Source: Lacisediminihabitans profunda (GTDB taxonomy: Bacteria > Actinomycetota > Actinomycetes > Actinomycetales > Microbacteriaceae). Taken from it: DNA of 64,000 nt. Position numbers and translations under genes: made by a program. The notes below the pieces were generated by a model. That model was given only the letters and a program-made list of their open reading frames with translations. It had not been told where the DNA came from and did no database searches. Shown one piece after another: positions 1-64,000 of this stretch. The number at the start of each line of letters is the position of its first letter. The stretch's first letter is position 1. Location: assembly GCF_008040105.1 (NCBI RefSeq), contig NZ_VRMG01000007.1, forward strand, positions 124,001 to 188,000, read 5' to 3'.

Positions 1-581
1 CGGTCGTGGAATCGCGCGCTGCGGCCCTGCCAGAACTCGATGCTGCGCGGCATGACGCGGAAGGCGCCCCACTTCTCCGGGCGCGGGATCTCGCTGCCCT
101 CCGGATACCGCTCGAGCAGCTCGCGCATCCGCTGCTCGAGCAGGTCGCGCGAGGCGATCGGCTCCGACTGGTCGCTCGCGATCGAGGCCAGCTTCGACTC
201 GCGCGGCCTCGCCTCGAAGTAGGCGTCTGACTCACCGGGCTCGACGGGGTGCGCGTCGCCCGAGACGATCACCTGGCGCCTCAGCGAGTACCACGGGAAC
301 AGCAGCGAAACGGCCGGGTTGGCGAGCAACGCGCGACCCTTGCTCGACCGGTAGTTGGTGACGAAGTCGAAGCCTTTCGCGCCGAATCCCTTGAGCAGCA
401 CAGTCCGGCTGCTGGGCCGCTCACCCTCGACCGTGCTCACCACCATCGCGTTGGGTTCGTAGACCTCGGCCTTCTCGGCCGCGAGAAGCCAGTCGCCGAA
501 CACGGCGATCGGGTCAGAGCCGAGGTCCGCCTCGGTGAGCGGGGTCGAGCCGTAGTCCGTATGGCGCTCGAGCGATGACAT
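1..581 (-). CDS. pdxH: Pyridoxine/pyridoxamine 5'-phosphate oxidase, C-terminus off the window
   Basis: FMN-dependent enzyme that oxidises pyridoxamine or pyridoxine 5'-phosphate to pyridoxal 5'-phosphate in the cytoplasm. The minus-strand reading frame gives 193 residues with family hallmarks: an N-terminal LTEADLGSDP-like segment, the SSRTVLLKGF strand that contacts FMN/substrate, FVTNYRSSKG, and near the edge a RIEFWQG-like stretch (here SIEFWQGRSARFHD). The family is about 210-220 residues long, so only some 20 C-terminal residues are missing. The ATG at 579-581 has an AGGAGG ribosome site a few bases upstream. It diverges from the nsrR gene at 661 across a short spacer. Confidence 0.9.
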   Translation of the reverse strand, partial: MSSLERHTDYGSTPLTEADLGSDPIAVFGDWLLAAEKAEVYEPNAMVVSTVEGERPSSRTVLLKGFGAKGFDFVTNYRSSKGRALLANPAVSLLFPWYSLRRQVIVSGDAHPVEPGESDAYFEARPRESKLASIASDQSEPIASRDLLEQRMRELLERYPEGSEIPRPEKWGAFRVMPRSIEFWQGRSARFHD

Positions 582-660
582 GGCGTTCCTCCTGGCCAGA
601 CGGATGCGTGCCGCCAGTCTTTCACGCGAACCAGGGTCGGCGCGGCCCTACTCTTGACGC

Positions 661-1086
661 ATGAGGATCAACGCGTTTTCGGACGTCTGCCTGCGCGTGG
701 TCATGCTGCTCGCGGCATCGCCCGAGGGCGCGCTGATGACCTCGCGGGCCATATCCGAGGCCATCGCCACGCCGTACAACCACGTGAGTAAGGCCGTGCT
801 CCGACTGCGCGAGCTCGGACTCGTGGAGGTGGCCCGGGGACGGGCTGGCGGGGTGCGGATCAGCGCGGCAGGACGAGTGGCCAGCATCGGCTGGCTCCTG
901 CGGAAGCTGGACACCCGCCTGGACCTCGCCGCCTGCGAGACCCCCGCCGGACCGTGTCCGTTGCTCGACGGCTGCGGGGTGCGTGGCGCACTTCGGCGGG
1001 CCAGGGAGGCGTTCTACTCGGAGTTGGACGGCATCGTGATCTCCAGCCAGCCGCACAACCAACCGGCCACGCGGGTCTTCTACTAG
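661..1086 (+). CDS. nsrR: Rrf2-family nitric-oxide-sensing repressor NsrR
   Basis: A 141-residue Rrf2 protein with an N-terminal winged helix-turn-helix (about residues 1-65) and three cysteines at 92, 99 and 105 in the cluster-binding loop. NsrR repressors carry three such cysteines to hold an NO-sensitive Fe-S cluster. Nitrosylation releases DNA and de-represses NO detoxification genes. The next gene is a flavohaemoglobin, the classic NsrR target, and an 11-1-11 inverted repeat of NsrR type lies between them. The function call therefore rests on motif, neighbour and operator together. Another Rrf2 protein such as IscR is less likely given this context. Confidence 0.85.
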   Translation: MRINAFSDVCLRVVMLLAASPEGALMTSRAISEAIATPYNHVSKAVLRLRELGLVEVARGRAGGVRISAAGRVASIGWLLRKLDTRLDLAACETPAGPCPLLDGCGVRGALRRAREAFYSELDGIVISSQPHNQPATRVFY

Positions 1087-1097
1087 CCCCGTAATTT

Positions 1098-1120
1098 AAC
1101 TTGCATTTGAAATGCTAGTT
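1098..1120. promoter_or_regulatory. NsrR operator upstream of flavohaemoglobin gene
   Basis: Inverted repeat made of AACTTGCATTT, one central base, then AAATGCTAGTT. The arms match at 10 of 11 positions. The 11-1-11 geometry is that described for actinobacterial NsrR sites. It lies 35 bases before the hmp start codon, so a bound repressor would block that promoter. Confidence 0.7.
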
Positions 1121-1154
1121 TGGAGAGATCACTCGGCGTCACTAAGGAGTCAGC

Positions 1155-2327
1155 ATGCTCTCGACCCAATCCCTCCCCATCATCGAAGCCACCCTCCCCC
1201 TGGTCGGGGAGCGCATGCCCGCCATCGCGCGCAGCTTCTACGGCCGAATGTTCGCCGCCCACCCTGAGCTGTTCGACGGTCTGTTCAGCCGCTCCAATCA
1301 AAAGAACGGCTCCCAACAGCAGGCCCTCGCCGGCAGCATCGCCGCCTTCGCGACGCACCTGGTGAACAACCCGGACACGACCCCCGAGGCCATGCTCTCC
1401 CGCATCGCCCACAAGCACGTCTCGCTCGACATACGACCCGAGCAGTACGACATCGTCTACCGGTATCTCTTCGAGGCCATCGCCGAGGAACTCAGCGACG
1501 TGATAACCGCGGAGATCGCCGCCGCCTGGACCGAGGTCTACTGGCTCATGGCGCACGCGCTGATCAAGCTCGAGAATGGTCTGTACTCGGCGGCGGCAAG
1601 CGAGCATCCCTTGGCGCTCTGGACCGTGGTGGGCAAGGATGCCGCGGGGTCAGACTCCGTGACCTTCACCCTCGAGCCGGCCGACGAGACCCCGGTTTCG
1701 CCGTCGCTGCCCGGCCAGTACGTCAGCGTCACGGTGCGCATGCCCGACGGCATCCGCCAGGTTCGCCAGTACTCGCTGTCGGCCGGCACCGGATCGAGCA
1801 CTCGCGTGTTCACGACGAGGCTAGATGCCGATGGCGAGGTCTCCCCCGCGCTGCACCGTGACGTGCAGATCGGCGACCAGCTCATGCTCTCCAATCCCTG
1901 CGGGGACATCACCCTGAGCGCGGGAGATCACCCCCTCGTGCTGGCCTCCGCGGGCATCGGGTGCACGCCGAGTGCCTCCATCCTCCGATCCCTTGCCGAT
2001 CAGGGATCCACGCGCGAGGTTCTCGTGCTTCACGCCGAGGCCACTCTCGAACGATGGGCGCTCCGGGACCAGATGCGCGAGGACGTGGCACTGCTCGAGG
2101 CGGCCGAGCTCGAACTGTGGCTCGAGGAGCCGAGCGATGGTGACGATGCGCACGATGGCTTCATGTCGCTGGCAAACGTGACCATTCCGAAGAACGCCTC
2201 GGTGTACCTCTGTGGACCGCTGCCGTTCATGCGCAGTCTCCGGTCCCAGGCGCTCGAATCCGGCGTGCCGGCCGACCGCATCCACTACGAGGTGTTCGGT
2301 CCGGACCTCTGGCTCGCCAGCGCCTAG
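1155..2327 (+). CDS. hmp: Flavohaemoglobin, nitric oxide dioxygenase
   Basis: Cytoplasmic NO dioxygenase that converts NO plus O2 to nitrate using NAD(P)H. The 390 residues match the usual family length of about 400. Order: globin domain (about 1-140, opening MLSTQSLPIIEATLPLVGE, with the proximal-His region AHKHVSLDI), FAD-binding barrel with RQYSLS near 200, then an NAD domain with ASAGIGCTP near 265 and a C-terminal CGPLPFM and YEVFGP. AAGGAG precedes the ATG. It follows nsrR on the same strand, and the intervening 11-1-11 operator implies NO-induced expression. Confidence 0.93.
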   Translation: MLSTQSLPIIEATLPLVGERMPAIARSFYGRMFAAHPELFDGLFSRSNQKNGSQQQALAGSIAAFATHLVNNPDTTPEAMLSRIAHKHVSLDIRPEQYDIVYRYLFEAIAEELSDVITAEIAAAWTEVYWLMAHALIKLENGLYSAAASEHPLALWTVVGKDAAGSDSVTFTLEPADETPVSPSLPGQYVSVTVRMPDGIRQVRQYSLSAGTGSSTRVFTTRLDADGEVSPALHRDVQIGDQLMLSNPCGDITLSAGDHPLVLASAGIGCTPSASILRSLADQGSTREVLVLHAEATLERWALRDQMREDVALLEAAELELWLEEPSDGDDAHDGFMSLANVTIPKNASVYLCGPLPFMRSLRSQALESGVPADRIHYEVFGPDLWLASA

Positions 2328-2329
2328 CC

Positions 2330-2668
2330 TTAGCCGGCGAGGGACTCGGCCTCAGCCTCGACCGCAGGCTCGACGACCACGTCGTCGGGCCTGGCGACCC
2401 GGCGGCCCGCCGACGGGGAGTTCTCCACTGCACCGAGGCCGAGCTCGAGTAGCTGGGCCTCGGTCCAACCCGCCTCGATCGCGGCATGCCGGGCGATGTC
2501 GACCGCGGTGATCGTGGCCTCGAGTGCACTCAGGCGCACGGCGAGCTGGTGCACGAGGTCCATCCGGTGGGCCATCTCGGCCTCGATGATGGCCTTCGCA
2601 GCGACGGCCGAGTCGCTCGGGTCGAAGGTGTGCCGGGAAAGGTAGTGAACCTGCGCTTCGGGTCGCAT
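2330..2668 (-). CDS. Small hypothetical protein
   Basis: A 112-residue soluble-looking protein of unknown function, convergent with hmp and only 2 bases from its stop. I chose the ATG at 2666-2668 over a longer frame to 2770 because AAGGAAGACCA directly precedes it and the extra upstream residues look like untranslated DNA. The sequence is rich in Ala/Glu with a helical middle (residues 25-70, alternating Ala/Glu/Leu) and an acidic Val/Glu-rich tail. No transmembrane segment, signal peptide or recognised motif is visible. Confidence 0.6.
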   Translation of the reverse strand: MRPEAQVHYLSRHTFDPSDSAVAAKAIIEAEMAHRMDLVHQLAVRLSALEATITAVDIARHAAIEAGWTEAQLLELGLGAVENSPSAGRRVARPDDVVVEPAVEAEAESLAG

Positions 2669-2797
2669 TGGTCTTCCTTGTCTCTCAGACCCCTCGTCAC
2701 AGAAAGGTCTCTCTACCCCTAAAGATGGTACATTCGGGGCCGCCAACCCAGTCCCCAGTAGGGGGGACATTTTTGTACCCTGATGCGGCTCGCCCGA

Positions 2798-3505
2798 TCA
2801 GGCGGCGTGCCGCGCCACGTAGACGGTATTCGAGGAGGTTCCGCCGGTGAGGCGGTTGTCGAACGCGACGACGTGCGCCACCGGCGCGGGGAACACCGAG
2901 GACAGAGTCACCAGGAACTCGTCGTCCGGAGGGTCGTCCGACCAGAGCGCGAACACGCCCCCCTCGCGCAGGTGGCGGGCGAGCGCCAGCAGTCCCTCAA
3001 CGGTGTACAGGTCGGCGTGGCTCGGGTCTAACTGGTGGCGGGGCGAGTGGTCGACGTCGAGCAGGATCGCGTCGTAGCGCGCAGCGCCGGGCGCGATGTC
3101 GCGGCGCATGAGTCCGAAGAAGTCATCACACACGAGGCTCGTCCTCGGGTCGCCGACAAGCGACTCCGAGACGGGGAGCAAGTGCCGTCGGTGCCAGTCG
3201 ATCACGGCCGGCAGGGCGTCGATCACGGTGAGGGTGCTCACCCGGGGATCGGCCAGCGCGGCCACGGCGGTGTAGCCGAGTCCGAGGCCGCCGACCAGCA
3301 CATCCAGCCTCTCGCCCGCCACAGCGGCGAGGCCGAGGTGGGCGAGCTCCTCCTCCGCCACGGTGAACAGGCTAGACATGAGGAATTCGTCGCCCAGCTT
3401 CACCTCGAACACGTCCACGTCGAGAGTCGGTTCACGACGGCGGCGGAGCGTGAGGTCGCCCATCGCGGTCGGCTGGTAGTCCAGCTCTTCGAAACGCATG
3501 ATCAT
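2798..3505 (-). CDS. Spermidine synthase-like methyltransferase-fold protein
   Basis: About 235 residues with a Rossmann nucleotide-binding core: VGGLGLGYTAVAAL (motif I), TVIDALPAVIDWH (acidic end of strand 2) and DAILLDVDHSP. This resembles the polyamine aminopropyltransferase/spermidine synthase-like superfamily. Many actinobacterial members lack proven polyamine activity and are annotated only by fold, so the substrate is unknown. Two in-frame ATGs at 3503-3505 and 3497-3499 are both plausible. The frame extending to 3586 has a low-complexity Arg/Pro start and was rejected. Confidence 0.7.
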   Translation of the reverse strand: MIMRFEELDYQPTAMGDLTLRRRREPTLDVDVFEVKLGDEFLMSSLFTVAEEELAHLGLAAVAGERLDVLVGGLGLGYTAVAALADPRVSTLTVIDALPAVIDWHRRHLLPVSESLVGDPRTSLVCDDFFGLMRRDIAPGAARYDAILLDVDHSPRHQLDPSHADLYTVEGLLALARHLREGGVFALWSDDPPDDEFLVTLSSVFPAPVAHVVAFDNRLTGGTSSNTVYVARHAA

Positions 3506-3658
3506 GGGGCTGCCCGGGGCTCTCCCCCGGCTGACGGTCCGGGATGCAGATGTGGTGGGTGCCCTGGCGAAGACACGCCGGGGCAACCACCATGCTCCCA
3601 GACTTCGGCGCCCAGACCGAGCGCTGGGCCCTCCGCGTGTACCCCTCCCGGCGAGGGA

Positions 3659-4801
3659 TCAGTCCCGTTCGACCGGCACCGCGCCGATCGCCGGGCCGGG
3701 AGCGGCTACGGCACGAACAAGCAGGTTGGCGGCAACCCGGGCGCCATCCGCCGCCCGCAACCGAGCACCGACCACCGCGGCCGCTTCGGCGAACCCCGCC
3801 GTTGCCAGCAGCGTTGTCACCGCCTGCCGGATGTCGCCGGGCGACGCCGTCCTGCTGAGTCGAATGCCCGCCCCGGCCGCCACGACCGCACGGGCGATCA
3901 TCGGCTGATCGATCAGGGGATGCATCGGCATGATGATCAAGGGAAGGTCGTGCGCGAGCGCGGACATCGTGGTCGAGTGGCCGCCGTGGCCGATCACCGC
4001 CGATACCCTCGGCAGGATTGCGTCGTGCGGCGCGAATGCCAGCACCTCGACATTCGCCGGCGCCGCGAGCTCGTCGGGACTCACGGCCGGACCGGTCGTG
4101 ACGATCGCCCTGACCGGGAGATCCGCGAGCCCGGCCAGGATGTGGCGGTAGGCGTCATCCTGCCCGGGAAACCAGGTGGTGCTCAGGCTCACCAGCACGA
4201 GCGGCGGTTCGGCGGGATCGACGACCCGACGCGCACCCGTCTCGACGACCCCGCTCCATACCCGCGTAGGGGTTTCGGACTCGCCGGCCGGGTCGAGGGT
4301 TCGATCACAGACGACGAGCTCCAGGTCGGCCTTCGCCCAGAGCGAGCGGGCATTGAGCCCTCTCAGCCTGGCGAGCCCACCGACGGGGCCGGCCATCCAC
4401 TCCTTGTTCCAGAACCGGTAGAAGGTGTGGAAGAGCACGGCATGCCGGAGACCGTTGGCGCCCGCCGCCTCGAGCACGGAGAGCAGCATGCAGTCCACCA
4501 CGACCAGGTCCGCCGGCCTTTCCCTGACGAGGTCGAGGAGATTCTGGCCGAGACCGGGATGCGTGCTCAGGCGCAGCAGGTCGGAGATGGCGCGCGGAAC
4601 CGACTTGGCCCGCGTGGGCTCCCAGCGCGGCATCCGCGAGTATGCGGTGAATTCGAACCCCGCGGCCTCAAGTGCGGCGCGCTGGGGCTCGTTCCCGAGG
4701 ATGCGCACGCGGTGGCCCCGCGCGATGAGCTCACGCCCGATCGCGACCACCGGGGGCACGTTGCCGCCCGCGTCCACGGTCACAAAGAGAAAGCTGGACA
4801 T
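3659..4801 (-). CDS. GT1-family glycosyltransferase (MGT/UGT type)
   Basis: A 380-residue GT-B glycosyltransferase. The N-terminal Rossmann domain starts SSFLFVTVDAGGNVPPVVAI with GHRVRIL. The C-terminal donor domain carries the family signature around residues 280-310 (APHDAILPRVSAVIGHGGHST, then a DLPLIIMPMHPLIDQPMIA-like block), matching macrolide-type and antibiotic glycosyltransferases. It probably attaches a sugar to a small hydrophobic acceptor, possibly for detoxification or secondary metabolism. It starts one base after the stop of the upstream TetR gene, so the two form an operon and the regulator's ligand may be the acceptor. Confidence 0.8.
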   Translation of the reverse strand: MSSFLFVTVDAGGNVPPVVAIGRELIARGHRVRILGNEPQRAALEAAGFEFTAYSRMPRWEPTRAKSVPRAISDLLRLSTHPGLGQNLLDLVRERPADLVVVDCMLLSVLEAAGANGLRHAVLFHTFYRFWNKEWMAGPVGGLARLRGLNARSLWAKADLELVVCDRTLDPAGESETPTRVWSGVVETGARRVVDPAEPPLVLVSLSTTWFPGQDDAYRHILAGLADLPVRAIVTTGPAVSPDELAAPANVEVLAFAPHDAILPRVSAVIGHGGHSTTMSALAHDLPLIIMPMHPLIDQPMIARAVVAAGAGIRLSRTASPGDIRQAVTTLLATAGFAEAAAVVGARLRAADGARVAANLLVRAVAAPGPAIGAVPVERD

Positions 4802-4802
4802 G

Positions 4803-5384
4803 TCAGATCCCTTCCAGGATGTTGCCGATCAGGCGAAGCATTCGCGCTTCAGCGTCGGGTCGGCTGAGGCACCGGTCGCGGCGCCACAGCTTCCAGGTGT
4901 AGACGTCGCTGGCGGCGACGAGCAGGTCGACGGTGGCGTCACGTTCGCCGTCCCGCGCCAGGAAGGGGGCAAAGACCCCCTCGACCCACTCGCGATGAAG
5001 CAGGCGACCGGCCGACGTGATTTCGGCGGCGCGAGGCTCCCAGCGCTCCTGGCCGAGCAGCAGCAGCACGCCGTCGCCGCGCACCTCGTAGTGGTCGAAC
5101 AGCGTGCCCACGGCCGCGGCGACATCTCCGGGCGCCACGTCGCGCTCGGCACGCACACTCTCCAACGCGGACTCCGTCGCCGCGTCGAGCAGGCCGTCGC
5201 GGCTGCCGAACAGCCGGAGCACCGTCTGCACGGACACCTCCGCCCTCGTCGCGACGTCGGGAAGCACCAGGGCGTTGATCGGCTTCTCGTTGGCGAGCTC
5301 GATCGCCGCAGCCATGATGCGCTCCCGCGTCTGCGCGGCGGCATCCGCCCGGGCTCGCATCTCATAGGGTCGTGTGCTTTTCAT
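4803..5384 (-). CDS. TetR-family regulator paired with glycosyltransferase
   Basis: A 193-residue TetR regulator: N-terminal helix-turn-helix (about residues 14-60, with TRERIMAAAIELANE and VATRAEVSVQTVLRLFGSRD) and a divergent ligand-binding C-terminus. The ATG at 5382-5384 is preferred because the longer frame to 5507 has no TetR-like N-terminus. No Shine-Dalgarno is visible, and the ATG lies just downstream of a plausible -10, suggesting a leaderless mRNA. The glycosyltransferase gene follows with no gap, so this protein probably represses both genes. Confidence 0.8.
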   Translation of the reverse strand: MKSTRPYEMRARADAAAQTRERIMAAAIELANEKPINALVLPDVATRAEVSVQTVLRLFGSRDGLLDAATESALESVRAERDVAPGDVAAAVGTLFDHYEVRGDGVLLLLGQERWEPRAAEITSAGRLLHREWVEGVFAPFLARDGERDATVDLLVAASDVYTWKLWRRDRCLSRPDAEARMLRLIGNILEGI

Positions 5385-5423
5385 GTTACTATCTATTAAC
5401 GCCAAATTGGCTGTCCGCGTCAA
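5385..5423 (-). promoter_or_regulatory. Promoter and candidate operator of the TetR/glycosyltransferase operon
   Basis: On the minus strand TTGACG (5418-5423) is a good -35. A TTAATA/TAATAG -10 lies about 18-19 bases on, within the 16-base imperfect palindrome 5385-5400 (GTTA...TAAC, 12 of 16 symmetric). The palindrome overlaps the -10 and abuts the start codon, consistent with autorepression and a leaderless transcript. Confidence 0.45.
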
Positions 5424-5465
5424 GACCATCGCCAGGAATCTTCCCGAGGGTGGCACACTGGCGGA

Positions 5466-5975
5466 ATGGCGAAGCATCCCGAGCACATCCTCATCCTGCT
5501 GCGACACGCCAAGTCCGACTGGGCGGGCGACGAGCCGGATGTCGACCGGCCGTTGGGCAGGCGCGGGCTGCGACAGGCTCCGCTCGCCGGCCAGTGGCTG
5601 GCGGGCGGCATCCGCGGCATCGATCTCGCCGTCGTGTCGCCGGCCAGGCGGGCTCGCGACACCTGGGAGCTCGCCTCAGCGGAGCTCGTCGACGAACCAC
5701 CGACTCTCATCGACGAGCGCGCATACGCGGCCTCGTCCGACGAACTGCTCGGGATCGTTCGCGGCCTGTCCGAGGACGCAGGCACCGTCGTGCTGGTGGG
5801 CCACAATCCGGGAATCGAGGACCTCGCCTCGCTGCTCGCGGACGAATCGGTGCCCATGCCCACCTCCGCGATCGCCGTGCTGGCCCTTCCCGGGCCGTGG
5901 TCCACCGCCGGACCGTCCTCCGCGAGGCTCGTGGCATCGGGCAGACCCCCGACAGAGGCTGTGTCGGAACCCTGA
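5466..5975 (+). CDS. sixA: SixA-type histidine phosphatase family protein
   Basis: A 169-residue member of the histidine phosphatase (phosphoglycerate-mutase-like) superfamily. The catalytic LLRHAKSDW box is at residues 11-19, followed by SPARRARDTW (second Arg) and VVLVGHNPGIEDLA with the second catalytic His. SixA removes phosphate from phosphohistidine in HPt domains in E. coli. In actinobacteria the target is not established, so the activity class is firm and the substrate is inferred. The gene stands alone, divergent from the TetR operon and convergent with the oxidoreductase gene at 6009. Confidence 0.8.
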   Translation: MAKHPEHILILLRHAKSDWAGDEPDVDRPLGRRGLRQAPLAGQWLAGGIRGIDLAVVSPARRARDTWELASAELVDEPPTLIDERAYAASSDELLGIVRGLSEDAGTVVLVGHNPGIEDLASLLADESVPMPTSAIAVLALPGPWSTAGPSSARLVASGRPPTEAVSEP

Positions 5976-6008
5976 CCCGATCCGCCGACGCGGCTCAACC
6001 GATGGCGG

Positions 6009-7070
6009 TCAGACCGGGCTCGGAGTTGCACTCTCCCGGGCGAGCGCAGCGTGGCTACCAGCGCCCGCCTCAATGCGCAGCACGACGTTTCCGATCTTGT
6101 GGCCCGCGTCGACGTGGCGGTGCGCCTCGACCACGTCGGAGAGCGCGTAAACGCGGTCGATCACCGGTCGGTAGCGACCCGCTTCGGCGAGGGCCACGAG
6201 GTGGGCGAGATCCTCGGACCGGTACTTACCGACGCTAGCGCTGACGAGTCTGCCGCTGACGCGGCTCTGCCTCGACGCACGGAGAATTCCCGCGAGGTCC
6301 GAGATCACCAGAAGGAGCGCCCCGCCCGGGTTGAGCGAGGCCTCGACCCGCTCGAACGGGGCGTTGCCCACACAGTCGACAATCACGTCGTAGGTCGCGC
6401 GATCCGCGGTGAAGTCGTCCAGCGTGTAGTCGATCACCCGGTCGGCACCGAGGGAGGTGACCAGGTCCGAGTTCGTACCGCTGCAGACGGCGGTGACGTG
6501 GGCGCCCAGTTGCTTCGCGAGCTGTACAGCAGCCGTCCCCACGGCGCCGGAAGCACCGTTCACGAGCACCCGGCTCCCCGCCGTGACGGTGACCTGGTTG
6601 AGGAAACCCCGTGCGGTGATCCCGCCGAAGACGAGCGTCACGGCTTCCTCGAAGCCCAGATTGCGCGGCTTGGCGGCGATCGCGCCGCCCTGGGGAACGC
6701 ACACGTACTCGGCGTGACCGCCGAACCTGGCCCCGAGCATGGCGATCACCTCATCGCCGGGAACGAAGCCGGTGACGTCCACGCCCACCGCCTCGACGAT
6801 GCCGGCGACATCCATGCCCAGGATGCGCTTGCGCGGGCGGAAGATGCCGATGGAGAGTGCGGCCAGCGCTCCGAGGCCCCGCGGCACGTCGCGACCGCGT
6901 GACCGGTGGTCGGCAGCGCTCACCGTGCTGGCCTGAACCTTGATGAGAATCTCATCGCGGCGGGGGGACGGCTTCGCGATCTGCTCGATGTGCACGGTCT
7001 CGGGGCCGCCGAACCGCCGGTACACGGCGGCTCTCATCGACGGTGCGGCGGTGCGATTTGTTGACTTCAT
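6009..7070 (-). CDS. NAD(P)-dependent quinone oxidoreductase-type dehydrogenase (MDR, zinc-free)
   Basis: A 353-residue medium-chain dehydrogenase/reductase. The N-terminal GroES-like domain begins MRAAVYRRFGGPETV. The Rossmann domain has VLVNGASGAVGTAAVQLAKQ and GADRVIDYT. It lacks the zinc-binding cysteine pattern, so it resembles quinone oxidoreductases rather than alcohol dehydrogenases. The start at 7068-7070 follows AAGGAGCAGCC. Two copies of the GTGTAC-N3-GTACAC operator lie 25-73 bases upstream, the same site found before the TetR gene at 7911, so TetR repression is very likely. Confidence 0.85.
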   Translation of the reverse strand: MKSTNRTAAPSMRAAVYRRFGGPETVHIEQIAKPSPRRDEILIKVQASTVSAADHRSRGRDVPRGLGALAALSIGIFRPRKRILGMDVAGIVEAVGVDVTGFVPGDEVIAMLGARFGGHAEYVCVPQGGAIAAKPRNLGFEEAVTLVFGGITARGFLNQVTVTAGSRVLVNGASGAVGTAAVQLAKQLGAHVTAVCSGTNSDLVTSLGADRVIDYTLDDFTADRATYDVIVDCVGNAPFERVEASLNPGGALLLVISDLAGILRASRQSRVSGRLVSASVGKYRSEDLAHLVALAEAGRYRPVIDRVYALSDVVEAHRHVDAGHKIGNVVLRIEAGAGSHAALARESATPSPV

Positions 7071-7094
7071 GGCTGCTCCTTGTTCGACGGTGAA

Positions 7095-7143
7095 GTGTAC
7101 GTTGTACACCTAGTAAGATGAGAGTAATGTGTACGACGTACAC
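7095..7143. promoter_or_regulatory. Two TetR operators upstream of the MDR oxidoreductase
   Basis: Two 15-base palindromes, GTGTAC-GTT-GTACAC at 7095-7109 and GTGTAC-GAC-GTACAC at 7129-7143. The arms are perfect in both and their centres are 34 bases apart. They lie between the oxidoreductase start and the end of the DUF2306 pseudogene. Matching sites at 7817 and 7852 flank the TetR gene. Confidence 0.75.
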
Positions 7144-7161
7144 CTGTCAAGAGGAAAACCG

Positions 7162-7793
7162 CTACGAGAAAACTCGCAGCGAGACGATCGGCCGGGCGAC
7201 AATCGGCCGCACGCGACGCCGGATGGCGAACTCGGCAACCGAGAGGTTGATCACCCAGGCGACGGCCATGAACGCGGCACGCGGCAACTGGTCGGTCGGG
7301 CCGAAGAGAAGCGACTCCGGGATGAGCACCAGGGCCTGGGTCCCCGCGCCAAACCCGATCGCAGAGGCGCGGGTCATCCATTCGCCGTGCACCACGAAGT
7401 CCCGACGCCTGATCGCCGACAGCCCCAGCAGGATGCTCGCCACCATCGCGAAGCCGAAGACCAGCCTAATGACGAGCAGGGCGGGGCCGTCGCCGGCCGG
7501 GTGAGGATAGAAGGCCGCCATCCACAGGCCGGACAGCGCGGCGAGCAGCCTGGCGGGCACCAGGATGCGACCGGCGACGCGATGCCAGCGCCTGCCTCGA
7601 CGCAGCGCCGGAACGAACTGCAGTGCGCCGAGAAGGCAGAAAACGGTGGCGCTGACGATGTGCGTCACCACGGGGATCGGGGAGTCGACGAACCGCTCGT
7701 TTTCTGCGGCGTGATCGGGGCCCCGCCCGTCAACTCGGTGAGCCGGGCGGCCCGACGAGTCTGCGGCGGGACGCTGGCGGCGTCGATGGTCAA
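7162..7793 (-). pseudogene. DUF2306 membrane protein, frameshifted near its N-terminus
   Basis: The downstream frame (RFVDSPIPVVTHIVSATVF onwards) is closely similar to the intact DUF2306 gene at 21513, through the HGEWMTRA and GAGTQALVLIPES blocks and about five membrane segments. The first part is in a different frame. A TTG at 7791-7793 with GAGGAG upstream starts a peptide containing RAARLTELTGGAPIT, matching RLTEVTGGAVIT of the paralogue, but that frame soon stops. The two frames join if two extra bases near 7707-7711 are removed. The first membrane segment of the paralogue is also absent. Either the gene is decaying or the assembly has a local error. The alternative is a shorter protein from a TTG at 7815. 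Confidence 0.65.
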
Positions 7794-7816
7794 TGGGACT
7801 CCTCACTCGGACCAAT

Positions 7817-7866
7817 GTGTACGGTGTACACCTGATTCGCGAGAGACTAACGTGTACGCTGTACTC
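7817..7866. promoter_or_regulatory. Two TetR operators upstream of the tetR gene and DUF2306 gene
   Basis: GTGTAC-GGT-GTACAC at 7817-7831 (perfect) and GTGTAC-GCT-GTACTC at 7852-7866 (one mismatch), again about 35 bases apart. They sit in the divergent gap between the DUF2306 frame and the TetR gene, so the regulator should control itself and both flanking genes. Confidence 0.75.
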
Positions 7867-7910
7867 CTGTCAACCGGACGGGTTGACGCGACTCAGTGGG
7901 AGGTCTGCTG

Positions 7911-8654
7911 GTGACAGTTCACCTGGATGTCGAGCGTCGCGTTCGCCTGAACCGGGACCGGGTGCTGCGGGCGGCCGTGTCCCTCGCCGACGAGATCGGC
8001 ATCGAGGCGCTCAGCATGCGCCGGCTCGCGCAGGAGCTCGACGTGGTGCCGATGGCCCTGTACAAGCACGTGCAGAACAAGGAGGAGCTCCTCGACGGCA
8101 TGGTCGAGATGATCGTGGGCGAGATCGATCCTCCCGTGCGTGATGCGGACTGGAAGAGTGCGGTGCGGCAGCGCGTGCTCTCCGCCCGGCGGGCGCTGCA
8201 GCGCCACCCCTGGGCGCGCCAGGTTGTCGAGTCTCGCACCACGAAGACACCAGCCGTGCTCGACTACATGGACTCCTTCACCGGCATGTTCCTGGCCGGC
8301 GGCTTCTCGGTCGATCTCACCCACCATGTGATGCACGCCATCGGCGGCCGCATGTGGGGTTTCACCCAGGAACTGTTCGACGACACCGCCTCGCCCCAGG
8401 CGGAGCCCTCCGCCGAGGTTCCCGCGGAGGTGAGGGCCGCCATGCTGGAGCAGATGGCCGCGCGGTATCCCAATATCGTGGCGATCGCCACGTCGATGGA
8501 CCACGACGACGACTCTGTGGTGAGCCACGGCTGCGACGACCAGTTCGAATTCGAGTTCGCCCTCGACCTGCTGCTCGACGGTTTCGAGCGACTTCGCGAC
8601 CAGGGCTGGACGTCGAGGGCGGCCCGTCGGGGAGGCGGTTCACCGGCCGCCTAG
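7911..8654 (+). CDS. TetR-family regulator (TetR_C class) of the GTGTAC regulon
   Basis: A 247-residue TetR protein with the helix-turn-helix at residues 9-55 (RVRLNRDRVLRAAVSLADE, MRRLAQELDVVPMALYKHV) and a C-terminal domain resembling the tetracycline-repressor C-terminal class. The GTG at 7911 is favoured because GGGAGGT lies 6 bases before it. An upstream in-frame GTG at 7896 lacks such a site. Four palindromes of one sequence surround the divergent cluster, making this the obvious local regulator. The ligand is unknown. Confidence 0.82.
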   Translation: MTVHLDVERRVRLNRDRVLRAAVSLADEIGIEALSMRRLAQELDVVPMALYKHVQNKEELLDGMVEMIVGEIDPPVRDADWKSAVRQRVLSARRALQRHPWARQVVESRTTKTPAVLDYMDSFTGMFLAGGFSVDLTHHVMHAIGGRMWGFTQELFDDTASPQAEPSAEVPAEVRAAMLEQMAARYPNIVAIATSMDHDDDSVVSHGCDDQFEFEFALDLLLDGFERLRDQGWTSRAARRGGGSPAA

Positions 8655-8658
8655 CTGC

Positions 8659-9174
8659 ACTGCCCAGGCACGTTGGGTTAACCAGCTGATGGGTGGGTGG
8701 GCTCCGATCGCGGTGTGGGGCCCGCTTGTCGTCCCCGCCATTGTGCGGCACTCCCTTGCCCTGACACGCGTTGTGCAGGACGGTGCCGCAGTCCACGCGT
8801 GCCCACCCCGCAGACTCCAGTTGTGCAGGACGGGTGGTGCAGGACGGCAGGACGGGTTGTGCAGGACGCCTCGGGCGGATGGCGAGGACGATCAGGTGCA
8901 GAACCGACGGGAGCATCCTGCAGACCGGGACCGTTCGGGTCGCCACACCCCTGCCGTGTCGGGCACAATCTGTCCCGCACAGGCTGTCCTGCACAAGCTG
9001 TCCTGCACAACCAGAGTCTGCGGGGTAGGCACCCGCACCTCCGGGGCCCGTCCTGCAGAACGCGGCCCGACCGACGCGGGCGGCCGCGACGGGGGCGAGG
9101 TCCGCAACGTCGCCGACGGCCACACGCGAACGTCCGTAACGGTGCTTGGAGTCACAACCAACTGCCTGGGCAGT
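8659..9174. repeat. 516-bp element with terminal and internal inverted repeats
   Basis: This gene-free stretch begins ACTGCCCAGGCA (8659-8670) and ends with its exact complement TGCCTGGGCAGT (9163-9174). Imperfect symmetry extends outward to a CTAG on both sides. Inside, a roughly 35-bp block at 8797-8831 (containing CACCCCGCAGACTC and GTTGTGCAGGAC) recurs inverted near 9000-9036. The motif TGTGCAGGAC or close variants appears in plus orientation at 8771, 8821, 8838 and 8857 and inverted at 8986, 9000 and 9050. No plausible coding frame is seen. It could be a non-autonomous mobile element or a structural repeat. The class is not recognised. Confidence 0.6.
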
Positions 9175-9224
9175 ACACGCTAGGCCCGCGGCCGACCGCC
9201 GTTTCGAAGGTCGACTGACAGCAC

Positions 9225-10004
9225 CTACCGTGTTGCCAACGCGGCCGACGGTCCCTGTGCGCTCGCGCCCAGGTAGAGGCGAGCGACCTCTGGGTCGTCG
9301 AGCAGGGACTGCCCAGTGCCGGTGAGAGCGACCCGACCGGCCTCGAGCACGGCCGCCATGTGCGCGACAGCAAGCCCCGATCGCGCGTTCTGTTCGACAA
9401 GCAGTACCGTACGCCCGTCGCGAGCGAGGTTCGCGATGCTCGCGAACACCGAGGTCCGCGACTTCGGGTCGAGCCCGATCGATGGCTCGTCGAGCAGGAT
9501 GAGAGCCGGATCGAGCATGAGCGACCGAGCCAGCTCGACCTGTTTCTGCTCGCCCCCAGAGAGCGACCCCGCCGCAGCCGACCGGCGCTTGGCCACGATG
9601 GGAAAGATCTCGGCGACCTCCTCCGCGCGTTGTTTCACCAAGGCGTGATTCGACAGGATGAACCCGCCCATGATCACGTTTTCCCAGACGGTCATCGTCG
9701 GGAACAGGCTCCTGTCCTGCGGAACGTGCACGATGCCGCGGGCCAGTCGCTCGCGGGACGTCAGTCTCCCGATGTCCTCCCCGTTGAACAGGACAGTGCC
9801 GCCTGCATTACGCAGCAGTCCACTCACGGTCTTGAGCACGGTCGACTTACCGGCGCCGTTCGGACCGATGAGGCAGACGATCTCACCCCTGGTCACGGCG
9901 AGATCCACGCCCTTGAGGATGAGACCGGCGCCGTAGCCGGCGGTCACCGCCGAGAGGTGAAGAAGCGTCGTCGGCGTCTCGGACGCGGTCGATTCAGCTG
10001 CCAA
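9225..10004 (-). CDS. livF: Branched-chain amino acid-type ABC transporter ATP-binding protein LivF
   Basis: A 259-residue ABC ATPase with Walker A GPNGAGKST, signature LSGGEQKQVE and Walker B ALILLDEPSIGL, plus the short form without the insert seen in LivG. The TTG at 10002-10004 is chosen because GGAGG precedes it by 6 bases and it overlaps the livG stop, as expected for translational coupling. The longer frame to 10085 runs through livG. It is the last gene of the LacI-controlled transport operon and works with LivG to power the LivHM channel. Confidence 0.88.
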   Translation of the reverse strand: MAAESTASETPTTLLHLSAVTAGYGAGLILKGVDLAVTRGEIVCLIGPNGAGKSTVLKTVSGLLRNAGGTVLFNGEDIGRLTSRERLARGIVHVPQDRSLFPTMTVWENVIMGGFILSNHALVKQRAEEVAEIFPIVAKRRSAAAGSLSGGEQKQVELARSLMLDPALILLDEPSIGLDPKSRTSVFASIANLARDGRTVLLVEQNARSGLAVAHMAAVLEAGRVALTGTGQSLLDDPEVARLYLGASAQGPSAALATR

Positions 10005-10728
10005 GGTATGCCTCCAGCACTCGTGGGTCTTTCTGGATCTGATCTGGTGAGCCGAACGCGATAGGAGCGCCCTGGTCGAGCACAATGACCGGGTCGCAGA
10101 GTCGCATCACGAGCTGCATGTCGTGCTCGACGATAAGGAAGGTCACGCCGGCGGCATGCCGTTCCCGGATGTGCTGCTCCATTGCATCGATCATCACCGG
10201 GTTGACGCCGGCGGTGGGCTCGTCCAGCAGCACCAACATCGGATCGCTCATCAGCACGGCGGCAAATTCGAGAAGCTTGCGCTGGCCGTAGGAGAGGTCG
10301 GCCGCCGGCAATTGTGCGAGAGTCTCCAGCCGAAACTCCCCGAGCATCTTCGTTGCCCGGTCACGGTCGGAGTCCGAGACGCGCCTGCCGAAAAGCTGGC
10401 GCGAGTTGTAGCCGGCTGCAACCACAAGGTTCTCTTCCACGGTGAGTTCGGGAAAGATGCGGGCCTGCTGAAAGGTGCGGGACAGCCCACGACGATAGAG
10501 GTCAGCGGGTCGGGGCCTGGTGATCGCCTCACCCCGGAAGCGGATCTCTCCCGAGTCTGCCTTCAGGTATCCGGTGACCATGTTGAACACGGTGGTCTTG
10601 CCTGACCCGTTCGGACCGATAAGGGCAGTGATCGTGCCCTTCTGTACCGTGAACGAACATTCGTTTACAGCGGTCACACCGCCGAACCGCTTCGTCAGGT
10701 GATCGACTTCCAGGAGGTTCTCGCTCAT
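9994..10728 (-). CDS. livG: Branched-chain amino acid-type ABC transporter ATP-binding protein LivG
   Basis: A 244-residue ABC ATPase. Walker A is GPNGSGKTT, Walker B is LVLLDEPTAGVNP, and the LivG-typical FRGEAITRPRPADLYRRGLSRTF stretch and C-terminal VLEAYLGS are present. The ATG at 10726-10728 overlaps the end of livM by 4 bases. The longer upstream frame is a livM shadow. The substrate is set by the binding protein encoded upstream, which need not be a branched-chain amino acid. Confidence 0.9.
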   Translation of the reverse strand: MSENLLEVDHLTKRFGGVTAVNECSFTVQKGTITALIGPNGSGKTTVFNMVTGYLKADSGEIRFRGEAITRPRPADLYRRGLSRTFQQARIFPELTVEENLVVAAGYNSRQLFGRRVSDSDRDRATKMLGEFRLETLAQLPAADLSYGQRKLLEFAAVLMSDPMLVLLDEPTAGVNPVMIDAMEQHIRERHAAGVTFLIVEHDMQLVMRLCDPVIVLDQGAPIAFGSPDQIQKDPRVLEAYLGS

Positions 10729-11765
10729 CGCACTACCTTCACTTCGCTGGGGGGCATCGGCGCAACCTGGGCAGCGGCGTTGTCGCGTGCCGCCCCGGCC
10801 GCGCCCGCACGCCGGCGGTCGAGCCGTTCGGCAATCGAGGGCAGGATGCCGCGGGGCAGGAAGAGCATGATCACCAGGAATACCGCCGCGTACGCAATCA
10901 GGTAGAGCTGGCTGGCCCCGAAGGCCTGGGCGAAATACTCCTGCGCGGGAACCAGGATGAATGAACCGAGCACGGGCCCCCAGAGCGTTCCGCGCCCGCC
11001 AAGGAATGCCATCAACACCATCCCGATGGTGATGAGAGGGTCGACCGCGAACTGCGGGTAAATGAAGCCCACGTAGTACGCCCACACCCCACCCACCATC
11101 GCGACGAGTCCAGAACTCACCGCGAATGCGATCAACTTCACCGCGGTAACCCGTACGCCGACGCCGTGCGCCTTGTCTTCGTCGGCCCGCACGGTGGCGA
11201 GAGACAGGCCGATCTTCGACCGGCGGAAATACATCGAGATGGCCATGGCCGTCGCCAGCATGATCAACATCGCGTAGTAGAAAGGCCAGTCATAGGTCGC
11301 GACATCGAACGGCGCCGGGGCGACGCTCTTGCCCTGCGCGCCGCCGGTGATCTCCTTCAGGTTGAAGGCCAGCGTCTGCGTGATGAAGAGGAGCGTGATC
11401 GTGACGATCGCAAAGACGTCCGCTCGCGTTCGCATCGAGACCCAGCCGATCGGCACGCTGAGCAGTGCGACCCCGATACCGATCACGGGAAGCATCAGGA
11501 ACGGGGCGTACCCGCCGTACACGCTGCCGTTGAACATGATCGCCGTCGCGTATGCACCGATTCCGAAGAATGCAACATGTCCCAGCGACGGGTAGCCGGC
11601 ATAGCCACCGATCAGGTTCCAGGAGCTGGAAAGCGCGGCGTACATGATCGTGAAGGTCAGCGTGTTGAGCAGCCAGCCGGGCCCGCCGACGATCGGGACG
11701 AGGACGAGGACGAGGAAGAAGACGCCGGCTCTGACGAGTCCGGCACGGGTGATCGCGAACTTCAC
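10725..11765 (-). CDS. livM: Branched-chain amino acid-type ABC transporter permease LivM
   Basis: A 346-residue polytopic membrane protein with about 8-10 hydrophobic segments. It contains the LivM hallmark GYAGYPSLGHVAFFGIGAY near residues 55-75 and the cytoplasmic loop FRRSKIGLSLATVRADEDKAHGVGV. The C-terminal tail is charged and Ala/Arg-rich. It overlaps livH by 4 bases, so expression is coupled. Confidence 0.9.
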   Translation of the reverse strand: MKFAITRAGLVRAGVFFLVLVLVPIVGGPGWLLNTLTFTIMYAALSSSWNLIGGYAGYPSLGHVAFFGIGAYATAIMFNGSVYGGYAPFLMLPVIGIGVALLSVPIGWVSMRTRADVFAIVTITLLFITQTLAFNLKEITGGAQGKSVAPAPFDVATYDWPFYYAMLIMLATAMAISMYFRRSKIGLSLATVRADEDKAHGVGVRVTAVKLIAFAVSSGLVAMVGGVWAYYVGFIYPQFAVDPLITIGMVLMAFLGGRGTLWGPVLGSFILVPAQEYFAQAFGASQLYLIAYAAVFLVIMLFLPRGILPSIAERLDRRRAGAAGAARDNAAAQVAPMPPSEVKVVR

Positions 11766-12640
11766 AGGGCACCTCGGGTTCTGGCGCCGAAGAGGCCGCG
11801 CGGTCTGATCAGGAGCACGAGCAGGAGAACCACGAAGAAGGTGAAGTCGGACCAGATCGGAGACGCGAGCGCGGACACGACCGAGGACGCAACGCCCATC
11901 ACCAGAGCGGCGACCACCGATCCACCGATGCTCCCCAACCCGCCGAGCACCACGATGGTGAGGAGCCGGCTGATGAGGTCGTAGTGGCTTCCCGGGTTGA
12001 AAGAGTTCAGCATTCCGAACACCGAACCGGCGGCCGCGGCCGTCGCGGCCCCTAGCCCGAAACCCAGCGCCGAGACGCGGTTGGCGTTCACCCCGAGGAG
12101 CTGCGCCGACATCGGGTTCTGAACCGTGGCGCGAACCGACCGCCCGAACTTCGTGCGCTGCAGTATCAGATAGAGCAGTCCGAGCACGACGAGGGACAGC
12201 ACAAAGGCTACGAATCGCACCAGGCTGACCTGATAGCCCAGGATCGTCCAGCTGAAGTTGGCGTAGGACGGCTGCACATTGGTGAGAGTCGCCCCGTAGG
12301 CGAAGGACAGCAGCCCCTCCACGCCCAAAGCGATGGCAAAGGTCACCAGGAGCGACAGTTGCGCCACGTCATCGCCGTGTAGTGGGCGGAGCAGGGCCCA
12401 CTGCACTCCGACGCCCACCAGGAACAGGAGGGGCGTGGTGATGAGGATCGACAGGAACGGATCCACCCCCCACTGAGTGAACAGGGTGTACGTGAGGTAG
12501 GCCCCGAGGACGACCAGGACCCCCTGCGCGAGGTTTACGACCTTCATGATTCCGAAGATCAGCGTCTGGCCGCTCGCCATGAGCGCGTACACACCGCCCG
12601 TGAGAACACCGAGGATGACTGCCTGAATCAGCGAATGCAC
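11762..12640 (-). CDS. livH: Branched-chain amino acid-type ABC transporter permease LivH
   Basis: A 292-residue integral membrane permease with the LivH start QAVILGVLTGGVYALMASG and IFGIMKVVNLAQGVLVVLG, about eight membrane segments and the loop RTKFGRSVRATVQNPMSAQLLGV. The length fits the family. It lies 12 bases after the binding-protein gene, so the order is binding protein, H, M, G, F. Confidence 0.9.
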   Translation of the reverse strand: MHSLIQAVILGVLTGGVYALMASGQTLIFGIMKVVNLAQGVLVVLGAYLTYTLFTQWGVDPFLSILITTPLLFLVGVGVQWALLRPLHGDDVAQLSLLVTFAIALGVEGLLSFAYGATLTNVQPSYANFSWTILGYQVSLVRFVAFVLSLVVLGLLYLILQRTKFGRSVRATVQNPMSAQLLGVNANRVSALGFGLGAATAAAAGSVFGMLNSFNPGSHYDLISRLLTIVVLGGLGSIGGSVVAALVMGVASSVVSALASPIWSDFTFFVVLLLVLLIRPRGLFGARTRGAL

Positions 12641-12652
12641 CGCCTGTCCCCT

Positions 12653-13900
12653 CTAGCCGGCCCAGTGTGGCTTGGGAGCCACCGGGGTGTGCCGTGCGGT
12701 GGCGGCCGGGAAGACCGTCGTCAGCTTTCCATCGATCCATTGGACCAACTGGTACGAACCCTTGGGAGCCCCGTACTGGTCCCAACTGAGGTTGCCGACC
12801 AGGGTGGGCCAGCTCCCGGAGTGAAGGGTCTTGATGATCGTGGCGTTGTCGACCTTGCCGGTCTTCTTCGCGACCTGCTCGACCAGCAGGCCGGCCGAGA
12901 ATGCCTCTGCCGAGGTGGGGTCGATCTTCTGGGCATCGCCGCCGTACTTGGCGATGTAGTCCGAGATGAACTTCGCGCTGCCGGCGACGGTCGAGTCGGC
13001 ATACCAGTCGGCGCTCGAGAAGACACCCTCGGTGTTCGCACCGACGGCGGCCGGGAAGTCGCCCGGCGAGTTGGCGCCGTTCGATTCGAACAGCCACTTC
13101 GGGTTGAACTTGAGCTGGATCACGGCCTGAATCTGGGCGAACGCGTCGGCCTCCTGCGACCCGCCCACGACGACGTCAGGGTTGGCGGCCGACATACCAG
13201 ACATGATCGGCGTCATGTCCGCGGTCTCGGCCGGGTAGGTCTGGTCGTAGACCGTCTTGATACCCGCGGCTTCGAAGCGCTTCTGGATGCTCGCGGCTAT
13301 CGGCGCCGAGAAGGGGTCGTCGAGCTTGGCGTATCCAGCGGTCTTGGGTCGCTTGTTCGCCGGGAGAGACAGGATGTAGTCCGCGAACACGTCGCCACCC
13401 TTGGTGGTTGGCGCCGGCTGCACGAAGAACAGATTGGTCAGCTTCTGATCGAAGACCGAGGGACCGCCACCGGCCGGCTCGATGAACGAGTAGTGGTATC
13501 GGCTGGCCACCCGCGACGCGGGCACCGTGAGCAGGCTGGAGAACGGACCGAATACCAGATCCACCTTCGACTGCGTGATGAGGTTGGTGTAGTTGGTGAC
13601 CACCTGGTCGGGGCTGGAGGCATCGTCGACGATGCTGAGCTTCACCTGGCGGCCCAGCACTCCGCCCGACTTGTTGACCACACTCGCCCAGAGGTCGTAC
13701 CCGCGCTGTGCGGCCTTGCCAGAGTCGGAGAAGTCGCCAGTCAGCGACAGCGAGATGCCGATCTTGAGCGGGCCGGACGACGAGGACGTCGACGGCGAGG
13801 CCGCGCACCCGGCCAGCAGGACAGCCCCAGCGGCCAGAGCGGCGACCGAGGCGAAGAGACGAGCTCGACGAGGGCGTAGCCCGTCAATGTGTAGTTGCAT
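12653..13900 (-). CDS. Substrate-binding lipoprotein of the Liv-type ABC transporter
   Basis: A periplasmic-binding-protein-type lipoprotein of about 415 residues. A signal peptide with lipobox LLAGC (Cys near residue 32) is followed by a Ser/Thr linker and a type I binding fold (LKIGISLSLTGDFSDSGKAAQRGYDLW). Of two adjacent ATGs, the one at 13898-13900 has better spacing from the AGGAG site. It is related to binding proteins for amino acids and amides. The partner genes (hydroxyacid dehydrogenase, M24 protein) suggest a small organic or amino-acid-like ligand, but the sequence does not show which. Confidence 0.85.
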   Translation of the reverse strand: MQLHIDGLRPRRARLFASVAALAAGAVLLAGCAASPSTSSSSGPLKIGISLSLTGDFSDSGKAAQRGYDLWASVVNKSGGVLGRQVKLSIVDDASSPDQVVTNYTNLITQSKVDLVFGPFSSLLTVPASRVASRYHYSFIEPAGGGPSVFDQKLTNLFFVQPAPTTKGGDVFADYILSLPANKRPKTAGYAKLDDPFSAPIAASIQKRFEAAGIKTVYDQTYPAETADMTPIMSGMSAANPDVVVGGSQEADAFAQIQAVIQLKFNPKWLFESNGANSPGDFPAAVGANTEGVFSSADWYADSTVAGSAKFISDYIAKYGGDAQKIDPTSAEAFSAGLLVEQVAKKTGKVDNATIIKTLHSGSWPTLVGNLSWDQYGAPKGSYQLVQWIDGKLTTVFPAATARHTPVAPKPHWAG

Positions 13901-13979
13901 CATTGCTCCTAACAGAGGGATTCGATTGCTCGAGTTGCCCGAAGTGCACGCCGTCCAGCGCGGAATTCGGTTGGCTACC

Positions 13980-14023
13980 GCAATCGTTTGCACCACAATC
14001 GCACCACTTGGCTCAGGTGTCAA
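13980..14023 (-). promoter_or_regulatory. Promoter and LacI operator of the Liv transport operon
   Basis: On the minus strand a consensus -35 TTGACA (14018-14023) is followed after 17 bases by a -10-like GATTGT (13995-14000) and then by GCAAACGATTGC (13980-13991). The last is a 12-base LacI-type near-palindrome with a central CG. A repressor there would block transcription of the binding-protein gene. A related site is at 15155. Confidence 0.6.
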
Positions 14024-14028
14024 GCACT

Positions 14029-15060
14029 TCAGTCGAAGGAGGGGTTCTCCGGAGCGGGGCCCGTCGAGGCCCTCACGATGAGCTCGACCGGGAGCATGAC
14101 CCGAAGCGCCGTGAGCGCGGAGCTTTCGATCTGGTTGAGCAACAGCCTGGCCGATTCGACGCCGAGGTCGAAGTGCGGAGTCCTCACCGTTGTCATCGGC
14201 GGCTGGAAGTCGCCCGCGAACGGCATGTCATTGAAGCCGACGACCGACACGTCTTCCGGGATGCTCAGACCATGGAGTCGAAGCGAGTGGTAGACCCCGA
14301 GCGCGAGCAGATCGTTGCCGGCGACCACCGCGGTCGGCCGGAACCCCGAGCCGTCGAGCACCGAGTCCATCACACTCTGACCCGCCTCGACGCTGTAGGC
14401 GGGGGCGCGGAACACCTCGCCACGGATGCCGAGATCCGCGCACGCCGCCACGAAGGCCTCGGCCCGTACCTGGCTCGTCGAGAAGGTGGGGGGGCCGGCG
14501 ATGTGCGCGATCCGCCGATGGCCAAGTCGGCCCAAATGCTCGACAGACTCCCTGATTCCTTGGGCGTCGTCGCCTACGACGGCGGGGTAGGGCACGCCTC
14601 GCGAATCACGATTGACCATGACGGCGCGGATGCCGCGCTCGTAGGCCTCGCCGGCTATCGAGTGCCCGGAGTGGCCAGTGGCGAAGATGAATCCATCGAC
14701 CTGGCGCTGCACGAGCGACTCGAAGAGCAGTCGCTCGGTGGCGTCGCTGCCATCGGTGTTGACCACGAACGCGGAGTAGCCGCGCGGAGCCAGATGACTG
14801 TCGATCCCGCGCACGATCGGCGGGAAGATCGGGTTCGTGAGATCGGGGATGATCACACCGATCGTCATCGACGAGCTGGTGCGAAGACCGCGGGCTATCG
14901 AGTTCGGGACGTAGCCGAGTTGCTTTGCGACGGCGCGAACGCGGCTGGCGGTCTCGGCATTGACCTGGCCCTCAGTCTTCCGGTTGAGGGCCCGCGACAC
15001 AGTTCCCGGATGCACACCGGCCAAACGTGCTACATCCGCAATCGTCGCGCGGGGGGACAT
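14029..15060 (-). CDS. LacI-family transcriptional regulator
   Basis: A 343-residue LacI/GalR repressor. The N-terminal helix-turn-helix reads ATIADVARLAGVHPGTVSRAL, followed by the hinge LGYVPNSIARGLRT and a periplasmic-binding-protein-like effector domain with IGVIIPDLTNPIFPPIVRGI. It lies between the transport operon and the divergent catabolic pair. Palindromic sites of LacI type (central CG) are present at both promoters and in its own upstream region, so it very likely governs the entire locus. The inducer is presumably the transported compound or a derivative. Confidence 0.88.
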   Translation of the reverse strand: MSPRATIADVARLAGVHPGTVSRALNRKTEGQVNAETASRVRAVAKQLGYVPNSIARGLRTSSSMTIGVIIPDLTNPIFPPIVRGIDSHLAPRGYSAFVVNTDGSDATERLLFESLVQRQVDGFIFATGHSGHSIAGEAYERGIRAVMVNRDSRGVPYPAVVGDDAQGIRESVEHLGRLGHRRIAHIAGPPTFSTSQVRAEAFVAACADLGIRGEVFRAPAYSVEAGQSVMDSVLDGSGFRPTAVVAGNDLLALGVYHSLRLHGLSIPEDVSVVGFNDMPFAGDFQPPMTTVRTPHFDLGVESARLLLNQIESSALTALRVMLPVELIVRASTGPAPENPSFD

Positions 15061-15113
15061 GGGCCTAACGATAGCAGTTGAGTGGAACCCGAGATCCGGC
15101 TTGGCCGCATGGG

Positions 15114-15166
15114 TTGACTCTGGGTGATCCGTGGTCCAATAATGGCGTGAGGCTGCAATCGATTGT
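15114..15166 (+). promoter_or_regulatory. Promoter and LacI operator of the dehydrogenase/M24 operon
   Basis: TTGACT (15114-15119), 18 bases, AATAAT (15138-15143), then GCAATCGATTGT at 15155-15166 with the perfect 10-base palindrome CAATCGATTG inside. The operator lies just downstream of the -10, the same geometry as at 13980. It may also repress the divergent lacI gene. Confidence 0.6.
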
Positions 15167-15192
15167 GGTTTCTAGCCACGTGAGGAGTGGAC

Positions 15193-16140
15193 ATGACTTC
15201 AGAGCACAAAGCCAGAATCGGCTGGATTGGCGCCGGCCGGATGGGCTACGAGATGGCACGCCGCCTTCTCGACGCCGGATACGACGTCGCCATCTACAAC
15301 CGCACCCAGTCGAAGGCAGAGCCGCTTGTCGAATTCGGGGCGACAATCGTGAACCGGCCGGTCGACCTCGCCGACCGGGACATCGTCTTCATCATGGTCA
15401 CCGCGCCGAAGGACCTCGAGCAGGTGACCGTCGGTGCCGACGGTGTGCTGACCTCCGACTCCGTCACCCCCGGCATGATCATCGACTCGTCGACCGTCTC
15501 GCAGGAGGCTTCCGCGATGATCCGCGAATTCGCGACGGCGCGAGGCACCGACTTCCTCGCGGCGCCGGTCAGCGGCAACCCGTCCGTCATCGCGGCGGGG
15601 AAGCTCACCATCGCGGCATCCGGCCCCCGGGAGACCTACGACAAGGCCTACGACGTGCTCACCACCATCGGGCGCAGCGCCACCTATGTCGGCGACGGGG
15701 AGGTCGCTCGACTGGTGAAGATCGCCCACAACGTGTTCCTGGGCGTCGTCACTCAATCCCTGGCCGAAATCACCGTGCTCGCCGAGCGAGGTGGCGTCTC
15801 CCGCGAGGCCTTCCTCGCGTTTCTCAACGACTCGGTGATGGGGTCGACCTTCACTAAGTACAAGGCACCCGCGATGGTCAACCTCGACTTCACCCCGACC
15901 TTCACCATGCCGTTGCTCTCGAAGGACTTCGACCTCGGCCTGGCCGCGGCGCACGACCTTCGGGTGCCGATGCCGGTCGCGGCAGCGACGGCGCAGATCG
16001 TCGCATCGGCGATGGGCGCCGGCCATGTCACCGAGGACTTCGCTGCGCTGATCCTCGAGGTTGCCCGCGGGGCCGGCATGGCACTGGAGCCCGAGAACGT
16101 GCACGTCGCGAGTGGGCTCGAGGTGGCCGCCCATGACTAA
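15193..16140 (+). CDS. Beta-hydroxyacid dehydrogenase (3-hydroxyisobutyrate dehydrogenase family)
   Basis: A 315-residue NAD(P)-dependent dehydrogenase. The Rossmann motif GWIGAGRMGYEMARRLLDAG is at residues 11-30. It has VTAPKDLEQV, substrate motif FLAAPVSGNPSVIAAGKLTI, and the catalytic Lys in GEVARLVKIAHNVFLGV. Family members oxidise 3-hydroxyisobutyrate, tartronate semialdehyde or similar hydroxyacids. GAGGAG precedes the ATG at 15193. It overlaps the start of the M24 gene and shares its LacI-controlled promoter, so it probably handles a downstream metabolite of the imported compound. Confidence 0.85.
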   Translation: MTSEHKARIGWIGAGRMGYEMARRLLDAGYDVAIYNRTQSKAEPLVEFGATIVNRPVDLADRDIVFIMVTAPKDLEQVTVGADGVLTSDSVTPGMIIDSSTVSQEASAMIREFATARGTDFLAAPVSGNPSVIAAGKLTIAASGPRETYDKAYDVLTTIGRSATYVGDGEVARLVKIAHNVFLGVVTQSLAEITVLAERGGVSREAFLAFLNDSVMGSTFTKYKAPAMVNLDFTPTFTMPLLSKDFDLGLAAAHDLRVPMPVAAATAQIVASAMGAGHVTEDFAALILEVARGAGMALEPENVHVASGLEVAAHD

Positions 16141-17377
16141 CCTCATTCCCCTCCAGGCCCCGGGGCACAGCAATGTCGACTACGAGATGCGTGTCGACAT
16201 GGACCGGCTCCGCTCGTACCGACTCGCGCGGGCGAAGCGGTCGCTGGCGTCGAGCGAGTGCGGCGCCTTCCTGCTCTTCGACTTCTACAACATCCGCTAC
16301 ACGACCCAGACCTGGATCGGCGGCGCGCTCGGCGACAAGATGACCCGCTATGCGCTCCTCACCCGCGATGGTGAGCCGATGTTGTGGGACTTCGGCTCGG
16401 CCGTGCGCCACCACCAGCTGTACTCGCCCTGGCTCAAGCCGGAGAACAACCGACCCGGGATGCTGGGGATGCGTGGCGCCGTCGCCCCGTCGGCCGGGCT
16501 GATGGAGTCCGCCGTGCGGGAGATCAAGGCGCTGCTCATCGAGGCAGGGGTCGCAGACTCGCCCATCGGCGTCGACATCGTCGAGCCGCCGTTCCTGTTC
16601 GAGATGCAGCGCCAGGGCCTCAACGTCGTCGACGCACAGCAGCTGATGCTCGACGCTCGCGAAATCAAGTCCATCGACGAGATCATGCTGCTCAATCAGG
16701 CCGCGGCGATGGTCGACGGCGTGTACCAGGACATCGTGGATGTGCTCAAGCCGGGAATTCGTGAGAACGAGATCGTGGCCCTCGCGAACAAGCGTCTCTA
16801 CGAGCTGGGGTCCGACCAGGTCGAAGCCGTGAATGCGATCTCCGGGGACCGATGCAACCCACACCCGCACAACTTCACCGACCGCATCATCAGGCCCGGC
16901 GACCAGGCATTCTTCGACATCATCCACTCGTTTAATGGGTATCGCACCTGTTACTACCGCACCTTTGCGGTGGGCAGTGCGACGACGAGTCAACGCGACG
17001 CCTACAAGAAGGCGCGGGAGTGGATGGATGCCGCGATCGCCACCGTTAAGGCGGGTGTCGGCACCGACGACATCGCCAGGGTCTGGCCCAAGGCCACGGA
17101 CTTCGGCTTCGCCAACGAACTCGCCGCCTTCGGGCTTCAGTTCGGCCACGGACTAGGACTCGGACTGCACGAGCGACCGATCATCTCGCGGCTCAACAGC
17201 CTCGACAACCCGGTCGAGATCAAGGCCGGCATGGTCTTCGCTCTCGAGACGTACTGCCCAGCGACGGACGGCTTCTCTGCGGCCCGCATCGAGGAGGAGA
17301 TCGTGGTGGCCGAGAACGGCGTCCATGTGCTCACCCGGTTCCCCGCACAGGAGCTCTTCATCGCGAACGAATACTGA
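16133..17377 (+). CDS. M24 (pita-bread fold) family protein with altered metal site
   Basis: A 414-residue protein with a creatinase-like N-terminal domain and a C-terminal pita-bread domain. Compared with aminopeptidase P, the first metal Asp (FFDIIH, near residue 262), the His in FGHGLGLGLHERP and both Glu (ALETYCP, ARIEEEI) are present. The second Asp is replaced by Cys (GYRTCYYRTF against GDITRTF, near residue 273). M24 members include Xaa-Pro peptidases, metal-free creatinase, ectoine hydrolase and the DMSP lyase DddP, so 'peptidase' is not a safe call. Its ATG overlaps the dehydrogenase stop. Co-regulation with the Liv-type importer suggests it acts on the imported substrate. Confidence 0.8.
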   Translation: MTNLIPLQAPGHSNVDYEMRVDMDRLRSYRLARAKRSLASSECGAFLLFDFYNIRYTTQTWIGGALGDKMTRYALLTRDGEPMLWDFGSAVRHHQLYSPWLKPENNRPGMLGMRGAVAPSAGLMESAVREIKALLIEAGVADSPIGVDIVEPPFLFEMQRQGLNVVDAQQLMLDAREIKSIDEIMLLNQAAAMVDGVYQDIVDVLKPGIRENEIVALANKRLYELGSDQVEAVNAISGDRCNPHPHNFTDRIIRPGDQAFFDIIHSFNGYRTCYYRTFAVGSATTSQRDAYKKAREWMDAAIATVKAGVGTDDIARVWPKATDFGFANELAAFGLQFGHGLGLGLHERPIISRLNSLDNPVEIKAGMVFALETYCPATDGFSAARIEEEIVVAENGVHVLTRFPAQELFIANEY

Positions 17378-17387
17378 GCAGCCCAGC

Positions 17388-17672
17388 CACCGAGCACCGC
17401 CGTGTCGTGGTGACGGGCCGCCAGCGCCGCGTCGTCCGGAGCCTGCCGGGGGCGAGCCGCAGGCGTTCAAGATCGCCATCCCCGCCACGGACCGCGAACC
17501 GGCGCCGCGAACCCACACGGGCTACGAGTGGATCTGCGTGCTCTCGGGACGACTCCGGTTGATCCTCGGCGAGCACGACGTCGTGCTCGGAGCGGGCGAG
17601 GCCGCGGAATTCGACACTCGAAACCCACACTGGTTCGGCTCGACCGGCGCCGGCCCCGCGTCCCTAGGATGA
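17388..17672 (+). pseudogene. Remnant of a cupin-domain regulator, frameshifted and truncated
   Basis: The frame ending at 17672 encodes a cupin core typical of XRE-cupin regulators: FKIAIPATDREP, THTGYEWICVLSGRLRLILG, then GEAAEFDTRNPHWFG. The preceding sequence reads RRVVVTGRQRRVVRSLPG in another frame and joins GEPQAFKI only if one base is changed in the G-run near 17447-17451. The N-terminal helix-turn-helix and the usual last cupin strands are missing. It ends just before the LuxR gene and is probably a degraded relic. Confidence 0.6.
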
Positions 17673-17676
17673 GGTC

Positions 17677-20388
17677 ATGGCGATGCCGGTTCTGGCCACG
17701 AAGCTCTTCGTTCCGCCGCTCCGGGCGCACGCCGTTGCCCGACCGCGCCTCGTCGATCGCCTGCGAGAGGGCCTCCGTTCCGGCCGAAAGCTCACGCTCG
17801 TCTCCGCCCCGGCCGGTTTCGGCAAGACCACGGTGCTCAGCGAGTGGATTGCGGACGCGCGGAGCAGGGACCCGCAGCTGCGGGTCGCCTGGCTGGCTCT
17901 CGACGCGAGCGACAATGACCCGACGCGCTTTCTCCGCTACCTGGCCAGCGCGCTCCATCGGGCCGATACCGCCCTCGGCGCTGACGTCGCGATCGACTCA
18001 GAGGCCCTCCAGCAGCCCTCGCTCGAACCGGCCCTGGCGGCACTGATCAACGACATCGATCGGGGCTCGCACCAGATCCTCCTGGTGCTGGACGACTTCC
18101 AGCTGATCGAGGAGAAGTCGATCCGCGACGCCCTCGTCTTCCTGCTCGACCACCTTCCGTCGAAGCTGCACCTCGCGATCGCGAGCCGCTCCGATCCGCT
18201 GCTCCCGGTGGCCAGGCTGCGCGCCGGCGGCGAGCTCACCGAGTTGCGGGCGGCCGACCTTCGCTTCACGCCGGAGGAGGCAGCCAGCTTCCTCAACCAG
18301 ACGATGGGCCTCGGGCTCTCCGCCGACGACGTGGCGGCGCTCGAGACCCGCACGGAGGGCTGGATTGCCGGCCTCCAGCTCGCCGCCCTCTCGATGCAGG
18401 AACGCTCGGATGTCTCCGGCTTCATCCGGGGCTTCACCGGGAGCAACCGTTTCGTGATCGACTACCTGGCCGAAGAGGTTCTGCAGCGCCAGCCCGAGCG
18501 GGTACGCGAGTTCCTGCTTCGCACCGCGCTGTTGGACAGGCTCAGCGGCGCCCTCTGCGACGCCATCACCGGGCAGGCGGGAAGCAGCGAAGTGCTGGAG
18601 GCGCTCGAGCGGGACAATCTCTTCGTGGTCCCGCTCGATGACGAGCGCCGGTGGTATCGGTATCACCACCTCTTCGCCGACGTCCTTCGGGCGCGGATGC
18701 TCGCGCAGAGGCCCGAGCAGGCGGCGGAAATCCACCGTCTCGCCAGCGGGTGGCACGAGCGGAACGCCCTGCCGGAGGACGCCATCGGGCACGCGCTGGC
18801 GGCCGCCGACTTCGACCGGGCGGCGAGGGTGATCGAGGCGGCCATTCCGGCGATCCGCAAGAGCAGGCAGGATGCCACCCTGCTTCGCTGGTTGGCACTG
18901 CTGCCGGAGGAGACTCTCGGTCGCCGGCCCGTGCTCAACGTGTATCGCGCCTGGTCGTCGCTCGTCTCCGGCGATGTGGAGGCGGTCGCGCCCCGGCTGG
19001 ACGTCGCCGAACGCGCGCTGGCCGCCACGACCGAGGAGGGCGCCCCCCGGCACGACTCCGCGGCCGGCCAGGAACTTCGAACCCTTCCGGTGACGATCGC
19101 CGCCTATCGGGCGGCCGTTGCGCAGGCGCGGGGGGACGTGAGCGGGATGAGGGAACACGCGCAACGGGCCCTCGACCTCTCCCTGCCCGACGACCATGTC
19201 GGGCGCGGCGCGGCCGCCGGCTTCCTCGGACTCGCCTCGTGGAGCCTGGGCGATCTCGAAGCGGGGGTGCGCGCCTTCGGCGAGGTGAGGACCAGCCTGC
19301 GCCTCGCCGGGAACGTGGCAGACATGCTCGGCACCACGGTCGTGCTGGCCGACATGCTCGCCGGGCTGGGCCGCCTGCGGGATGCTCAACGGTCGCTCGA
19401 GCAGGCCCTGCAGGTGGCGGCGGAGCAGGACGAGCCTCCGCAGTCGACCGCCGATCTCCACGTCGCGTTGAGCGAACTCCTCCTGCAGCGCAACGAAGTG
19501 CCCTCGGCCGCCGACCACCTGGCCGTGAGCGAGGCGCTCGGCGAGCGTGCGTCGTCGCACGAGAATCGGCATCGCTGGTTCGTCGCTGCGGCCCGGCTGA
19601 GGAAGGCGGAGGGGCGGCCAGACGCCGCCCTCGACCTTCTCTCCACGGCCGAACGCCTGTACCTTCGGGGGTTCTTCCCGGAGGTGCGCCCGATCGGCGC
19701 GATCAGGGCTCGGGTCTGGATCGCCCAGGGAAGACTGGCCGACGCGGCGGCATGGGTCGACGAACAGGGCCTCTCCGGCACGGATGCACCGGCCTACCTT
19801 CGCGAGTTCGCGCACCTCACTCTGGCGAGGCTGCTCATCGCGCAGCACCGGGTCGATCCGCGGAACCGCTCCGCCCTCGAGGCGCTCGCGCTGCTGGAGC
19901 GGCTGCTCGAGGCGGCGGAGTCGGGGAATCGCCTCGGCACTGTGAACGAGATCCTGGTGCTTCAGGCGCTCGCGCACGACGCTCAGGGTCACACCGCCCT
20001 GGCGCTCGGACCCCTGGAACGGTCTCTCGTGCAAGCCGAGCCGGAGGGATACGTTCGCCTCTTCGTGGATGAAGGTGCCCCCATGGCCACCCTGCTTCGC
20101 GCGGCCGCCGACGCCGGCATCCTCCCCACCTATGCTCGTCGACTCCGCAACGCGTTCGGTCCGGTTCCGGCGCCCACCCGGGCGGCGACGGGCGCTGAGG
20201 CCCTCAGCGAACGCGAACTGCACGTGCTCAGGCTGCTCGCGAGCGAGCTGAGCGGTCCGGAGATCGCGAACGAACTGTACGTCTCCGTCAACACCCTGCG
20301 CACGCACACCAAGCACATCTTCGCCAAACTCGACGTCACCAGCCGTCGGGCGGCCGTCAGCCGCGCCACGGAGCGCGGCCTGATCTAG
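17677..20388 (+). CDS. Large LuxR-family regulator (MalT-like, STAND ATPase)
   Basis: A 903-residue LAL/MalT-type activator. The N-terminal NTPase has Walker A SAPAGFGKTT near residues 43-52 and a Walker B-like ILLVLDDFQLI near 130. The middle is a long Ala/Leu-rich helical-repeat region of TPR type. The C-terminal LuxR helix-turn-helix is at about 840-900 (LSERELHVLRLLASELSGPEIANELYVSVNTLRTHTKHIF). Such proteins bind an inducer and ATP, oligomerise and activate nearby operons. The following membrane-protein operon has repeated TCACCAC sites in its promoter and is the likely target. ATGs at 17677 and 17683 are both possible. Confidence 0.88.
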   Translation: MAMPVLATKLFVPPLRAHAVARPRLVDRLREGLRSGRKLTLVSAPAGFGKTTVLSEWIADARSRDPQLRVAWLALDASDNDPTRFLRYLASALHRADTALGADVAIDSEALQQPSLEPALAALINDIDRGSHQILLVLDDFQLIEEKSIRDALVFLLDHLPSKLHLAIASRSDPLLPVARLRAGGELTELRAADLRFTPEEAASFLNQTMGLGLSADDVAALETRTEGWIAGLQLAALSMQERSDVSGFIRGFTGSNRFVIDYLAEEVLQRQPERVREFLLRTALLDRLSGALCDAITGQAGSSEVLEALERDNLFVVPLDDERRWYRYHHLFADVLRARMLAQRPEQAAEIHRLASGWHERNALPEDAIGHALAAADFDRAARVIEAAIPAIRKSRQDATLLRWLALLPEETLGRRPVLNVYRAWSSLVSGDVEAVAPRLDVAERALAATTEEGAPRHDSAAGQELRTLPVTIAAYRAAVAQARGDVSGMREHAQRALDLSLPDDHVGRGAAAGFLGLASWSLGDLEAGVRAFGEVRTSLRLAGNVADMLGTTVVLADMLAGLGRLRDAQRSLEQALQVAAEQDEPPQSTADLHVALSELLLQRNEVPSAADHLAVSEALGERASSHENRHRWFVAAARLRKAEGRPDAALDLLSTAERLYLRGFFPEVRPIGAIRARVWIAQGRLADAAAWVDEQGLSGTDAPAYLREFAHLTLARLLIAQHRVDPRNRSALEALALLERLLEAAESGNRLGTVNEILVLQALAHDAQGHTALALGPLERSLVQAEPEGYVRLFVDEGAPMATLLRAAADAGILPTYARRLRNAFGPVPAPTRAATGAEALSERELHVLRLLASELSGPEIANELYVSVNTLRTHTKHIFAKLDVTSRRAAVSRATERGLI

Positions 20389-20406
20389 AACGGGCGTTCG
20401 GCGCAA

Positions 20407-20448
20407 TCACCACGCTGATCACCACACGTGGTGATGCCGAGTCACCAC
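20407..20448. promoter_or_regulatory. Repeated TCACCAC sites, candidate LuxR/MalT-type binding region
   Basis: TCACCAC occurs at 20407, 20419 and 20442, and inverted (GTGGTGA) at 20428. The middle pair forms a perfect 8-2-8 palindrome, ATCACCAC-AC-GTGGTGAT (20418-20435). The array ends about 70 bases before the first gene of the membrane operon. Multiple directly repeated sites fit an oligomerising MalT-type activator encoded immediately upstream. Confidence 0.55.
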
Positions 20449-20516
20449 CTGCCTCCCTAGATTCAGGGTGTCTTCAGGCATCCGCCTGGGCCACTCAGAA
20501 TTCAAGGAGAGCAACC

Positions 20517-21209
20517 ATGAGCATCACTACGTCCACCCTCACCCGCGGGGCCGGAATATCCGCCGCCCTGTCCGGACTCATCTACATCGTCATCCAGTTC
20601 ATCCACCCGGCCGACGAGGTCGCCTCACTCACCACCCAGGCCTGGATGACGGTGCACAGCCTCAGCTTCTGCATGGCGGTGCTCGGCATGATCGGCCTCA
20701 CGGGAATCTACCTTCGCCAGGTGAGACAGTTCGGGCTGCTCGGCCTGCTCGGCTACCTCATGTTCGGACTGTTCTTCGTGCTGCAGTCGGCCTTCGTCTT
20801 CGCCGAGGCCTTCATCGCACCCCTGGTCGCCCGCGCCGACCCCGAGTTCGCCGAATCCTTCGTCGGCCTCTTCGGTCGCCACGCCGCCACGGTCGACCTC
20901 GGCCCCCTCGCTGCGCTTCCGATCGTCGGGAGCCTCGTCTACGTCGGAGGCGCCCTACTGGTCGGCATCGCCATCATCCGCGCCCGCGTCCTCTCCCGCG
21001 GAGCCGGCATCCTCCTCATCGTCGCCGCCGCGATCACGCCCGTCGCTGGGGCGCTGCTTCCGCACACCCTCGAGCGACTCGCCGCCATCCCGATGGGCCT
21101 GGCGTTGATCTGGCTCGGCTACTCCCTCTGGTCCGACCAGCGCACCAACCCGGCCCGCACGCATGCCAGCACCGAAGGCTCCCGCCTCGACCGCACGCCG
21201 GCCGTCTGA
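20517..21209 (+). CDS. Hypothetical integral membrane protein (DUF4386-like)
   Basis: A 230-residue protein with about six hydrophobic segments (for example ISAALSGLIYIVIQF, FCMAVLGMIGLTGIYL, LLGYLMFGLFFVLQSAFVF, LVYVGGALLVGIAIIRA, GILLIVAAAITPVAGALL). AAGGAG precedes the ATG. Proteins of this type commonly follow LAL regulators in actinobacteria. No catalytic motif is visible and the function is unknown. It is the first gene of a probable three-gene operon. Confidence 0.75.
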   Translation: MSITTSTLTRGAGISAALSGLIYIVIQFIHPADEVASLTTQAWMTVHSLSFCMAVLGMIGLTGIYLRQVRQFGLLGLLGYLMFGLFFVLQSAFVFAEAFIAPLVARADPEFAESFVGLFGRHAATVDLGPLAALPIVGSLVYVGGALLVGIAIIRARVLSRGAGILLIVAAAITPVAGALLPHTLERLAAIPMGLALIWLGYSLWSDQRTNPARTHASTEGSRLDRTPAV

Positions 21210-21246
21210 ACAACTGGCCCAGACGCGACGCGAAAGGAGAACGGCC

Positions 21247-21516
21247 ATGGGTGACCTCGACCGGTACCAGATCCGCCTTCAGGGGCGGCTCGACGAAAGC
21301 TGGAGCGACTGGTTCGAGGGCTTCACCGTGACGAATGAGAACGGCGGAACGACTACCCTCACCGGTCCGGTCATCGACCAGTCCGCACTTCACGGGTTGT
21401 TGAGACGCGTCGGCGACCTGGGCGTGACCCTGATTTCGGTCAACGTCCTGGAGCGTCCGACGACCGCATCCCCCTCGGCCCCCACGGCCCCCACGGCAAG
21501 GAGCACCCAGCCATGA
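21247..21516 (+). CDS. Small conserved hypothetical protein of the LAL-associated cluster
   Basis: An 89-residue soluble protein: MGDLDRYQIRLQGRLDESWS, then WFEGFTVTNENGGTTTLTGP and DQSALHGLLRRVGDLGVTLIS. This short alpha/beta pattern recurs next to LuxR-LAL regulators and DUF2306-type membrane proteins. The C-terminus is Thr/Pro/Ala-rich. It has a good GGAG site and overlaps the next gene by 4 bases. The function is unknown. Conservation of partners suggests a signalling or binding role within the cluster. Confidence 0.75.
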   Translation: MGDLDRYQIRLQGRLDESWSDWFEGFTVTNENGGTTTLTGPVIDQSALHGLLRRVGDLGVTLISVNVLERPTTASPSAPTAPTARSTQP

Positions 21517-22271
21517 CCACACGCAGCGTCGCCATGACGGCATCGCGAAGCGCAACAACAAGAAGGCCACGGGCGCGGTGGCTCGCCCCCGTCGGGCTGA
21601 TCCTCCTCAGCCTCATCCCGGTGCTCGCCGGGGCGGCGCGACTCACCGAAGTGACGGGTGGAGCCGTGATCACCGCGGGCAACGCGCGGTTTCTCGACTC
21701 CCCCGTCGCCGTGATCACACATATCGTGAGCGCCACCATCTTCAGCCTGGTCGGGGCGTTCCAGTTCGTTCCCGCCCTGCGCCGACGGGGCGGCTGGCAT
21801 CGCCTCGCGGGATTCGTGCTCATCCCCGCGGGATTGCTCGCCGCCCTCTCCGGGCTGTGGATGTCGGTCTTCTACCCGCATCCGCCCGGCGACGGCCTCG
21901 CCCTGGTGGTGCTCCGCCTGATCTTCGGATGCGCCATGGTGGCGAGCATCCTCCTCGGCGTCCGGGCGATCGCGCGCCGGGACTTCATCCGGCACGGCGA
22001 GTGGATGACCCGCGCCTACGCGATCGGGGTCGGCGCGGGAACCCAGGCCATCGTGCTCATCCCCGAATCGATCGTCTTCGGCTCGACCAACGAGCTCTAC
22101 CGAGCCGTGTTCATGGGTGCGGCCTGGCTGATCAACCTCGCCGTTGCCGAGTTGGTGATCCGTCGGGGTGCGCGGTCCGGTCGCACGGCACCCGAGCCGC
22201 GGCCGGCTAGAACTGCGCAGTTCCGCGCAGCCGGCGGGGGCGACCGTCCGGGTCGAGCACGAGTCGGTTGA
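21513..22271 (+). CDS. DUF2306 integral membrane protein
   Basis: A 252-residue membrane protein with about six hydrophobic segments (LAPVGLILLSLIPVLAGA, ITHIVSATIFSLVGAFQF, FVLIPAGLLAALSGLWM, LALVVLRLIFGCAMVASILLG). It has conserved WHRLAG, HGEWMTRAYA and GAGTQAIVLIPES blocks of DUF2306. It is the intact paralogue of the frameshifted gene at 7162-7793. AAGGAG lies upstream and the start overlaps the previous stop. The C-terminal 20 codons overlap the convergent phospholipase D-like gene, so the tail may be a recent extension. Confidence 0.85.
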   Translation: MTTRSVAMTASRSATTRRPRARWLAPVGLILLSLIPVLAGAARLTEVTGGAVITAGNARFLDSPVAVITHIVSATIFSLVGAFQFVPALRRRGGWHRLAGFVLIPAGLLAALSGLWMSVFYPHPPGDGLALVVLRLIFGCAMVASILLGVRAIARRDFIRHGEWMTRAYAIGVGAGTQAIVLIPESIVFGSTNELYRAVFMGAAWLINLAVAELVIRRGARSGRTAPEPRPARTAQFRAAGGGDRPGRARVG

Positions 22272-23817
22272 GCGGGACCGCCCAGAGTCGTTGGAGAGGT
22301 GTGACGGGTTCTGGGGCGTGCCGACGCACGCGTCCGGTGGGTCGGGGGCCGTGTAGGCCGCTGTTGTGCCAGTGGTCGAGAGCCTCGGCGCTGGCCTTCC
22401 ACAGCGCGAGCCCAGCCGCCGGGTCGTGGAGTCGGCGATCGCCGCGGTCGAGGCCCAGGTGTTCGGTCCAGAGCTGGAGGCGGAGGTCGCGGGCCAGCCG
22501 TCGTGGAGCCTCGGGGCCGGGTGATTCGGGGTCAGCGGCGGTGGTGTCGAGCACTGCGCAGGTGAGCTCGCTGTCGGTGGTCCAGGATCGACGGTTGAAG
22601 TTGTCTGAGCCGCAGGTTATCCACGTGTCGTCGACGATGCAGATCTTGGCGTGGATGTAGATCGGAGTTCCGGTGTCGTTTTCCAGATCGAACACGCCGA
22701 CCCGGTCTGGCGCGACTCGGCGAAGCATCGCAATGGCGCGCAGCTGCCCGATTCGGCTGGGCGGCCCGGCGAGCAGGCCATCCGAGCTGGGGTAGCGCGG
22801 CACGACGGCGATCACGTTCAATTCGGGGTTGCCCTGGAGCGCCTCGGCGAGCGCGGCCGCGACCTCCGTCGACCACAGGTACTGGTCCTCGATGTAGATC
22901 AGCGAGCGCGCGCGGGCGAAGGCCTTCGCGTAGGCCCGCGCGACGCTGCGCTCCCCGAACGGCGCGAACGGGAACGGCGGACGTTTCACCCCGTAGGTGC
23001 GCAGCAACTGCACGGCGTGCGGGCCCGCCGGAGGTGGTGGTGGCGCGGTTTCGGGGAGCTGCCTGGGGTGCCGGGGCATGCGGGCGAGACGCTGCTGCAG
23101 CATCCGGTAAGGCGTTCGTCGGTCCAGGGGATGCGGGTCGTTCCACCGTTCGGCGAAGACCGCCAGAAGGTCGGCCACCACGGGACCGCGTAGCTCGAGG
23201 GCGGCATCGTGCCACGGCGGACGCGGGCCGTACCGAGGGTCCATGGTCAGCGCCTGCGGGTCTCCCGCGTGGTCCGCGTCGTCCCGACGGCTGTGGCAGA
23301 GGTCGATGCCGCCGACGAACGCGATGTCCCGCGACGGATCGTCACGACGCCGGATGACGAAGAATTTCTGATGATGAGAGCCGAACAGGCGCACACGCTG
23401 ATCCAGAAGCACCTCGCCGCCGGCATCGTTGATCTCACGACCCAGGAGCTCGTTGGAGCGACCGCTGATCGGCGACGACACCCGCTCGCCATGGGACCTC
23501 CAGACGAGGCCTCGCACTTCCACTCCCCCACGGGCCAGGCTCGCGAGCAGATCGCCGATCGACGGGCCGCTTGGCAGCAGTCGCTCGTCGGCGTCGCCGC
23601 GCCAGTCGGTGAACCAGACGCGGTCTCCCGGCTGCAGTGCCGTCAGCTCCTCGTGCAGCCGGGCGAAGTAGGTTGCGCCATGAATCAGGGGCTTCACGAG
23701 GTTGCCCTCCGACCAGGACGGCGTGCCGGCGCCACCCGAGTGCACGTCGGTGGCAAGATTTCCCCGCTCGGAGCGACTCAGGAACCACACACCAGGATCA
23801 ATGTCCACCCGACGCAC
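22207..23817 (-). CDS. Phospholipase D-like phosphodiesterase
   Basis: A 536-residue protein with two PLD half-sites. The second is canonical (IHAKICIVDD, then SDNFNRRSW). The first reads HHQKFFVIRRRDD, so the Asp seven residues after the His is replaced by Arg, with Asp residues slightly later. VGGIDLCHSRRDD follows, as in cardiolipin-synthase/PLD relatives. There is no signal peptide or membrane anchor. It could be a lipid- or nucleic-acid-directed phosphodiesterase. The GTG at 23817 is a weak start without an obvious ribosome site. Its 3' end overlaps the DUF2306 gene tail to tail. Confidence 0.75.
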   Translation of the reverse strand: MRRVDIDPGVWFLSRSERGNLATDVHSGGAGTPSWSEGNLVKPLIHGATYFARLHEELTALQPGDRVWFTDWRGDADERLLPSGPSIGDLLASLARGGVEVRGLVWRSHGERVSSPISGRSNELLGREINDAGGEVLLDQRVRLFGSHHQKFFVIRRRDDPSRDIAFVGGIDLCHSRRDDADHAGDPQALTMDPRYGPRPPWHDAALELRGPVVADLLAVFAERWNDPHPLDRRTPYRMLQQRLARMPRHPRQLPETAPPPPPAGPHAVQLLRTYGVKRPPFPFAPFGERSVARAYAKAFARARSLIYIEDQYLWSTEVAAALAEALQGNPELNVIAVVPRYPSSDGLLAGPPSRIGQLRAIAMLRRVAPDRVGVFDLENDTGTPIYIHAKICIVDDTWITCGSDNFNRRSWTTDSELTCAVLDTTAADPESPGPEAPRRLARDLRLQLWTEHLGLDRGDRRLHDPAAGLALWKASAEALDHWHNSGLHGPRPTGRVRRHAPEPVTPLQRLWAVPLNRLVLDPDGRPRRLRGTAQF

Positions 23818-24077
23818 ATTACGGCACCCGCCGACCGGCCATCGAGTGGACTTTAGACCGGAGGTCTCAGCACCCCTCCCTGCCTGCCCTGGCTACGGAG
23901 GGAACGCCGCGCTGGCCCGCGCACATCCCCGGCCGGGATCGAACTCTCTGCCTCACACCTCGCCAACCTGCTGTCTATGGCCGCGAGGCGCACGGGAAGC
24001 GCCTACGATTCCGCCCGTGGCGCATTCACGCGGCGATCGGAATGGATTCCACTCTCAATAGTTGGCGTCTACCGGCA

Positions 24078-24114
24078 AAGAAAAAACCCCGTCATCACCG
24101 GGATGTACGGGGTT
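24078..24114 (-). terminator. Rho-independent terminator after tRNA-Ser
   Basis: On the minus strand AACCCCGT pairs with ACGGGGTT and is followed by a run of six T. It starts about 7 bases after the CCA end of the tRNA. Confidence 0.75.
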
Positions 24115-24120
24115 AGCTCT

Positions 24121-24210
24121 TGGCGGAACCGGTGGGATTTGAACCCACGGTGGGCTCTCACCCACACAACTTTTCGAGAGTTGCACCTTCGGCCGCTCGG
24201 ACACGGTTCC
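24121..24210 (-). tRNA. tRNA-Ser (CGA), CCA encoded
   Basis: Read on the minus strand, GGAACCG pairs with CGGTTCC to form the acceptor stem, followed by G and an encoded CCA. The anticodon arm CAACT-CTCGAAA-AGTTG gives anticodon CGA. A long variable arm (GGGTGAGAGCCC) marks a class II tRNA, and the T arm contains GGTTCAAATCC. It decodes UCG. The 5' end is at 24210. Confidence 0.93.
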
Positions 24211-24289
24211 GTCGTCGATCTTAGTACACCGCTGACGACGGCCGAGCATGCCGGCCCGGGCGCCCATCGGCCGGGCGTAAAGTTCTGGC

Positions 24290-25054
24290 GTGACGACTCC
24301 CCTGCTGCTCACGCTGATCGCCGTGGCGGTGCTCGTCGCCCTCGCCGCGACCGTCGCCTGGGCGCTCGGCCGCCTTCGGCACCGGGCGGGCTCGGCTCGG
24401 CTCGCCAACACCCTGCACCTCAACGCGCGGTGGTGGAAGGACGAGGGGAAGAAGCACGGCGACCTGCTCTACGTCGCCCTCGGCGACTCCGCGGCCCAGG
24501 GCGTCGGCGCGAGCAAACCCGGCCGCAGCTATGTGGGCCTCATCGCTCGGCACCTGCGCGAGCGCACCGGGCGCACGGTGCGGGTCGTCAATCTCAGCAT
24601 GTCGGGGGCGCGGCTGCGCGAGGCGCTCGCCATCCAGCTGCCCGCCCTCCGGAGGATGACGACCCGGCCGGATGTGCTCACCGTCGCCATCGGCGCCAAC
24701 GACATCGCCTCCTTCGACCCGCTGCGCTTCGAGAGCGAGCTGCGCGAGCTGTATGCCGCCCTGCCCGCGGGCGCGATCGTCGCCGATCTTCCGTCGTTCT
24801 ACCTCGGCTCCTCCGAGCGGAAGGCGCGCGAAGCCAACGCGATCGTGCGCCGGCTCGCCGCCGAGCGCGACTTCGAGGTGGCCCCGCTGCACGCGGCAAC
24901 CCGGCGCCAGGGGGCCGCCCGGTACGCGCTCAACCAGGTGGCCGCGGACTTCTTCCATCCCAACGATCGCGGCTACCGGGTGTGGGCGTCCGCGTTCCTT
25001 CCTCTCCTCGACAGGGTCGTCGCCGAGACTCGCTCCACCGCAGACACGGAGTGA
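24290..25054 (+). CDS. SGNH/GDSL-family hydrolase, membrane anchored
   Basis: A 254-residue protein with an N-terminal membrane segment (about residues 4-26) and an SGNH hydrolase domain: block I ALGDSAAQGVGA with the nucleophile Ser, block II SMSGA, block III GAND, block V HPNDRGYRVWA with the Asp/His dyad. These are esterases or acyl hydrolases acting on lipids or cell-envelope polymers. The start is a GTG at 24290. The substrate cannot be told from sequence. It precedes radA by 25 bases and may share a transcript. Confidence 0.82.
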   Translation: MTTPLLLTLIAVAVLVALAATVAWALGRLRHRAGSARLANTLHLNARWWKDEGKKHGDLLYVALGDSAAQGVGASKPGRSYVGLIARHLRERTGRTVRVVNLSMSGARLREALAIQLPALRRMTTRPDVLTVAIGANDIASFDPLRFESELRELYAALPAGAIVADLPSFYLGSSERKAREANAIVRRLAAERDFEVAPLHAATRRQGAARYALNQVAADFFHPNDRGYRVWASAFLPLLDRVVAETRSTADTE

Positions 25055-25079
25055 CGGGGGCCTCGCCTAGGCTGGCGAG

Positions 25080-26444
25080 GTGGCCAAAGTCCAGTCGAAT
25101 TTCCGATGCTCCGAGTGCGGCTGGACTACCCTCAAGTGGGCCGGCCGCTGCGGCGAGTGCCAGTCCTGGGGCACAGTCGTAGACGTTCTGGATGCCGCGC
25201 CGAGCCGCTTCGTTCGGCCTGCCACGGTGAGCGAGGCGCGAGCGGCCAGGCCGATCACCGCGATCAGCGCCGACGAGGTCGCACACTGGCCGAGCGGCAT
25301 CGGCGAGTTCGACCGGGTGCTCGGCGGCGGCATCGTGCCGGGCGCCACCATCCTGCTCAGCGGCGAGCCGGGGGTCGGAAAATCCACCCTGCTGCTCGAG
25401 GTGGCCTCGAAGGCCGCGGCCGGCGGCATGCGGGTGCTCTACGTGACCGCCGAGGAGTCGGTGAGCCAGGTGCGACTGCGGGCCCAGCGCACCGGGGCGC
25501 TGCAGCCCGAGCTCTTCCTCGCCGCCGAGACCGACTTGGCCACCATCCTCGGCCACATCGACCAGGTGCAACCCCACCTGCTCATCGTCGACTCGGTGCA
25601 GACCGTCTCCAGTTCGCTCACCGACGGCCTCGCCGGCGGGCCGGCGCAGGTGCGGGAGGTGGCCTCCACGCTCATCCGCGTCTCGAAGGACCGCAACCTG
25701 CCGGTGCTGCTCGTGGGCCATGTCACCAAGGACGGCTCGATCGCCGGCCCGCGCCTGCTCGAACACCTCGTGGATGTCGTGTGCCAGTTCGAGGGCGACC
25801 GGCAGACCGCCCTGCGCTTCGTGCGCGCCCACAAGAACCGATTCGGATCCACGGATGAGGTGGGCTGCTTCGAGATGACCGGGGACGGCATCGCCGAGGT
25901 GGCCGACCCCAGCGGGCTGTTCCTCTCCCGGGGAACGGGCGCGCTCTTCGGACCGGTGAGCGGCACCTGCGTCACGGTGGCCGCCGACGGACGGCGGGCC
26001 CTGCCGGTGGAGGTGCAGGCGCTGATCGTGAAGACCTCGGCGCCGAACCCGCGCCGGGTCACCAACGGAGTCGACTCGTCCCGGGTGGCGATGCTACTCG
26101 CCGTGCTGGAGCGCCGGGCGGGGATGAAGCTCAGCGAACACGACGTGTACGTGTCCACCGTCGGCGGCATCCGCCTGACGGAGCCCGGCGCCGACCTCGC
26201 GATCGCGCTTGCGATCGCCAGCGCCTACAGCAACAAGGCCTTTCCGCCCACCCTCGTCGCCGTGGGCGAGATCAGCCTCGCCGGGGAGATCCGGCCGGTC
26301 TCTCAGGCCAAGCAGCGCATCGCCGAGGCGCGCCGGCTCGGCTTCACGACCGTGATCGACGCGGACCTGGGCCACCTGCGGGAGGCGATGCGCAAGGCAT
26401 TCGCGAGCGCGGTCGTCGAACAGGCGGACGTGCCGGCCTTCTAG
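25080..26444 (+). CDS. radA: DNA repair protein RadA
   Basis: A 454-residue RadA/Sms recombination ATPase that drives branch migration. It has an N-terminal four-cysteine zinc finger (CSECGW...CGECQSWG, residues 9-30), Walker A GEPGVGKST near 100, the RadA motif KNRFGSTDEVG near 258, and a C-terminal Lon-like domain (LSEHDVYVSTVGGIRLTEPG). The length matches the family. The start is a GTG at 25080. Its stop overlaps that of the convergent methyltransferase by 4 bases. Confidence 0.95.
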   Translation: MAKVQSNFRCSECGWTTLKWAGRCGECQSWGTVVDVLDAAPSRFVRPATVSEARAARPITAISADEVAHWPSGIGEFDRVLGGGIVPGATILLSGEPGVGKSTLLLEVASKAAAGGMRVLYVTAEESVSQVRLRAQRTGALQPELFLAAETDLATILGHIDQVQPHLLIVDSVQTVSSSLTDGLAGGPAQVREVASTLIRVSKDRNLPVLLVGHVTKDGSIAGPRLLEHLVDVVCQFEGDRQTALRFVRAHKNRFGSTDEVGCFEMTGDGIAEVADPSGLFLSRGTGALFGPVSGTCVTVAADGRRALPVEVQALIVKTSAPNPRRVTNGVDSSRVAMLLAVLERRAGMKLSEHDVYVSTVGGIRLTEPGADLAIALAIASAYSNKAFPPTLVAVGEISLAGEIRPVSQAKQRIAEARRLGFTTVIDADLGHLREAMRKAFASAVVEQADVPAF

Positions 26445-27349
26445 CCGCGAACGGTCGCGGCGATCGCCGCGACCTGCGTCGGTCCGACCCGGCAGCATCC
26501 GCCCACCGCGGCCGCCCCCGCCGCGATCCACTCCCGCACGAGTTCGTGCGGAAACTCGGCCGATCCCATCCAGCGCCGGTTCTTGGCGTCCCACTGCTCG
26601 CCCGAGTTCGGGTAGACGATCACCGGCTTGTCAGTGACCTGGCGCGCGGCGGCAATGGCCGTGGCCACGTCGTGCGGGTCGGTGCAGTTGACGCCGACCG
26701 CCACGACCTCGGCGGGATCGGAGGCGATGCGGTAGGCCTCGACGAGCGAGTCGCCCGAGCGCAGTGCCCCGAACGCCGACGTCAGCGAGATCCAGGCCGG
26801 CTTGCCGGTGCCGGCGATCTCCAGCGCGACTGCCTCGGCCTCCGCCAGCGAGGGGATCGTCTCCACCGCGAGCAGGTCGGCCGCCGACGCGGCGAGCACC
26901 TGGATGCGGCGCCGATGCCACTGCCTCAACTGCGGCACCGTGAGGCCGTAGTCGCCGCTGTACTCCGATCCGTCGGCGAGCATTGCGCCGTATGGACCGA
27001 CGGAGGCGGCGACCCAGGCAGGCCTGCCGTGCGCCTCCTCCCGGGTGGCGTCTCGCGCCTCGATCGCGAGGCGCACGCTGCTGCGCAGAACAGCGTCCGC
27101 CGCCGCACCGGCGTGGCCTCGCCGAGCGAGCGCCTCGTAGCTCACCTGGTACGACGCCGTGATCGCCACATCCGCGCCGGCCCGGAAATACTCAGCGTGG
27201 GCGTCCCGGATCTCCGCCGGGTTCTCGAGCAGCAGCCGTGCCGACCAGAGGGTTGACGACAGGTCGTTGCCGCGCGACTCCAGCAGCGTGCCGAGTCCGC
27301 CATCGAGCACGACTCCACCCCGGGCAAGGGCAGCGGCGAAAGAGGTCAT
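26441..27349 (-). CDS. mmuM: Homocysteine S-methyltransferase
   Basis: A 302-residue zinc-dependent methyltransferase that makes methionine from homocysteine, usually with S-methylmethionine as donor. The sequence has the N-terminal VLDGGLGTLLESRG, the first zinc Cys in GVNCTDP and the Cys pair in GGCCRVGP near the C-terminus. These are the Pfam S-methyl_trans features, and the length is that of MmuM rather than MetH. No SAM riboswitch is visible in the short upstream gap. Confidence 0.88.
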   Translation of the reverse strand: MTSFAAALARGGVVLDGGLGTLLESRGNDLSSTLWSARLLLENPAEIRDAHAEYFRAGADVAITASYQVSYEALARRGHAGAAADAVLRSSVRLAIEARDATREEAHGRPAWVAASVGPYGAMLADGSEYSGDYGLTVPQLRQWHRRRIQVLAASAADLLAVETIPSLAEAEAVALEIAGTGKPAWISLTSAFGALRSGDSLVEAYRIASDPAEVVAVGVNCTDPHDVATAIAAARQVTDKPVIVYPNSGEQWDAKNRRWMGSAEFPHELVREWIAAGAAAVGGCCRVGPTQVAAIAATVRG

Positions 27350-27411
27350 GCACCGAGCCTATTGAGCCGCGGGAGCGTCGGCCAGTTCAGGAAGAGCTGG
27401 TTCCGGAAGGG

Positions 27412-28032
27412 CTACTTCAGGATGAACTGCGAGGTCTGCTTCGACGCGAGCGGGCCCATCTTCACGCTGAGGTGGTAGCTCGCGCCTCCCGCCGTCACGG
27501 GCGGCCGCGTCTTCTGGCAGGTGGCGGCGGCGGAGCGGGTGCGATCCCACGGGATCGGCGGGGTCGTGATCGCCACGTTCGGCTTGAGGGTGGATGGCGC
27601 GTCGACCGGGGCCGACTGGCAGTCCTTGGAGTCCCAGATCTGCTCGGAGCCGCTCGTGATGATCAGCTCCTGCTGGGTGGAACCGAGGTTCATCGTGCAG
27701 TCCGCCTGGCCCGTGTTGGTGATCGACATGCTGATCTGGGGCTGCTCGCCGGCGGCGTAGATTGTCTTGTCCGTCACGGCGACGAGCTTGAGCTTGGCGG
27801 GGACGCAGGCCGCGCCGGCGGCCGGCACCGGGGCGCTCGGGGAGGGGGACACCGCGCTGGAGTGCTTGCCACCCGTGGCGTCGGACTTGGGGGCCGTCGC
27901 GCCGGATCCGGGCCGCAACACGATGAGGAACACGATCACGATCACGGCGAGCGCACCGAGACCGACAATGAGCCTGCGGCGCCAGTACACCTTGGGCGGC
28001 TGGGGGCCGACAGGATTTCTAAACGTCGACAT
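27412..28032 (-). CDS. Membrane-anchored hypothetical protein with extracytoplasmic domain
   Basis: A 206-residue protein. Residues 1-20 form a charged cytoplasmic tail, about 21-41 (RLIVGLGALAVIVIVFLIVL) one membrane helix, 42-75 a Ser/Pro/Ala linker, and the rest an immunoglobulin-like beta domain (IYAAGEQPQISMSITNTGQADCTMNLG) with three or four Cys that could form disulphides. Similar DUF4232-type or uncharacterised domains are common in Microbacteriaceae. The role is unknown. The operon context is uninformative. Confidence 0.7.
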   Translation of the reverse strand: MSTFRNPVGPQPPKVYWRRRLIVGLGALAVIVIVFLIVLRPGSGATAPKSDATGGKHSSAVSPSPSAPVPAAGAACVPAKLKLVAVTDKTIYAAGEQPQISMSITNTGQADCTMNLGSTQQELIITSGSEQIWDSKDCQSAPVDAPSTLKPNVAITTPPIPWDRTRSAAATCQKTRPPVTAGGASYHLSVKMGPLASKQTSQFILK

Positions 28033-28071
28033 GCGCTAAGGCTAAGCTCGGGTCCTCGATTTGCCCGGTAT

Positions 28072-28102
28072 TTGCGGGGGCGTGTACTGTCCACCCCCGC
28101 AA
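28072..28102 (-). terminator. GC-rich hairpin downstream of the argA-type gene
   Basis: TTGCGGGGG (28072-28080) pairs perfectly with CCCCCGCAA (28094-28102) across a 13-base loop. It lies 70 bases past the acetyltransferase stop on the minus strand. There is no T-run, as is usual for high-GC actinobacterial terminators. Confidence 0.4.
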
Positions 28103-28171
28103 CTCGCGGCTCGCGACGTTCAGTGCCCTCGTCCGGAGAGCGCGAGCCCCGGGATCACCGAACCTCCCCCG

Positions 28172-28681
28172 TTAGATCCGTTTGATCATCCGAGTGTTGC
28201 CGAGGGTGTTCGGCTTCACCCGCGCGAGGTCCAGGAATTCGGCGACACCCTCGTCGGGGGAACGCACGAGCTCGAGGTACACCGCCGGGTCGATCGGCTC
28301 CTCCGTCATCGGTTCGAAGCCGTGGCGGGTGAAGAACGGCACCTCGAAGGTGAGGCAGAACAGGCGGCTGAGCCCGAGGTCCCTGGCATCCGCCTCCAGC
28401 TGCTCCATCAACGCGTGGCCGACGCCCCGGTGCAACCACTCGTCGACGACGGCGAGCGTGCGGACCTCGGCCAGATCCTGCCAGATCACGTGGAGCGCTC
28501 CGCAGCCGATGACGTTTCCCGCCTCGTCTTCGGCGATGCGGAACTCCTGGATCGCCTCGTAGAAGACGACGGAGTCCTTGCCGAGCAGGATGCGGCGCTG
28601 AACGAGCGGTTCGACGAGGGCCTGGATGAACGGAACGTCACTGGTGCGGGCGGCTCGCACGGAAAACGCGGTCTCGGACAT
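28172..28681 (-). CDS. argA: Short actinobacterial N-acetylglutamate synthase (GNAT)
   Basis: A 169-residue GNAT acetyltransferase resembling the short ArgA of mycobacteria, which starts arginine synthesis by acetylating glutamate. It shows the GNAT core VRTLAVVDEWLHRGVGHALMEQL (acetyl-CoA loop R/Q-x-x-G-x-G/A variant) and LFCLTFEVPFFTRHGFEPM. The ATG is at 28679-28681. It is divergent from the lipoprotein gene and next to clpC, an arrangement common in actinobacteria. The name rests on family resemblance. Confidence 0.78.
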   Translation of the reverse strand: MSETAFSVRAARTSDVPFIQALVEPLVQRRILLGKDSVVFYEAIQEFRIAEDEAGNVIGCGALHVIWQDLAEVRTLAVVDEWLHRGVGHALMEQLEADARDLGLSRLFCLTFEVPFFTRHGFEPMTEEPIDPAVYLELVRSPDEGVAEFLDLARVKPNTLGNTRMIKRI

Positions 28682-28806
28682 GCTCGCTACTCTCGTTTCT
28701 CCGGAGGTTTCGCAGCACGCGGCTGCACTCCGGCCCGTACGAGCCTACCGACAGCCGACTGGACGCCGATCCTCCGGAGAAACGCGTGTTGCAGACGGGG
28801 AGGCGG

Positions 28807-28883
28807 GTTAACGACGGATGGCCGGCGAGTCTCCTCGCCGGCCATCCGTGTGCTGCTGCTTACGCCTCGATCGCGGCGACCGG
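28807..28883. repeat. 77-bp direct repeat, left copy (duplicated clpC 3' end)
   Basis: Identical to 29629-29705. It contains the GATGGCCGGCGAG/CTCGCCGGCCATC terminator hairpin (28817-28846) and the last eight codons plus stop of clpC, here without the rest of the gene. The two copies bracket the lipoprotein cassette at an offset of 822 bp. Confidence 0.9.
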
Positions 28884-29005
28884 GGCTCGAGATCTCGACT
28901 GACTTTGTCACGATTCGAACACTCTTGGCTCTTTGCGTTGGCAGACCGAATAAAGTGAACATTGCTTGGACAATTTGCCGCTTTCTCTGCAGAGTCGAGG
29001 ACACC

Positions 29006-29617
29006 ATGCACCGCAAATTCGTGGCGGTCTTCGCCGCCTGCTTGGTCGCCGCATCGCTGTCGGCCTGCGCCAGCTCACACGGCCCACGATCGTCGGCGCC
29101 GAGCAATGCCCCGAGTCAAGCACCAACTGCCACGGCCACGCCGATCAACGCGGCCGATCCCGCCACCTGGATCGTCTCCGAAACCGGCATCGGCCCCTTC
29201 CAGCTGGGCGCGAACCTGAAGAAGGTAACCGCGGATCTCACAGGCCTGTCCGCCGATACTAAGAATTGCCCAAACCCTAGGGCGGCGTTCTTCACCGGCA
29301 CGGATGTGGGTATCGCCGTGTTCTTCGATAGTGCGGGAAACATAGTCGGGGTGGACGCCAGCCCCACCCGCCCCCGCGGCCTCGCTGGCCCGCACACCGC
29401 ACTGGGAATCGGCTACAGCTCGACGGCAGCGGAGTTAACGACCGCCTACCCCTCGATTGAGCGAACCGACTACTATCCCGACGGTAGCTTTCCGCTCTAT
29501 ACCGTGAAGACGGCCTCAGGCTCGTGGATCACCTTCAGCGTGGACGCCGCGACTCAGGCGGTCGGCAGCATCGGAGTCTGGCCGGGCACAAGACCACCCT
29601 ACGAATACTGCGGGTAG
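29006..29617 (+). CDS. Putative lipoprotein carried between clpC-end repeats
   Basis: A 203-residue secreted protein: signal peptide HRKFVAVFAACLVAASLSAC with a lipobox-like LSAC (Cys 20), a Ser/Ala/Pro-rich linker to about 45, then a domain beginning TWIVSETGIGPFQLGANLKK with motifs TDVGIAVFF and SGSWITFSV. No known family is recognised. The ATG at 29006 follows GAGG. A candidate promoter (TTGGCT 28925-28930, 18 bases, AATAAA 28949-28954) lies in the AT-richer leader. Gene and leader lie entirely between two copies of the clpC 3' end and run opposite to clpC, suggesting acquired DNA. Confidence 0.7.
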   Translation: MHRKFVAVFAACLVAASLSACASSHGPRSSAPSNAPSQAPTATATPINAADPATWIVSETGIGPFQLGANLKKVTADLTGLSADTKNCPNPRAAFFTGTDVGIAVFFDSAGNIVGVDASPTRPRGLAGPHTALGIGYSSTAAELTTAYPSIERTDYYPDGSFPLYTVKTASGSWITFSVDAATQAVGSIGVWPGTRPPYEYCG

Positions 29618-29628
29618 CAGGCGCCGCC

Positions 29629-29681
29629 GTTAACGACGGATGGCCGGCGAGTCTCCTCGCCGGCCATCCGTGTGCTGCTGC

Positions 29682-29705
<24 letters not shown>
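29629..29705. repeat. 77-bp direct repeat, right copy (native clpC 3' end)
   Basis: Identical to 28807-28883. This copy is continuous with the clpC reading frame. Sequence identity ends abruptly at 29706. Confidence 0.9.
29639..29668 (-). terminator. clpC terminator hairpin
   Basis: Perfect 13-bp stem GATGGCCGGCGAG/CTCGCCGGCCATC with a 4-base loop, 14 bases past the clpC stop codon. The duplicate at 28817-28846 could terminate transcription from the other side of the cassette. Confidence 0.65.
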
Positions 29706-32168
<2,463 letters not shown>

Positions 32169-32246
32169 TTTGACTCCTATGGCACCGTGCAGGGTTGGCG
32201 CCGTTATAGAGAGAGTAACGAGGCAACCCTGCGTTTACTGCCCTTG

Positions 32247-32260
32247 TTCGCCGTAGGCGT
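32247..32260 (-). promoter_or_regulatory. Candidate ClgR box upstream of clpC
   Basis: On the minus strand CGCCTACGGCG fits the core CGCYNANRGCG of the ClgR consensus, with AAC following as expected. It lies about 80-90 bases before the clpC start. ClgR activates clpC and clpP genes in corynebacteria and mycobacteria, so this assignment is an inference from the motif. Confidence 0.5.
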
Positions 32261-32293
32261 GACGGTATCCACAGGCCCCTTTCCCAAAACTTT

Positions 32294-32376
32294 CCGAAAA
32301 CGCAGGAGATCCGCCGCCAAACGCCTTTCCGCGCGGGATTCCCTGCCGGTCGATGGCGGATCTCCTGCGTTTTCGG
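32294..32376. repeat. Palindromic element, copy 1 (83 bp)
   Basis: The outer arms begin CCGAAAACGCAGGAGAT and extend to a perfect 22-bp inverted repeat (32294-32315 with 32355-32376) around a 39-base centre. It lies between clpC and the small membrane-protein gene. Related copies are at 33111-33207 and 47132-47215. Confidence 0.85.
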
Positions 32377-32409
32377 AGCTTGCCTCACGGCATCCCGAGG
32401 CGGTACATT

Positions 32410-32422
32410 AACGATTATCGTT
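32410..32422. promoter_or_regulatory. Palindromic operator before the small membrane/HTH gene pair
   Basis: AACGAT-T-ATCGTT is a perfect 6-1-6 palindrome 27 bases before the first gene, followed by further TATCGAT and TGTCGTTA half-site-like words (32425-32439). It probably binds the small HTH protein encoded second in the operon. Confidence 0.5.
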
Positions 32423-32448
32423 GTTATCGATTGTCGTTAGGGGTTCGC

Positions 32449-32709
32449 ATGCTACAGACCGACCAACTCGCCGGACCCGGATGGACCGCCGCCCGCGTCG
32501 TCGTCTGGGCGTTCCTCGTGCTCGCCGTGCTCGCGGGACTCGGCTTCTGGCCGATTCTCGGAGTGATGGATGGCACGCCTCTCGGCATCGGGATCGCCAT
32601 CGTCGCCGTCGCCGTCGCGTTCCGCCACGGAGAGCGGCTTCAGGCGCGATCGGAACGCCTGCTGCGGGACAAGTTGAAGCTGCAGCGCGACACCGAGGGA
32701 CTCGTGTGA
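32449..32709 (+). CDS. Small membrane protein of an HTH-linked pair
   Basis: An 86-residue protein with two membrane helices (about residues 16-36, VVVWAFLVLAVLAGLGFWPI, and 44-60, PLGIGIAIVAVAVAF) and a basic C-terminal tail. It overlaps the following Cro/C1-type gene by 3 bases or fewer. This resembles the widespread pairing of a small DUF2975-like membrane protein with a YozG-like regulator, though the protein is shorter than DUF2975. The function is unknown. AGGGG lies upstream of the ATG. Confidence 0.65.
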   Translation: MLQTDQLAGPGWTAARVVVWAFLVLAVLAGLGFWPILGVMDGTPLGIGIAIVAVAVAFRHGERLQARSERLLRDKLKLQRDTEGLV

Positions 32710-32921
32710 TGGATGACGCCACGGGCATCCACTGCCGGCTCGACGAACTGCTCGGGGAGAGGGGGATGACCCTCACCCGGCTGAGCGAACTCGTGGGCGT
32801 GAGCATCGTCAACCTCTCGGTGCTCAAGAACGACCGGGCGCGCGCCATCCGCTATTCGACGCTTGCCGCGATCTGCCGGGCACTGGACTGCGAGGTCGGG
32901 GAGTTGCTCGTCGTCGCGTGA
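32709..32921 (+). CDS. Cro/C1-type (YozG-like) small transcriptional regulator
   Basis: A 70-residue single-domain helix-turn-helix protein: RLDELLGERGMTLTRLSELV, VSIVNLSVLKNDRARAIR, then ALDCEVGELL, as in the HTH_26/YozG family. The ATG overlaps the stop of the small membrane-protein gene, indicating co-translation. These pairs usually autoregulate. The AACGATTATCGTT palindrome ahead of the operon is the likely operator. Confidence 0.8.
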   Translation: MDDATGIHCRLDELLGERGMTLTRLSELVGVSIVNLSVLKNDRARAIRYSTLAAICRALDCEVGELLVVA

Positions 32922-32978
32922 GAGTGTGGACGCCGTCCTGTCCCCGCGACGCCGCCCGGCCACGCCGCTCCAGCCCGT

Positions 32979-33032
32979 GAGTGGGCAAAAGTGCACCTTC
33001 CCAGCGCTCGTTGGCGCCAATTTTGCCCACTC
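32979..33032. repeat. Inverted repeat, 12-bp perfect arms
   Basis: GAGTGGGCAAAA (32979-32990) pairs with TTTTGCCCACTC (33021-33032) around 30 bases containing GTGCACCTT and GGCGCC. It is intergenic and adjacent to palindromic element copy 2. Only one copy is in the window. It could be a terminator-like structure or another dispersed repeat. Confidence 0.5.
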
Positions 33033-33110
33033 GACCTCCAAGTGCACCGATTTCCGCGCACGGCGCGCCCCGCATCCAGGGCGCCCCGCACCCCCTCCCG
33101 CATCCCGCAT

Positions 33111-33207
33111 CCCGCATCCGAAAACGCAGGAGATTCGCCGGGAACTGCTGCATGGCGCGGCATTTCGCTTCGTTCGATGGAGGATCTCCTGCGTTTTCGG
33201 ATGCGGG
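33111..33207. repeat. Palindromic element, copy 2
   Basis: The core is 33118-33200 (83 bp), with arms CCGAAAACGCAGGAGAT and ATCTCCTGCGTTTTCGG. Symmetry extends outward another 7 bases (CCCGCAT/ATGCGGG). It lies between the YozG-like gene and the TetR gene. Its interior differs from copies 1 and 3 but shares TCGATGG near the right arm with copy 1. Confidence 0.85.
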
Positions 33208-33229
33208 GAGGCGGACCGGATGCGCGCCA

Positions 33230-33271
33230 GCAAATTTGCAGGTTGCGCGTTTTTGCGCGGGTGCAATAATT
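33230..33271 (+). promoter_or_regulatory. Promoter/operator region of TetR gene, leaderless type
   Basis: The perfect palindrome GCAAATTTGC (33230-33239) is followed by TTGCGC (33243-33248) and AATAAT (33265-33270), 16 bases apart. Transcription should begin at or next to the ATG at 33277. No ribosome site is visible, so translation is probably leaderless. Confidence 0.4.
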
Positions 33272-33276
33272 TAGTC

Positions 33277-33906
33277 ATGAATGATTTTGCCGAGCAGGGC
33301 ATCCGCGAGCGCAAGCGCGCCGCGACCTTCCGCACGATCTTCGAGGCGGCGGCCGAGCTCGCACTCGAGCTGGGCCTCGAGCACGCCACCGTCGACGCCA
33401 TCAGCGACCGGGCCAACGTCTCATCCCGCACCTTCTTCAATTACTTCGCGTCGAAGGAGGATGCCGTGCTCGGCATCGACTCGTCCGGCATCGGCGAAGA
33501 GGTCATCGAGCTCCTGACCGGTCACCGCACCGACGATGTGCTGCACGACGTGGCGTCGCTCGTCTACTCGGTCATCGCCGAGACGAGCGCCGGAATCGAC
33601 AAGGTCGACCTGCGAAAGCGCGTGCTCGAACGCTACCCGCAGTTGCTCACCCGCCAGATTCTGCGGGTCGCGTCCATGGAGGATCGCCTCGGACTCGTCG
33701 TGGCCGACTGGCTCGCCTCGACGCCAGGTTTCGCCGAGGACTCCGCCGAGGAACGCCAGGAGGCCGCGCAGATCCTGCTCAGCGTCTGCCTGGCCGCCAT
33801 GCGCGTCGCGATGAAGAAGTGGCCGCGCGATACCTCGGGCGACCCCCGAGAGAACTACACCCGGGCAGTCGATCTGCTCCGCACCGTGATGGAGCGAGTT
33901 TCGTGA
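33277..33906 (+). CDS. TetR-family transcriptional regulator
   Basis: A 209-residue TetR protein. The N-terminal DNA-binding domain has RERKRAATFRTIFEAAAELA, then VDAISDRANVSSRTFFNYFASKEDAV (helix-turn-helix near residues 30-50). The ligand domain ends with AAMRVAMKKWPRDTSGDPRENY. The ATG at 33277 is taken because residues upstream in the longer frame are unlike TetR N-termini. The pirin gene follows 39 bases downstream on the same strand and may be co-expressed. The inducer is unknown. Confidence 0.83.
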   Translation: MNDFAEQGIRERKRAATFRTIFEAAAELALELGLEHATVDAISDRANVSSRTFFNYFASKEDAVLGIDSSGIGEEVIELLTGHRTDDVLHDVASLVYSVIAETSAGIDKVDLRKRVLERYPQLLTRQILRVASMEDRLGLVVADWLASTPGFAEDSAEERQEAAQILLSVCLAAMRVAMKKWPRDTSGDPRENYTRAVDLLRTVMERVS

Positions 33907-33945
33907 CAACCTGCCGGGGAGAACTGACGCGCGTAGCATTTCCGC

Positions 33946-34923
33946 ATGAGCAACCTCGAGAAGCATCCGGCCGAGCTGTTCGAACGGGCGCCGATGGTGC
34001 TCACGGAGGGCGTCGAGATCCTCGAGCCGCGGGACGTGCCGCTCGGCGGTCCCCGCGCCATGAACGTGCGCCGCACGCTTCCGCAGCGCAAGCGGTCGCT
34101 CATCGGTGCCTGGTGCTTCGTTGACCATTACGGGCCGGATGTCGTGGCCGAGCGGGGCGGGATGGTCGTGCCGCCGCATCCGCACACCGGCCTGCAGACC
34201 GTGAGCTGGCTCTTCGCGGGCGAGGTAGAGCATCGTGACAGCACCGGCAGCCACGCCATGGTGCGGCCGGGCGAACTCAACCTGATGACGGCCGGCCGCG
34301 GCATCGCGCACTCCGAGGTGAGCACCGCGGAGACGACCGTGCTGCACGGTGCCCAGCTGTGGGTCGCCCTGCCTGACGCGAGTCGCGGACAGGCGCCGTT
34401 CTTCGAGCACTTCGTGCCGGAGCCCGCCACGCTCGGCGACGCCGTGCTGCGGGTCTTCATCGGCACCCTCGCCGGCCGGGTGTCGACCGCGACGACGTTC
34501 ACCGAGCTCGTCGGCGCGCAACTCGACCTGCCGGCCGGCGCCTCCGTCGACCTGCCCGTCGACCCCCGGTTCGAGCATGGCCTGCTCGTCGAGGCCGGGG
34601 AGGCCACCCTCGAGGGGACCACAGTGCCCGCGTCGCACCTCGGCTACCTCCAACCGGGCCTCGCGAGCATCCGGATCGCGGCCGGAGACCGGCCCCTTCG
34701 CGCACTGCTGATCGGCGGGGTGCCGCTCGGCGAGAGCATCGTCATGTGGTGGAACTTCATCGGGCGCAGCCACGAGGAGATCGTGCAGTTTCGGGCGGAG
34801 TGGCAGGCGGATGTGATCGCCGGCGGAACGGAAGACGGCCGCTTCGGAACCGTGCGCGGCTACGACGGCCGAGCGCTGCCCGCCCCCGAGCTGCCCAACG
34901 TGCGGTTGCGCCCCCGGGACTAG
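33946..34923 (+). CDS. Pirin family protein
   Basis: A 325-residue bicupin of the pirin family. The metal-binding set is visible: PHPHTGLQT (two His) near residue 80 and GRGIAHSE (His and Glu) near 122, followed by the QLWVALP strand and a pirin C-terminal domain ending in a SHEEIVQFRAEW helix. Pirins bind Fe and some show quercetin 2,3-dioxygenase activity. Others bind regulatory proteins, so the exact role is open. It lies downstream of a TetR regulator. Confidence 0.88.
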   Translation: MSNLEKHPAELFERAPMVLTEGVEILEPRDVPLGGPRAMNVRRTLPQRKRSLIGAWCFVDHYGPDVVAERGGMVVPPHPHTGLQTVSWLFAGEVEHRDSTGSHAMVRPGELNLMTAGRGIAHSEVSTAETTVLHGAQLWVALPDASRGQAPFFEHFVPEPATLGDAVLRVFIGTLAGRVSTATTFTELVGAQLDLPAGASVDLPVDPRFEHGLLVEAGEATLEGTTVPASHLGYLQPGLASIRIAAGDRPLRALLIGGVPLGESIVMWWNFIGRSHEEIVQFRAEWQADVIAGGTEDGRFGTVRGYDGRALPAPELPNVRLRPRD

Positions 34924-34935
34924 ATGCCGATCCGC

Positions 34936-35124
34936 TCAGGCCTCGCGCGTATCCGGTTTCGGCTGGTTGAGCCTGGCGCGTTCCTCGGCCTCGATCTCGG
35001 CGTAGACCTTGCGCTCCGTGCGGTCGGCGCGCAAGATCGACCGCATCACGAGCCAGAAGATGAGGCCGACGAGAATGGTCGGCGTCACGGAAAAGAGCGC
35101 GCCCCACCAGAAGTTCTCGATCAC
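34936..35124 (-). CDS. Small single-helix membrane protein
   Basis: A 62-residue protein: MIENFWWGALFSVTPTILVG with a membrane helix over residues 6-28, then a basic/acidic amphipathic tail (RSILRADRTERKVYAEIEAE). It resembles small uncharacterised Microbacteriaceae proteins encoded near lysS. The function is unknown. It is 33 bases downstream of another tiny membrane protein and lysS on the same strand, so it is probably part of their transcript. Confidence 0.6.
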   Translation of the reverse strand: MIENFWWGALFSVTPTILVGLIFWLVMRSILRADRTERKVYAEIEAEERARLNQPKPDTREA

Positions 35125-35157
35125 CAGACCAGAATACGTCCTCCCGCTGGGAGAGGA

Positions 35158-35298
35158 CTATCCGTGCTGCAGCACCCCGATGATGCCCGAGATCACGTAG
35201 TAGAGCCCGAACCCGGCCACGAGCACCCAGAGGGCCACGCGCGTCGCCGACAGCTTCTTCGGATCCTTGTCTTTGGGATCCAGCGGAGGAATGGTCAT
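35158..35298 (-). CDS. 46-residue membrane protein directly after lysS
   Basis: An ORF too short for routine gene callers. It begins MTIPPLDPKDKDPKKLSATR and continues into a single membrane helix (about residues 21-41, VALWVLVAGFGLYYVISGII) and a short GVLQHG tail. Its ATG lies 6 bases after the lysS stop on the same strand. The composition (charged N-terminus, one helix) and the tight spacing support a real co-transcribed gene. The function is unknown. Confidence 0.65.
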   Translation of the reverse strand: MTIPPLDPKDKDPKKLSATRVALWVLVAGFGLYYVISGIIGVLQHG

Positions 35299-35304
35299 CG
35301 TCGC

Positions 35305-36816
35305 CTACTTCACGAGGGGGAAGAGGATGGTCTCGCGAATGCCGAGCCCGGTGAGTGCCATCAGGAGCCGGTCGATGCCCATGCCCATCCCGCCGCTCGG
35401 CGGCATCCCGTACTCGAGCGCGCGCAGGAACTCCTCGTCGAGGCGCATGGCCTCGAGGTCACCGGCCGCCGCGAGCTTGGCCTGCTCCACGAAGCGCTCA
35501 CGCTGCACGACGGGGTCGACGAGTTCGGAGTAGCCGGTGGCGAGTTCGAATCCGCGCACGTAGAGGTCCCACTTCTCCACCAGGCCGGGCTTGGAACGAT
35601 GGGCGCGCACGAGCGGCGACGTGTCGACCGGAAAGTCCATCACGAAGGTGGGGCGTTCGAGGTGAGGCTTCACGAAGTGCTCCCACAGCTCCTCCACGAG
35701 CTTGCCGTGGGTGGGTTGCTGCACCTCGACCGCCACGGTCTGGGCCAGTGCGAGAAGCTCGTCGAGCGTCGTGTCGGCGGTCACCTGCCAGCCGGACGCG
35801 GCATTGAGCGAGTCGTACATGCTGATGCGGTCCCACTCGCCGCCGAAGTCGTAGCGCGTGCCGTCGGCCCAGGTCACCTCGTGGCTGCCCTCCGCGTCGA
35901 ACGCGGCGTTCTGGATCATCTCCTGCGTGAGGTCCGCCATCTGGTTGTAGTCGCCGTAGGCCTGGTACGCCTCGAGCATCGCAAACTCCGGGGAGTGCGT
36001 GGAGTCGGCGCCCTCGTTGCGGAAGTTGCGGTTGATCTCGAACACGCGCTCGATGCCGCCGACAACCGCGCGCTTGAGGAAGAGCTCCGGCGCGATCCGC
36101 AGGAACAGCTCGGTGTCGAAGGCGTTGCTGTGGGTGACGAACGGACGGGCGGATGCTCCACCGTGCATGGTCTGCAGCATCGGCGTCTCGACCTCGATGT
36201 AGCCGTGGTGGTCGAACGTCGCGCGCAGCGACGCGACGGCCCGGGACCGGCTGCGCACCATCTGGCGCGCCCCCTCGCGCGCGATGAGGTCGAGGTAGCG
36301 ACTGCGCACCCGCGTCTCCTCGCTCAGCTCGGCGTGCAGGTTCGGCAGCGGACGCACCGCCTTCGACGCCACCTTCCACTCCTTCACCAGCACACTCAGC
36401 TCGCCGCGCCGGCTCGAGATGACCTCGCCCGACACGAAGACGTGGTCGCCGAGGTCCACGAGATCCTTCCAGCCGTCGAGCGACTCCTGCCCCACCTCGG
36501 CCAGCGACACCATCGCCTGGATGCGGGCGCCGTCGCCGGACTGCAGCGAGGCGAAGCAGAGCTTGCCCGTGTTGCGGAGGTGCACGACGCGGCCGGCCAC
36601 GGCGACCGTCTCGCCGGTGGTGGCGTCCGTCTCGAGGTTCGGGTACTTCGCGCGCACGGCCGGGATCGTCGTGGTGATCGGCAGGGAGACCGGGTACGCC
36701 TCGGCGCCGGACTCGATCAGCCGCGCGCGCTTGGCGAGCCGCACCTGGGTCTGCTCGGACAGTTCCTCGTCCGTCGGTTCGGCTGCTGGCTCGTGCACGG
36801 CGGTCGTCTTACTCAT
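35305..36816 (-). CDS. lysS: Lysyl-tRNA synthetase, class II
   Basis: A 503-residue class II synthetase charging tRNA-Lys. It has the N-terminal OB fold (VAGRVVHLRNTGKLCFASLQ), motif 1 around YIEVETPMLQT, motif 2 RVFEINRNFRNEGADSTHSPEF and motif 3 GMGMGIDRLLM near the C-terminus. The length is typical. It is the end of the long ftsH-folate-pan gene run and is followed closely by two tiny membrane proteins. Confidence 0.96.
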   Translation of the reverse strand: MSKTTAVHEPAAEPTDEELSEQTQVRLAKRARLIESGAEAYPVSLPITTTIPAVRAKYPNLETDATTGETVAVAGRVVHLRNTGKLCFASLQSGDGARIQAMVSLAEVGQESLDGWKDLVDLGDHVFVSGEVISSRRGELSVLVKEWKVASKAVRPLPNLHAELSEETRVRSRYLDLIAREGARQMVRSRSRAVASLRATFDHHGYIEVETPMLQTMHGGASARPFVTHSNAFDTELFLRIAPELFLKRAVVGGIERVFEINRNFRNEGADSTHSPEFAMLEAYQAYGDYNQMADLTQEMIQNAAFDAEGSHEVTWADGTRYDFGGEWDRISMYDSLNAASGWQVTADTTLDELLALAQTVAVEVQQPTHGKLVEELWEHFVKPHLERPTFVMDFPVDTSPLVRAHRSKPGLVEKWDLYVRGFELATGYSELVDPVVQRERFVEQAKLAAAGDLEAMRLDEEFLRALEYGMPPSGGMGMGIDRLLMALTGLGIRETILFPLVK

Positions 36817-36870
36817 TCGTTGCTCCAGGGGATTGTGACTCGCCCAAGTTTACGGTGGCCGGGAGGCCGC

Positions 36871-37734
36871 TCAGGAGTGCGTGCCCCCGAGGTAGATCGT
36901 CGCGTTGTCGATGAGCCTCGTCGAGCCGACCCGCGCCGCCACCAAAACGATCGCCTTGCCGTGGTGATCGTCGTCCACGGGCAGGAAGGTGTCCGGATGC
37001 ACGATCGTGAGGTAGTCGAGTTGCACGAGTGACTCCCCCATGAGCACCGACTGGGCGGCCGCGAGCACCGCATCGATGCCACGATCCGCCGAGGACTCCG
37101 CCGCCTCGAGCGCGATGGACAGTCCGCGCGCCGCCCGCAGTTCCCGGGCGTCCAGGAACCGGTTGCGGCTTGAGAGGGCGAGACCGTCCGAATCACGCAC
37201 GATGGACACGACCTCGACGCGCACCGGAACGTTGAGATCGCGCACCATGCGGCCGACGAGGAACACCTGCTGGGCATCCTTCTGGCCGAAGACGACGACG
37301 TCCGGCTGCACGATGTTCAGGAGTTTGGAGACCACCGTCAGCACGCCGTCGAAGTGGCCCATTCGCGAACGACCCTCGTAGAGCGAGCCGACGGCCCCGG
37401 CCGTGACGCGCGTCTCGCTCGTCCCCGACGGATACATCTCGTTCGCGGTCGGGGCGAAGACGAAGTCCACGCCCAGGCGGTCGGCCTTGGCCAGGTCGTC
37501 GGCGAGGGTTCGCGGATACCGGTCGAGATCCTCCGTCGGGCCGAACTGGAGGGGGTTGACGAAGATCGACACGACGACGGTGTCCGCGATCTCGCCCGCC
37601 CGCTCGATGAGGGCCAGGTGGCCGTCGTGGAGAGCCCCCATCGTGGGAACCAGGGCGACTCGCCGCCCCGCCGCCCGCTCATCGGCGAGGAGGGAACGCA
37701 GTTCGGTTATGGTCTCGGCAACGGCGGTGGGCAC
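36871..37734 (-). CDS. panC: Pantothenate synthetase
   Basis: A 287-residue enzyme joining pantoate and beta-alanine with ATP to give pantothenate. Signatures: VPTMGALHDGHLALI (HIGH-like), SIFVNPLQFGPTEDLDRYPR, FGQKDAQQ and SSRNRFL (KMSKS-like). It follows the DUF2520 protein gene, a partner frequently found next to panC/panD. The ATG is at 37732-37734. Confidence 0.95.
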   Translation of the reverse strand: MPTAVAETITELRSLLADERAAGRRVALVPTMGALHDGHLALIERAGEIADTVVVSIFVNPLQFGPTEDLDRYPRTLADDLAKADRLGVDFVFAPTANEMYPSGTSETRVTAGAVGSLYEGRSRMGHFDGVLTVVSKLLNIVQPDVVVFGQKDAQQVFLVGRMVRDLNVPVRVEVVSIVRDSDGLALSSRNRFLDARELRAARGLSIALEAAESSADRGIDAVLAAAQSVLMGESLVQLDYLTIVHPDTFLPVDDDHHGKAIVLVAARVGSTRLIDNATIYLGGTHS

Positions 37735-37776
37735 CCCTCGATGCTAGTGCTCCCGACGAGGGGGCCTCGCGAGTGA

Positions 37777-38505
37777 CTAGGGGCGCTGCGCCCGGCGAAG
37801 CGCGATCTCCACCGACGAGCGCACGAGGGGCGCCAGCATCTCGCCCGGCTCCTCGACTCCGATTCCGGCCAGCAGCGCCGTCGCCTGGTCGACGATCGCG
37901 CTCGAGAAGCTCGTCGCCGTGGCGATCGCCTCCGCATAGGCCGGCCGGTCCTTCTCGGCCACGACGATCGGTTCGCCGCCCATCTCCACCACGAGGGCCT
38001 GGCCGATCGGCTGCACCGGAGCGGGCGCGGTCACGGCGAAGTAGCTGCCGAACAACTGGGTCAGGTCGATGCTCGTGCCCGTGAACGACATTGCGGGATG
38101 GATGGCGAGCGGTATCGCCCCGGCCGCGGTGGCCGCCGCGAGCACCTCCGTGCCGAATTCGGCCGCGGTGTGCACCACCAGCTGGCCCGGCTGCCACGCC
38201 CCGGTCGAGGCGAGGCCGGTGACGAGCGCCAGGAGTTCGCTGGCCGGCACGGCGAGGATCACCAGTTCGCTGCGCTCGATGAGGTCGGGCACCTCGAGGA
38301 TCGGGGCTCCCGGGAGCATCACCTCCGCGCGCTCGCGGCTCGCCTCCGAGATCGCGGAGATGCCCACGATCGCGTGCCCGGCCCCGGCGAGGGCCGCGCC
38401 GAGCACGGGCCCGACGCGCCCGGCGCCGACGATCCCCACGCCCAGGCGGCCCGTGCGATGCCGCGGGTTCGCGTCCGACCCGCGTCCGGCGAACGGGTCG
38501 CTCAT
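37777..38505 (-). CDS. DUF2520/Rossmann-like dehydrogenase-type protein
   Basis: A 242-residue protein with an NAD(P)-type Rossmann motif, VGIVGAGRVGPVLGAALAGAG (residues 22-42), LAVPASELLALV, and an HPAMSFTG segment typical of the Rossmann-like/DUF2520 family. It resembles ketopantoate reductase-like proteins, and the position beside panC suggests a part in pantothenate synthesis, possibly as an alternative ketopantoate reductase. That is inferred, not shown. The start overlaps the PH-domain gene stop by 4 bases. Confidence 0.8.
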   Translation of the reverse strand: MSDPFAGRGSDANPRHRTGRLGVGIVGAGRVGPVLGAALAGAGHAIVGISAISEASRERAEVMLPGAPILEVPDLIERSELVILAVPASELLALVTGLASTGAWQPGQLVVHTAAEFGTEVLAAATAAGAIPLAIHPAMSFTGTSIDLTQLFGSYFAVTAPAPVQPIGQALVVEMGGEPIVVAEKDRPAYAEAIATATSFSSAIVDQATALLAGIGVEEPGEMLAPLVRSSVEIALRRAQRP

Positions 38506-40055
38506 GCCTCCGCCTCGCCCGAGCGCCAGCGATGCGAGGTGTCGTTCTGGCCGGCCAGCACGGCAAGCTGGGCGACCTCCCCGAAGAATCCGACGGCGGC
38601 ATCCTTGTCTATCGCCTCGAGGGTGGCCCGGATGGGTCCGGAGACGGTGTGCAGGTGCACGTCGGCGAGGCCGAGGGCACGCAACACCGGGCCCTGACTC
38701 AGCGCGACGCTCTGCAGCCGGGGCTGCGGGACGATGATGATCCGACGCCAGATCGCTCCCTTGCGCAGCACGAGAGAACCGGACACGACCAGGAAACCGT
38801 TGCGCCGCCAGGAGAGTGGCAGCAGCCACGCGGCGCGCCGCGGCGAGGTGGTGAAGGCGTCGTTGCCCCGGGAGACGAGCCCCTTCTCGATCACGGCGAC
38901 CGCCTCCTCGCCGACGAGGTCGGGAAGCATCAGTTCGAGCACTCGCCGGGCGTCGTCCAGATTGCCCACGGGCAGGATCGTCGTGTTGGCCTGGTTGGCG
39001 GCCCCACGACTGGACGAGTGGCTCGCCCGGTTCACCCGGATCTGCCACCACCCGGCCGCCCGCCAGAGCACGGACTGGCTCACCTCCACCGAATGGATGC
39101 GGCCGGGCGGCAGGGTTTCGTTGCTCGTGGAAAGGAGGCCGAAGCCGATCCGCACTCCGTCTGGCGTTCCCGCGATCGAGTAGCGCAGCGACCGGGTGAA
39201 CCGGCGCACGTAGTACCCGCCGAAGCCGATGAGGCTCGGCAGCGCGAACAAGAGGGCGTAATACTGGCCGGTGCTGGTGATCCAGATGCCGCCTCCGACA
39301 ACGATGGCGAGGGCGAGGAGCGTCGCCTCGCTCAGCAGGATGGAGCCGATCAGCCGCCCGAGGTGCAGATTCACGACCGACTCCGGCGGGGCGGCGTCCG
39401 GGTCGAGTTCTGGGGCGAGGAACTCGCCCAGCCTCCGGTCGATCAGATTGTCCGGCGTGGCGACGCCCGTCACCGGCAGCGCCGCGTTGCGCGTGCCGGA
39501 GGCGAGGCGCAGGATCTCCCGGCGCAAGTCGTCCGCCGCCGCCGACCCCAGGTAGGCCAGGTGGACGTTCGCGTCGTGGCCGGCCTGGCTGATCTCCATC
39601 TTCGCCGCGCCGAAGAGGCGGGCGAAGAACGGGCGAACGATGTTGATGCCCTGGATGCGGTCGAGCCGCGCCTTGCGGTTGGTGCGGAACAGGATGCCGG
39701 ACCGCACCTCGACGACCTCGTTGGTGATGCGGAAGCTGTGCATGCGCCAGGACACGTAGAACACCGCGATCAGCACGAGCAGGACCCCGACGATCACGAG
39801 CAACGCCTGGACGATGATGCCGTGACTGAGGATGTAGTCGACCGGGTCGCCCTCCTCGTCGAACCGCGGCAGGAAGAGCCCGACGAGCCGCTCACGCAGG
39901 TTGGAGACGACCACGCCGAGGATGGCGATCAGCGCGATGCCGCCCCGCAGCAGCGGGGAGGCCGGGTGCAGCCGATGCCACTGCCCGTCGGTGAGGCGGG
40001 CGACAATCTCCGGCACATCCTCCCGCACGGCGCCCGCGTGATCGGTGTCGCTCAC
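38502..40055 (-). CDS. PH domain-containing membrane protein (YdbT-like)
   Basis: A 517-residue membrane protein with several bacterial PH (bPH2/DUF304) domains. Each follows a membrane hairpin, for example IALIAILGVVVSNL and LLVIVGVLLVLIAVFYV then FRITNEVVEVRSGILFRTNRKARLDRIQGI. The repeated pattern RRG/RKG...V...RLQSV appears three times. The GTG at 40053-40055 overlaps the previous PH gene stop. YdbST-type pairs are widespread in Gram-positives. Mutants of the Bacillus versions change bacteriocin sensitivity, but the function here is unknown. Confidence 0.8.
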   Translation of the reverse strand: MSDTDHAGAVREDVPEIVARLTDGQWHRLHPASPLLRGGIALIAILGVVVSNLRERLVGLFLPRFDEEGDPVDYILSHGIIVQALLVIVGVLLVLIAVFYVSWRMHSFRITNEVVEVRSGILFRTNRKARLDRIQGINIVRPFFARLFGAAKMEISQAGHDANVHLAYLGSAAADDLRREILRLASGTRNAALPVTGVATPDNLIDRRLGEFLAPELDPDAAPPESVVNLHLGRLIGSILLSEATLLALAIVVGGGIWITSTGQYYALLFALPSLIGFGGYYVRRFTRSLRYSIAGTPDGVRIGFGLLSTSNETLPPGRIHSVEVSQSVLWRAAGWWQIRVNRASHSSSRGAANQANTTILPVGNLDDARRVLELMLPDLVGEEAVAVIEKGLVSRGNDAFTTSPRRAAWLLPLSWRRNGFLVVSGSLVLRKGAIWRRIIIVPQPRLQSVALSQGPVLRALGLADVHLHTVSGPIRATLEAIDKDAAVGFFGEVAQLAVLAGQNDTSHRWRSGEAEA

Positions 40056-40534
40056 AGCCCGGCCCGGCGGCTTTCCGCGAGCAACACGAGATGGTCCCGA
40101 AGCTCGTCCGCCTCGGCCTCGGGGAGTCCGGGAATGGTCACCCCGGCCGCCGCGGCCGCCGTGACGAACTTGAGCTCGCTGAGCCCCAGGCCGCGTGCGA
40201 TCGGGCCTCGATTGATGTCGACCAGCTGCATCCGCCCGTATGGCACGGCCACGAAGCGCTGCCACATGATCCCGCGCCGGAACAGCAGGTCGTCGTCGCG
40301 AAGCTGGTAGCCGATGGCCCGCACGCGCCGCGGGGTGAAGGCGAGGTTGATGAGGGCGACGAGCGCGACGGCCCAGAGTCCGATCGCGAGCCAGCCGACG
40401 CCGAGGTACCACAGGCCGACGCCGACGGCGGAGACGGCGAGCAGGAACACCGCACCGGCCACGAGTTCCACCGCGACGAGCTTCGGTGAGACCCGGCGCC
40501 ACTCACCGGTCTGCGGCAGTTCGATTCGGTTCAC
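40052..40534 (-). CDS. PH domain-containing membrane protein (YdbS-like)
   Basis: A 160-residue protein with two membrane helices (about residues 22-67) and one bPH2 domain (GYQLRDDDLLFRRGIMWQRFVAVPYGRMQLVDI). It is the short partner of the YdbT-like protein encoded next. The start is a GTG at 40532-40534. Gene overlap implies a two-protein membrane complex. Confidence 0.8.
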   Translation of the reverse strand: MNRIELPQTGEWRRVSPKLVAVELVAGAVFLLAVSAVGVGLWYLGVGWLAIGLWAVALVALINLAFTPRRVRAIGYQLRDDDLLFRRGIMWQRFVAVPYGRMQLVDINRGPIARGLGLSELKFVTAAAAAGVTIPGLPEAEADELRDHLVLLAESRRAGL

Positions 40535-40555
40535 GTGCGCTCCTCCGCTGGGGCC

Positions 40556-41041
40556 CTACGGCCGAACCCTGACGGTCTTCTTGCCAGACTCGTCGTCGTC
40601 ATTGTCGCTGGGCGGAATCGTGCACATGTGCTCCGCAATGAGCCCCGCCGCCAGCAGCAGCCCGGCGCCGACAAGGGTGGCGATCGCCGGCCCAACAGAG
40701 CCTACCCCCGGCACCACGGACCGGGTGAGGAGGTACAGCGCGATGCCGGCGCCGAGTCCGGTCAGCAGCGCCCCGCTCAGCGCGCAGGCCTTGGCGAGCA
40801 TCAGCACGCGGGTCGCGTAGAAGGGGTCGATCGGGGCCTTCGCCTTGCCCTTGGTGAGGCGCCGAATCGGCACGGCGAGCCACACGACGATCCCGCCGAT
40901 CAGCGCAAGAGCCACCGAGAGAGTGAAGGGGGGAATGATGATCGGCCGACCTGCCGCGGCCAGCCCGGTCTCCGCGAACCCTCCGCCGAGCGCGCCGATC
41001 ACGGCGAGCAGCACGAGCGTTCCGATGCTGGTGCGTTTCAT
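40556..41041 (-). CDS. DUF3180 membrane protein
   Basis: A 161-residue protein with four membrane helices (TLVLLAVIGALGGGFAETGL; FTLSVALALIGGIVVWLAV; ACALSGALLTGLGAGIALYLL; ATLVGAGLLLAAGLIAEHMC) and a conserved FYATRVLMLAKA segment typical of DUF3180. In actinobacteria this family sits after folK, as here. The acidic tail is cytoplasmic. The function is unknown. The ATG at 41039-41041 overlaps the folK stop. Confidence 0.85.
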   Translation of the reverse strand: MKRTSIGTLVLLAVIGALGGGFAETGLAAAGRPIIIPPFTLSVALALIGGIVVWLAVPIRRLTKGKAKAPIDPFYATRVLMLAKACALSGALLTGLGAGIALYLLTRSVVPGVGSVGPAIATLVGAGLLLAAGLIAEHMCTIPPSDNDDDESGKKTVRVRP

Positions 41042-41601
41042 TTCCCCCGCCGTTCCCGGTTCACACTGTTCGTCGTCTGCTCGTTCAGCGAGGCCGCATC
41101 GAATGCCCACACCTCCGGCGACACCGCCGCCGCCAATGCATCCACTCTGCCACGCCCGGGCAGCTCGGCGTCGGGGTCCGCCTGCAGCCAGGGCACGAGC
41201 ACGAACGGTCGCTGCCAGGCTCGGGGATGCGGCAGCGTCAGCCGCTCGTCGTCCCGGCGAAGGCCGTCAAAGGCCACGATGTCGAGGTCGAGGGTGCGAT
41301 CGCCCCAGTGCTCCTCGCGCACTCGGCCGTGCTCCGCCTCGATCCGGTTGAGGGCGTCGAGCAGGTCGTCGGGATGCAGCGCGCTCTGCACGAGCACCAC
41401 GGCGTTGAGGTAGTTCGGCGACGACTCGTCCACACCGTCCGGCTTGACCGCGTGCGATTCCACGATTCCGGAGACCGCCGTCACGATCACCCCGTCGAGT
41501 GATCCGATCTCGCGGACCGCGTCACGCAGGTTCGCCTCACGGTCGCCGAGGTTGGATCCGAGCGCGATGACGGCCGGCAGCACGATGCGTTGGCGCGTCA
41601 C
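41038..41601 (-). CDS. folK: 6-hydroxymethyl-7,8-dihydropterin pyrophosphokinase
   Basis: A 187-residue HPPK that transfers pyrophosphate from ATP to hydroxymethyldihydropterin. Motifs: VIALGSNLGDREANL, PNYLNAVVLV, and GDRTLDLDIVAFD with LTLPHPRAWQRPFVLVPW. The GTG at 41599-41601 overlaps the folB stop. The longer frame upstream is a folB shadow. Confidence 0.93.
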   Translation of the reverse strand: MTRQRIVLPAVIALGSNLGDREANLRDAVREIGSLDGVIVTAVSGIVESHAVKPDGVDESSPNYLNAVVLVQSALHPDDLLDALNRIEAEHGRVREEHWGDRTLDLDIVAFDGLRRDDERLTLPHPRAWQRPFVLVPWLQADPDAELPGRGRVDALAAAVSPEVWAFDAASLNEQTTNSVNRERRGK

Positions 41602-41972
41602 GCTCCCCCGCGCCCCCTCGTCACGGTCACCGAGACGTCGTCGAACGGGATGCTGATGGGCGCCTGGGGCTTGTGCACCGTCACGCTCACCAGCAGTACC
41701 AGCTCGTGCGCGAGCACGACATCCGCGACGCGCTCCGCGACGGTCTCGATGAGATTCACCGGATTGCTCGACACGGCGGCCGCGATCTGTTCGGCGAGGA
41801 CGCCGTAATGCACGGTCCGAGCCACGTCGTCGGTCTCGGCCGCGGCCGCGAGGTCGAGCGAGAGACGCACGTCGATCACGAACTCCTGGCCGTTCTCCCG
41901 CTCGTGGTCGAGAACCCCGTGGTGGGCGAAGACCCGCAACCCGGTCAACGCGATGGTGTCTGCATGGTTCAC
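41598..41972 (-). CDS. folB: Dihydroneopterin aldolase
   Basis: A 124-residue aldolase converting dihydroneopterin to hydroxymethyldihydropterin. It has LTGLRVFAHHGVLDHERENGQEFVIDV at the N-terminus with the catalytic Tyr/Glu region, NLIETVAERVADVVL, and VSVTVHKPQAPI with the catalytic Lys. The length equals the family norm. The GTG at 41970-41972 overlaps the folP stop by 4 bases. Confidence 0.93.
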   Translation of the reverse strand: MNHADTIALTGLRVFAHHGVLDHERENGQEFVIDVRLSLDLAAAAETDDVARTVHYGVLAEQIAAAVSSNPVNLIETVAERVADVVLAHELVLLVSVTVHKPQAPISIPFDDVSVTVTRGRGGA

Positions 41973-42811
41973 GGCTGCATCTCCTCCCAGACGTCGAGGG
42001 CGGCCTTGGTCGCGGCCACGTTGTGCACGCGCACACCCCACACCCCGGCCTGGGCCGCGAGCGCGCTCACGGTCGCCGTCGCCGTGTCGCGCTCGCTGGG
42101 CGGGGCGTCGTTCTCCAACAGCTTCGCCAGGAACCTCTTGCGCGACGCTCCGATCAAGACGGGGTAGCCGATCGTGTTGAGCGCCGGAATGTTGGCCAGC
42201 AGCTGCCAGTTCTGTTCGCCCGTCTTCGCGAAGCCGATGCCCGGGTCGAGGATGATGCGGTCGGGGCGCACCCCGTTGACGATGAGTTCGGCCACCCGCA
42301 GCTTCAGTTCGTTGCGCACGTCACGCAGCACGTTCGTGTAGACCGCGTTGTCCTGCATTGTGGAGCTCTGGCCCCGCCAGTGCATGGCCACGAAGTGCAG
42401 TCCGGTCTCGGCGGCGACGCGGGGCATCCCCTCGTCGGCGAGTCCCCCGGAGACGTCGTTGATCATCACGACACCGAGTTCCGCGGCGGCGGCGGCGGTC
42501 GAGGCGTTCATCGTGTCGACGCTCACTGGGATGCCCCGGTCCACGAGCTCCCGGATCACCGGCAACACGCGTCGCTGCTCCTCGTCAACGGGGAGGCGCT
42601 CCGCGCCGGGGCGGGTGGATTCCCCGCCCACGTCGATCAGCTGGGCTCCGGCCAGGGCGAGACCCATGGCGTGTTCCACCGCCGTGTCGACCTGCTCGTA
42701 CCGACCCCCGTCGCTGAACGAGTCGGGCGTCACGTTCACGATGCCCATGATTCGTGGCCGGGAGAGACCGATCGGCCGATACGGTCTCAACGAGACGAGC
42801 TCGCTACTCAC
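41969..42811 (-). CDS. folP: Dihydropteroate synthase
   Basis: A 280-residue enzyme joining para-aminobenzoate to the pterin pyrophosphate, the sulphonamide target. Motifs: IMGIVNVTPDSFSDGG, IDVGGESTRPGA, INDVSGG, DPGIGFAKT and GASRKRFL. I prefer the GTG at 42809-42811, preceded by GGAG at a 6-base gap, over a TTG at 42823 without such a site. Either way it overlaps the folE end. Confidence 0.94.
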   Translation of the reverse strand: MSSELVSLRPYRPIGLSRPRIMGIVNVTPDSFSDGGRYEQVDTAVEHAMGLALAGAQLIDVGGESTRPGAERLPVDEEQRRVLPVIRELVDRGIPVSVDTMNASTAAAAAELGVVMINDVSGGLADEGMPRVAAETGLHFVAMHWRGQSSTMQDNAVYTNVLRDVRNELKLRVAELIVNGVRPDRIILDPGIGFAKTGEQNWQLLANIPALNTIGYPVLIGASRKRFLAKLLENDAPPSERDTATATVSALAAQAGVWGVRVHNVAATKAALDVWEEMQP

Positions 42812-43403
42812 GCTGCGCTCCAATCATGGCCATGATCTCCGCACGTTCGAGCGGTTCCTTGAGCATGCCACGGGTTGCCATGGTCACGGTGGAGCTCTTT
42901 GCCTGGCGAACACCCCGGTCGGAGACGCAGCCGTGGTTCGCGGTCAGCACCACCAACACGCCCCGGGGGTCGAGTCCGGCCTGCAGGGCGTCAGCGATCT
43001 CCTCGGTCAGCCGCTCCTGCAACTGCGGTCGAGCGGCGAGAGTCTCGACGACGCGCGGAATGCGGCCGAGCCCGATGATCCTCGTGCGGGGCAGATAAGC
43101 CACGTGGGCGACCCCCGAGAACGGCAGCAGGTGGTGCTCGCAGATGGAGCGGAACTCGATGTCGCGCAGCAGCACGAGTTCGCCCTGATCGCCGCTCACC
43201 GCGGAGAACTCGTCGCTGTCTGCGAGGTGCACCTGCGGGTCGACACGGAGTCCGCCGAAGAACTCCAGGTAGGACTGCGCGACGCGCTGGGGGGTTGAGC
43301 GCAGACCGGGCCGGCCGGGATCCTCGCCGATGGCGGCGAGGATCTCCAGCACGGCCGCTTCGATCCGGGCCGTATCAATCGGCCCGGGTGTGGATGTGGT
43401 CAC
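42804..43403 (-). CDS. folE: GTP cyclohydrolase I
   Basis: A 199-residue zinc enzyme turning GTP into dihydroneopterin triphosphate, the first folate step. Signatures: GEDPGRPGLRSTPQRVAQSY, SICEHHLLPFSGVAHVAYLP with the zinc Cys/His, and NHGCVSDRGV with the second zinc Cys. The GTG at 43401-43403 follows AAGGGGA. It is the first of the folE-P-B-K run immediately downstream of ftsH. Confidence 0.95.
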   Translation of the reverse strand: MTTSTPGPIDTARIEAAVLEILAAIGEDPGRPGLRSTPQRVAQSYLEFFGGLRVDPQVHLADSDEFSAVSGDQGELVLLRDIEFRSICEHHLLPFSGVAHVAYLPRTRIIGLGRIPRVVETLAARPQLQERLTEEIADALQAGLDPRGVLVVLTANHGCVSDRGVRQAKSSTVTMATRGMLKEPLERAEIMAMIGAQRE

Positions 43404-43431
43404 TGGTCCCCTTCGGGCGGTCAGACCCTGC

Positions 43432-45426
43432 TCAGGCTGTGGCGATGCCGGGACGTTTGCGCGGCAAGCGTGCCTTCTTGGGCGTCTCGGACGTGACGTC
43501 ACCGTCCACGACACCGGGGTCGATCGCGGCCTTCTGGGGCACGAGCACCGGCGGCTGGTTCGAGACTGGGCGCTTGTCGCTGGAGAGCCACTGCGGGCGC
43601 TCCGGCATCTTCTTCACGTCCTTGAAGATCTCGGCCAGCTCGTTGTGGTCGAGCGTCTCCTTCTCCAGGAGCGCGGTCGCGAGCTTGTCCAGGATGTCCC
43701 GGTTCTCGTTCAGCACCTCCCAGGCCTCGTCGTGGGCCTTCTCGATCAGGGCACGCACCTCGGCGTCCACCTGCTCGGAGAGACGCTCGGAGTAGTCGCG
43801 CTGGCTGCCCATGTCGCGGCCGAGGAACATCTCGCCCGATCCTGAACCGAGCTTGACCGACCCGATGCTGGCGCTCATGCCGAACTCGGTGACCATCTTG
43901 CGGGCGGTGGACGTGGCCTTCTCGATGTCGTTGGATGCCCCGGTCGTCGGGTCGTGGAAGACGACCTCTTCGGCCACCCGGCCGCCCATGGCGTAGGCGA
44001 GCTGGTCGAGCAGTTCATTTCGGCTCACCGAGTAGCGGTCCTCGAGCGGGAGCACCATCGTGTAGCCGAGGGCGCGACCGCGGGGCAGGATCGTGACCTT
44101 GGTCACGGGGTCGGTGTTGCGCATCGCCGTCGCGACGAGCGCGTGGCCGCCCTCGTGGTAGGCCGTGATGAGCTTCTCGTGATCGCGCATGACCCGGGTG
44201 CGGCGCTGCGGTCCGGCCATCACGCGGTCGATGGCCTCGTCGAGGGCGCGGTTGTCGATCAGCTGCGCGTTCGAGCGGGCGGTGAGCAGAGCCGCCTCGT
44301 TGAGCACGTTGGCCAGGTCGGCGCCGGTGAACCCCGGTGTCTTGCGGGCGACGACCTCGAGGTCTACCCCGGCGGCCAGCGGCTTGCCCTTGCCGTGCAC
44401 CTCGAGGATCTGCTTGCGACCGAGCAGGTCCGGCGCGTCCACGCCGATCTGGCGGTCGAAGCGGCCCGGACGCAACAGGGCGGGGTCGAGGATGTCCGGG
44501 CGGTTGGTCGCGGCGATGAGGATGACGTTGGTCTTCACATCGAAGCCGTCCATCTCCACCAGGAGCTGGTTCAGGGTCTGCTCGCGCTCGTCGTGCCCGC
44601 CGCCCATGCCGGAGCCGCGGTGACGGCCGACGGCGTCGATCTCATCGACGAAGATGATGGCCGGCGAGTTCTCCTTGGCCTGGGCGAAGAGGTCGCGCAC
44701 GCGGCTCGCGCCGACGCCCACGAACATCTCCACAAAGTCCGATCCGGAGATCGAGTAGAACGGCACGTTCGCCTCGCCGGCGACGGCACGGGCGAGCAGC
44801 GTCTTGCCGGTTCCGGGAGGGCCGTACAGCAGCACGCCCTTCGGGATGCGGGCGCCGACGGCCTGGAACTTGGCCGGCTCCCGGAGGAAGTCCTTGATCT
44901 CCTCGAGCTCCTCGATCGCCTCGTCGGCCCCCGCGACATCCGCGAACGTGACCTTGGGGCTCTCCTTGGAGACGAGCTTCGCCTTGGACTTGCCGAACTG
45001 CATGACCTTGGATCCGCCGCCCTGCATGCTGGAGAGCAGGAACCAGAAAATGAGGCCGATGATCACGAACGGGATCACGAGGCCGAGCAGGGAGGTGAGG
45101 AAGTTACCCTTGTCGACCTGGTCGTCGAACGTCTTGGGGTTCGCGGCGGTGATCGCGTTGACGATCTCCGCGCCGCGCGGAGCGGCGTAGTAGAACTGCA
45201 CCTGCTTGCCGTCGGTGCCCGGGTCGGTGAGCACGAGGTCCACCCGCTGCTCGGCATCGACGATCTTCGCGGAGGCGACCTTGTCGGACTTGAGCAGCTC
45301 GAGACCCTGCTTGGTCGTGATCTCCTTGAACCCCGAACCGCTGAGGAGGCTGAATCCCACGGAAACGACGATGACGGCCAGCAGGATGTAGATCAGCGGG
45401 CCGCGAAGAAAGCGCTTGTAGTCCAT
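43432..45426 (-). CDS. ftsH: ATP-dependent zinc metalloprotease FtsH
   Basis: A 664-residue membrane AAA+ protease that degrades misfolded membrane and regulatory proteins. Two membrane helices (about 9-27 and 110-130) flank an extracytoplasmic domain. Walker A is [14 protein letters not shown] near 200 and the second region of homology includes [19 protein letters not shown]. The zinc site HEGGHALVA is near 425, with further conserved acidic residues downstream. The C-terminal tail is basic. It precedes the folate genes, as usual in actinobacteria. Confidence 0.96.
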
Positions 45427-45574
45427 AGTGTTCCGGGCTCGGGCCCGTCACCTTTCTGACGAAGAATGTGAGGCCTAGGCTACCGGAGCACCGCTGGATG
45501 ACCGCTGCGTGTTTGCCGTGGGCGTAATCCCCACGATGCCGCCGCCCGATCCAAGTGCACGGATCGTGCGGACT

Positions 45575-45618
45575 GCGTCGCGTGGGCCCACCCACGATGC
45601 CGCGTCGCGTGGGCCCAC
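45575..45618. repeat. Short tandem repeat in the ftsH upstream region
   Basis: GCGTCGCGTGGGCCCAC occurs at 45575-45591 and again at 45602-45618, separated by CCACGATGCC. CCCACGATGCCG also occurs at 45532. GTGGGCCCAC is itself palindromic. It lies between hpt and ftsH. A regulatory role is possible but unsupported. Confidence 0.5.
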
Positions 45619-45620
45619 AT

Positions 45621-46178
45621 TCACTGCGACGAGTACACGTGCGGGGCGAGGATTCCGATGTCGCGGTAGTTGCGATACTTTTCCGCGTAGTCGAGGCCGT
45701 AGCCGACCACGAACGCGTTGGGGATCTCGAAGCCGACGTAGCGCACGTCGACGGCGAGCTTGGCGGCGGCCGGCTTGCGCAGCAGCGCGCAGATCTCCAC
45801 CGAATCCGCGCCGCGGGTGCCGAGGTTGGCCCGCAGCCAGGAGAGGGTGAGGCCCGAGTCGATGATGTCCTCCACGATCAGCACCTTGCGACCGTGCAGG
45901 TCGGTGTCGAGGTCCTTGAGTATCCGCACCACGCCGGAGGACTGGGTTCCCGATCCGTACGACGACACGGCCATCCAGTCCATTTCGATGGGGAGCGACA
46001 ACTCGCGGGCGAGATCGGCCATCACCATGACCGCGCCACGCAGCACCCCCACCAGGAGCAGCCGCTCGCCCGCGTAATCCGCCTCGATGCGGCGGGCGAG
46101 TTCGGCGATCTTGTCGCGGATCTCCTGCTCGGTGATGAGTACGCTCTCGAGGTCATCGGCGATGTCGCTGTGTTCCAT
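45621..46178 (-). CDS. hpt: Hypoxanthine phosphoribosyltransferase
   Basis: A 185-residue purine-salvage enzyme making IMP/GMP from hypoxanthine/guanine and PRPP. Key segments: LLVGVLRGAVMVMADLAREL, MAVSSYG, and the PRPP loop VLIVEDIIDSGLTL with the acidic pair. It lies between tilS and ftsH, the usual gene order. The ATG at 46178 is 12 bases past the tilS stop. Confidence 0.94.
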   Translation of the reverse strand: MEHSDIADDLESVLITEQEIRDKIAELARRIEADYAGERLLLVGVLRGAVMVMADLARELSLPIEMDWMAVSSYGSGTQSSGVVRILKDLDTDLHGRKVLIVEDIIDSGLTLSWLRANLGTRGADSVEICALLRKPAAAKLAVDVRYVGFEIPNAFVVGYGLDYAEKYRNYRDIGILAPHVYSSQ

Positions 46179-46190
46179 TGCCCCATTCTT

Positions 46191-47339
46191 TCATCGGCCC
46201 GCCCGCTCCCCTGCGCCGGGTTCGCCGCGGGTGGAGCGGAAATGCAGGAGCCCGCCCACGCGCTCGACGCTGACACCGGGAAGGTCGATGGCGGCCTGTC
46301 CGTGCCAGTCGGTCACGAGCTGCGCTACCTGCAGGGTCTGCGCGCGGCTGAGGCTCACGCCGAACTCGGCAAGCACGGTCCCGCGGATGATCCGCTGTCT
46401 CAGCGCTGGAGGATCGTGCTCGAGGGCTCGAGCCGGGAGCGAGATTCCCGCCTCGGCATGTTCGGCCAGCTCCTCGAGCTGGTCGGCGGCGAACTGGTCG
46501 AGGGCATCCGTGTCCTCCCGCGCCAGGTCCGCCGTGCGGGCCAGGGCCTCGGCGAAACCCGGACCGAGTTCGCGCTCGAGCATCGGGATCACGATCTTGC
46601 GCACGCGCACCCGCGAGAATCGTTCGTCGTCGTTCTGCGGGTCGTTCCACGGCTGCAGCCCGGAGTCGGCGCAGAACCGCCCGGTGGTCGCGCGGGTGAT
46701 GGCGAGCAGGGGACGCCGGTAGATCCCGGACACGACCGCCATGCCCTTGAGACTCCCGAGGCCGCTCCCGCGGGCCAGGCCGAGCAGCACAGATTCGGCC
46801 TGGTCGTCGAGCGTGTGGCCGAGCAGCACCGACGTCGCACCGGTCTCGCGGGCGGCCTCGGCGAGCGCGGCATACCGGGCGTCGCGGGCCGCGGCCTCGG
46901 GTCCGCCGGCCGTTCCCACGTCGACGGTCGTCACGATGACCGGCTCCAGCCCCAGATCGCGGGCCTGCCGGGCGGCGCGCGCCGCGACATCCGCCGAGCC
47001 CGGCTGGAGCCCGTGGTCCACGATCACCGCCCCGGCGCGGATGCCCGCCCGGCCCGCCTCGAAGGCCGTGGCGGCGGCGAGCGCGAGCGAGTCGGCCCCG
47101 CCGCTGAGTGCGACCAGCACGAGCGCCCCGACCGAAAACGCAGGAGATTCGCGGCCGGATGCCGGTGCCCGGCCCACAACGGCGGCGTTTCGTCCCGGAT
47201 CTCCTGCGTTTTCGGAAGGCGGGGCCCCGAGGGCGGAGGGCGGGGTCGCGTCGTCGGCGGGGGCTGCGGGCGGGAGGACCGCCCGCACCGCGCGTCGCAC
47301 ATCGGCGACCGCGGGCGTCAGTCTGGGCCGAGTCTCCAT
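46191..47339 (-). CDS. tilS: tRNA(Ile)-lysidine synthase with an inserted palindromic element
   Basis: A 382-residue PP-loop ATPase that modifies the CAU anticodon of tRNA-Ile to lysidine. The PP-loop SGGADSLALAAATAFEAG is present, with LLGHTLDDQAESVLLGLARG (HxxDD-type motif) and the TilS substrate-binding domain. The PP-loop begins unusually far in, near residue 79. The preceding stretch includes SENAGDPGRNAAVVGRAPAS and GRESPAFS, encoded by the palindromic repeat at 47132-47215. The repeat adds 28 codons in frame in an exposed N-terminal segment, so the enzyme is probably still functional. Confidence 0.9.
   Translation of the reverse strand: METRPRLTPAVADVRRAVRAVLPPAAPADDATPPSALGAPPSENAGDPGRNAAVVGRAPASGRESPAFSVGALVLVALSGGADSLALAAATAFEAGRAGIRAGAVIVDHGLQPGSADVAARAARQARDLGLEPVIVTTVDVGTAGGPEAAARDARYAALAEAARETGATSVLLGHTLDDQAESVLLGLARGSGLGSLKGMAVVSGIYRRPLLAITRATTGRFCADSGLQPWNDPQNDDERFSRVRVRKIVIPMLERELGPGFAEALARTADLAREDTDALDQFAADQLEELAEHAEAGISLPARALEHDPPALRQRIIRGTVLAEFGVSLSRAQTLQVAQLVTDWHGQAAIDLPGVSVERVGGLLHFRSTRGEPGAGERAGR
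47132..47215. repeat. Palindromic element, copy 3, inside tilS (84 bp)
   Basis: Arms CCGAAAACGCAGGAGAT and ATCTCCTGCGTTTTCGG (17 bp, perfect) enclose 50 bases. Unlike the 83-bp intergenic copies, this one is 84 bp, exactly 28 codons, and keeps the tilS frame open. It lies just upstream of the PP-loop codons. Confidence 0.88.
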
Positions 47340-47386
47340 CCGATAACGTTATTGCAGCAAACCCCCGAACCAAGGAGTGCACTGCC

Positions 47387-47878
47387 ATGGCCAGCTACGA
47401 CGCGATCATCGAGATTCCCAAGGGCAGCAGGAACAAGTACGAAGTCGACCACAAGACCGGTCGTGTCTTCCTCGACCGGGTGCTGTTCACGGGCTTCGTC
47501 TATCCCACCGACTACGGTTTCTTCGAGAACACCCTGGGACTCGACGGCGACCCGGTCGACGTGCTCGTGCTGCTCGACTACCCGCTGTTCCCCGGAGTCG
47601 GCCTCTCCGTTCGACCGGTCGGAGTCTTCAACATGACGGACGACGGCGGCTCGGACGCGAAGATCATCGCCGTGCAGTCGAAGGACCCGCGCTGGTCGTG
47701 GATCCAGGATGTCGACGACATCCCGGAGTACACCCGCAAGGAGATCGAGCACTTCTTCGAGCACTACAAGGACCTCGAGCCCGGCAAGTGGGTCAAGACC
47801 GAGGGGTGGGGCAACGCCGCCGAGGCGGAGGCCATCGTTCAGGCCGGCATCACGAAGCTCGCGGCCGAAGGCCACTAG
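47387..47878 (+). CDS. ppa: Inorganic pyrophosphatase
   Basis: A 163-residue family I soluble pyrophosphatase hydrolysing PPi to phosphate with Mg. The active-site signature is DGDPVDVLVL near residue 64, with KGSRNKYEVDHKTG near the N-terminus and VYPTDYGFF. AAGGAG precedes the ATG. It is divergent from tilS, convergent with the M23 gene, and ends at a strong hairpin. Confidence 0.96.
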   Translation: MASYDAIIEIPKGSRNKYEVDHKTGRVFLDRVLFTGFVYPTDYGFFENTLGLDGDPVDVLVLLDYPLFPGVGLSVRPVGVFNMTDDGGSDAKIIAVQSKDPRWSWIQDVDDIPEYTRKEIEHFFEHYKDLEPGKWVKTEGWGNAAEAEAIVQAGITKLAAEGH

Positions 47879-47894
47879 CCACCAGAGCGCAACG

Positions 47895-47933
47895 ACGACG
47901 GCCGGTCCCCCTCGCGGGTGGACCGGCCGTCGT
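47895..47933. terminator. Bidirectional hairpin terminator between ppa and the M23 peptidase gene
   Basis: Perfect 14-bp stem, ACGACGGCCGGTCC (47895-47908) with GGACCGGCCGTCGT (47920-47933), loop of 11. It lies between two convergent stops. There is no clear T-run, as is common for high-GC terminators. Confidence 0.7.
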
Positions 47934-47950
47934 TCGTTAAGACTGGAGGG

Positions 47951-49198
47951 CTAGTTGGCGAGTTCGATGCCCTGCCCGCGCATGAACGGCACCGGGTCGG
48001 TGGTCGTGCCGCCCCGGTAGACCTCGAAGTGCAGGTGGCAGCCGGTGGACCAGCCGGTGCTGCCGACCTTCGCGATGTTCTGCCCGACGCCCACCCCCTG
48101 ACCGACGCGCACGAGGATTCCCCCGTTGACGATGTGGCCGTAGCCGGTTCCCGTGCCGTCTCCGTTGTCGATCCGGATGTAGTTGCCGTATCCACCGTAC
48201 GGTCCGGCATACGACACGGTTCCGGTGTGGGCGGCGAAGATCGGCGAACCGCAGGATGCACCGAGGTCGGTGCCGGAGTGCAGCGCGTAGTTGTGGGTGT
48301 ACGGATCGAGTCGGTTGCCGTAGGAGCTCGTGATGTGGCCGCCGGCCGGCCGCGCCCAGCCGCTCAGGCTGATCTGGCCGGCGCCCAGGCCCGCGCTCGC
48401 GCCCCACATCGCCTTGATTCCGGCGACGTATTCGGCCTCGGTGTGGTCGACGTTCTCCACGAGGGTCGCGAGCTGGGCATCCAGCCTGGCCTTGTTGTCC
48501 TGCTGCTCGGTGAAGGCCGTGGCCGCGGCCTCCGCCGCCGCCGCCGCCTCGTCGAGGGCCTTCTGCGCGGCATCCGCGAGCAGCTTGAGGGCCGCCTTGG
48601 CCACGTTCGCCTGGTCGGTGAGCGCCTGGGCCGAATTCTGGTCCTGGATCGCCTTCTCGTAGAGACCAGCCGACTGGTCCTTCACCATGCTGGCGAGACC
48701 GAGTTGGGAGAGCAGGTCGTTGGCCTTGCTGCCGCTGAAGAACAGGGTCGCGCTGAGGTCGGTGCCGCCGGATCGGGCGAGCTTGGCCGCGAGCTGCCCG
48801 GCCTGCTGCTTCGACTTCGTGGCCTTCGCCTGAGCCGCGTCGGCCTGACTCTGCAGCTGGGCGGCCTTCTGGGCCGCCTCGTCGTAGTTCTGTTGGGCGA
48901 CCTGCGCCTCGGCGCCCTTCTGCTCCGCCACGGCCTGCGTGGTCGTCACGGCCGCCTCCAGGGCCGCGAGCAGCGCCTGCAGCCGTGCGATCTCTGCCTT
49001 CTTCGCCGTCACGTTGTTGCGGGCGTTCTGCACGTCGGTCCAGCTCGGGTAGTCCTGCGCCCACGCGGCGGAGCCGGTGGATCCGAGAATCGTGCCCGAG
49101 ACCAGTACGGAGAGAACCGCAACGACGGCGAGCGACCGTCTGGCGCGCGACCGCGGCACGAGCGCGACTCGATCGGCTACTCGACTGATGCTCTTCAT
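47951..49198 (-). CDS. Secreted M23 peptidase with coiled-coil (EnvC/NlpD-like)
   Basis: A 415-residue exported peptidoglycan hydrolase or its activator. Signal peptide residues 1-48 (RRSLAVVAVLSVLVSGTILG...AWA), long Ala/Gln-rich coiled coil about 55-270, then an M23 LytM domain: HSGTDLGASCGSPIFAAHTG with the zinc His/Asp, YGHIVNGG and GCHLHFEVYRGG with the HxH pair. All zinc ligands are present, so it may be catalytically active. GGGGAG precedes the ATG. Such proteins act in cell separation. Confidence 0.88.
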   Translation of the reverse strand: MKSISRVADRVALVPRSRARRSLAVVAVLSVLVSGTILGSTGSAAWAQDYPSWTDVQNARNNVTAKKAEIARLQALLAALEAAVTTTQAVAEQKGAEAQVAQQNYDEAAQKAAQLQSQADAAQAKATKSKQQAGQLAAKLARSGGTDLSATLFFSGSKANDLLSQLGLASMVKDQSAGLYEKAIQDQNSAQALTDQANVAKAALKLLADAAQKALDEAAAAAEAAATAFTEQQDNKARLDAQLATLVENVDHTEAEYVAGIKAMWGASAGLGAGQISLSGWARPAGGHITSSYGNRLDPYTHNYALHSGTDLGASCGSPIFAAHTGTVSYAGPYGGYGNYIRIDNGDGTGTGYGHIVNGGILVRVGQGVGVGQNIAKVGSTGWSTGCHLHFEVYRGGTTTDPVPFMRGQGIELAN

Positions 49199-49487
49199 GT
49201 CTCCCCGACTTTCGTGACGCCGTCCCCCGGCCACGTAATCGACACCGCAACTGCTGTCACAGTATCAAGCGCACTGGCCAGTGGCCAGAGCCGGAAGTCT
49301 CAACGACGAGTTGAATCTAAGCGCAGTCGCAGCCAACCCCTCGCCTTTCGTGCGGAGTGGCACACATTGCCCGATTTTGCCGACGGTCTGCGGGTCGAAC
49401 CGGTGCGACATCCGGAGCCCGTTTGGCAATCGGGTCAGACACCCCTATGCTTGTTCCTCGGTAGCTATGAAGGAAGTTTTACTTCAC

Positions 49488-49560
49488 GGCCCCATCGTTT
49501 AGTGGCCTAGGACGGCGCCCTTTCACGGCGTTAACACGGGTTCGAATCCCGTTGGGGTCA
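49488..49560 (+). tRNA. tRNA-Glu (TTC)
   Basis: Acceptor GGCCCCA pairs with TGGGGTC (one G-T pair). The anticodon loop CCTTTCA gives anticodon TTC. The T arm GGGTTCGAATCCC is standard. CCA is not encoded. It is the first of three tRNA genes in a row. Confidence 0.93.
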
Positions 49561-49573
49561 CGAAACATAGCTA

Positions 49574-49647
49574 GGCCCTGTAGCGCAGTTGGTTAGCGCG
49601 CCGCCCTGTCACGGCGGAGGTCGCCGGTTCAAGTCCGGTCAGGGTCG
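49574..49647 (+). tRNA. tRNA-Asp (GTC)
   Basis: Acceptor GGCCCTG pairs with CAGGGTC. The anticodon loop CCTGTCA gives GTC, and the T arm contains GGTTCAAGTCC. Discriminator G at 49647, no encoded CCA. It lies 13 bases after tRNA-Glu, probably one transcript. Confidence 0.93.
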
Positions 49648-49648
49648 C

Positions 49649-49690
49649 AAGGCACGGTCATCTCTCGCCAGACGGCCGTGCCTTCTTGTA
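49649..49690 (+). terminator. Terminator after tRNA-Glu/tRNA-Asp
   Basis: AAGGCACGG pairs with CCGTGCCTT across 18 bases and is followed by CTTGT. It directly follows tRNA-Asp. Confidence 0.6.
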
Positions 49691-49706
49691 TAACTAAATA
49701 CGACAA

Positions 49707-49779
49707 GGCTCTGTAGCTCAGTTGGTAGAGCGTTCGACTGAAAATCGAAAGGTCACCGGATCGACGCCGGTCGGAGCCA
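49707..49779 (+). tRNA. tRNA-Phe (GAA)
   Basis: Acceptor GGCTCTG pairs with CGGAGCC (one G-T pair). The anticodon stem-loop CGACTGAAAATCG gives GAA. Discriminator A at 49779, no full CCA encoded. It is followed at once by a strong terminator. Confidence 0.93.
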
Positions 49780-49781
49780 CT

Positions 49782-49821
49782 GTCCCATTTCCCGGCTTCT
49801 ACGGGGGGTGGGACTTTTTTT
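49782..49821 (+). terminator. Rho-independent terminator after tRNA-Phe
   Basis: GTCCCA pairs with TGGGAC, with additional CCC/GGG pairs inside, and is followed by seven T (49815-49821). The next 200 bases (49822-50026) hold no gene that I can support. Confidence 0.75.
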
Positions 49822-50026
49822 GAGTCGCGCTCTTGATATTCCCGCGCCTCACGATTCACCACCTTCGACACGACTCGGCATCCCTTGCTGTGTCACGACC
49901 CACAGTTGGCCAGCGGCACGCTAATGTCCGCGCGGAATTCGGCGCTGATCCAGTCGCTGAAAATAGTCGCTGAAGCCATCCTGTTGTGCCCCGGCCCCAC
50001 TCAATTCGACCGCGCTTCGATGCGCC

Positions 50027-51019
50027 TCAATTGAGTGAAGGGCGAGAGGTTAGCGTAGGCGGTTTCACAGTCCAGTCGAGTTTGTACTCGGCGGACTCCC
50101 CTGAGGCAATTGTGAAACGTGGCGAGAGCACTTCCAGTTCGGCGAGGTGGGCGTCGGGGTGGAGGCCGCTCAACTCGTGAATGGGCTCAACTTGCGGGCT
50201 TTGCATCCAGATCTCCGCGCGAGAGCCGCCATCGGGGTAGTCAGCTCCTGGCACTGGTTCGAATGTGATCGCCAGCGTTCCCGACGGACCTCGATATGCA
50301 ACTCGCCCGGATGCTGAAGCGAACCCGAACTTGGCTACGACATCCTGAATCGGCAAGGTGAATCGGCCGTCACGGGGAGCGCCCCCCGTCAGACTTCCTC
50401 GGTACGTTCCCAGGTCAATCAGAGGTGCTGCGTCTTCGACGTCGATCTCGATCGCGGCTACTTCGGTGGGCTTGCCTTGGCCGTCTGAGGTGTCCACTTG
50501 GCACACTTCCCAGATCGACCAGCAGATCTCCCTCTCGGACACGTTGGTGAAGCGAGTGGTCTGGTGGAATGTGTGCCCGGTGGCGGGGATCATGAATGCC
50601 CGCTCAATGCGCAGTCCGGATCTTGCGTCGTCGGGACTCGTCATCCGAATGGAGATTGCCCCGGATCTGTCGCGAGAAGCCTCGCCGTGCCAGTGGCCTC
50701 CGTCGAGAATCGGATCGGGTGGGCCAGGCCATTCGCCGGCCCCGTGCCAGCCCTGAGGCGCTGGCCACGTCTTTGACCCCCCGAGGTTTGCCCAGGAAGC
50801 AAATGTCCCGTCATCGGTTGCCCAGGTTGAGCGGGCCCGAACCACCTTCATGCTGCGATCGAAGTAGGCGGGGTTTTGCCAGAGATATTCGTGCTCGTTT
50901 GCGACAACGGACATGAGTCGACCGCCAGCTGCCGGAAGGAATGTCAGCGCAATCGATCCGTTGTCCGCACGGATGAGTTTCAGCCCATCGTCGCCGCTGT
51001 CGATGACGCTAAGCGGCAT
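50027..51019 (-). CDS. DUF4380 family (galactose mutarotase-like fold) protein
   Basis: A 330-residue all-beta protein. Features: IALTFLPAAGGRLMSVVANE at the N-terminus, then EYLWQNPAYF, RIERAFMIPATGHTFHQTTRF and ICWSIWEVCQV, the pattern of DUF4380/aldose-1-epimerase-like proteins that bind carbohydrate. There is no signal peptide. It is the last gene of the AraC-controlled operon, overlapping the dehydrogenase gene by 11 bases. It might act as a mutarotase or sugar-binding enzyme on the imported substrate, but catalytic residues cannot be assigned. Confidence 0.75.
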   Translation of the reverse strand: MPLSVIDSGDDGLKLIRADNGSIALTFLPAAGGRLMSVVANEHEYLWQNPAYFDRSMKVVRARSTWATDDGTFASWANLGGSKTWPAPQGWHGAGEWPGPPDPILDGGHWHGEASRDRSGAISIRMTSPDDARSGLRIERAFMIPATGHTFHQTTRFTNVSEREICWSIWEVCQVDTSDGQGKPTEVAAIEIDVEDAAPLIDLGTYRGSLTGGAPRDGRFTLPIQDVVAKFGFASASGRVAYRGPSGTLAITFEPVPGADYPDGGSRAEIWMQSPQVEPIHELSGLHPDAHLAELEVLSPRFTIASGESAEYKLDWTVKPPTLTSRPSLN

Positions 51020-52097
51020 CGGGTGCGCTGCTCGGCACGAGGATCACTTTGCCCGTCGCTCCCTCAGCGGCGAGCCGGTAGGCTTCATCGGCCTCGCTGA
51101 GGGTGAGGCGATGGCTAACGACGATCTCAGGATGAAGGCCTTGAGTTGCGAGCATCTTGGCGAGGTCTTCCATGCCCTGAAGCGACGTGACCCAGGAGGC
51201 GTTGATCGTGAGCTGTTTATGCAGCAGGGCATCGGAGACTTCTGTTTCGAAGTTCCCTCCTTCGCCCAGTAACGACATACGTCCCCATTCGGCGGTAGCC
51301 GCCACTGCCGTTGCGCGGCCCGGCGCGCTTCCGGACGCGTCTACGCTGACCTCGCAGCCCTTCCCCTCGGTGAGTTCAAGAATGCGCTCGACCGCGTTCT
51401 CGTCAGCCAAGACGATGTCATCGACAAGTGCTAGGGCCTTCACGAAGTCGATTCGCTCGGCACTGCGCTCGACGCCAATCACGCGGCGGGCTCCGAGCAT
51501 GCGGCCGATCATCGCCGCCGCCAGACCAACGGGTCCGAGACCGACGACAAGGAGATCTTCGCCCCCGTGCACGTTTGCCCGTCGGAGCCCCTCGTAGGCT
51601 GTGCCGAAGCCGCACGCAATTAAGGCTCCATCCGCGTAGGTCAGCGGAGAATAGAGCGGTATGCAGGTGGATTCAGAGACGATGACGTAGTCCGAATGGC
51701 CTCCGTCTCGCTGCCACCCATAGGCTTTCCGATGCGCTTGGTCCGAGCAGCTGATGAAGTAGCCCGCTCGGCAATTGCGGCAAACTCCGCACCCGTGGAT
51801 GTGATAAACGATTACGTCATCCCCGACGCCGAAGCGAGTGACCCCCGGTCCAGCGCTGACCACGCGACCGGATGGTTCGTGGCCGGCGATGACGCCCTTG
51901 TATGCGGGTTCGCCGTTGAGGCCCTTGTGGGTCTTGTAGCCGCGATAGATGTAGCCGATGTCGCTGCCGCAGATTCCTGAGGCCCCCATTTTGATCAGCA
52001 ACTCCCCAGCACCGGGGGTCCCCACCGGATACTGGCGAACGTCTGCCGTTGAGTTTCCTGGCAGGAAGACCCCCTGCATGGATGTGGGTAGAGACAT
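51009..52097 (-). CDS. Zinc-dependent medium-chain sugar/polyol dehydrogenase
   Basis: A 362-residue MDR dehydrogenase. The catalytic zinc region ASGICGSD and GHEPSGRV are present, and the structural zinc loop CGVCRNCRAGYFISC has all four Cys. The Rossmann motif is VVGLGPVGLAAAMIGRMLGA. It resembles sorbitol/threonine/L-idonate dehydrogenases. It starts directly after the permease stop within a sugar-type ABC operon, so oxidation of the imported sugar or polyol to a keto product is the best inference. Confidence 0.85.
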   Translation of the reverse strand: MSLPTSMQGVFLPGNSTADVRQYPVGTPGAGELLIKMGASGICGSDIGYIYRGYKTHKGLNGEPAYKGVIAGHEPSGRVVSAGPGVTRFGVGDDVIVYHIHGCGVCRNCRAGYFISCSDQAHRKAYGWQRDGGHSDYVIVSESTCIPLYSPLTYADGALIACGFGTAYEGLRRANVHGGEDLLVVGLGPVGLAAAMIGRMLGARRVIGVERSAERIDFVKALALVDDIVLADENAVERILELTEGKGCEVSVDASGSAPGRATAVAATAEWGRMSLLGEGGNFETEVSDALLHKQLTINASWVTSLQGMEDLAKMLATQGLHPEIVVSHRLTLSEADEAYRLAAEGATGKVILVPSSAPDAA

Positions 52098-53117
52098 TCA
52101 GTCCTCCGATTGTGACGAGCGACGGCGCGACAGCGTGACGTTGAGAAGCACGGCTGCAACGATGATGGCGCCGCGGATGACGTTCTGAAGGAAGGAGTTG
52201 ACGCCGAGGAGCACCAAACCGTTTCCGATGAGGGTGATGAAGATAACCCCGAGGAATGTGCCAATGAGGCTGCCTCGCCCTCCTGACATTGCCGTGCCCC
52301 CAATGACCACTGCGGCGATGACGTCGAATTCCAGACCGTCCGCGGCACCGGCGTTGCCGGAGCCGAGGCGGGCGGCCAGGAAGATTCCGCTGATTGCTGC
52401 GAGTAGGCCCATCGTCGCGAAAAGGATGATGCGGACCCGGGCCACATTGATGCCGGCGAGTCTTGCCGCGGCGGCATTGCCCCCGATCGCGAAGACGGAG
52501 CGGCCATAAGAGGTCCTTCGGGCGACGAAGGCGATCACCAAGAAGATGATAATCATCCCCCATGCCGGCGTCGGCACTCCGAAAATACTCCCGGCGAGGA
52601 CATTCATGATCGGGTCGCTGTCGGGTAGCGGGACAGGAATCGCATTTGTCCAGAACTGACCTATCCCGCGAAGGATGCTCCAGAGTCCGAGGGTTGCGAT
52701 GAACGACGGGACTCGGAATCGTGCGCGAAGGGCGCCGGCGACTGCGCCCCAGGTCACAGCGAAGATGATGGTGACGATGATGGCCACAATCGTTGGCAGA
52801 CCCCAATTGTGAACGGATTCGGCCACGATCACGGAGGAGAGGGCGACGGCTGGGCCGACGCTAACGTCGATTTCCCCAGCAATGATGACGAGCGTCATTC
52901 CGGTTGCCGCGACGCCAACCAATGCGGCTTGGCGCAGGAGCCCGAGTTGGTTGGAGAGGTTGAGGAATCCGGTGGCGCTGGAACTCAAGTACACATACAG
53001 CAGGATGATCGCGCCCAGAAGTCCGACCACGTTCACGAGTGTGGTGTTGCTGGAGAGTCTCGTCATTGCGCGACGGGCGGCGCTGGGACGCTGGTCCGTG
53101 GTTGCTATTTCAGTCAT
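52098..53117 (-). CDS. Sugar-type ABC transporter permease (RbsC-like)
   Basis: A 339-residue permease of the ribose/xylose/AI-2 family with eight to ten membrane segments, including TGMTLVIIAGEIDVSVGPAVALSSV and VFAIGGNAAAARLAGINVARVRI, a hallmark cytoplasmic loop, and FDVIAAVVIGGTAMSGGRGSL. It lies 11 bases after the ATPase gene. One permease gene is present, so it probably acts as a homodimer. Confidence 0.9.
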   Translation of the reverse strand: MTEIATTDQRPSAARRAMTRLSSNTTLVNVVGLLGAIILLYVYLSSSATGFLNLSNQLGLLRQAALVGVAATGMTLVIIAGEIDVSVGPAVALSSVIVAESVHNWGLPTIVAIIVTIIFAVTWGAVAGALRARFRVPSFIATLGLWSILRGIGQFWTNAIPVPLPDSDPIMNVLAGSIFGVPTPAWGMIIIFLVIAFVARRTSYGRSVFAIGGNAAAARLAGINVARVRIILFATMGLLAAISGIFLAARLGSGNAGAADGLEFDVIAAVVIGGTAMSGGRGSLIGTFLGVIFITLIGNGLVLLGVNSFLQNVIRGAIIVAAVLLNVTLSRRRSSQSED

Positions 53118-53128
53118 TGTGTTCCACC

Positions 53129-54646
53129 TCAGACGTGCGAGGCCATGGAGGCCTCAAGGAGTTCGGACAGGTTGATGTCGGGGGCCGTGAATTCTTGTTG
53201 GATGGCTCCGTCTCGCAGTACGAGGACGCGGTCGCAGGCCAGCGGTAGCTCTTCGACTTCGCTGGAGACGAAGACCACGGTTTTGCCTTGGTCGGCCACC
53301 GCGCGCATGATCGCGTAGATCTGCCCCTTCGCCTCAACGTCGACGCCCCGAGTCGGTTCGTCGAGAAGGAGCACTCGCGCACCGGCGTGAATCCAGCGCG
53401 CGATCACGGCCTTTTGCTGATTCCCGCCGCTGAGGGTTTCGATGGGTTCGCTCAGGTCGTGAGCTTTGATTTGGAAGCGTTTTGCGAGGTCCTGGGCCGA
53501 CTTGCGGATTCGACTCGAGGACAAAATGCCGCCGCGGGAGACTGCTGCGAAGTCGGACATGACGATGTTCTCGTCGATTCCGAGGTTCAGGAGCACCCCT
53601 TCTCGCTTGCGGTCCTCGGGGGTGAGGCCGATTCCTGCTTTGCGCATCAGCTTTGCCGTCGGATGGCTTTGTGCGATGCCAGCGACAAGCACAGTGCCGG
53701 AATCGAGGCGATCAAACCCGGCGATGGCACGCAGGAGCTCGCTTCGACCGGAGCCGAGTAGCCCAGCGATCCCGACGATTTCTCCGGCTCTCGCGGCAAA
53801 GCTGACATCAGTCACTTTCGGGAGCACAGTGAGGTTCTTGACTTCCAGCATCACGTCGCCGAATTCACGCGTTGGATTTACCACTTTCTGAGCGTTCGGG
53901 TCGGTGCCGAGCATTAGGCGGATGATCGCGGCGGTATCGCTTTCCCCGACCTTGACGGTGTCGATGACTCTTCCGTTGCGCATGATCGTCGCGGACTCGG
54001 CGATTTGACGGATCTCATCCATTCGATGGCTGACATAGATGACAGCAACTCCGGTGGCGGCGACCCTGCGGACGGTCTCGAGCACGAGGGCGACCTCGGC
54101 GTGGGCGAGGGCACTGGTCGGTTCGTCCAGGATCAGCAGCTTCGGTTCATCCTGGAGCGCTCGGGCTATTTCGACGATTTGTTGTTGCGCGAGAGTGAGA
54201 TTTCCGGCTTCAACCGTCGGGTCGATGTCGGAGCCAAGACGAGCGAGCGTTTGGCGCGCCTTGTTGATCATTGCGGATGAGTCGATTCCGAAGCGCCCTT
54301 TCGGCCAACGCCCGAGGAAGAAGTTCTCAGCCACGGTAAGTTCGGCGACGAGGCTGAGTTCCTGGTAGCAGGTCGCCACCCCACGTTCGGTGGCACCGCG
54401 CACGCCCTCGGTCCCCAGATCGCGGCCGCCGATGCGGATTGTTCCGCTGCTCGGGACGTCTACGCCCGAGAGCAGTCGGATGAGGGTGGACTTGCCTGCT
54501 CCGTTCTGTCCGAGAAGGGCGCGTACCTCGCCCGCGTGGATCTCGAAATCCACTGAGTCCAATGCGGTCACCCCAGGATATTTGCGGGTGACTGAGACCG
54601 CTTGGGCGATGATCTCGCGACCAGCGGAGTCTGTTGTCGTGACCAC
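53129..54646 (-). CDS. Sugar-type ABC transporter ATP-binding protein (RbsA/MglA-like)
   Basis: A 505-residue fused double ATPase. The first domain has Walker A LLGQNGAGKSTLIRLLSG and signature LTLAQQQIVEIARAL. The second, degenerate half has GLLGSGRSELLRAI in place of Walker A, then LSGGNQQKAVIARWI and LLLDEPTRGVDVEAKGQIY. This two-domain form is typical of ribose/galactose/AI-2-class importers and supports a monosaccharide or polyol substrate. Confidence 0.92.
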   Translation of the reverse strand: MVTTTDSAGREIIAQAVSVTRKYPGVTALDSVDFEIHAGEVRALLGQNGAGKSTLIRLLSGVDVPSSGTIRIGGRDLGTEGVRGATERGVATCYQELSLVAELTVAENFFLGRWPKGRFGIDSSAMINKARQTLARLGSDIDPTVEAGNLTLAQQQIVEIARALQDEPKLLILDEPTSALAHAEVALVLETVRRVAATGVAVIYVSHRMDEIRQIAESATIMRNGRVIDTVKVGESDTAAIIRLMLGTDPNAQKVVNPTREFGDVMLEVKNLTVLPKVTDVSFAARAGEIVGIAGLLGSGRSELLRAIAGFDRLDSGTVLVAGIAQSHPTAKLMRKAGIGLTPEDRKREGVLLNLGIDENIVMSDFAAVSRGGILSSSRIRKSAQDLAKRFQIKAHDLSEPIETLSGGNQQKAVIARWIHAGARVLLLDEPTRGVDVEAKGQIYAIMRAVADQGKTVVFVSSEVEELPLACDRVLVLRDGAIQQEFTAPDINLSELLEASMASHV

Positions 54647-54681
54647 GTGCGGGACCTTTCGGGGTGGGGTGAAGAGACGGG

Positions 54682-54711
54682 GCCGGGCGGCATATTTGTT
54701 CGCCGCCCGGC
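54682..54711 (-). terminator. Intercistronic hairpin between binding-protein and ATPase genes
   Basis: Perfect 10-bp stem GCCGGGCGGC/GCCGCCCGGC with a 10-base AT-rich loop in the 74-base gap between the binding-protein stop and ATPase start. It could be a partial terminator or an mRNA-stabilising structure giving more binding protein than ATPase. Confidence 0.5.
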
Positions 54712-54720
54712 TCGGGTTAG

Positions 54721-55734
54721 TTAGGGGAGACCATCGGCGTGGGTTGTAAGCCAGTTGGCCGCCTCTGCGGGAGAGTAGAGGGTGATCGGAGCCTGTACGG
54801 TTGCCGACTTGGTGCCTTTGAGTGATTTCTCCACTGCGGCCCAGGCCAGCTTGCCGACGCCGAGTCCGGAAATGTCAACTACTGACTTGAGGACGTCGCC
54901 CTTGTTCAGCTCGGTTGCGATTTCGGTTGTCATGTCGGATCCGAATACGAAGATCTTGCCGACCTTGTTCGCCGTGCCGACAGCTTTATACGCACCGATC
55001 GTTGCACCGCCGGCTTCACCGTAGAGTCCGTTGATGTCGGGGTTTGCCGTAAGCATCTGTTCCGCAACGGGCACTGCCTTGTCGACTTCGGCTCCTTCCT
55101 GATTGGCTACGAATTCGGTGCCGGGTAGTCCCTTCATCATTGCGTCCTTGAAGCCCTGAAAGCGAAGCTTGCAGACCTCATATTGCTCACAGTTCAACAC
55201 GCCCATCTTCGGGGCGTCGATCTTGGCCGCAGTGAACTCCTTGACGGCTGCCTCCCCGAGTTGCTGGCCGAACTTGAGCGGGTCGCCGATCACGTAGGCG
55301 CTCACGTACTTCTTGGTCGCCGCATCGTTCACGCAGGTGTTGTAGCAGATGACGGGGATGCCGGCGTTAAAGGCTTGCTTGATCGCCGCAACACTGCTGT
55401 CGGCGGATGCTGCGGAGATGATGATCGCGTCTACGCCCGAGGAGACGAGCGTGTTCATGAAGTCGCTCTCTTTCGATACGTCACCGCCGGGGTTCGTCTC
55501 GATGAACTTCACGTTCATGCCGCTCGCTTTCGCTGCCCCCTGCACGCCGGCTTTCACGCCGCCGTAGTAGCCCTGCGAGTCCAAGTAGATGGCGCCGATG
55601 CGGATCTGCTTCTGACTTCCGGTCGAGGTTCCGGTGGATGGTGTTGAACTGCAACCGACAAGGGCTACTGCCACCACTGCGGCCATCGCCAGCAGGCCGC
55701 GAAACCGAAACCCGTGCTTCTTCCTGTGATTCAT
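54721..55734 (-). CDS. Sugar-type ABC transporter substrate-binding lipoprotein
   Basis: A 337-residue lipoprotein: signal peptide RFRGLLAMAAVVAVALVGC (lipobox VGC), Ser/Thr linker, then a type I periplasmic-binding domain (IRIGAIYLDSQGYYGGVKAG, VDAIIISAASADSSVAAIKQAF, GIPVICYNT, GLYGEAGGATIGAYKAVG). This is the RbsB/XylF class. Two Cys pairs (CYNTC; CEQYEVC) may form disulphides. The ATG at 55732-55734 defines a proper signal sequence. The ligand is probably a sugar or polyol, identity unknown. Confidence 0.88.
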   Translation of the reverse strand: MNHRKKHGFRFRGLLAMAAVVAVALVGCSSTPSTGTSTGSQKQIRIGAIYLDSQGYYGGVKAGVQGAAKASGMNVKFIETNPGGDVSKESDFMNTLVSSGVDAIIISAASADSSVAAIKQAFNAGIPVICYNTCVNDAATKKYVSAYVIGDPLKFGQQLGEAAVKEFTAAKIDAPKMGVLNCEQYEVCKLRFQGFKDAMMKGLPGTEFVANQEGAEVDKAVPVAEQMLTANPDINGLYGEAGGATIGAYKAVGTANKVGKIFVFGSDMTTEIATELNKGDVLKSVVDISGLGVGKLAWAAVEKSLKGTKSATVQAPITLYSPAEAANWLTTHADGLP

Positions 55735-55807
55735 GTTGGTGCTTGCCTTTCTCTGGGTGGAGCCGGGCGGCGTCACTGCCGGTCGGCCTCGACGGCGGGG
55801 AGAGCCG

Positions 55808-58800
55808 TCAAATCGTCGTCGGCTGGTGCACCAGTCGACGGAGCATTCCCCGGAGAGCGGCAACTTCATCATTGCGTGCCGTCTGCGGGTCATCGGTGAA
55901 GAGAAGCATCGTGGGTAGAGAGGTGGCGAAGAAGTCGATCCGGGCGGGAGTACTCGCAAGATCGTTGATGTGCTCTCGGAATGCTTCGGTCAACCGATCG
56001 GCGCGGGGTTTATCCGAAAGGCGCCTGAGGGCCAAGATGCTGAATACGGTTTGTCGGCTGTAGGCCTGGGTGGCCATTGAGCTGAAATCACCTTCGGATT
56101 CGGCTGCGGACCTCCACGACTCGGTTGCCTCGGCCAGACGGCCAGCAGTGAAGAGTGCATCGCCGAGCGCAAGGTGCAGTTCTGCGTTGTTCGCCAGGGG
56201 ATGACGTGCCTCACCCAGGTTGTTCGGCAATACGAGGGCATGGTGAAGGAGTTCGATTGCCCGGTTCGAGTCTGTCGCACCCAGGGCTTCTCGTGCCAGC
56301 GCTAGGGCCGCCTGGTCCCAGGCGAGGATTACTTCACCTTCGCCTCCCTCCCATGGCTGAAAATGGCGACTGGTGAGGACTTCGAGTGCGTCTCCCGCTC
56401 GGCCTTCTTCAGTAAGCAATCGGGAGTATGTCACTGTGAGGTCGTCCCGCCGGGCAATGATGTCCGGTCGGGACGCGAGCCGGGCCAGGCGACTGGCCGT
56501 ATTTTCGCCAGCTCTGGCGAGCAGCTCGTCGAATTCCTGCCAGAGCTTCGCGTCGTCCGGCGCGGCCGCCAAGGCAGCTTCGTAGTGTGCGCGAGCACGC
56601 TCCTTGTCATGCGACACGTTGTAGGCAGCGATGCCGAGATTGCGATTGACGATCGCCGTCGTTTCCGAGTCCGCGCCGTAACGAAGGGCAGTTTCCCAGA
56701 GAGCGATGGCGTCTGTCCTACGATCCCGGTCGTAATACCAATGGCCGAGGAGCGCGGCGGCGCGGGAATCGTTCGGGGCGGATTCGATGGCGGATCGAAG
56801 AGTTGCAACGTCATCCAGGCGAGAGGGAAAACAGAATCCGGCATCGATGGTGCGTGCGCGATCAAGTGCGCCGGCTGCCTCCGCGTGTCGGCCCTCGCGA
56901 TTAAGCAACTCGGCGCGGTGATAGGAGATGAGCGGTCCCACGTTAACCTGACCGAGCGCGGTCGAGTCGAGGTGCGCGTCGGCCAGGTCGAGTACCTCCA
57001 AGGCGTCGCTGTTGAAACCTGCGCTGGCGTATTCGAGAGCTACATCAAGCAGCGTTGGGGCATCCTTGGTGACGGTGCGGCCATCCAGGTGGCGCGCCCA
57101 CTGGTCGAGCGGATCACGTTGCAGCGTCGAATCAATGAGTGCGGTCGCCTCCTCATCACGTCGGAGCTCTCGCAGCACCCGGGCGAGGAGATCCGTTGCC
57201 TGAAGATGTTCTGGATCAGACTGGATAGCCTTGCCGAGAGCCTGGGCGGCGGCCTCAAATGCCCGGGCGCGGGCGTGAAGTTTACCCAGAGCGAATTGGG
57301 CGGGCGCGCTCCAGCCGGAGTTCCATGCGGCCTTGGCAAAGTGTCGCTCGGCCTCGTGATCGAGACCGAGGCGGGTTAGGGCGAGTCCGAGCCGATAGTG
57401 CGCTTCGCCATCGGCGGGGTTCGGGACCCATGCTTCTTGTCGGGCCAATGCTGACCGCAGATGTGCGGCGGACGTTTCGAAGTCAGCCGCTGCGTACCGT
57501 CGAGCTGCGAGGGCGATGTTGCTGCGCAGGTCGCCAGGTTCGCGACGGAGTGCTTCGGTCCAGTAGGGCTCCGGCGAGCGTGTTGCGTGGCGATATTGCT
57601 CCAGGTACTGGCCGATGTAGAAGAGCTCCTCGACGGACGCAACGTCCTGGGGTGCCGGAGGTTCGGTCGCCGGGTGGATCGGTGACTTCTCGGTCGTGTT
57701 CTTGGGGCGAATTGCGACAAGCTCTTCTTCCCCTGCTGTCACCGTCAGTGTTAGGTCGGTCACTCGAGTGTTCGCCGCGTAGGGGAGCGAGTGAAGGAAG
57801 GGCTGACCCGGGGCGAGGGCAACCTCGGTGCGGAAGAGTTCGGCCCCATTGGCGGCGGTCAGGACGATGCTTGCTGCGCTGAATTCCTGCGTAACCGAGA
57901 CGCCGATGTGGAGATTCTCCGCAGCATCTCTAACGGAAGCAGCTGCAAGCCGTGTCGCCTGATGAGCTGGGCCGATGCCTTGGATTGGATACCAATACTG
58001 GCTAAATACCTTGGTCTCGCCTGGTGAGAGGAAGGAGAAGTCAGGTTGATTGTCGGTATAAACCCCTGCCATCAGCTCGACGTAGGGCCCGTCGTCGTCA
58101 GTGAGATTGGCGCCCCATGCCCACCCGAATTCTGCATTCCCCCAGGTCCATTGCTTCTTACCCGGAGAAATATCCCGGCTTGCCCAGTGCACGAAGCCGG
58201 CTTTGCGTCCGTGATCGTATCCGCCGAAGAACTCGTCTTCAGTCGACATCACCATGTAGGAGGTGGGGACTGGGATGTTCTTGTACCAGTCCAACCGATC
58301 GGCATCGGGGTGGTCCGCGTCGACGTTCGCCGGATAGTCGATCCCGTAATACTTGTCTGCCACTCGGGGGAAGGAGGTGATTGCGCGCTTGGCGTGATCG
58401 GCGACGTGGGTGACGTCAGTTGGGAAAAAGGACTGATATTCGTCCCCTACTGCGGCCGCGACGTTCGCCCACCACAGGAACGTTTGGGTGACCTCGGATC
58501 GGTTGAAGAGTCGAACTCGCGCCTCGATTACTGAGCTGTCCGGACGCAGCCGGATACCGTGCATTCCCTTCATCCGGGCGAATGGATCATGGTCCGAACA
58601 CCAGACAGTAATCGCGCCGTCCGACTCCCGCTCGATCTCAACATCGGTAGGAAGGAAGGTTCCCGGGCGGTGATGTTGTGGCCAGTTGAACTCGACGCCG
58701 CCAGAGATCCAAGGCCCCGCGAGCCCCACCAGCGCCGGTTTGATGACGTTGTTGCGATAGAAGATGTCGTACTCGGCGACCTTGTCGTAGGCAATGTGAA

Positions 58801-59104
58801 TCCGGCCGCCGAGTTCGGGCAAGATCACCAGCCGAAGCCATTTGTTTTCAAGGTGAATGGCCTGCCATTCGTACGGCTTAGCAGTCGACGAAATCCGCTC
58901 GTGGAAGGGAAGCGGGTACACCCGCCCCGACGAACCCTGGTAGACGCGGGAATCGAGAAACGCGGGGTAGGCGCTTGGCGCATCCGGCAGGTAGCTGTCG
59001 ATGGTGACCGGTTCTGACCATGCTGCCACCAGGGCCGAACTGTATTCCGTAGGTACCTGGGGGAGGGTGATTCGCGATCCGGTGCGCGACTCGGCGTTGA
59101 GCAT
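55808..59104 (-). CDS. Large DUF5107/TPR protein
   Basis: A 1098-residue cytoplasmic-looking protein. Residues 1-370 form the DUF5107 domain of mutarotase-like beta-sandwich type (LRLVILPELGGRIHIAYDK, FYRNNVIKPALVGLAGPWIS, GVEFNWPQHHRP, WWANVAA). A short beta linker follows, then about 550 residues of tetratricopeptide-type helical repeats (for example DGEAHYRLGLALTRLGLDHE, AAALLGHWYYDRDRRTDA). The family occurs with sugar ABC operons and is suspected to act on or bind carbohydrates, but no activity is established. It is the first gene of the operon. The ATG at 59102-59104 was chosen by domain start, with only a weak ribosome site. Confidence 0.82.
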   Translation of the reverse strand: MLNAESRTGSRITLPQVPTEYSSALVAAWSEPVTIDSYLPDAPSAYPAFLDSRVYQGSSGRVYPLPFHERISSTAKPYEWQAIHLENKWLRLVILPELGGRIHIAYDKVAEYDIFYRNNVIKPALVGLAGPWISGGVEFNWPQHHRPGTFLPTDVEIERESDGAITVWCSDHDPFARMKGMHGIRLRPDSSVIEARVRLFNRSEVTQTFLWWANVAAAVGDEYQSFFPTDVTHVADHAKRAITSFPRVADKYYGIDYPANVDADHPDADRLDWYKNIPVPTSYMVMSTEDEFFGGYDHGRKAGFVHWASRDISPGKKQWTWGNAEFGWAWGANLTDDDGPYVELMAGVYTDNQPDFSFLSPGETKVFSQYWYPIQGIGPAHQATRLAAASVRDAAENLHIGVSVTQEFSAASIVLTAANGAELFRTEVALAPGQPFLHSLPYAANTRVTDLTLTVTAGEEELVAIRPKNTTEKSPIHPATEPPAPQDVASVEELFYIGQYLEQYRHATRSPEPYWTEALRREPGDLRSNIALAARRYAAADFETSAAHLRSALARQEAWVPNPADGEAHYRLGLALTRLGLDHEAERHFAKAAWNSGWSAPAQFALGKLHARARAFEAAAQALGKAIQSDPEHLQATDLLARVLRELRRDEEATALIDSTLQRDPLDQWARHLDGRTVTKDAPTLLDVALEYASAGFNSDALEVLDLADAHLDSTALGQVNVGPLISYHRAELLNREGRHAEAAGALDRARTIDAGFCFPSRLDDVATLRSAIESAPNDSRAAALLGHWYYDRDRRTDAIALWETALRYGADSETTAIVNRNLGIAAYNVSHDKERARAHYEAALAAAPDDAKLWQEFDELLARAGENTASRLARLASRPDIIARRDDLTVTYSRLLTEEGRAGDALEVLTSRHFQPWEGGEGEVILAWDQAALALAREALGATDSNRAIELLHHALVLPNNLGEARHPLANNAELHLALGDALFTAGRLAEATESWRSAAESEGDFSSMATQAYSRQTVFSILALRRLSDKPRADRLTEAFREHINDLASTPARIDFFATSLPTMLLFTDDPQTARNDEVAALRGMLRRLVHQPTTI

Positions 59105-59138
59105 GGTCCAACGATAGGAAGCTCCGCGCGTTGAGAAC

Positions 59139-60059
59139 ATGGAAAAACGGTTGGAGAAACTGGACAAAACGATGATCGCCGCCGAAACTGTTGGCATGGC
59201 GATTGCTGAAGGATTCCCCGGGCAGCGGCTGCATGTCCTCCCCCGGCCCCGCGTACTGGAGGCACTTCGCGAGCCCATCACTGCACGTCTTCTAGTCACC
59301 GATGCGGGCTACTTCCCGCAGGCTCAGGCCCATGAACGTCAACGGAAGATCGGAATCGATCAGGCCATAATCATGATCTGTGCGCGCGGTGAAGGATGGT
59401 GCCTGGTGGACGGGGTGCGTCACGTCGTCAAACAGGGGCAAGTGGTCGTGATACCCCCGAGAACCGCTCATGCCTATGGGGCTGACCCGGACGATCCGTG
59501 GACACTGTGGTGGCTGCATGCAGCTGGTGGTGACGTGAGTGAGCTGGTGGCGGCAGCGGGGACGACTTCGACTCCAGTTCAAGACGTCGCCGACATCTAT
59601 CGTTCCGTCGCCCTGGTTGAGGAGGTAGTCAATTGGATGGAACGGGACTCCACATCAGCAAGCCTGGTCGGTGCTGCGGGCGCCGCTTGGCATCTACTGG
59701 CGTCGCTGTCGGCAGATCGACCCTCATCCAGCACTCGGAGCTCGGTCGTCTCCAAGGCACGCGATTACCTCCGCAACCACTTGCAGGAGCGAGTGTCCGT
59801 TTCTGACCTCGCCGCCATGGCGAGTGTCAGCCCCTCCCATTTCGCGTTCCTGTTCCGCCAACAGATCGGCTATCCGGTGCTTCAATACCAGACGCAATTG
59901 CGCATGGCACGAGCGCGCGAACTGCTGGACACGACCGAAGACCCGATTAGCCAAATCGCTCCACAGGTCGGCTATGAGGACCCATTCTATTTCTCACGCC
60001 AATTTCGATCGGTGCACGGTACTACCCCACTGCGCTATCGCGCCCTTCACAAAGGCTGA
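59139..60059 (+). CDS. AraC-family regulator of the DUF5107/ABC operon
   Basis: A 306-residue AraC/XylS regulator. The N-terminal cupin sensor (IMICARGEGWCLVDGVRH, GQVVVIPPRTAHAYGADPDDPWTLWW) is followed by the C-terminal double helix-turn-helix (VSVSDLAAMASVSPSHFAFL; ISQIAPQVGYEDPFYFSRQF). It diverges from the operon across only 34 bases if the first ATG is used. Starts at 59172 or 59196 would leave more promoter room, so the N-terminus is uncertain. It probably senses the sugar and activates the divergent operon. Confidence 0.82.
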   Translation: MEKRLEKLDKTMIAAETVGMAIAEGFPGQRLHVLPRPRVLEALREPITARLLVTDAGYFPQAQAHERQRKIGIDQAIIMICARGEGWCLVDGVRHVVKQGQVVVIPPRTAHAYGADPDDPWTLWWLHAAGGDVSELVAAAGTTSTPVQDVADIYRSVALVEEVVNWMERDSTSASLVGAAGAAWHLLASLSADRPSSSTRSSVVSKARDYLRNHLQERVSVSDLAAMASVSPSHFAFLFRQQIGYPVLQYQTQLRMARARELLDTTEDPISQIAPQVGYEDPFYFSRQFRSVHGTTPLRYRALHKG

Positions 60060-60225
60060 GTTTTGCGAGTGTGACAACGGATGGCGGACAACGTCTCACA
60101 ATGTCCAAAATACCCCGGATTTCCGGCGTTTTTCGGCCAGCGTCGACAAGCAGAACTGCAGTGATGCGGATGAGATGTGGGCAGGATGTGAGTAGACCAG
60201 CGACCGACTCAGGCCGACTCATTTG

Positions 60226-61616
60226 TGATGTATCAAGACATCTCTGACGAATCTGCATCAGGACATCTCTGACAGTTGATGTATCAGGACATTCCTGACG
60301 CTCACTGGGTCTTGGGCAGTGGTCCGCGGGTTCGGCCGTTGCTGACGTACTTGATGCCGGGCTTTGGCCAGGGGTGCTCGATGATCAGGGTGCCACTGAG
60401 GTCAAAGATCATGACCGAGGGCCCGGCGTCCATGACACAGACCCGGTGATCAGCCAGGGCGCGGCCAATGCCGAAGCGGATGCCGCGGAACTCAACGGCG
60501 CCGGTGTTGCCAACCTTCTTCACCCGGATCTCTTCCGCGCGTGCCTGCGGTGGCGTGTGCGGGGTGACGGGCCGGGGCGCGTCGGTCTTCGGTGTCGCAT
60601 CCCAAGCCTGCTGCGGGGTGACTCTGCCGGGAAGGCCCTGATGCGGCCTTTGGGTGTTGTAGATGGCATCGAAGTCGTCCACCTGCTCCTGCAGCTGCTC
60701 GAGACTGTCGGCGAGAGGTTGTTTGTCGAGCCATCGGAACAGGGTCTGGTGGAAGCGTTCGTTCTTGCCCTGCGTGGTCGGTTTATATGGTTTGCCGGTG
60801 ATCGGCTCCACCCCGAGCGAGGCGACGTAGGCGACGAGCTGCCCCAGCACGCCGCGTCGGGATGGGTTCAGCGCGGCCCCGTTATCGGACAGTAGCCGCT
60901 GCGGAACCCCGTGCGCCTCGATGCCCTTGCGGACGACCGCGATCGCGCCCTCGGAGGTCTCGCCCCAGGCAACATGAGAGGCGACCGCGAGGCGAGAGTG
61001 ATCATCGATGAGTTGGAAGATCACGCATTTGCGTCCACCGGTGAGGACGTATTCAGTCCCATCCAACTGCCAGCACGCATTCGGCGCCGGATAGACGAAC
61101 CGGCGATATGAGGCTCGCGGCTTCTTCTTCGGCTCCACCCGGGCGACCCCGGCATCGCGGAAGATCCTGGCCAGCGACGCCGTCGATGGCACTGGGGTCA
61201 TCCCGAGGGCGCGCATCTTCTCGTGGACGCTGATCGGCCCATGGTCCAACCCCGACTGCTCCAACGCCGCCCGCACCCCGATCGCCTGCCGGGCGATCTC
61301 TTCCGTCAGCTTCGACGGGCTGTCTTTCGGGCGTCTGGAGCGCGGCTCCAACGCTGCTGCCGGCCCATCCGTTGCAGCCCGTTTTCGGATCGCATAGAAC
61401 GTCTCCCTGGAGATCCCGTGCTCGGCACAGAACGTCGACACCGCTCCCCGCGGGGCATCAGAAGGCCACTGAACGATGGCGAGACGGACACGAGGATCAA
61501 CAGGTTCAACACGGCTCATCCCTCAAACATCGAGGCAGAAGTGTCAGGACCAAACACCACGAAAGTGTCAGAGATCTATTGATACAGAAGTGTCAGGGAT
61601 GTCCTGAGACATAACA
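60226..61616 (-). mobile_element. IS481-family insertion sequence
   Basis: About 1.39 kb with one transposase gene. Its ends are related inverted repeats (TGATGTATCAAGACATC at the left, TTATGTCTCAGGACATC read inward from the right; about 27 of 35 positions agree). TCAGGACAT-N2-CTGAC-like words are repeated about three times inside each end, likely multiple transposase sites. The 19-base TCAGGCCGACTCATTTGTG lies directly at both outer sides (60209-60227 and 61617-61635), the probable target duplication. The exact boundaries are uncertain by 2-3 bases. Confidence 0.85.
60302..61519 (-). CDS. IS481-family transposase
   Basis: A 405-residue DDE integrase-core transposase, full length and without frameshift. 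The N-terminal helix-turn-helix region has FCAEHGISRETFYAIRKRA. The catalytic residues are seen in CWQLDGTEYVL (D), LLSDNGAALNP (D) and QGKNERFHQTLFRWLD (E). IYNTQRPHQGL follows, typical of IS481/IS3. The C-terminus has a beta extension (GNTGAVEFRGIRFGIG). It is probably active or recently so. Confidence 0.92.
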   Translation of the reverse strand: MSRVEPVDPRVRLAIVQWPSDAPRGAVSTFCAEHGISRETFYAIRKRAATDGPAAALEPRSRRPKDSPSKLTEEIARQAIGVRAALEQSGLDHGPISVHEKMRALGMTPVPSTASLARIFRDAGVARVEPKKKPRASYRRFVYPAPNACWQLDGTEYVLTGGRKCVIFQLIDDHSRLAVASHVAWGETSEGAIAVVRKGIEAHGVPQRLLSDNGAALNPSRRGVLGQLVAYVASLGVEPITGKPYKPTTQGKNERFHQTLFRWLDKQPLADSLEQLQEQVDDFDAIYNTQRPHQGLPGRVTPQQAWDATPKTDAPRPVTPHTPPQARAEEIRVKKVGNTGAVEFRGIRFGIGRALADHRVCVMDAGPSVMIFDLSGTLIIEHPWPKPGIKYVSNGRTRGPLPKTQ

Positions 61617-61636
61617 TCAGGCCGACTCATTTGTGC

Positions 61637-62193
61637 AACTGATGGAGGCCTTGGACAGGGGGTCTTGGGCTTTCTGTTTGAGGCGTTCGCCGGGGGGCCT
61701 CCGGCGAGGGCGCCTTTGTGATCGAAGACAAGGCACACGAAGGCGAGATCCATGAAGAACGTGTCAGCGTCGATGTACCCGTAGAGATCCGCGCCCATGA
61801 TGGAGAGCGGCGAGAGCTGTCCAAAGACGGGCAGACTCGTGACGCCTCCCGTCGCCGCCGGAAGGTTGAGCACGGCCACGCGAGCCCGAGTACGACGGCG
61901 ATGGTCGCCATCGCTATGTAATGACTCTCGAGATGAAGGGCAACAAGCTGAGCACCAGGGCGAGAACCCGCCGCCGATCACCGCGAATACGAGTCCCGCA
62001 ACCGGTGGCCAGTGCAGCGTGTCACCGTCTCCGGGTAGATCAGCAGCACCCCGCGCGCCAGGCGGTCCCGCGCGACCATGCCCGCGCCGGACAACAACAG
62101 TTTCTCGGTGTCTCCCGACGTGTCAGATGCGTCATGAACTCCCAGCTATTGGATCGTCAGGTCGAGATTCGCGCGTGACGCCCGCCCCACAGG
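61637..62193. pseudogene. Decayed sequence right of the IS element
   Basis: No intact gene. On the minus strand short hydrophobic stretches appear in successive frames: LALVLSLLPFISRVIT and MATIAVVLGLAWPC, then in another frame TGGVTSLPVFGQLSPLS followed by FFMDLAFVCLVF. They look like fragments of one membrane transporter subunit broken by frameshifts. A LivM-type permease is possible but weakly supported. The part nearer 62193 shows nothing recognisable. Confidence 0.35.
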
Positions 62194-62784
62194 TCATACG
62201 AACATCCCGGCAGTCATCGCGCTGATGGCCGCCGCCATGAGGGCATGGTCGACGAGGTCGACCGGCGCGGGGGCGGGCGAAATCCCTTCGGCCTGCGTCG
62301 CAGCAGCTCGGCCTCGGGCGCTCAAAACCATCAGCCGAGTCGACAGGGCGAGGAACACCACCACTCCAAGCAGCAGGAAGTTGTTGAGGGAACCAGTGCC
62401 CGAAGCACCCATCCCCATGCTCTGATCGCCCGGGACCGTCACGGGTGCGCCAGACGCCGAGTGGCCACACATGACGAGAGCGGCCATCACGATCATCCCG
62501 ACCGCATGGATGGAGGGCGAGTGGCCCGACAGGACTCCCGTCGAACGGGACATCCGGGCGGAGACGAAGGCCGAGGCAACTCCGGCGAGCCCGAGTAGAG
62601 TCGCCCAGCCGACGGCAGGAATCAGCCGTCCCCCGATGGCAAGGTCGAGCATCGCGACCAGCATCAGAGCGTCGCAGCCGAGTCGAACGACCGCGCGGCT
62701 GCCTGCCGAGATGAACCGCACGAGCCCGGTCACTACCGCGCCGGTGCCGGCGCCGAGAGTGACCAGTTGAAGCGCCGGGTTCAC
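62194..62784 (-). CDS. Hypothetical multi-pass membrane protein
   Basis: A 196-residue protein with about five hydrophobic segments (LGAGTGAVVTGLVRFI, ALMLVAMLDLAIGG, VGWATLLGLAGVASAFVSA, IHAVGMIVMAALVMCGH, NNFLLLGVVVFLALSTRLMV, with a C-terminal DHALMAAAISAMTAGMFV). The GTG at 62782-62784 lies 4 bases after the reductase stop, so the two are co-transcribed. It has several His and Met residues between helices. The family is not recognised and the function unknown. Confidence 0.65.
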   Translation of the reverse strand: MNPALQLVTLGAGTGAVVTGLVRFISAGSRAVVRLGCDALMLVAMLDLAIGGRLIPAVGWATLLGLAGVASAFVSARMSRSTGVLSGHSPSIHAVGMIVMAALVMCGHSASGAPVTVPGDQSMGMGASGTGSLNNFLLLGVVVFLALSTRLMVLSARGRAAATQAEGISPAPAPVDLVDHALMAAAISAMTAGMFV

Positions 62785-62788
62785 CCGA

Positions 62789-63751
62789 TCAGAGCCCCAG
62801 CACGAGAATGGGGCAGGTCGAGCGAGAGACGCAGATCATCATGCAGCCGCTCTCCTCCTTCTCTCGGTCGGTGAGCACGAAGTCGCGGTGGTCGACGGTG
62901 CCCGAGAGGACTGCGGTCTCGCAGCTTCCGCAGATGCCCTCAGCGCAGTCATGCATCACGTCGATCCCGGCTTCAAGCACCGTGTCGAGGATTGACACTC
63001 CCGCGGGAACCACAAGGTCCAGACCGGACTCGGCAAGATGTACTGTGAAGGAGCCGTCGTCCTCGGGCCGATCGTCGGGTGACACCGGGGCCGCGAACAG
63101 CTCGAATCTCAACCGATCAGTGCGGTCCTCGAGTCGCAGCACCCTTGCGCAGTCTTCGGAGAGCCGCGGAGGTCCGCAGACATAGACGAGAGAGTCCGAG
63201 GGATGGGCGTTGAGTGCATCGTCCACGGTGAGTGGCGCTGCGTCGTCCTTCGTGATGACGGTGACGGCGGAGCCAAGGGCTTCGAGTTCCTCGAGGAAAG
63301 CGAGCGACGAGCGCCGTCGGCCGAAATAGTAGAGATGCCACGGAATTCCCGCGCGTTCTGCGGCGTCGAGCATCGGGAGCATCGGGGTGATCCCGATTCC
63401 CCCGGCCACGAACACGTAGCTCGGCGCCGACTCAAGTCGGAAGTGATTGCGCGGGCCCGAGATGGTGAGCCTTGCCCCCGGTCGCACGCCCGTGTGAAGA
63501 TACTCGCTTCCGCCGCGCCCGGCCGGTTCCCGCAAGACGGAAATGCGGTAGCCGTTGCCCGCCGAACCATTGAGGGAGTATTGCCGACTCGTGCCGTCGT
63601 CGAGATGCACGTCGATATGGGCGCCGGGCTCCCAAGAGGGAAGCTCCTGGCCTGCTAGCGGCTCAAGCGCGAGGGACACCACATCGTCGGCTTGCCAGGT
63701 GACAGAGCGCACGAGAACCTCGGCTGACTTCAGGGAGGGAGGTGCAGCCAT
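62789..63751 (-). CDS. Phthalate-dioxygenase-type reductase (FMN/NAD/2Fe-2S)
   Basis: A 320-residue reductase that passes electrons from NADH to an oxygenase. Order: flavin-binding barrel with RQYSLNG near 56, NAD domain with FVAGGIGITPM near 117 and YVCGPPRL, then a C-terminal plant-type 2Fe-2S domain, CAEGICGSC and the last Cys in MMICVSRS. This is the VanB/PDR domain order. AAGGGG precedes the ATG. The divergent gene at 63899 may encode its oxygenase partner. It could serve O-demethylation or ring hydroxylation. Confidence 0.88.
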   Translation of the reverse strand: MAAPPSLKSAEVLVRSVTWQADDVVSLALEPLAGQELPSWEPGAHIDVHLDDGTSRQYSLNGSAGNGYRISVLREPAGRGGSEYLHTGVRPGARLTISGPRNHFRLESAPSYVFVAGGIGITPMLPMLDAAERAGIPWHLYYFGRRRSSLAFLEELEALGSAVTVITKDDAAPLTVDDALNAHPSDSLVYVCGPPRLSEDCARVLRLEDRTDRLRFELFAAPVSPDDRPEDDGSFTVHLAESGLDLVVPAGVSILDTVLEAGIDVMHDCAEGICGSCETAVLSGTVDHRDFVLTDREKEESGCMMICVSRSTCPILVLGL

Positions 63752-63806
63752 TCTCGCCCCTTCATTCGATTTGTCTGGTCGCCGATCCCCGACGGATCGA
63801 CTGATT

Positions 63807-63833
63807 GGATCCTAGAACATAAATCTAGGATCC
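63807..63833. promoter_or_regulatory. Perfect 10-7-10 palindromic operator between divergent genes
   Basis: GGATCCTAGA, seven AT-rich bases, TCTAGGATCC. It lies 56 bases from the reductase start and 66 bases from the divergent start, so one regulator could control both. An extra AGGAT half-site follows at 63841. The cognate regulator is not in the window. Confidence 0.65.
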
Positions 63834-63898
63834 ACACCGTAGGATGCCTTTCACCGGGTGTGGTCCACACAAGCCGGATCCGAGACAGAGGGAACACC

Positions 63899-64000
63899 AT
63901 GACCACCATCGTCAAGCCAGCGGAGGTCGCTGCGGCGGACCTCACCGAGAAACTCCTGACACCCCCGAGCGCCGAACCGCTCGACGGCGACATCCTCATT
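63899..64000 (+). CDS. N-terminal fragment of a gene running off the window
   Basis: The frame opens with ATG at 63899 (AGAGGGA ribosome site) and stays open for 34 codons to the window end: MTTIVKPAEVAAADLTEKLL and onward. Too little is present to name the family. Its divergence from a phthalate-dioxygenase-type reductase across a shared operator suggests an oxygenase component or another gene of the same pathway. That is inference only. Confidence 0.6.
   Translation, partial: MTTIVKPAEVAAADLTEKLLTPPSAEPLDGDILI

Follow-up and report, generated by a model that had tools for sequence, protein, structure and literature searches.

An in-frame palindrome in tilS of Lacisediminihabitans profunda as a probable orphan of a two-part mobile system with an AbiEi-like/Vsr-fold partner

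The tilS gene of Lacisediminihabitans profunda contains a palindromic repeat inserted in frame, and we read this insert, with a probability of about 0.6, as an orphan copy of a two-part mobile system that resembles REPIN/RAYT but is built on an unrelated enzyme. It lies in a window of 64,000 nucleotides, a term by which we mean the whole stretch of DNA that was analyzed. An earlier note on this DNA had described three palindromes with the same arms, 83, 83, and 84 bp in length, the last of them forming 28 stop-free codons of tilS just before the PP-loop, and this description holds. What that reading missed is the partner gene, which encodes an AbiEi-like/Vsr-fold protein and is located between two palindromes of its own arm type (referred to below as the nuclease gene, after its predicted fold). 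The features of the window that matter here are the following:

46191..47339, minus strand: tilS (tRNA-Ile lysidine synthase), host of the palindrome, from its ORF and Pfam matches
47132..47215: type-1 palindrome in tilS, 84 bp, equal to 28 codons that are free of stops in the tilS frame
47132..47148, plus strand: left arm CCGAAAACGCAGGAGAT of the tilS palindrome
47199..47215, minus strand: right arm of the tilS palindrome, an exact inverted copy
47149..47198: core of the tilS palindrome, 50 bp, which differs among copies
32294..32376: type-1 palindrome, intergenic, 83 bp
33118..33200: type-1 palindrome, intergenic, 83 bp
28692..28786: fourth palindrome, with a second arm type, CTCGTTTCTCCGGAGGTT, found by a whole-window inverted-repeat scan

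The 17-bp arm CCGAAAACGCAGGAGAT, which defines type 1, is present in six exact copies in the window, forming three inverted pairs, where chance would give 0.19 matches with up to 3 mismatches. Compared with shuffles, the single-stranded DNA folds of these palindromes reach z values of -5.7 (47132–47215), -7.6 (32294–32376), and -6.6 (33118–33200). A search of the whole genome (G000) with the arm, as the earlier note had suggested, uncovered further copies: allowing up to 2 mismatches, it gave 39 matches (0 in a backward-arm control), which by hand count from the match list make up 15 inverted pairs (3 in the window and 12 elsewhere) and 9 unpaired sites. The arms of the fourth palindrome match those of the palindromes that flank a nuclease-like gene elsewhere in the same genome (G000:C65:198665-199621); this palindrome is situated directly upstream of an acetyltransferase-like ORF on the minus strand (28172–28681), which we take to be argA-like. 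The window also carries tRNA genes, three in a row at 49488–49779 and one at 24124–24210, and these four tRNAs were the only matches in the window at Rfam gathering thresholds. An RNA-level hairpin was considered as the conserved feature of the palindromes and rejected, half-to-half identity of the cores being only modestly above between-element identity, and this at some positions.

The tilS ORF matches PF01171 (ATP_bind_3, 1.6e-34) and PF09179 (TilS, 1.4e-6), with both the PP-loop and the substrate-binding domains present. The insert, translated without a stop as ...SENAGDPGRNAAVVGRAPASGRESPAFS..., is placed between the N-terminal helix and the PP-loop and ends five codons before LVALSGG. 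Most of the tilS relatives examined have a short linker without the segment, which bears out the earlier view that repeat DNA has here become protein within a dispensable N-terminal linker, and the same is seen in two further genes: mutM of G000 and G005 has an in-frame palindrome in a loop of the N-terminal MutM/Fpg domain, and smc of G007 and G002 has an in-frame one as well. The gap that the earlier note expected in an alignment of TilS from relatives is thus found in most of them, but in the congeners G003 and G007 and in G035 and G033, which belong to other genera, the same linker holds a palindrome with different arms. These arms are of type 1 in G000, CGAAATGCAGGAC in G003 and G007, and GGAAACTCAGGAG in G035, whereas the linker of G033 has repeated GGAAATTCAGGAG arms and one right arm of the GGAAACTCAGGAG kind, so that the palindromes of tilS comprise four arm types across three genera. 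The arm types of the tilS linkers also adjoin nuclease genes in the same genomes, on one side at loci L181, L198, and L212 and on both sides at L175 and L188. Since both arms carry the same variant in G000, G003, G007, and G035, separate insertions by different units appear more likely than the divergence of a single insert. In the G033 gene (L059), the N-terminal linker contains three left arms in near-tandem repeats together with several right arms, which suggests growth through duplication of the repeat. A further candidate insertion, which we do not claim, is located in a sugar-kinase ORF (L023).

Type-1 palindromes form a family. Exact pairs of 15-bp arms are found in 7 of 398 genomes of the same bacterial family, pairs with slightly shorter arms in 10 of the 398, and arms of the AAACTCAGGAG form in 6/299 genomes, from six genera; among the named records with such a type-1 pair are MAGs of Rhodoglobus, Lacisediminihabitans, Frigoribacterium, and Salinibacterium, and on these we base our assignment of the bacterial family to Microbacteriaceae. 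Copy length is 82 or 83 bp in 60 of 65 distinct copies, whose alignment combines almost invariant arms with variable cores. Steps of 10 bp in element length from one genus to the next were also considered and are not claimed, because the spans beside nucleases range widely. Among the matches listed, the number of strict type-1 pairs per congener genome varies from 0 to 45. At the site of 32294, an element occupies the same place by the neighboring gene in G002, G003, G007, and G008, and none was seen in G005, G011, G012, G001, and G004, where the DNA beyond the neighboring gene is mostly unrelated; for the site at 33118–33200, the right flank is shared with an element of G005. Both G008 and G004 have their own core subfamilies, recognizable by eye, with core identities within the genome of 0.64 (G008, 10 copies) and 0.70 (G004, 3 copies) against 0.54 between genomes. 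The earlier note had called the palindrome mobile, and the comparison of genomes strongly suggests as much, through variable occupancy and the differing arm types in tilS, although movement itself was not observed. An exact occupied/empty pair was not recovered, both flanks being found in many relatives with linkers too diverged to fix the boundary, and among 70 copies, over 35 combinations of offset and length, there was no excess of target duplications, the sole signal coming from one copy (5 bp, offset 2).

Several individual copies deserve a brief description. Closely spaced pairs of palindromes, with starts 114–147 bp apart and with different or related cores, are found at L092 (1714–1905), G004:C17:174846-175067, and L124 (1361–1578), which suggests local duplication or repeated insertion. 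Lone perfect arms with no recognizable partner arm are found in L003, L005, and L016 (about 1501) and are possibly decayed copies. The 115-kb contig JAODAQ010000028.1 of a Rhodoglobus MAG (L081, L090, L098, L104) has at least eight palindromes in the stretches examined and a nuclease unit at the 32–33 kb position. An imperfect palindrome of the same span at L098 2843–2921 is located in an apparent gyrA C-terminal domain and was excluded as a chance match; we presume this region to be gyrA-like and that of L022 to be purK-like.

The contrast between arms and cores can be followed at sites where flanking DNA is shared. Among 31 pairs of copies with a matching flank on at least one side (5 of 36 pairs, from G064 or G083 and with other arm types, were excluded), the arms are identical at 25–30 of 30 positions and core identity ranges from 0.38 to 0.84, being no higher than the level of unrelated copies (0.495, sd 0.088) plus one sd in 23 of the 31. 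Four "vertical" pairs that align throughout, which were chosen post hoc by core identity of at least 0.65 and alignment of both flanks, differ at 3/120 arm positions vs 51/196 core positions (P 7e-9), and when all ten pairs with both flank scores of at least 50 are summed by hand, the differences amount to 11/300 in arms and 190/487 in cores. The arms have been kept while the cores diverged, and they must therefore be constrained or repeatedly renewed, a pattern that neutral fossils of a mobile element would hardly be expected to show at shared sites.

The cores, variable as they are in letters, have a common periodicity. Across 70 of them, A/T content follows a 10-bp period (z=21), which is absent from 139 flank windows (z 0). 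For this test and for that of target duplications, 70 of 77 elements were used, leaving aside three from G064, one from G076, and one from G083, which are of other types, as well as L022 and L098:2843, which were judged to be chance matches. The signal is present in the G000 cores alone (z about 6) and also in RYN_70, and it is weaker for unrelated arm types (z 4–5 at 10.5–11 bp); for the non-type-1 elements beside nucleases it is less specific, with z values of 4.2 at 10.5 bp and 4.7 at 11 bp but also 2.5 at 8 bp. Sites bent around a protein are typically marked by phased A/T. At one phase position of the cores AAA, TTT, AAT, ATT, and TAA are all found, and this variety argues for shape, rather than a common letter string, as the basis of the phasing, partial common ancestry being the alternative.

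The analysis of orthologous sites is also what brought the partner gene to light, as in G005, G008, G034, RYN_77, and RYN_70 one gene is located between two palindromes, and the same layout recurs in G116, which belongs to another genus, at about 28–30% protein identity. At a lenient E of 0.1, 30 proteins of this kind gave Pfam matches to AbiEi_4 in 16 cases, to DUF559 in 19, and to REase_MTES_1575 in 18, and PADLOC matches are mostly to AbiEi models. An AlphaFold2 model built from 30 family members (pLDDT 88, pTM 0.81) has only two PDB matches at E <=0.001, the AbiEi antitoxin 6y8q (7.9e-6) and, for the homing endonuclease I-Bth0305I, its catalytic domain (3r3p, 4.6e-4); 3hrl and Vsr (1cw0/1vsr) follow with weaker values of 0.02–0.04 (0.03–0.04 for Vsr itself), and a profile search against PDB sequences agrees (3hrl 5.7e-9, 3r3p 0.0024). 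As modeled, the protein of about 300 residues is composed of an N-terminal AbiEi-like winged-helix half and a C-terminal half with the Vsr/EDxHD nuclease fold. In the alignment of 30 proteins (28 of the 30 loci L164–L193, without L173 and L185, plus L105 and L081), E192 and D219 do not vary, and E229 and D231 hardly vary. Carriage by phages or plasmids was considered and dropped: tblastn with a single query, the G005 protein, gave no match in either, and no viral contig was confirmed. In G011, nuclease homologues with equal scores are found on different contigs (L194/L192 and L214/L215), and their duplication is uncertain because of 12% contamination.

The association between gene and palindromes was quantified in 22 genomes, all of which were positive in a homologue search at E <=1e-8; the 71 matches correspond to 70 loci after one split gene was merged, and all were examined. 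Palindromes with the same arm, defined by at least 11 matching bases, are present on both sides of the gene at 40 of the 70 loci, whereas in 400 draws resampled from these loci, with the right-hand arms reversed, not one passed, and sliding windows over 29 tilS loci passed in 1 of 370 cases. An earlier and stricter rule had given 22/32 loci vs 2/660 random placements, and at those 22 loci the upstream palindrome ends 91–119 bp before the start codon in 17 cases, and in 15 the start of the downstream palindrome falls within the 3' end of the ORF. Several of the 30 loci that fail the both-sides test are fragments or contig ends, and some are full-length remote paralogues without palindromes (L183, L184, L207, L209).

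Arms differ strongly between protein types (for example CGAAAACGCAGGAG, CGGAAATTCAGGAC, CCGAAATCCATGCATTC, GTTTCTCCGGAGG, and CAACGGATTTCACGGA), and their similarity tracks protein identity (28 loci, arms entered by hand, Mantel r=0.70, 0/5000). When left and right zones were compared across loci, a shared arm was found in 147 of 180 comparisons at protein identities of at least 45%, in 11/106 at 35–45%, and in 17/470 below 35%.

All 7 genomes in which a type-1 nuclease is present have type-1 pairs, also at a distance from the gene, and among the 15 genomes without one (two of which, G001 at 81% and G010 at 64%, are incomplete) strict pairs occur in three (P 0.0007) and, by a looser count, pairs occur in five (P 0.005); these are Fisher tests on counts entered by hand, and the co-occurrence is partly built in, because the driver gene brings its own two palindromes. 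In G000, which is 98.97% complete, no type-1 nuclease was detected despite its 15 type-1 pairs with near-perfect arms, and the type-1 palindromes there therefore count as orphans, their arms being compatible with a host function as well. The same genome does have three units of other types (C106:361128, C65:198665, and C65:100318), with open frames of 317–357 aa. As for the position of orphans relative to the gene of their arm type, all four in G083 are 7–31 kb away (P 2e-7), the single one in G116 is 12 kb away, 6/7 in G035 are on the contig (228 kb out of 3.2 Mb) that carries the split nuclease gene, and 3/4 in G064 are on the nuclease contig. G005 has, among the matches listed, six further arm sites or pairs, one of them at 16 kb and the rest at about 0.9–1.7 Mb from the type-1 gene; copies in G004 are scattered over many contigs, and the single orphans of G145 and G076 are of an arm type with no nuclease seen nearby. 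Dispersal is thus local in some genomes and not in general. The idea of chromosome-organizing sites near oriC or the terminus was dropped on inspection (dnaA was located in 10 genomes), as the G083 cluster is roughly opposite dnaA but the G005 and G004 copies are spread.

Taken as a mechanism, the two-part system would work as follows. The driver would be the gene for the AbiEi-like/Vsr-fold protein of about 300 aa, set between two palindromes of roughly 75–110 bp; upstream, the distance to the start codon is usually about 105 bp, and the downstream palindrome often overlaps the ORF at its 3' end. The winged-helix half may recognize the arms as inverted half-sites, with the core constrained mainly in its length and its bendability (A/T phased at 10–10.5 bp). 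The protein would bend the palindrome into a complex, the phased core permitting it to be wrapped, and the nuclease half would nick or cut, after which the palindrome would be copied elsewhere without target duplication; in several genomes new copies would land mostly near the gene. Each protein type would be matched to one arm sequence of its own, in the way that RAYTs are matched to REPs, and copies in protein linkers would survive where the reading frame is preserved by the insertion as a whole, which is the case in tilS, mutM, and smc. Of this picture, the palindrome family with its conserved arms and phased cores, the association with the gene, the matching of arms to proteins, the in-frame insertions, and the clustering in some genomes are observed, and the binding, cutting, and copying or mobilization of DNA by this protein are what we infer.

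The main rival to this mechanism holds that the AbiEi-like protein is a DNA-bending repressor of its own gene and that the orphans are its operators throughout the genome, or sites that structure the chromosome, maintained through selection on the host. It accounts well for the conservation of the arms (25–30 of 30 positions at flank-matched sites, where 23/31 cores are near or below the level of unrelated copies), and it would also agree with the upstream palindrome 91–119 bp before the start in 17/22 loci, with the helical phasing of the cores, and with the scattered orphans of G005 and G004; moreover, the portions available of PMC7319586 describe AbiEi as binding inverted repeats in its own promoter and bending the DNA. 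We nevertheless consider it unlikely, as a repressor has no need of a conserved nuclease half (E192 and D219 invariant) and does not explain palindromes that are also downstream of the gene and within the coding sequences of tilS, mutM, and smc. The variation in strict pairs among congeners, from 0 to 45 among the matches listed, and the core subfamilies specific to G008 and G004, which look like recent spread, also speak against it. Quite improbable in our judgment is a selfish or defense system in which the palindromes would mark self or restrain the nuclease, so that loss of an arm would expose the chromosome to cutting: the predicted nuclease fold fits it, and a copy-by-copy enforcement of arms would explain the 3/120 arm changes vs 51/196 core changes, but type-1 palindromes are kept in G000, G001, and G003, where no type-1 nuclease was found, and the PADLOC matches, as noted above, are mostly to AbiEi models.

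We give very little credence to an ordinary MITE of a DDE transposon or a REPIN of a RAYT transposase, to which the inverted arms, the near-fixed length, the dispersed copies, and a spacer that is variable, as REPIN spacers are in the accessible part of PMC8049555, would otherwise point. The 70 copies have no excess of target duplications, unlike what a DDE-transposon MITE would leave, and their cores are not conserved as in a young MITE. Membership of REPIN/RAYT by homology was likewise rejected, the Y1/HUH transposase domain (Y1_Tnp, PF01797) being present in 0/13 genomes of the genus and in 3/60 relatives, none of them with type-1 palindromes. The view of the segment as normal, conserved TilS sequence with a coincidental repeat is refuted by the 39 arm sites in the genome vs 0 in the control and by the several tilS relatives without the segment.

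REPIN/RAYT nevertheless is, by analogy, the closest working counterpart of the two-part system proposed here, which is not a member of it. As far as the available excerpts of PMC8049555 and PMC8266576 go, REPIN/RAYT comprises a partner gene with its own palindromes and dispersed, non-autonomous inverted doublets in which the arms are conserved and the spacer varies, and in some cases REPs cluster near a recently arrived partner gene. The present system likewise has two inverted conserved arms, a variable spacer, a near-fixed length, and a partner gene accompanied by its own palindromes (40/70 loci), but that partner is non-homologous, an AbiEi-like/Vsr-fold protein in place of an HUH tyrosine transposase, the consensus arm CCGAAAACGCAGGAGAT is without a GTAG tag (by inspection, type 1 only), and the cores have helical A/T phasing. 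With regard to a possible autonomous parent of the MITE type, the linked gene sits between two complete palindromes, and among the arm matches listed no long element bounded by single arms was noticed.

The earlier note had likened the tilS insert to Rickettsia palindromic elements, a likeness that stands as an analogy for the in-frame insertion into coding genes (tilS, mutM, smc) and fails for the cores. In Rickettsia palindromic elements the whole element is conserved in sequence within a family, unlike here, where only the arms are conserved (23/31 cores near or below the unrelated level), a partner gene exists, and coding is shown for a minority of copies. Their in-frame insertion in unrelated genes is described in the part of PMC10969869 available to us. 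With regard to the protein, the N-terminal half resembles AbiEi antitoxins of type IV toxin-antitoxin systems (match to 6y8q; AbiEi_4 in 16/30 proteins) and differs from them in the C-terminal half, a nuclease fold in the model. That fold resembles the EDxHD homing endonuclease I-Bth0305I and Vsr; unlike these, the present protein is linked to palindromes and, as far as searched, is not in an intron or phage. It also resembles the MTES_1575-type Vsr REase domain, Pfam REase_MTES_1575 being matched by 18/30 proteins at E <=0.1; the MTES_1575 protein described in the accessible text of PMC3710099 is a large multidomain HEPN/helicase protein, with no palindromes mentioned there.

On balance, we lean towards regarding these units as an undescribed class of mobile DNA in Microbacteriaceae, in which AbiEi-like/Vsr-fold proteins, having diversified into many types within this one bacterial family, would each recognize and disperse their own bent palindrome, arms and protein diversifying together, and in which linkers would have accepted copies in frame repeatedly, with tilS invaded separately by four arm types. 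Within the open-access literature, as far as its available text goes and with most subscription journals outside it, we found no published link of DUF559, AbiEi, or Vsr proteins to dispersed palindromes. If the proposal is true, the dispersal of palindromes by a partner enzyme arose at least twice: REPINs rely on HUH transposases, and the present system would rely on an enzyme like a homing endonuclease, joined to a DNA-binding half of antitoxin type. It could also explain a set of AbiEi/DUF559-type proteins that lack a known function. The matched series of proteins and arms would then be material for reading a DNA-recognition code, and the insertions in tilS, mutM, and smc would be a clear-cut example of the conversion of mobile DNA into protein sequence within housekeeping genes.
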